Shown: positions 1-14,342 of the stretch, one piece after another
Layout of the letters: every line of letters begins with the position of its first letter
Numbering within the stretch: the stretch's first letter is position 1
Origin: Nitrospirota bacterium
GTDB lineage: Bacteria; Nitrospirota; Thermodesulfovibrionia; Thermodesulfovibrionales; JdFR-88
Direction: 5' to 3'
NCBI GenBank assembly: GCA_021789735.1
Contig: JAJYJB010000066.1
Coordinates: forward strand, 1 to 14,342
DNA: 14,342 nucleotides
Position numbers and translations under genes: made by a program
The notes under the pieces: generated by a model
What the model was told of the DNA's origin: nothing
Seen by the model: only the letters and a program-made list of their open reading frames with translations
Databases searched by the model: none

Positions 1-510
1 TTCCTGATAGCGGAGGCGCTGAAGGGGCTTTTTTCGGTCATCAAGGACCCGGACTTCCTGATGGTGGTTAAGATATATCTTTATTCCTGCGTCCGGCGCG
101 CGGAGCTGGTGAGGTTGGGTGCCGAGGATATTGACCTGGTAAACAATAAGATCTATGTGCGCAAGACCAAAACGCACAAGGACAGGATCGTGCCCATCTG
201 CACGGAACTCCGTCCCATCCTGGAGGGATTTTTAAAATTCGATATAGGGCCTCTCTTTCCTCAATGGACGAGTCCTGACACGCTTTCGAGGCTCTTCCAT
301 GAATATGCGGAGAAAGCCGGAATAAAACACACCCTTAAGGACCTTAGGCACACGTTCGGCAGCTACCTCCGGATGGAGGGTGCCGACCTGGACGTTATCC
401 GGAAGCTCATGGGACACACGGACATAAAGACAACGCTCATCTATGCCAAGGTTGGCGACGAGACGCTGCAACAGGCTGTGAACAAGCTGAGCTTCGCGGG
501 AAAGTCTTGA
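1..510 (+). CDS. Tyrosine recombinase/integrase, C-terminal catalytic part (5' end outside window)
   Basis: The frame is open from base 1, so the N-terminal DNA-binding part lies off the left edge; 169 codons are visible. Seen: box I SCVRRAEL with the catalytic Arg at 94-96; a beta-hairpin Lys in KTKTHKDRIVPI; box II KDLRHTFGS with Arg at 346-348; LMGHTDIKTT with His at 415-417; and the nucleophilic Tyr at 442-444 in TLIYAKV. The order R-K-x-R-H-Y is that of phage and genomic-island integrases, which cut and rejoin DNA through a 3'-phosphotyrosine. The first residue of the HxxR motif is Lys (337-339) rather than the usual His, a substitution that may be tolerated. The gene ends about 70 bases from a broken tRNA-Gln gene, which fits an element integrase placed next to its attachment site. 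XerC/D is less likely because of this context. The family call is secure; the exact element is unknown. Confidence 0.93.
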   Translation, partial: FLIAEALKGLFSVIKDPDFLMVVKIYLYSCVRRAELVRLGAEDIDLVNNKIYVRKTKTHKDRIVPICTELRPILEGFLKFDIGPLFPQWTSPDTLSRLFHEYAEKAGIKHTLKDLRHTFGSYLRMEGADLDVIRKLMGHTDIKTTLIYAKVGDETLQQAVNKLSFAGKS

Positions 511-577
511 TGGGTTTGTCAGCAGATTGTCTTCAGAGGGAGTCTAACCGCTTGATTTTATTAGGAGAGCAATTCTA

Positions 578-614
578 TCCAGAGTCTGCCGTCTTGCCCT
601 TAGACGACTCCCCA
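578..614 (-). pseudogene. tRNA-Gln(CTG) 5' half, truncated after the anticodon loop
   Basis: Read on the minus strand from 614: acceptor strand TGGGGAG, then TC (positions 8-9 as in glutamine tRNAs), a D arm with GTC/GAC closing TAAGGGCAA, one linker base, 5' anticodon stem GCAGA, and loop CTCTGGA with anticodon CTG at 582-580. The next bases, TAGAA, cannot pair with GCAGA. No T arm of GGTTCGAATCC type and no CTCCCCA acceptor strand follow. The match to the tRNA-Gln consensus therefore stops at the end of the anticodon loop, where many tyrosine recombinases cut tRNA attachment sites. An upstream promoter remains (668-695). Together with the neighbouring integrase this suggests an attachment-site half whose partner 3' half lies at the far end of an element, or was lost. 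It is unlikely to make a functional tRNA. Confidence 0.75.
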
Positions 615-667
615 AAAAACCAACAGTTTCCGCTACCGCGGAAAGCGGCCTGAAAGAGCAATATTAT

Positions 668-695
668 ATTATCAAAAACCCCGAAAGACCGTCAA
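668..695 (-). promoter_or_regulatory. Sigma-70-like promoter of the truncated tRNA-Gln
   Basis: On the minus strand there is TTGACG (695-690), a 16-base spacer, and GATAAT (673-668). Initiation would fall near 661, about 47 bases before the tRNA 5' end at 614. Near-consensus hexamers upstream of only half a tRNA imply the gene was once whole. Confidence 0.6.
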
Positions 696-720
696 TCTCC
701 ACCCGGCTGCGGTTTTTTTT
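674..720 (+). terminator. Possible rho-independent terminator after the integrase
   Basis: AAAAACC at 674-680 can pair with GGTTTTT at 711-717, and a T8 tract (713-720) follows a GC-rich stretch, CCGGCTGCGG. The inner stem is weak, so this is tentative. Because of the A/T flanks it could act in both directions. Confidence 0.3.
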
Positions 721-757
721 CGTGGAGCGGATGCCGCCCCCCGACCTTTGGCCCGTA

Positions 758-785
758 TTGAAAATACCCTGAAGGGTGATAGCAT
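758..785 (+). promoter_or_regulatory. Promoter of the phosphoribosyltransferase/hydrolase gene, with a dyad in the spacer
   Basis: TTGAAA (758-763) is followed by 16 bases and TAGCAT (780-785), preceded by an extended -10 TGA (777-779). Transcription would start near 792, giving a leader of about 59 bases with an AAAGGGGG ribosome-binding site (836-842) before the ATG at 851. ACCCT-GA-AGGGT (766-777) is a perfect dyad inside the promoter spacer and could be an operator. Confidence 0.5.
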
Positions 786-850
786 TTTAACGGGGCAAAG
801 CAAAAAACAAGCGCCTCAGCGGGTCCCAATTTTCAAAGGGGGTTTCCTTT

Positions 851-2158
851 ATGTTCAGAGACAGGGCTGACGCCGGGGCCAAACTGGCCGCAGCGCTTAA
901 AAACTACAAGGGGCAAAATGTCATAGTCCTCGGGTTGCCAAGAGGAGGCGTTGTGACGGGCGCCCAGGTGGCCCAGTACCTGAACGCCCCTCTGGATGTG
1001 CTCATCGTAAGGAAGCTTGGCGTGCCATGGCAGCCGGAGCTTGCCATGGGGGCCATTTCGGAAACTGGCGCCGTCGTCTTTAACGAGGAGGTCATCCAGG
1101 CGTATCGGGTCCCCCGCGCGGACATAGACAAGGAAATAGCCCTGCAGAAAAAAGAGATAAACCGGCGCATCGCGCTGTACAGGAAGGGCAGGGGCCTCAG
1201 GCCGCTCAAGGGGGCAACCTGCGTTCTGGTCGATGACGGGCTTGCGACCGGGGCCACAATGAAGGCGGCTATTGCCGCCCTGAAGCAGGAGGGCCTTCGA
1301 AAGCTCGTGGCTGCGGTCCCTGTCGCGCCGCCGGAGACGGCAAGGGAGATAAGCCGCATGGTTGATGATTTCGTCTGCCTGGAGCTGGACCCTTTTTTTG
1401 CCGCCCTGGGCAGCTACTACTATAAGTTCGATCAGGTGCCGGATGAAGATGTCGTGGAGCTGCTTGAGGAGTCGGCGAGAGCCGTGCCGGAGCCCGGCGA
1501 CCCCGTGACGAAATCCTCCGATGTCCGGATACCCGCAGGCGGAAACGCGGTCCTGGATGGAGACCTCCAGATGCCGCGCGGCGCGCGCTCCGTCGTGATA
1601 TTCGCCCATGGCAGCGGGAGCAGCCGCTTTAGCCCCCGGAACAGATTTGTGGCAAGCGTTTTGAGGGAGGCGGGCTTCGGCACTCTGCTTTTTGACCTTC
1701 TTACGGCCGGGGAGGAAAACGTCTACGACACCCGCTTCGATATAGACCTGCTAGCAGGGCGGCTGGCCGCGGCCACCAGGTGGCTGGTTGAAAACCCTCC
1801 CGTCAAGGAGGGGCTTCGGATAGGCTACCTCGGCGCAAGCACGGGGGCGGCGGCAGCCCTTCAGGCGGCGGCCCTGCTCGATGGGCGGGTCCCCATAGGG
1901 GCGATCGTCTCAAGGGGCGGAAGGCCGGACCTGGCGTCTGAAGACGCCCTCGGCAAGGTCACCTGCCCGACACTTTTTATCGTCGGAGAGTTCGACCGGC
2001 TGGTTATGGAGCTTAACAGGAGGGCTTTTGAGTCGCTGGGAGCAGGCGAGAAGAAGATAGAGGTTGTCCCGGGGGCCACTCACCTTTTCGAAGAGCCCGG
2101 CGCGCTTGAGCAGGTGGCCAGACTGGCAAGCGCATGGTTCGAAAAACACATCACTTGA
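851..2158 (+). CDS. Phosphoribosyltransferase-alpha/beta hydrolase fusion protein
   Basis: 435 residues in two domains. Residues 1 to about 215 form a type I phosphoribosyltransferase fold: LGLPRGGV near 28-34 and the PRPP-binding loop VLVDDGLATGATM at 125-137, with two acidic residues and a TGAT turn. Residues about 225-435 form a dienelactone-hydrolase-like alpha/beta hydrolase: oxyanion strand FAHGSGSS (251-258), nucleophile elbow GASTG with Ser330, acid Asp382 in VGEFD, and His411 in GATHLFEE. Both active sites look intact. Fusions of this kind are known in other bacteria, but their substrates are not settled and I assign none. The ATG at 851 follows an AAAGGGGG ribosome-binding site at 836-842. 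The gene is monocistronic, with its own promoter, and ends by overlapping the stop of the opposing cytochrome gene by 8 bases (2151-2158). Confidence 0.9.
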   Translation: MFRDRADAGAKLAAALKNYKGQNVIVLGLPRGGVVTGAQVAQYLNAPLDVLIVRKLGVPWQPELAMGAISETGAVVFNEEVIQAYRVPRADIDKEIALQKKEINRRIALYRKGRGLRPLKGATCVLVDDGLATGATMKAAIAALKQEGLRKLVAAVPVAPPETAREISRMVDDFVCLELDPFFAALGSYYYKFDQVPDEDVVELLEESARAVPEPGDPVTKSSDVRIPAGGNAVLDGDLQMPRGARSVVIFAHGSGSSRFSPRNRFVASVLREAGFGTLLFDLLTAGEENVYDTRFDIDLLAGRLAAATRWLVENPPVKEGLRIGYLGASTGAAAALQAAALLDGRVPIGAIVSRGGRPDLASEDALGKVTCPTLFIVGEFDRLVMELNRRAFESLGAGEKKIEVVPGATHLFEEPGALEQVARLASAWFEKHIT

Positions 2159-4061
2159 ACCCGGCAATGTATTTTTCAGCCTCCCCGGCGTTATGGAAGA
2201 CCAGTTCCTTGAGACGCCTGAACCTGATCAGCTTCTCCTTGCCAAAATCCTTTGACCTTGCCTGCATGGCCGCAAGTCTTTTTTGGGCCCTGGCCCAGGT
2301 GCGCAGCGCCCTTTCGTAACGGGCCGGGTTTGTCTTTATTAAGAAGTCTCCGGGGGCCTTCCATTTGTTTTTCATATAGACCCATGAAGCAAAGTCGGCA
2401 AGCTTGGCGCCCTGAAGGGGCACGATGGGGGTCGTGTTCCTCAGGCCCACGATGCGTATGCCGTTTTTGCCGGCCACTATCTCGTGCGTCCCCTTGAAGG
2501 GCAGCGCCCCCTGGTCCTGCTCGAACTTCCAGTGCGACGTTGATACCTGCACGCCTCCCCGTCCGTGGCAGGAAGCGCAGCTTCTGGCCTTGCCGTAAGG
2601 GTGCGAGGCCTGCTCTATCTCAAGCCACAGGAGCTGCTTGTTGTCCGCGGGCAGGCCGCTCACGGTACCCACTATGTAATACGCGTCCTTCGTCTGGCCG
2701 TCCGGCCAGCGGAACATTATCCTCGTGGAAGGCGGAACGTTCTTTTTGAAGTTCCCAAGGGCGTGGGGCCACACCTTCACGGGCATCCATGTTCCCTTCT
2801 GGTCCCTCATTATTATGGGGGGGCGTTGAATGCCGTAATAGAGGGAATACTTGACGAAAGGATTGGGTCTGCCTGCCACTTCGCCAGGCCCCCAGATCGT
2901 AAGCTGATAACCCCTCAACTGGCTCAAATGGCAGGCCGCGCAGTTCAGGTCCCTGTGGACGCTTTTTGCCAATGCCGCCTGGGCCTCCAGGTGGCAGTCC
3001 TGGCAGGTGGCTTTGCGCATCATGTCGCCCATCCCCTTGGGGCCCATCTGGTGGCAGTCCACGCACTGCAGGCCCTTTGTGTAATGCACATCAGGCTTCT
3101 CGCCGGTCGGGATGGAATAGTCACCCCCGATGTATGTCTCTCCCCTCCTGCTCTGCATCGCGCCCGGGTGGCATATGCTTGTCCCCCTCCCGTCGCCCGC
3201 GCAGTTCAGGGCCGGGGGCTTCCTATAAAAATTATGGACCCCAAGCGTAGCGCTCGGGGCGTAATGGCAGTCCAGGCAGCCCGGATGGCATACGTTACAG
3301 AAACGCTGCTTGGCCCTGGCCTGCTGGTGGGTGAAGGGCACGTCCATTTCCGCGGCTATCCTTTTTGTGTTCGAATAATCGAAGCCCGTCTTCCTGAGCC
3401 TCTTTTGCGGAGGGACGTCCGCAAACGAAGGGCCGCAGTTGTGGGGGCCATAAGGATAAAGCCAGCTCCTCATCGTGCGCTGCCTGTAGTCCGCCCCCAT
3501 GTCGGAGGTCTCAAACTGTTTTAACTCCTCCGGGTGGCAGCCGGGCTTCCCGCACGTCTTTTTTACGATCTCCGGGTCAAAGTCCAGCGTGTCCGGGTTC
3601 CTGTCCTGCCAAAGAAGGTTCCTGACCTCGGGATTAACATACAGCTTCCCGTCCGCGGACCTCACGTGCGGCAGCAGGTCCCTTATCCCGAACGGGCCGG
3701 TGGGAACGAGAGGGCCTGGAAGCACGTCTCTTCTGTTCAGGACTTTTCCGTCGTAGCCTATGAACAGGGCCTTGAGCATGCCCTTGTGGGCGTCTTTCAT
3801 GTTGTTTGCCCTTCCGTTTCCAAGGTGGCAGTCCCGGCAGGTTATGTTTGTATGATGGCTTTGCTTCTCGACCATCTCCTGGGTGATGTAGAACTCGGGA
3901 TAGCCCAGCTTCGCGAGTTCTTTCCGGTTGGAGTGGCATTTTATGCAGCCCTCGCTCGTGTTCTGCCACGCCTTGTAGCCGGACGCCGCGAGGACAACGA
4001 AAAACTGGAGCGCCAGAAAGACAAGGAGCGCGTTTTTCATCCTGCCCCCTGTCTTTTTCAT
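2151..4061 (-). CDS. Multiheme c-type cytochrome (8 CXXCH motifs, one CX4CH, one possible CX9CH)
   Basis: 636 residues from the chosen start. A hydrophobic segment at about 11-28 is a membrane anchor or signal peptide, so the rest should be periplasmic. Canonical heme motifs have their first Cys at residues 39, 75, 255, 262, 333, 353, 374 and 495. C170-GKPG-C175-H176 is a CX4CH site, and C287 to C297-H298 has CX9CH spacing, which may or may not bind heme. Cys209, next to His208, is outside any motif. The first two motifs and the sequence between them recall NapC/NirT-type quinol-linked cytochromes, so an electron-transfer or reductase role is likely; the substrate is unknown. ExtKL-like multiheme (seleno)cytochromes are one family to compare. 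An ATG at 4163 is also in frame but lies inside mutS2; 4061 follows an AGG element and precedes the hydrophobic segment, and ATG 4040 is possible. The gene starts 31 bases after mutS2. Confidence 0.88.
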   Translation of the reverse strand: MKKTGGRMKNALLVFLALQFFVVLAASGYKAWQNTSEGCIKCHSNRKELAKLGYPEFYITQEMVEKQSHHTNITCRDCHLGNGRANNMKDAHKGMLKALFIGYDGKVLNRRDVLPGPLVPTGPFGIRDLLPHVRSADGKLYVNPEVRNLLWQDRNPDTLDFDPEIVKKTCGKPGCHPEELKQFETSDMGADYRQRTMRSWLYPYGPHNCGPSFADVPPQKRLRKTGFDYSNTKRIAAEMDVPFTHQQARAKQRFCNVCHPGCLDCHYAPSATLGVHNFYRKPPALNCAGDGRGTSICHPGAMQSRRGETYIGGDYSIPTGEKPDVHYTKGLQCVDCHQMGPKGMGDMMRKATCQDCHLEAQAALAKSVHRDLNCAACHLSQLRGYQLTIWGPGEVAGRPNPFVKYSLYYGIQRPPIIMRDQKGTWMPVKVWPHALGNFKKNVPPSTRIMFRWPDGQTKDAYYIVGTVSGLPADNKQLLWLEIEQASHPYGKARSCASCHGRGGVQVSTSHWKFEQDQGALPFKGTHEIVAGKNGIRIVGLRNTTPIVPLQGAKLADFASWVYMKNKWKAPGDFLIKTNPARYERALRTWARAQKRLAAMQARSKDFGKEKLIRFRRLKELVFHNAGEAEKYIAGFK

Positions 4062-4092
4062 CTTCCCGCCTTTTTTCTCGTAAACGTTTTTA

Positions 4093-6501
4093 TCACTTGA
4101 TCGTGATGACCGTAACGCCTTCTCTCCCCTCGGAGGGCGCGCCGCCCCTGAACCTTTCCACAAGCGGATGCCCCTTGATGTGCTCCCGCACCGCCCTCAT
4201 AAGCTGGCCCGTCCCCATCCCGTGTATCACGGTGACCTCTTTAAGCCCCATTATGGAGGCGTCGTTCAAGAAAGGCTCCAGTCTCGATAAGGCCTCATCC
4301 ACCCTCGTGCCAATAAGGTTCAGGCTTGCCGCAGCGGATCCATTTTCTTCTTTTTCGATGTTCACCCCTCCGGCGGAGGGCCTCTCCTTTCCGGCCCCGG
4401 GCGAGACCCCGCTTATATCGGAGAGCGGCACGTCCGCATACATCCCGCCGGTCTTGATCCTTATGCGCCCCTGCCTCTCGTCCACGCGGATGACCATCCC
4501 CGCACTGGACCCGAAGGACCTTCTGACATGGACGATGTCCCCTTCCCTTATGTCCGGGGCGGAAAAGGTTTTTTGTGTTCCCCCCTTTTTCCCTTCCCGG
4601 CCCACGGAATCGAATTCATTCTGGAGCCTTTGGCGCTCAAGGTTGAGCTTTTTAAGGGTTTCCCTGGCCAAGGCCTTTTTCTCCCTCTTTGCCTCTTCGA
4701 TCCATGCGTTTATCTGCCGCCTGGCATCTGAGACAATGCGGCCTGCCTGCTCGTAGGCCGCGGCCAGCGCCTCCTTGCGCTCCGTCTCCTCTTTTTCCCT
4801 TGCCTCCTCAAAACGCCTCTGCCTTTCATCGAGGGCGGTCTTCTGCCGCTCCAGCTCCTCAAGAGATTCGTCATAGAGGACGCTCTTTTCCTTCATCTGG
4901 CTGATGAGATCCTGGAGCTCAAGCTGGTTTGTGCCAAGGAGTCTTTTGGCCTCCTCCACGATGCCCTCCGGCATGCCCAGCCTGAGGGCGGTTTCGAGCG
5001 CCCGGGACTGTCCGGGCTCCCCCACCTTCAGCCTGTAGAGCGGCGTGAGCGTCCTGGGGGAAAACTCCATGGAGGCATTTACGATCCCGTCCGTGCGCTG
5101 CACGAAACCCACTATGTCCATGAGGTGGGTGGTGGCAAGCACCAGCGCCCCTTTCTCCTTCAGGTCCTTGAGTATGGCGCAGGCAAGGGCCGCCCCCTGT
5201 CCGGGGTCCGTGCCGGTGCCAAGCTCATCCATCAATATGATCATCCTGGAGTCCGCTCTTTTTATGATCTTCGAAAGGTTCGACACATGGGCGGAGAAGG
5301 TGGAGAGGCTTTCATCTATGGCCTGCTCGTCCCCAATGTCAGCGATGACTTCCTCCACGAGGGGCAGGGTGGTGGAAGGCCCGGCCGGCACTGGTATGCC
5401 GGAGAGGGCCATGATTATGAGGAGCCCGGCCGTTTTTATGGCTATGGTCTTTCCCCCGGCGTTAGGGCCGGTTATGACCATCGCCCTGTCTGCCCCGCCA
5501 AGCTCCAGTTCGAGCGGTACGACTTCCCTCGCGCGCTCTTTTTCTCTGCTTTCAAGCAGCAGCAGAAGCGGGTGCTTCGCGCCCTTGAGCCTGATAACGG
5601 AGGATGTGTTTATCTCCGGGGTGTTCAGGCTGAAGGCATCGGAGAAAAGCGCTATCGCCGAAAGGACATCAAGCGAGACAAGGACGTCGTACTCGGCAAG
5701 TATGCCGCTTGCGCAGGCGCGCACCTCCCGGCAGATGTCCCTTAATATGCGTATCTCCTCCGCCCTGGCGTCCGACTCCAGGTTCTCAAGCTCGTTTGTC
5801 GGGCCGATTATCTCAAGGGGCTCTATGAAGGCGGTCTCTCCACTTCTTGATACGTCGTGCGCAACGCCCGGCACCTGTCCCTTCGAGTCCATCCTTACGG
5901 GCAGCACCCACCTGCCCGACCGCCTGGAGATGAAGTCGTCCTGCAGGAACACGGCGGTCCTTTCGTCCCTCACCATGGCCTCCAGTTTCCTGCTTATCCT
6001 GGCCTGAAGGCCGCGCATTTTAGCCCTGAGCTCACGGAGCGCCGGGGAGGCGGTGTCTTTTATCTTGCCCTCGTGGTCTATGGAGTCCTCTATGCGTTTT
6101 GCTATCTCCGGGAACCCGGTAAGTCCGCCCGCAAGCTCTTTAAGATGCGGCAGGGGATCCGAACGCCTCTCCTTATTTATAAGCAGGGAGGCGGCCCGGG
6201 CCATATTGAGCACGTGGCAGAGGGCAAGAAGCTCCGGCGGCTCGGCGGCGGAGCCCTGAGGGCCCAGGCGCTCCACCGTTTTCGTTATGTCGCTGAATCC
6301 CGATATCTCAAGCGGCTCGGCAAGCGCCCTCAGCCTTCTTATCTCTTCCACCAGCCCGAAGCGCCGCTCTATCTCCAGCCTGTCGTCAAGGGGGCATATC
6401 CTGTGCGCCCTTTCCGCGGAGGCCTCGCTGTGGGTGTGTCCGGATATCGCGGTCAGTATCCTGTCAAACTCAAGTGTCCTTAAGGTTTCCTTTTTGATCA
6501 T
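4093..6501 (-). CDS. mutS2: MutS2 family ATPase with C-terminal Smr domain
   Basis: 802 residues, close to the usual MutS2 length. It lacks the mismatch-binding N-terminal domain of MutS. Walker A GPNAGGKT at 345-352, Walker B ILMDE at 422-426 in the MutS signature DELGTGTDP, and ATTHL at 456-460 define the ATPase. A charged coiled coil runs from about 535 to 630, a small KOW-like segment from about 650 to 700, and the Smr domain from about 727 to 802 with HGMGTG at 760-765. The Smr LDLRG-type motif reads LNLIG, so Asp is replaced by Asn, which may mean weak or no nuclease activity. Known roles in the family are anti-recombination and, in Bacillus, sensing and splitting of collided ribosomes. 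The ATG at 6501 follows GAAGGA and overlaps the stop of the GGQ gene (ATGA), so the pair is translationally coupled. A longer start at 6702 would lie inside that gene. Confidence 0.95.
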   Translation of the reverse strand: MIKKETLRTLEFDRILTAISGHTHSEASAERAHRICPLDDRLEIERRFGLVEEIRRLRALAEPLEISGFSDITKTVERLGPQGSAAEPPELLALCHVLNMARAASLLINKERRSDPLPHLKELAGGLTGFPEIAKRIEDSIDHEGKIKDTASPALRELRAKMRGLQARISRKLEAMVRDERTAVFLQDDFISRRSGRWVLPVRMDSKGQVPGVAHDVSRSGETAFIEPLEIIGPTNELENLESDARAEEIRILRDICREVRACASGILAEYDVLVSLDVLSAIALFSDAFSLNTPEINTSSVIRLKGAKHPLLLLLESREKERAREVVPLELELGGADRAMVITGPNAGGKTIAIKTAGLLIIMALSGIPVPAGPSTTLPLVEEVIADIGDEQAIDESLSTFSAHVSNLSKIIKRADSRMIILMDELGTGTDPGQGAALACAILKDLKEKGALVLATTHLMDIVGFVQRTDGIVNASMEFSPRTLTPLYRLKVGEPGQSRALETALRLGMPEGIVEEAKRLLGTNQLELQDLISQMKEKSVLYDESLEELERQKTALDERQRRFEEAREKEETERKEALAAAYEQAGRIVSDARRQINAWIEEAKREKKALARETLKKLNLERQRLQNEFDSVGREGKKGGTQKTFSAPDIREGDIVHVRRSFGSSAGMVIRVDERQGRIRIKTGGMYADVPLSDISGVSPGAGKERPSAGGVNIEKEENGSAAASLNLIGTRVDEALSRLEPFLNDASIMGLKEVTVIHGMGTGQLMRAVREHIKGHPLVERFRGGAPSEGREGVTVITIK

Positions 6502-6887
6502 TCTTCCTTCTGTGAATATTTTTCCTTCGATTTTCTTTTTCTTCTGGCTTTCTGCCTTCTTATTTTGTCCGCTTTTGCGCAGATGACGCCCGGGGCGGAA
6601 AGGGCGGTTTCGGCACCTCCGGCGGCAAGCGCCTCTATCCTTTCCGCCAGCTCCCGCCTGGCCAGGAACCTGTTTATGGATTGGCTGCGCTCCCGCATGC
6701 ATTTTATCTCTATCCCGGTTGGCAGGTGTTTAAGGTAAACGCACGAAGACGTCTTGTTGAGCTTCTGTCCTCCATGGCCCGATGAGCGGACGAACTTTTC
6801 AACGATGTCTTTTTCCAGGATGCGGAGGGCCTCCATCTTCAGCCTCAGAAGCCTGTTTTTCTCATCGCTCACGGCAAAATCGGGCAT
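6498..6887 (-). CDS. GGQ-motif release-factor-like peptidyl-tRNA hydrolase (codon-independent)
   Basis: 129 residues. RSSGHGGQKLNKTSS at 34-48 contains the GGQ tripeptide (39-41) that drives peptidyl-tRNA hydrolysis in class I release factors. LPTGIEIKCMRERSQSINRF (55-74) is the conserved second part of the RF-1 domain. There is no codon-recognition domain, and the last 25 residues are rich in Lys and Arg (RRQKARRKRKSKEK), as in ArfB and mtRF-R/C12orf65-type rescue factors, where a basic tail contacts rRNA or the mRNA channel. It should release nascent chains from stalled ribosomes or split large subunits; which of the two cannot be told. It has its own extended -10 promoter ending 5 bases before the ATG, and an in-frame TGA at 6893-6891 rules out an earlier start. 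Its stop overlaps the mutS2 start (ATGA). Confidence 0.9.
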   Translation of the reverse strand: MPDFAVSDEKNRLLRLKMEALRILEKDIVEKFVRSSGHGGQKLNKTSSCVYLKHLPTGIEIKCMRERSQSINRFLARRELAERIEALAAGGAETALSAPGVICAKADKIRRQKARRKRKSKEKYSQKEE

Positions 6888-6892
6888 GTTTC

Positions 6893-6901
6893 ATTATAAC
6901 A
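6893..6901 (-). promoter_or_regulatory. Extended -10 promoter, probably giving a leaderless GGQ-mutS2 mRNA
   Basis: On the minus strand TGT-TATAAT (6901-6893) is a consensus extended -10 box. It is followed by GAAAC and then the ATG at 6887. Normal initiation, about 7 bases after the box, would put the first base of the mRNA on or next to the A of the start codon. There is no Shine-Dalgarno sequence. I see no good -35 box, which an extended -10 can dispense with. Confidence 0.65.
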
Positions 6902-6939
6902 GGCGGGCAATATGCAAGGTGGGCAAGCGGGGGCCGCCT

Positions 6940-7572
6940 TCAGTTTTTCCGTCGCCTGCGGATATGGGGGTAAACATAAATGGCGATCAGCGCTATGACG
7001 ATGAAGGCGAACACGAAGGCCCCCGCCCTGCCGAGCCATTTCTCTATGAGCCTCAGATTGCGGCCGAAGAAATAGCCAAGCAGGGTGAAAGAGAGGGTCC
7101 AGCTGATGCATCCGGCCAGGTTGTAGATGAAAAACCTGGCGTACCTCATTTTCCCAAGGCCTGCGCTGAAGGGGATTACGGAGCGTATGAAGCTTATGAA
7201 CCTGCCGATGACGACCGCCGCCCCGCCGTGCCTGTTGAAATATGCGTCCACGTGGTCCAGGTGCTCTCTTTTAAGCAGGAGGAACCGGTTGTGCTCCTGG
7301 AAATACCTCCTTCCGAGCTTTTTGCCCGCAAGGTATCCCGCGTTATCGCCCGCTATCGCCCCAAGGACCACGGCCATGAGGGTATATTTGAGCAGCAGGT
7401 ATCTGCGCGCCGACAGAAAGCCCACGAAAACGACGAATGTCTCGCCCGGCAGGACGAAGCCGGTGAAGGCCGCGCTTTCGAAAAAGGTGGCAAGGAAAAT
7501 GATGACGTAGGCGAGGCCGCCAAGATGTTTTATGTGCCCGAGAAGGCCCTTTAAGAAAGAAAGGGTATCCAC
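6940..7572 (-). CDS. DedA/VTT-domain integral membrane protein
   Basis: 210 residues. LATFFESAAFTGFVLPGETF (27-46) is the family's re-entrant E..PGE motif. GAIAGDNAGYLAGKKLG (71-87) and VIGRFISFIRSVIPFSAG (121-138) are the conserved G-D-x-x-G-Y and F-x-R-x-x-P blocks. Hydrophobic helices follow at about 152-168 and 183-201, and the tail RRRRKN is basic, as expected at the cytoplasmic face. DedA proteins flip undecaprenyl phosphate or other phospholipids and support envelope homeostasis and proton-motive force; the lipid handled here is unknown. The only possible start is GTG 7572: an in-frame TAA lies just two codons upstream. The AAGGGG there is too close to the GTG to be a normal ribosome-binding site. 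The gene begins 24 bases after the groES-like stop. Confidence 0.92.
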   Translation of the reverse strand: MDTLSFLKGLLGHIKHLGGLAYVIIFLATFFESAAFTGFVLPGETFVVFVGFLSARRYLLLKYTLMAVVLGAIAGDNAGYLAGKKLGRRYFQEHNRFLLLKREHLDHVDAYFNRHGGAAVVIGRFISFIRSVIPFSAGLGKMRYARFFIYNLAGCISWTLSFTLLGYFFGRNLRLIEKWLGRAGAFVFAFIVIALIAIYVYPHIRRRRKN

Positions 7573-7578
7573 CCCTTA

Positions 7579-7584
7579 ATTGTA
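7579..7584 (-). promoter_or_regulatory. Possible -10 box (TACAAT) just upstream of the DedA start
   Basis: TACAAT at 7584-7579 lies 6 bases before GTG 7572, the same geometry as at the three clearer leaderless starts nearby, but without the TGN extension. The gene may instead be read through from the groES-like gene. Confidence 0.3.
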
Positions 7585-7596
7585 GTACCGCGGCCG

Positions 7597-7962
7597 CTAA
7601 CTCTCCAGTATTTCGGTCCTGACGAGGGCAAGTATCGAGGCGTGCGGGACTATGACGTATTTTTTTCCCTCGAATTCTATCTCCACCGCGTCGTTTTTAA
7701 GGAAGATGGCGTAATCGCCCTCCATCGCCTCCAGGGGGAAATACCTGACGGCCTGTTTTCTTTCAACCCACGGCTCGTCCGGGGCGGAGGAGTCCGGTAT
7801 GGGGTAGCCTGGGCCTTTCTTCATGACCTTGCCGCCCTGCACCTTGTCCTTGTCCTTGATGTTCGGGGGCAGGTAAAGGCCGGCAGCGCTCTTGTCCGAG
7901 CCCTCGTCGGGCTCTATAAGGACTCTGTCGCCTACGATCAGGAGCGTCTTTTTGGCCTCCAC
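7597..7962 (-). CDS. GroES/Cpn10-like protein with an internal insertion
   Basis: 121 residues against about 95 for typical GroES. GDRVLIEPDEGSDKSAAGLYLPP at 11-33 matches the first strand and mobile-loop region of Cpn10, and GGKVMKKGPG (43-52) the central strand. GDYAIFLKNDAVEIEFEGKKYVIVPHASILALV (82-114) matches the C-terminal half. Between them, at about 53-81, sits an insertion of roughly 28 residues including DEPWVERKQAVRYFPLE. Cpn10 caps the GroEL chamber during folding. No groEL lies nearby, and the usual groESL arrangement is absent, so this is probably a second, divergent GroES rather than the housekeeping one. It starts with GTG at 7962 behind an extended -10 box, with no ribosome-binding site. 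It heads the minus-strand cluster and is divergent from the RDD-mre operon across 100 bases. Confidence 0.85.
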   Translation of the reverse strand: MEAKKTLLIVGDRVLIEPDEGSDKSAAGLYLPPNIKDKDKVQGGKVMKKGPGYPIPDSSAPDEPWVERKQAVRYFPLEAMEGDYAIFLKNDAVEIEFEGKKYVIVPHASILALVRTEILES

Positions 7963-7967
7963 AGTGT

Positions 7968-7976
7968 ATAATAACA
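7968..7976 (-). promoter_or_regulatory. Extended -10 promoter of the GroES-like gene (leaderless)
   Basis: On the minus strand TGT-TATTAT (7976-7968) is followed by ACACT and GTG 7962. No Shine-Dalgarno precedes the start; the GGAGG here is inside the gene. The geometry is the same as at the GGQ and RDD genes. Confidence 0.6.
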
Positions 7977-8026
7977 GATGGGCTTTTCCCCGTGTGTAGA
8001 AGACCCTTTAAAGTTCCAGTTAGAGC

Positions 8027-8056
8027 TTGAAAAAGTGAAAAATCGAATGTTAAAAT
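8027..8056 (+). promoter_or_regulatory. Promoter of the RDD-mreBCD-mrdA-rodA operon (leaderless first gene)
   Basis: TTGAAA (8027-8032), an 18-base spacer ending in TGT (8048-8050), and TAAAAT (8051-8056). The seventh base after the -10 box is 8063, the A of the first ATG. There is no Shine-Dalgarno between box and start, and an in-frame TAA (8051-8053) excludes an earlier start. This is the best-supported promoter in the window. Confidence 0.7.
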
Positions 8057-8062
8057 CTTCCG

Positions 8063-8479
8063 ATGCGCGCGGCTAATCAAGCCAGTCTTCTATCAAGGGT
8101 TGTGGCCAGGGCCGTTGATGTGATAATTATCCTTGCGGCCGCGGAGATCCTACCAAAGGCCGGCTTTCTGGCGGGCGTGGGTTATATGTTTATAGGCGAT
8201 GGCATCGCGGGCGGGGGAAGCCTTGGCAAGAAGCTCCTGGGACTCGCCGTGCTGGATGACGGAGGGGCGGCCTGTCGTGCGCGGGAATCCATACTGCGCA
8301 ATCTCACCCTGGGCACCGGGGTTGTCCTTTGGAAGGTCCCTCTCATAGGATGGCTGCTTGCCGCGGCCATCTTCATTTTGGAATTCATAGTCCTCCTTGG
8401 AAGCCGGGAGGGCAGGAGAATAGGGGACGAAATAGCTAAAACGCGGGTCGTCGAGGCCCGGCTCAAGGAGGCAGTTTGA
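8063..8479 (+). CDS. RDD-family small membrane protein, first gene of the mre operon
   Basis: 138 residues. [13 protein letters not shown] (12-24) gives the Arg-Asp pair of the RDD domain in the first helix. [19 protein letters not shown] (50-68) is the conserved G-x-x-L-G-K/R-x-x-x-G-L segment, and SILRNL (76-81), [18 protein letters not shown] (95-112) and [13 protein letters not shown] (118-130), with the second Asp, complete it. Two or three membrane helices are likely. The function of RDD proteins is poorly known (transport has been proposed for some). The start ATG 8063 is set by the promoter geometry and an upstream in-frame stop. Its stop overlaps the mreB start (TGATG, 8477-8481), so its translation is linked to that of MreB. 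RDD genes are not a standard part of mre operons. Confidence 0.85.
8465..8471 (+). promoter_or_regulatory. Shine-Dalgarno AAGGAGG that fixes the mreB start
   Basis: A full AAGGAGG lies 7 bases before ATG 8479 and inside the end of the RDD gene. It favours ATG 8479 over the adjacent TTG at 8476. Confidence 0.8.
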
Positions 8480-9510
8480 TGTTTTTCAGCAAGATAATGG
8501 GTTGGTTTTCAAACGACCTTGCGATAGACCTTGGCACGGCCAACACCCTTGTCTATATGAAGGGCAAGGGCATCGTGTGCAATGAGCCTTCCGTGGTTGT
8601 TGTAAGGAAGGACACCAAAAAAGTCGTGGCGGTCGGCGCGGAAGCCAAGCGGATGCTGGGCAAGACCCCCGCGAACATATACGCCATCCGGCCGATGAAG
8701 GAGGGCGTTATAGCCGATTTCGACGCAACCGGCGAGATGCTCAAGTACTTCATAGCGAAGGTGCACAACAGGCGCAGCTTCGTTTCCCCGAGGGTCATTA
8801 TAGGGGTGCCCTCCGGAATAACCCAGGTGGAGCAAAGGGCGGTGAAGGATGCGGCGCAGGCATCCGGGGCGAGGGAGGTTTACCTTATAGAGGAGCCAAT
8901 GGCCGCGGCCCTGGGCGTGGGCCTTCCGGTGGGTGAGCCCTACGGCAACATGATAGTGGACGTGGGCGGCGGCACGACGGACATAGCTGTCATCTCCCTG
9001 GACGGGATAGTGATAAGCAAGGTGGCCAGGGTCGGCGGCGACAAGATGGACGAGGCGATCATGGCCTATATAAAGCGCAGGTATAACCTGATGATCGGGG
9101 ACCGCACCTCCGAGACGATAAAGGTGGAGATGGGCTCCGCGTGCAAGTTCGACCACCGCGAGCCGAAGACGATGGAGATAAAGGGCCGGGACCTCGTATC
9201 GGGCATCCCAAAGACCTTTACCATAAACGAGGACGAGATAATGGAGGCGCTGCAGGAGCCGGTCAATATAATTATCGAGACCATAAAGGTGGCGCTGGAA
9301 AACACGCCTCCGGAGCTGGCGGCGGACATAGTGGACAGGGGGATAGTGCTTGCAGGCGGCGGGGCGCTCCTTAGCGGCCTTGACATCCTTATCAGGGAAT
9401 CCACCGGCCTGCCGGTGAGCGTCGCCGAAGACCCGCTTACCGCCGTGGTCAAAGGCGTCGGCAAGATGCTGGACGAACTGGAACTGCTTAAAAAGATAGC
9501 CATCAACTAG
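8479..9510 (+). CDS. mreB: Rod-shape determining actin-like protein MreB
   Basis: 343 residues, typical of the family. The N-terminus [11 protein letters not shown] is an amphipathic membrane-binding helix. DLGTANT (17-23) is the phosphate-1 motif, VDVGGGTTD (160-168) phosphate-2, and [11 protein letters not shown] (291-301) the adenosine motif. MreB polymerises with ATP on the inner face of the cytoplasmic membrane and guides lateral cell-wall synthesis together with MreC, MreD, RodA and PBP2, all encoded downstream. The gene overlaps the RDD stop by one base and ends two bases before mreC. Confidence 0.98.
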
Positions 9511-9512
9511 AA

Positions 9513-10310
9513 ATGCCGGGTAGGAGATTTCTGCCCCTGTTCCTGCTGTTCCTGGTAGTTGGGGCGCTCATGACCTACCAGGCGGACCCGGCGGTGGAAA
9601 AACCTGTAAAACCCCTGAAGCAGCTGAACGGGGTCGTCTACGGCGCACTGGAGGCGGCGCACTCCGCGTATTCGTGGGGGGCAGGCCAGCTCACCCGCCT
9701 GACAAGCAGCAAAAAAGACATCCGCATACGGCAGCTAGAGCAGCAGGTCGCGGGCCTTAAAAGGCAGCTCGCCGGCACGTACGCCCTCTCTCTGGAGAAC
9801 GCCAGGCTCAAGGCGCTGCTTGGCCTCAAGGACCACACCCCCAAATACGTGGCCACGGCAAACGTGATCTCCAGGGGGACTTCCAGGTGGCAAAACACCT
9901 TTGTCATAGACGCCGGCAGCCGCCAGGGGATAGAAAAAAACATGATCGCCATAAGCCCTGAAGGGCTTGCCGGGAAGGTCATCGGCGTGCAGAAGGAATA
10001 CAGTTGGGTGCTTCTGATAAACGACATCCGGTTTGCCGCCGCGGTGAGGATAGAGCCCCTGGGGCAGGAGGCCATTTTCGCCGGTAACGGCGGGCTGGAC
10101 CACTGCGACCTCAAGTACGTCACAAGTGATAAAAAAATCCAAAAAGGAGACATGCTTACGACCTCCGGCCTGGACGGGCTTTTCCCTGCGGGCATCAGGG
10201 TGGGCTATGTGTCCGGTATCTCAAGTGGAGACGGGTTCTTCAAAGAGGTGCAGGTGACCCCTTATACAGACACGGCCAGGCTTGAGCAGGTGACGATAAT
10301 AAGGAAATGA
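9513..10310 (+). CDS. mreC: Rod-shape determining protein MreC
   Basis: 265 residues. A single membrane helix at about 6-22 is followed by a periplasmic coiled coil (about 68-105) and the beta-rich MreC core. The core includes NVISRGTSRWQNTFVIDAGS (117-136) and the conserved block TTSGLDGLFPAGIRVG near 216-231. MreC binds PBP2 and helps activate the RodA-PBP2 synthase. The ATG comes two bases after the mreB stop with no clear ribosome-binding site, so translation probably depends on coupling. Its stop overlaps the mreD start (ATGA). Confidence 0.96.
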   Translation: MPGRRFLPLFLLFLVVGALMTYQADPAVEKPVKPLKQLNGVVYGALEAAHSAYSWGAGQLTRLTSSKKDIRIRQLEQQVAGLKRQLAGTYALSLENARLKALLGLKDHTPKYVATANVISRGTSRWQNTFVIDAGSRQGIEKNMIAISPEGLAGKVIGVQKEYSWVLLINDIRFAAAVRIEPLGQEAIFAGNGGLDHCDLKYVTSDKKIQKGDMLTTSGLDGLFPAGIRVGYVSGISSGDGFFKEVQVTPYTDTARLEQVTIIRK

Positions 10311-10780
10311 AGCGCTTTTTCTCCCTGCGCATCCTTCTTTTTACGGCGCTGGCCTTCCTTCTGGACATGAGACTTTCCATCCTTGGGTTCAGGCCGGACC
10401 TGGTCAGCTTCATGGCGTACTGGTTTGGCTACAGCCGTTCTTCGGGCAAGGGGATGCTCTACGGCGCCGCGGTGGGGGCCGTTGAGGACGGCCTTTATTC
10501 GGGAGTGCTTGGGCCGGGGATGCTTGCAAAAGGGGTGATCGGTTTTTTTGCATCCTTTCTTTCAAAGGGGTTTTTCAGGTGGACGCCCCTGCTTGGTTTT
10601 TTCGGGGCGCTGACGCTCACCCTGGCGGGCGGTTTTGTTGAGCTTGCCGTCCTGTCCGTCTTCAGCCGGGGCGCGGAGGGGTTTTCAATGGCGGGGTTTT
10701 TGACGCTTATTTTTCAGGCGCTTTTAAACGGAGTGCTTGGCATCTTTCTGAGGCCGGAAATAAGAACAAGTGAGTCATGA
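10307..10780 (+). CDS. mreD: Rod-shape determining membrane protein MreD
   Basis: 157 residues, almost all hydrophobic, with about five predicted helices. FRPDLVSF near 28-35 and the G-A-V-E-D-G-L-Y-S-G segment near 56-65 are family hallmarks. MreD is an integral membrane part of the elongasome that works with MreC. It starts within the mreC stop (ATGA at 10307-10310), and its end overlaps the mrdA start by 11 bases. Confidence 0.92.
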   Translation: MKRFFSLRILLFTALAFLLDMRLSILGFRPDLVSFMAYWFGYSRSSGKGMLYGAAVGAVEDGLYSGVLGPGMLAKGVIGFFASFLSKGFFRWTPLLGFFGALTLTLAGGFVELAVLSVFSRGAEGFSMAGFLTLIFQALLNGVLGIFLRPEIRTSES

Positions 10781-12656
10781 CAGAAACGCGGCAAGAGTGG
10801 CCGCGGTTGTAATCATACTGGCTTCCTTTGTGGCTGTGGTCAGGCTCTGGCAGCTCCAGGTGATAGAGGGGCGCGACATGAGGAAGGCTTCCGAGGAAAA
10901 CAGGTTCAAGGTGATAAACATATACCCGCCGCGCGGGATCATATACGACAGAAACGGCATCCCGCTTGTTAAAAACGCGCCGTCTTTCAATGTTTCCGTG
11001 ACGCCCCACATGCTGAAAAATGGCGATGTGGAGCAGATCGCGGCGCTCCTGTCGCTTTCCCCGCAGGACATAGAAAAGAAGATACAGGCGGCGAGGGGCT
11101 CTTTGGAGCCGGTGACCCTCGAGGAGGGGCTGGACTTTGATGAGCTTGCCCGGGTGGAGGCCAGGCTTTCGGATTTCCCGGCGCTCCACGTGGACGTGAA
11201 CATAGTGAGGGACTACATCTGCAAGGACGTTGCCTCGCAGCTTATAGGCTATATCGGAAGGATCAACGCCCAGGAAGAGGAGGACCCGGAATACAGCGAT
11301 GTCCCCAAGGGGGAACCTGTGGGCCAATGGGGCATCGAGCGCCTCTATGACCGGCAGCTCAGGGGTGTGCCGGGCAAGAAGCTGATAGAAGTGGACGCGA
11401 CCGGCAGGGAGATAAAGGTGGTGGGCGAGATTCCCCCGAAAAAGGGAAAGGACATCACGCTGGCCCTGGACATAAACGTGCAGATGGCGGCGGAGAAGAA
11501 ATTTTCCAGCAAGGCGGGGGCGTTCGTGGCGCTGGACCCCAACACGGGCGAGATACTTGCATTCATGAGCAAACCGTCCTTCGATCCCAATGCCTTCGTC
11601 AACGGCATAAGCGCGGCGGACTGGAAAAAGCTGGCCGACGACCCGGAGCATCCCATGCTGGACCGCGTCTTCCAGAGCCAGTACCCGCCGGGCTCCACCT
11701 TCAAGATAATAACCGCCATAGCGGCCCTGGAGTCCGGCGCCATCAAGCCCACGGACAAACTGAACGGCCCGGGCACATTCGTTCTTGGAGGGCACGTCTT
11801 CCACGACTGGAAAAAGGGAGGGCATGGCATGCTGGATATCAAACATGCGATAATCCAGTCCTGCGACACTTTTTTCTACCAGGTCGGCCTTAAAACGGGG
11901 ATAGACGAGATAGCCAAATACGCCAGGGCCTTCGGCCTGGGGCGCAGTGTGAAGCTTGGCCTTGGTTACGTGGCGTCGGGGCTGGTGCCGGACACCACGT
12001 GGAAGGAGCGCGTTTACAAGTGCCCCTGGTATCCGGGGGACACGGTGAGCGCATCCATCGGGCAGAGCTATGTGCTTGTAACTCCGCTTCAGATGGCAAG
12101 GCTTGTGGGCTCGGTGGGCACGGGCGGCAAGTTCATGCCCCGCCTGAGCTTTTTAAAGTTAAAGCCTGGCCAGAAGCCGGTGCTAGACCCGGTGGGGCTG
12201 CCTGTAAGCAGCGCAACGATAAACCTCGTCCGTGCCGCCCTTCAGGGGGTAGTGAACGAGCCGGACGGCACGGCGTACCGGTCCAGGTCCAGCCTCGTGC
12301 AGTTTTCAGGCAAGACCGGCACGGCGCAGACGGTAGACGGCGGCAAGCGCTACGACTCCTGGTTCGTGGGCTACGCGCCTTCAGACAATCCGGAGATAGC
12401 CCTCGCGGTGATGGCCGAACAGACGCCTGAGGAAGGCGCTTCGGCCGCCGCCCCGGTGGCAAAGGCGGCCATAGAGGCCTACATAAAAGAGAAGGAGGGC
12501 AAACTTGCCCCCGGCGCGCTTCTTAACGGTGTCTCTCCTTCGATCGCAAACGCGGCAAATGCGGCGGCAAAGATCGCAAACAGGCCGCTCGCAAAGATCG
12601 CCGGCCCGGTAAACGGGCTTGGCGAAAACGCGGCGAGGGCAGGAGGGATGCGCTGA
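10770..12656 (+). CDS. mrdA: Penicillin-binding protein 2 (elongasome transpeptidase)
   Basis: 628 residues. A membrane helix at about 10-25 anchors the protein. PPRGIIYDRNG (53-63) begins the PBP dimerisation domain. The transpeptidase domain has S309-T-F-K312 (acyl-enzyme Ser), S364-C-D and K515-T-G, the three active-site motifs in their PBP2 form. It crosslinks peptidoglycan during side-wall growth as partner of RodA. The GTG start at 10770 overlaps the end of mreD; ATG 10777 is out of frame. Past about residue 575 there is a tail of some 50 residues rich in Ala and Asn, with IANAANAAAKIANRPLAKIA at 592-611, which is not part of the catalytic fold and looks like a short degenerate repeat. 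Confidence 0.96.
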   Translation: MSHDRNAARVAAVVIILASFVAVVRLWQLQVIEGRDMRKASEENRFKVINIYPPRGIIYDRNGIPLVKNAPSFNVSVTPHMLKNGDVEQIAALLSLSPQDIEKKIQAARGSLEPVTLEEGLDFDELARVEARLSDFPALHVDVNIVRDYICKDVASQLIGYIGRINAQEEEDPEYSDVPKGEPVGQWGIERLYDRQLRGVPGKKLIEVDATGREIKVVGEIPPKKGKDITLALDINVQMAAEKKFSSKAGAFVALDPNTGEILAFMSKPSFDPNAFVNGISAADWKKLADDPEHPMLDRVFQSQYPPGSTFKIITAIAALESGAIKPTDKLNGPGTFVLGGHVFHDWKKGGHGMLDIKHAIIQSCDTFFYQVGLKTGIDEIAKYARAFGLGRSVKLGLGYVASGLVPDTTWKERVYKCPWYPGDTVSASIGQSYVLVTPLQMARLVGSVGTGGKFMPRLSFLKLKPGQKPVLDPVGLPVSSATINLVRAALQGVVNEPDGTAYRSRSSLVQFSGKTGTAQTVDGGKRYDSWFVGYAPSDNPEIALAVMAEQTPEEGASAAAPVAKAAIEAYIKEKEGKLAPGALLNGVSPSIANAANAAAKIANRPLAKIAGPVNGLGENAARAGGMR

Positions 12657-12658
12657 AA

Positions 12659-13783
12659 ATGCAGATAGACAGGCGGCATGTTCAAAACTTCGACTGGTTG
12701 CTGCTTAGCCTTGTGCTTCTGGCCTCCCTGATAGGGGTGGTGACCATCTTCAGCGCCACGAGGCCCCTGACCGGTTCAGCCCATCATTCCTCTTTTTACA
12801 TAAAGCAGCTTGTCTGGATGTTCATGGGCCTGGTAGCGATGGGTGTTGTCGTGAAGATAGATTACCGCCAGTTTGAAAGGGTGGCCGGGATACTCTATGC
12901 GATAGGAATACTGCTGCTGGTCTTTGTGCTTGGCATCGGCAGGATGGGCCTGGGCGCCCAGAGGTGGATAAGCATCGGAGGCATATCCTTCCAGCCCTCG
13001 GAGGTCTTCAGGCTGGCCTACATTTTAATGCTTGCCAGATACCTGTCCTTCCTGAAGCCGCCCATCGGGGTGAAGGAGTTTTTGAAGATGCTGCCGCTGC
13101 TTGCGCTCCTGCCCTTCGGGCTGCTCGTGAAACAGCCGGACCTTGGCACGGCCACCACCATGGGCCTGGTCTTTCTCTTCCTGTGCTTCGCGAGGGGCAT
13201 GTCAAAGAAGCTCGTCATGGCGCTCCTGATATTCGGACTTGTTTCAGGCCCTTTTCTTTTTGACATAATCTGGCACGGGTTTTTGAAAGGCTACCAGAGG
13301 GACCGTATAGTGGCTTTCATGGACCCGCAGGCGGACCCCGCCGGCATCGGGTACAACATAACCCAGTCCAAAATAGCCATAGGCTCCGGCATGGTCCTGG
13401 GCAAGGGTTACCTGAAAGGCACGCAGGGGCCCCTGCGGTTCCTGCCCGAAAACCACACGGACTTCATCTTTTCCGGGTTTGCGGAGGAGTGGGGGTTTGC
13501 CGGCTGCCTGGCGCTGATTGCCATATACCTTGCCATCCTGCTCAGGGCGCTGGATACGGCGAGGCATGCGAAGGACGATTTCGGCGCTCTGCTGGCCCTG
13601 GGGCTTACGTTCATGTTCGCTTTCTACTTCTTTTTCAACATAGGGATGGCCATGGGAATGCTGCCTGTGGTGGGCATACCTCTGCCGTTCATGAGCTATG
13701 GAGGCACGGCGGTGTTTTCAAACTACATAGCGGTGGGCCTGCTTATAAACATAAGGCTGAGGCGCTTCGAACTCTTTTATTAA
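12659..13783 (+). CDS. rodA: RodA, SEDS-family peptidoglycan glycosyltransferase
   Basis: 374 residues, about ten membrane helices. GAQRWISIGGISFQPSE (99-115), KQPDLGTA (158-165), PENHTDFIFSGFAEEWG (263-279, with the key Asp of the HTDF motif) and GIPLPFMSYGGTA (339-351) are SEDS signatures. RodA polymerises lipid II into glycan strands and works with PBP2, encoded immediately upstream. The ATG lies two bases after the mrdA stop; AGGAGG at 12641-12646 is rather distant (12 bases). It is the last gene of the operon; no clear hairpin terminator is visible before the tRNA. RodA rather than FtsW is inferred from the mre operon context. Confidence 0.96.
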   Translation: MQIDRRHVQNFDWLLLSLVLLASLIGVVTIFSATRPLTGSAHHSSFYIKQLVWMFMGLVAMGVVVKIDYRQFERVAGILYAIGILLLVFVLGIGRMGLGAQRWISIGGISFQPSEVFRLAYILMLARYLSFLKPPIGVKEFLKMLPLLALLPFGLLVKQPDLGTATTMGLVFLFLCFARGMSKKLVMALLIFGLVSGPFLFDIIWHGFLKGYQRDRIVAFMDPQADPAGIGYNITQSKIAIGSGMVLGKGYLKGTQGPLRFLPENHTDFIFSGFAEEWGFAGCLALIAIYLAILLRALDTARHAKDDFGALLALGLTFMFAFYFFFNIGMAMGMLPVVGIPLPFMSYGGTAVFSNYIAVGLLINIRLRRFELFY

Positions 13784-13798
13784 AGGGGCGTTTTTGGG

Positions 13799-13804
13799 TA
13801 TAAT
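13799..13804 (+). promoter_or_regulatory. -10 box likely serving tRNA-Met
   Basis: A perfect TATAAT lies 44 bases before the tRNA. The -35 region (TTTATT near 13776) is poor. Initiation would be near 13811, leaving a pre-tRNA leader of about 38 bases. Confidence 0.45.
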
Positions 13805-13848
13805 ACGGCTTCGGGGTTTTTTGATTTGCTGCTGGTTTGCCCGACCAA

Positions 13849-13922
13849 GGCGGTGTAGCTCAGACGGTTAGAGCATGCGGCTCATATCCGCAGTGTCCGG
13901 GGTTCGATTCCCTGCACCGCCA
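13849..13922 (+). tRNA. tRNA-Met(CAT), elongator type
   Basis: 74 bases with a complete cloverleaf: acceptor GGCGGTG/CACCGCC, D arm GCTC...GAGC, anticodon stem TGCGG/CCGCA around loop CTCATAT, variable GTGTC, T arm CGGGG-TTCGATT-CCCTG, discriminator A. The CAT anticodon could be Met or lysidine-modified Ile; the overall sequence matches elongator tRNA-Met, and the perfectly paired acceptor argues against an initiator. CCA is not encoded. Confidence 0.93.
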
Positions 13923-14342
13923 CTTTCTTCTTCTGTGATTTAAAGCATCACTTTGCAAAATTGCAAGGTATATGCTTTAAATGTGCTTTGCAAGATTTAT
14001 GCTTTAAATTTCTTCCACTGACTCTAGGAATTTGAGGGTATCCCCCTTATCCACACAACGGGATATTTTTTCTTGGCTCACTTTCGCACAGTAACGGAGC
14101 ATGCATCTTATCCTCGGTAAAATACAGGTCATCCCAGCATTGATTGAAGTGCCGATAAAAACTCCACCTGATACACCGCAGTTTCAATAAGTCGAAACTT
14201 GTGCGTATTTCCGATAGAAGAACAAAACCGCTCCGCGGTAGCTTTACTGCGCGTTAGCCTGTTCGTATAAATCCAACGTTTTCCCTGCCCGTTCCATTAA
14301 AAGGACCCTTCACGTCTGCCTGTAGTTTTTCCATAATCTCCT
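13923..14342. other. 420-bp AT-richer region downstream of tRNA-Met, no convincing gene
   Basis: It starts with the repeat cluster at 13935-14009 and is visibly AT-richer than the genes to its left. Only short frames occur. On the minus strand 14132-14004 could encode 42 residues ending in DTLKFLESVEEI, and 14334-14254 could encode 26 residues (MEKLQADVKGPFN...) behind an AGGAG only 3 bases from its ATG. A third minus-strand frame between them is open for about 54 codons without a start. These could be pieces of a decayed gene; I recognise no family. The base change right after a tRNA gene is compatible with another integrated element. Confidence 0.4.
13935..14009. repeat. Cluster of short direct and inverted repeats after tRNA-Met
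   Basis: ATGCTTTAAAT occurs twice in direct order (13972-13982 and 13999-14009) and once inverted as ATTTAAAGCAT (13938-13948). CTTTGCAA occurs at 13951-13958 and 13986-13993, with an extra TTGCAA at 13961-13966. The cluster is thus built from two imperfect units, CTTTGCAA...TATGCTTTAAAT, plus a reversed half unit. GTGAT/ATCAC (13935-13951) can also form a small hairpin followed by TTT, a weak tRNA terminator candidate. Possible roles are binding sites for an integrase or regulator. Confidence 0.6.

Follow-up and report, generated by a model that had tools for sequence, protein, structure and literature searches.

In Bacillus subtilis, MutS2 detects ribosome collisions and splits the stalled ribosome, as an excerpt of the published description of this protein has it (PMC10897456), and bacterial ribosome-associated quality control (RQC) is, in the excerpted text of a review (PMC8786322), mediated by RqcH/RqcP and not by a release factor. 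The same text states that mtRF-R acts on split large subunits, and treats the factor that splits the ribosomes beforehand as not settled. An extract from an mBio survey gives counts, among 15,259 genomes, of 5,133 with mutS2 and 3,727 with rqcH (PMC11633108). We uncovered a locus that bears on both points of the review excerpt (PMC8786322), in that an apparent bacterial relative of mtRF-R is united with a splitter of the known type. It lies in a 14,342-nucleotide stretch from a Nitrospirota bacterium, the whole of which is here called the window. That an mtRF-R-like release factor and MutS2 are encoded together, by overlapping genes, suggests that bacteria have a counterpart of the mitochondrial rescue route.

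The first gene of this unit (6498..6887, reverse strand, like all the features below) codes for a GGQ-only release-factor-like protein resembling human mtRF-R, a mitochondrial rescue factor also known as C12orf65 or MTRFR. In Pfam it matches RF-1 alone (76.1 bits, residues 21-118), with a codon-reading domain being absent, and the G, G and Q of its catalytic motif (residues 39-41; codons at 6765..6773) are invariant across 52 aligned sequences. The end of the linker and the basic C-terminal tail span about residues 100-129 (6498..6590): the final 28 residues hold 13 K/R and four D/E, and the tail consensus of the family is EKIRRQKxKRxKRA. The first-pass annotation, which had described a 129-residue GGQ protein with a basic tail and no codon-reading domain, was thus right on every count.

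Among solved GGQ proteins, this one is, by sequence, closest to mtRF-R. Against the PDB, the family profile matches the C12orf65 chain 7a5h_C at 106.6 bits, gapless over profile positions 20-121 with the tail included, and C12orf65 2rsm at 81.3 bits; the next best is RF1 (63.7 bits), and ArfB reaches 47.3 bits over residues 22-54 only. A PDB search with the single GGQ sequence likewise returned C12orf65 as the best match. The gapless alignment to 7a5h_C further indicates that the last core strands follow each other without the helical insert typical of ICT1 and class 1 ArfB. In a tree, a C12orf65 fragment groups with the GGQ family (support 84), although its branch is very long. The likeness to mtRF-R (PDB 7A5H) hence comprises a GGQ domain without codon reading, the lack of the ArfB insert and a matched basic tail; unlike the 166-residue mitochondrial chain, the window protein is bacterial, has 129 residues and is encoded with MutS2. 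In its own role, peptide release from split large subunits, mtRF-R works with an S4-domain protein, MTRES1.

Several other family assignments were rejected. The ArfB/YaeJ/ICT1 proteins share the single GGQ domain and the basic tail; however, the window protein lacks their insert, its tail differs by eye, and it scores 48.6 bits against the NCBIfam ArfB model (cut-off 100), with the match confined to the region ahead of the insert, just as the model aligns to other family members only at about model positions 4-44. RF1 and RF2 have about 350 residues and codon-recognition domains that the window protein does not share, and their models score 56.8-61.6 bits against cut-offs of 370-423. PrfH (RF-H) has the GGQ domain in common and, in an excerpt of the report on it (PMC6514570), retains the codon-recognition domain and is located with RtcB; its NCBIfam model, which has a cut-off of 166.65, gives 56 bits. 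A tail pattern for ArfB, devised ad hoc, was dropped, as it fitted four of five proteins coexisting with RqcH but only one of six ArfB or small-GGQ controls. Tail length was also set aside as support: the median number of residues after the GGQ is 98 in genomes without MutS2 and 82 in MutS2-adjacent cases, a difference confounded with clade, and the C12orf65 chain, with 93 by hand count, falls between the two.

The second gene, mutS2 (4093..6501), encodes 802 residues with MutS_V and Smr domains, and its product belongs to the MutS2 family (752 bits against NCBIfam TIGR01069, cut-off 400). It displays the Walker A motif GPNAGGKT (residues 345-352; 5446..5469), the Smr motif LNLIG (residues 727-731; 4309..4323) and, after it, IHGMGTG at 759, so that HGxG is present. 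The locus thus resembles the B. subtilis MutS2 and RqcH/RqcP quality-control system in having a MutS2 with ATPase, Smr domain and HGxG; it differs in that GGQ-bearing genomes are nearly devoid of RqcH, and in that the coupled protein is a GGQ protein rather than a tailing factor. The Asp-to-Asn change in LNLIG had been taken as a sign of a splitting role; the change is present but ordinary. In a sample of 99 MutS2 proteins plus that of the window, with 20 or 19 chosen per group, Asn occupies this place in 25/40 proteins from GGQ-bearing genomes, 19/39 from RqcH-bearing ones and 15/20 from genomes with neither; since it is common in all the groups compared, we discarded it as a mark of splitting MutS2 proteins.

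The stop codon of the GGQ gene overlaps the mutS2 start as ATGA (4 nt; 6498..6501), exactly as first read from the sequence, and a survey of gene neighbours, named beforehand as the test, found both the adjacency and this same overlap kept in Nitrospirota and relatives of Geobacter. The GGQ gene lies directly upstream of mutS2 in 23 distinct genomes of these groups, 15 of them with the 4-nt overlap, and the MutS2 proteins concerned are 42-59% identical to that of the window, its three closest relatives excepted. Cultured bacteria that carry the operon include Geobacter argillaceus ATCC BAA-1139 (L047) and Geobacter sp. OR-1 (L028). Across 80 named loci, mutS2 directly follows the GGQ gene in 16; over the two phylum draws, the genes are directly adjacent in 8/57 genomes with both if the two draw centres are left out and in 10/59 if they are counted, most pairs not being seen linked. 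Among close same-strand neighbours of the GGQ gene, MutS2 accounts for 15/46 downstream and 1/30 upstream, the next neighbour clusters having five and four members. The adjacency is hence more than chance, and, because the adjacent cases share descent, these counts are not to be read as a probability. A search for GGQ-MutS2 fusions, using the fusion protein of locus L014 as the query and scoring its first 130 residues, returned 349 candidates of about 355-1129 residues; five reached E <= 1e-12, L014 itself among them, and none had a MutS domain.

The distribution of RqcH points in a compatible direction. GGQ genes were counted at scores of at least 74 bits in Nitrospirota (which leaves out G043, with a 97-residue frame at 58.6 bits) and at least 80 bits in the Geobacter phylum, where the match that follows has 54, and RqcH only over the Pfam cut-off of PF05833. 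By these measures, RqcH occurs in 0/34 GGQ-bearing genomes of the Geobacter-phylum draw (23/148 overall), in 5/37 of the Nitrospirota draw (45/118 overall) and in 1/79 named-locus genomes, and no match to this NFACT protein was found in G001, the nearest genome examined. PF05833 matches under the cut-off occur in 15/148 Geobacter-phylum genomes, eight of them GGQ-bearing (G134, G143, G155, G192, G193, G217, G255 and G267), each match covering a short stretch at about 19-22 bits. ArfB accompanies RqcH in both draws; it is over its cut-off in 8/34 GGQ-bearing genomes of the Geobacter phylum and in only 1/37 of Nitrospirota, and this avoidance of ArfB as well as RqcH in Nitrospirota shows that lineage effects matter. 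Among MutS2-bearing genomes Fisher tests of GGQ against RqcH give P 3e-9 (Nitrospirota) and 8e-4 (Geobacter phylum), but independent pairs are not significant and simulating GGQ on the MutS2 tree gives P 0.03 for the Geobacter phylum, 0.085 for all rows and 0.29 for Nitrospirota; we therefore treat the exclusion of RqcH from GGQ-bearing genomes, once phylogeny is allowed for, as suggestive. In the same simulation the overlap of ArfB with GGQ is below expectation over all rows (P 0.043) and not in the Geobacter phylum (0.35). The MutS2 tree itself holds a clade of 38 rows (support 99), 23 from Nitrospirota and 15 from the Geobacter phylum, in which 35/38 genomes have GGQ and 0/38 RqcH, and which includes all ten adjacent draw genomes. 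The type of MutS2 and the presence of GGQ thus go together across a phylum boundary.

We propose that the products of the two genes act one after the other in a bacterial RQC route: MutS2 would recognise collided ribosomes and split the stalled one, leaving a 50S subunit with peptidyl-tRNA, and the GGQ protein would then enter the 50S A site without codon reading and hydrolyse the peptidyl-tRNA, replacing alanine tailing by RqcH in these lineages. We put the probability of such an RqcH-independent branch, with splitting by MutS2 and peptide release from the 50S by the GGQ factor, at roughly 0.52. Family resemblance, the conserved overlapping operon, the near absence of RqcH and the two-phylum MutS2 clade that tracks GGQ form its basis; the 50S substrate, the order of the steps and the hydrolysis itself are what we infer. 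The first-pass annotation had arrived at splitting followed by release within a two-part module, and while the first part gains from the kinship with mtRF-R and the scarcity of RqcH, a strict module is not supported, since 22/50 named-locus GGQ-bearing genomes have no MutS2 over its cut-off (likewise 9/37 in the Nitrospirota and 3/34 in the Geobacter-phylum draw) and linkage is not seen for most pairs. Counting against the proposal are also the 62/115 MutS2-bearing genomes in the Geobacter-phylum draw that lack both GGQ and RqcH, and the failure to find a GGQ-MutS2 fusion among the candidates searched. If the proposal is true, the GGQ factor may answer what clears the 50S in some MutS2-bearing genomes without RqcH. 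Somewhat short of even odds, we tentatively extend this to a second, release-factor-based RQC branch that passed from phylum to phylum with its two genes linked and does the work of RqcH; bacteria would then possess a counterpart of the mitochondrial mtRF-R pathway, together with a named splitter of the kind still missing there.

Those same GGQ-bearing genomes without MutS2 (22/50) would also suit a protein that works like ArfB, one that enters intact 70S ribosomes whose A site is vacant, probes the mRNA channel with its basic tail and is merely co-expressed with MutS2 in a stress response. The strongly basic tail, and its greater length where MutS2 is missing (median 98 against 82), might fit such 70S entry; however, the sub-cut-off ArfB score, confined to the pre-insert part, and the ArfB already over its cut-off in 8/34 Geobacter-phylum GGQ-bearing genomes render this unlikely. 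A reversed order, in which peptide release by the GGQ factor on the stalled 70S comes first and MutS2 then splits the vacant ribosome, the two cooperating with no loaded 50S arising, is one on which gene order and coupling alone are silent. We give it little credence, given that alanine tailing by RqcH requires 50S-peptidyl-tRNA and, in the excerpted B. subtilis account (PMC10897456), is MutS2-dependent, and that the kindred mtRF-R was solved on the split large subunit. Finally, the pair might be two unrelated housekeeping genes in inherited linkage, with MutS2 serving DNA recombination here: the adjacent GGQ genes all fall within one clade of the GGQ tree, so that the linkage may have arisen once, and the majority of GGQ genes are not seen linked. 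Yet the adjacency survives MutS2 divergence down to 42-59% identity, only the three closest relatives among the 80 loci show DedA and GroES matches, and the MutS2 type tracks GGQ across phyla, which makes mere linkage very improbable.

Other genes recur beside the GGQ gene, namely those for creatininase (5), TruD (4), NUDIX (3), cyclase (3), EamA (2) and glucuronyl esterase (2) proteins, the clusters being named from one representative each. The extended -10 box that had been noted ahead of the GGQ gene and downstream of dedA is there as described: TGTTATAAT (6893..6901) falls between dedA and the GGQ gene, which are 52 nt apart, and is separated by 5 nt from the ATG of the latter. It went unreported in a sigma-70 scan that requires a -35 hexamer, there being no -35 match, and may be a promoter with a leaderless GGQ start. 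The three closest relatives (L001, L002 and L015) have the same nine bases in front of their GGQ genes, and in L002 and L015 the box is kept within upstream sequence that is otherwise different.

In the window, the gene for the 129-residue GGQ protein (6498-6887, minus strand) lies upstream of mutS2 (4093-6501, minus strand), and the stop codon of the former overlaps the start codon of the latter in an ATGA, just as the first-pass annotation had described. RF-1 (76 bits) is the sole Pfam domain found in the GGQ protein, which agrees with its earlier description as lacking a codon-reading domain; the 802-aa mutS2 product is recovered by the NCBIfam MutS2 model at 752 bits (cut-off 400) and carries Pfam MutS_V and Smr domains, both above cut-off. 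As for the extended -10 promoter proposed for the pair, the box TGTTATAAT (6893-6901, minus strand) is present 5 nt ahead of the GGQ ATG, within the 52 nt between dedA and the GGQ gene, and is identical in all three closest relatives, in two of which the remaining upstream bases are mostly different; a simple promoter scan requiring a -35 element did not report it. As transcription would start 6-7 nt past the box, at or near the GGQ ATG, the message may be leaderless.

A survey of gene neighborhoods across genomes, as suggested in that annotation, showed mutS2 directly after the GGQ gene on the same strand in 23 distinct genomes of the Nitrospirota and of the Geobacteraceae and their kin. A single scan of genome contigs for GGQ protein relatives, which favors close relatives because its patterns were derived from the window protein, yielded 16 of these among the best 80 of 84 loci, three of them in close Nitrospirota and the rest in other Nitrospirota and in Geobacteraceae or kin; the two phylum draws, from the Nitrospirota and the phylum of Geobacter, add seven more. 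The exact 4-nt overlap recurs in 15 of the 23, with the other eight spaced by -32 to +187 nt (starts estimated). Five more of the best 80 loci (L008, L009, L016, L018 and L023) have mutS2 or its end upstream within the locus, and the draws contribute 3 more pairs in mutS2-first order at most 1.4 kb apart (genomes G124, G075 and G267), the first two containing the already scanned L009 and L023. Of the close same-strand neighbors across 79 loci, MutS2 makes up 15 of the 46 that lie downstream and one of the 30 that lie upstream; the two clusters ranking after it have 5 and 4 members. The DedA and GroES matches, from which the pair had been held to be separate, end at the three closest relatives among the best 80 of 84 loci; thus, the GGQ-mutS2 pair outlasts its gene surroundings.

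A single-sequence PDB search with the GGQ protein placed C12orf65, the human mitochondrial rescue factor mtRF-R, at the top (65 bits). A family profile built from 52 sequences and scored against PDB aligned without gaps, over its positions 20 to 121, with the C12orf65 chain of 7A5H (106.6 bits), and gave 81.3 bits for a second C12orf65 homolog (2rsm), 63.7 for RF1, 62.8 for PrfH and 47.3 for ArfB, the last over just 33 residues. The ArfB model, too, matches family members only at about model positions 4-44, ahead of the ArfB insert. According to Burroughs and Aravind, ICT1 and class 1 ArfB have this insert and C12orf65, whose grouping with ArfB-type bacterial domains is already known, lacks it (PMC6514570). 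In a 142-row tree (excluding L014, L118, L119, L160, L080 and six duplicates), the GGQ family is separate from ArfB and RF1/2, and the C12orf65 fragment falls on its side with support 84, on a very long branch. The nearest genome examined, G001, has three RF-1 matches: a 360-aa frame, a 371-aa frame and the GGQ protein.

On a FastTree phylogeny of MutS2 from all 182 MutS2-positive genomes of both draws, one clade (support 99) unites 38 rows, 23 Nitrospirota and 15 from the Geobacter phylum, with GGQ in 35 and RqcH in none; the remaining 144 rows have GGQ in 24 and RqcH in 62. A 25-row subclade of it (support 95) contains all ten genomes from the draws in which the two genes are directly adjacent, and within the Geobacter phylum GGQ is present in 12 of 15 rows inside the clade versus 19 of 100 outside. 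Among its three GGQ-less members, the contig of G245 cuts MutS2 at the upstream end, which would also remove any GGQ gene lying there, that of G238 cuts it downstream, and in G172 MutS2 is whole. This pattern is consistent with the two genes having been inherited or transferred together.

GGQ, MutS2, RqcH (PF05833) and ArfB were counted in 37, 67, 45 and 34 of the 118 Nitrospirota genomes and in 34, 115, 23 and 47 of the 148 Geobacter-phylum genomes. GGQ and RqcH occur together in 5 genomes of the former draw and 0 of the latter; the MutS2-positive Nitrospirota divide into 35 with RqcH only, 23 with GGQ only, 5 with both and 4 with neither, and the Geobacter phylum into 22, 31, 0 and 62, respectively. 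The five RqcH-coexisting GGQ proteins, split off by motif post hoc, are of a different type, with the RQK tail pattern in 0/5 (115/132 family rows) and the NR[FY]xAR core likewise in 0/5 (112/132). This divergent subfamily co-occurring with RqcH in the Nitrospirota draw (L365-L369, in G013, G088, G023, G056 and G032) has a tail of the form RKRPRP...LKExILExKK. Among 79 GGQ-positive genomes carrying named loci (50 plus 29, without L036; seven also in the draws), one had an RqcH match, of 33 bits, in a 248-aa frame that extends to a contig end and lacks the RNA-binding domain. The NFACT RNA-binding domain is also present in 8 of 10 PF05833 candidates checked, the others being this weak match and one examined in the wrong frame; sub-cut-off PF05833 matches, uncounted here, occur in 15 Geobacter-phylum genomes, eight of them GGQ-positive. 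Unlike GGQ, ArfB is positively associated with RqcH, the odds ratios for the two draws being 34.5 and 2.8. Independent pairs on the MutS2 tree gave no support for GGQ-RqcH exclusion; simulating GGQ on that tree gave P values of 0.03 for the Geobacter phylum, 0.085 overall and 0.29 for Nitrospirota, and simulating RqcH, with fewer than 180 kept simulations each, 0.006 for the Geobacter phylum and 0.017 overall.

We propose that MutS2 would generate 50S subunits loaded with peptidyl-tRNA, which the GGQ factor would then empty, with translational coupling yielding matched amounts of the two proteins. According to three papers (PMC8786322, PMC8874680, PMC8012679), split mitochondrial large subunits are the substrate of mtRF-R, together with MTRES1, and its release activity on 70S or 55S ribosomes was undetected in vitro; which factor splits ribosomes ahead of it is described as unclear (PMC8786322). 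Ribosome splitting has been shown for B. subtilis MutS2, and MutS2 is frequently without the DxH residues (PMC10897456). The GGQ gene is also frequent without MutS2, namely in 22 of 50 named-locus genomes, a set that took in each of the 21 loci where mutS2 was visible and 29 more, and in 9/37 GGQ-positive genomes of the Nitrospirota draw and 3/34 of the Geobacter-phylum draw, most of the genomes being drafts; hence, the factor cannot rely on MutS2 everywhere, and other ribosome splitters are known, such as HrpA in E. coli (PMC11633108). In a search confined to open-licence literature, we found no paper tying MutS2 to a GGQ or C12orf65-type factor; one review mentions MutS2, release factor and GGQ (PMC13159725). 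What appears to be unpublished is the operon of the GGQ gene with mutS2, the MutS2 clade common to both phyla, and the distribution of RqcH.

Other GGQ proteins were also observed. In L014 (4992-6926), a single 645-aa open frame joins a GGQ domain, a PIF1-like helicase and a WYL domain; a search for this architecture recovered only L014 itself, and the frame may reflect either a true gene fusion or a read-through created in assembly. A third small GGQ kind of 107-108 aa, with GPGGQHRN and by eye without the ArfB insert, accompanies the MutS2-linked GGQ protein in two Geobacteraceae genomes (L097 in G005, L098 in G006). Within the family (L001-L169), the tail after GGQ has a median of 82 residues in MutS2-adjacent genomes, whereas in genomes lacking MutS2 the median is 98 and the tail has another basic stretch; this contrast is confounded by clade. 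Elsewhere in the window, the 121-aa GroES-like protein (7597-7962, minus strand) is above the Pfam Cpn10 cut-off and below that of all 12 NCBIfam GroES models matched (best 44.6 vs 120); kept in the three closest relatives (L001, L002 and L015), it is a divergent co-chaperonin. A single protein at 851-2158 (plus strand) has a phosphoribosyltransferase domain and, after it, an alpha/beta-hydrolase-like part, and a 637-aa cytochrome c3/c7-type protein (2151-4064, minus strand) shows weak, sub-cut-off matches to the ExtN/ExtO selenite-tellurite reduction cytochromes.
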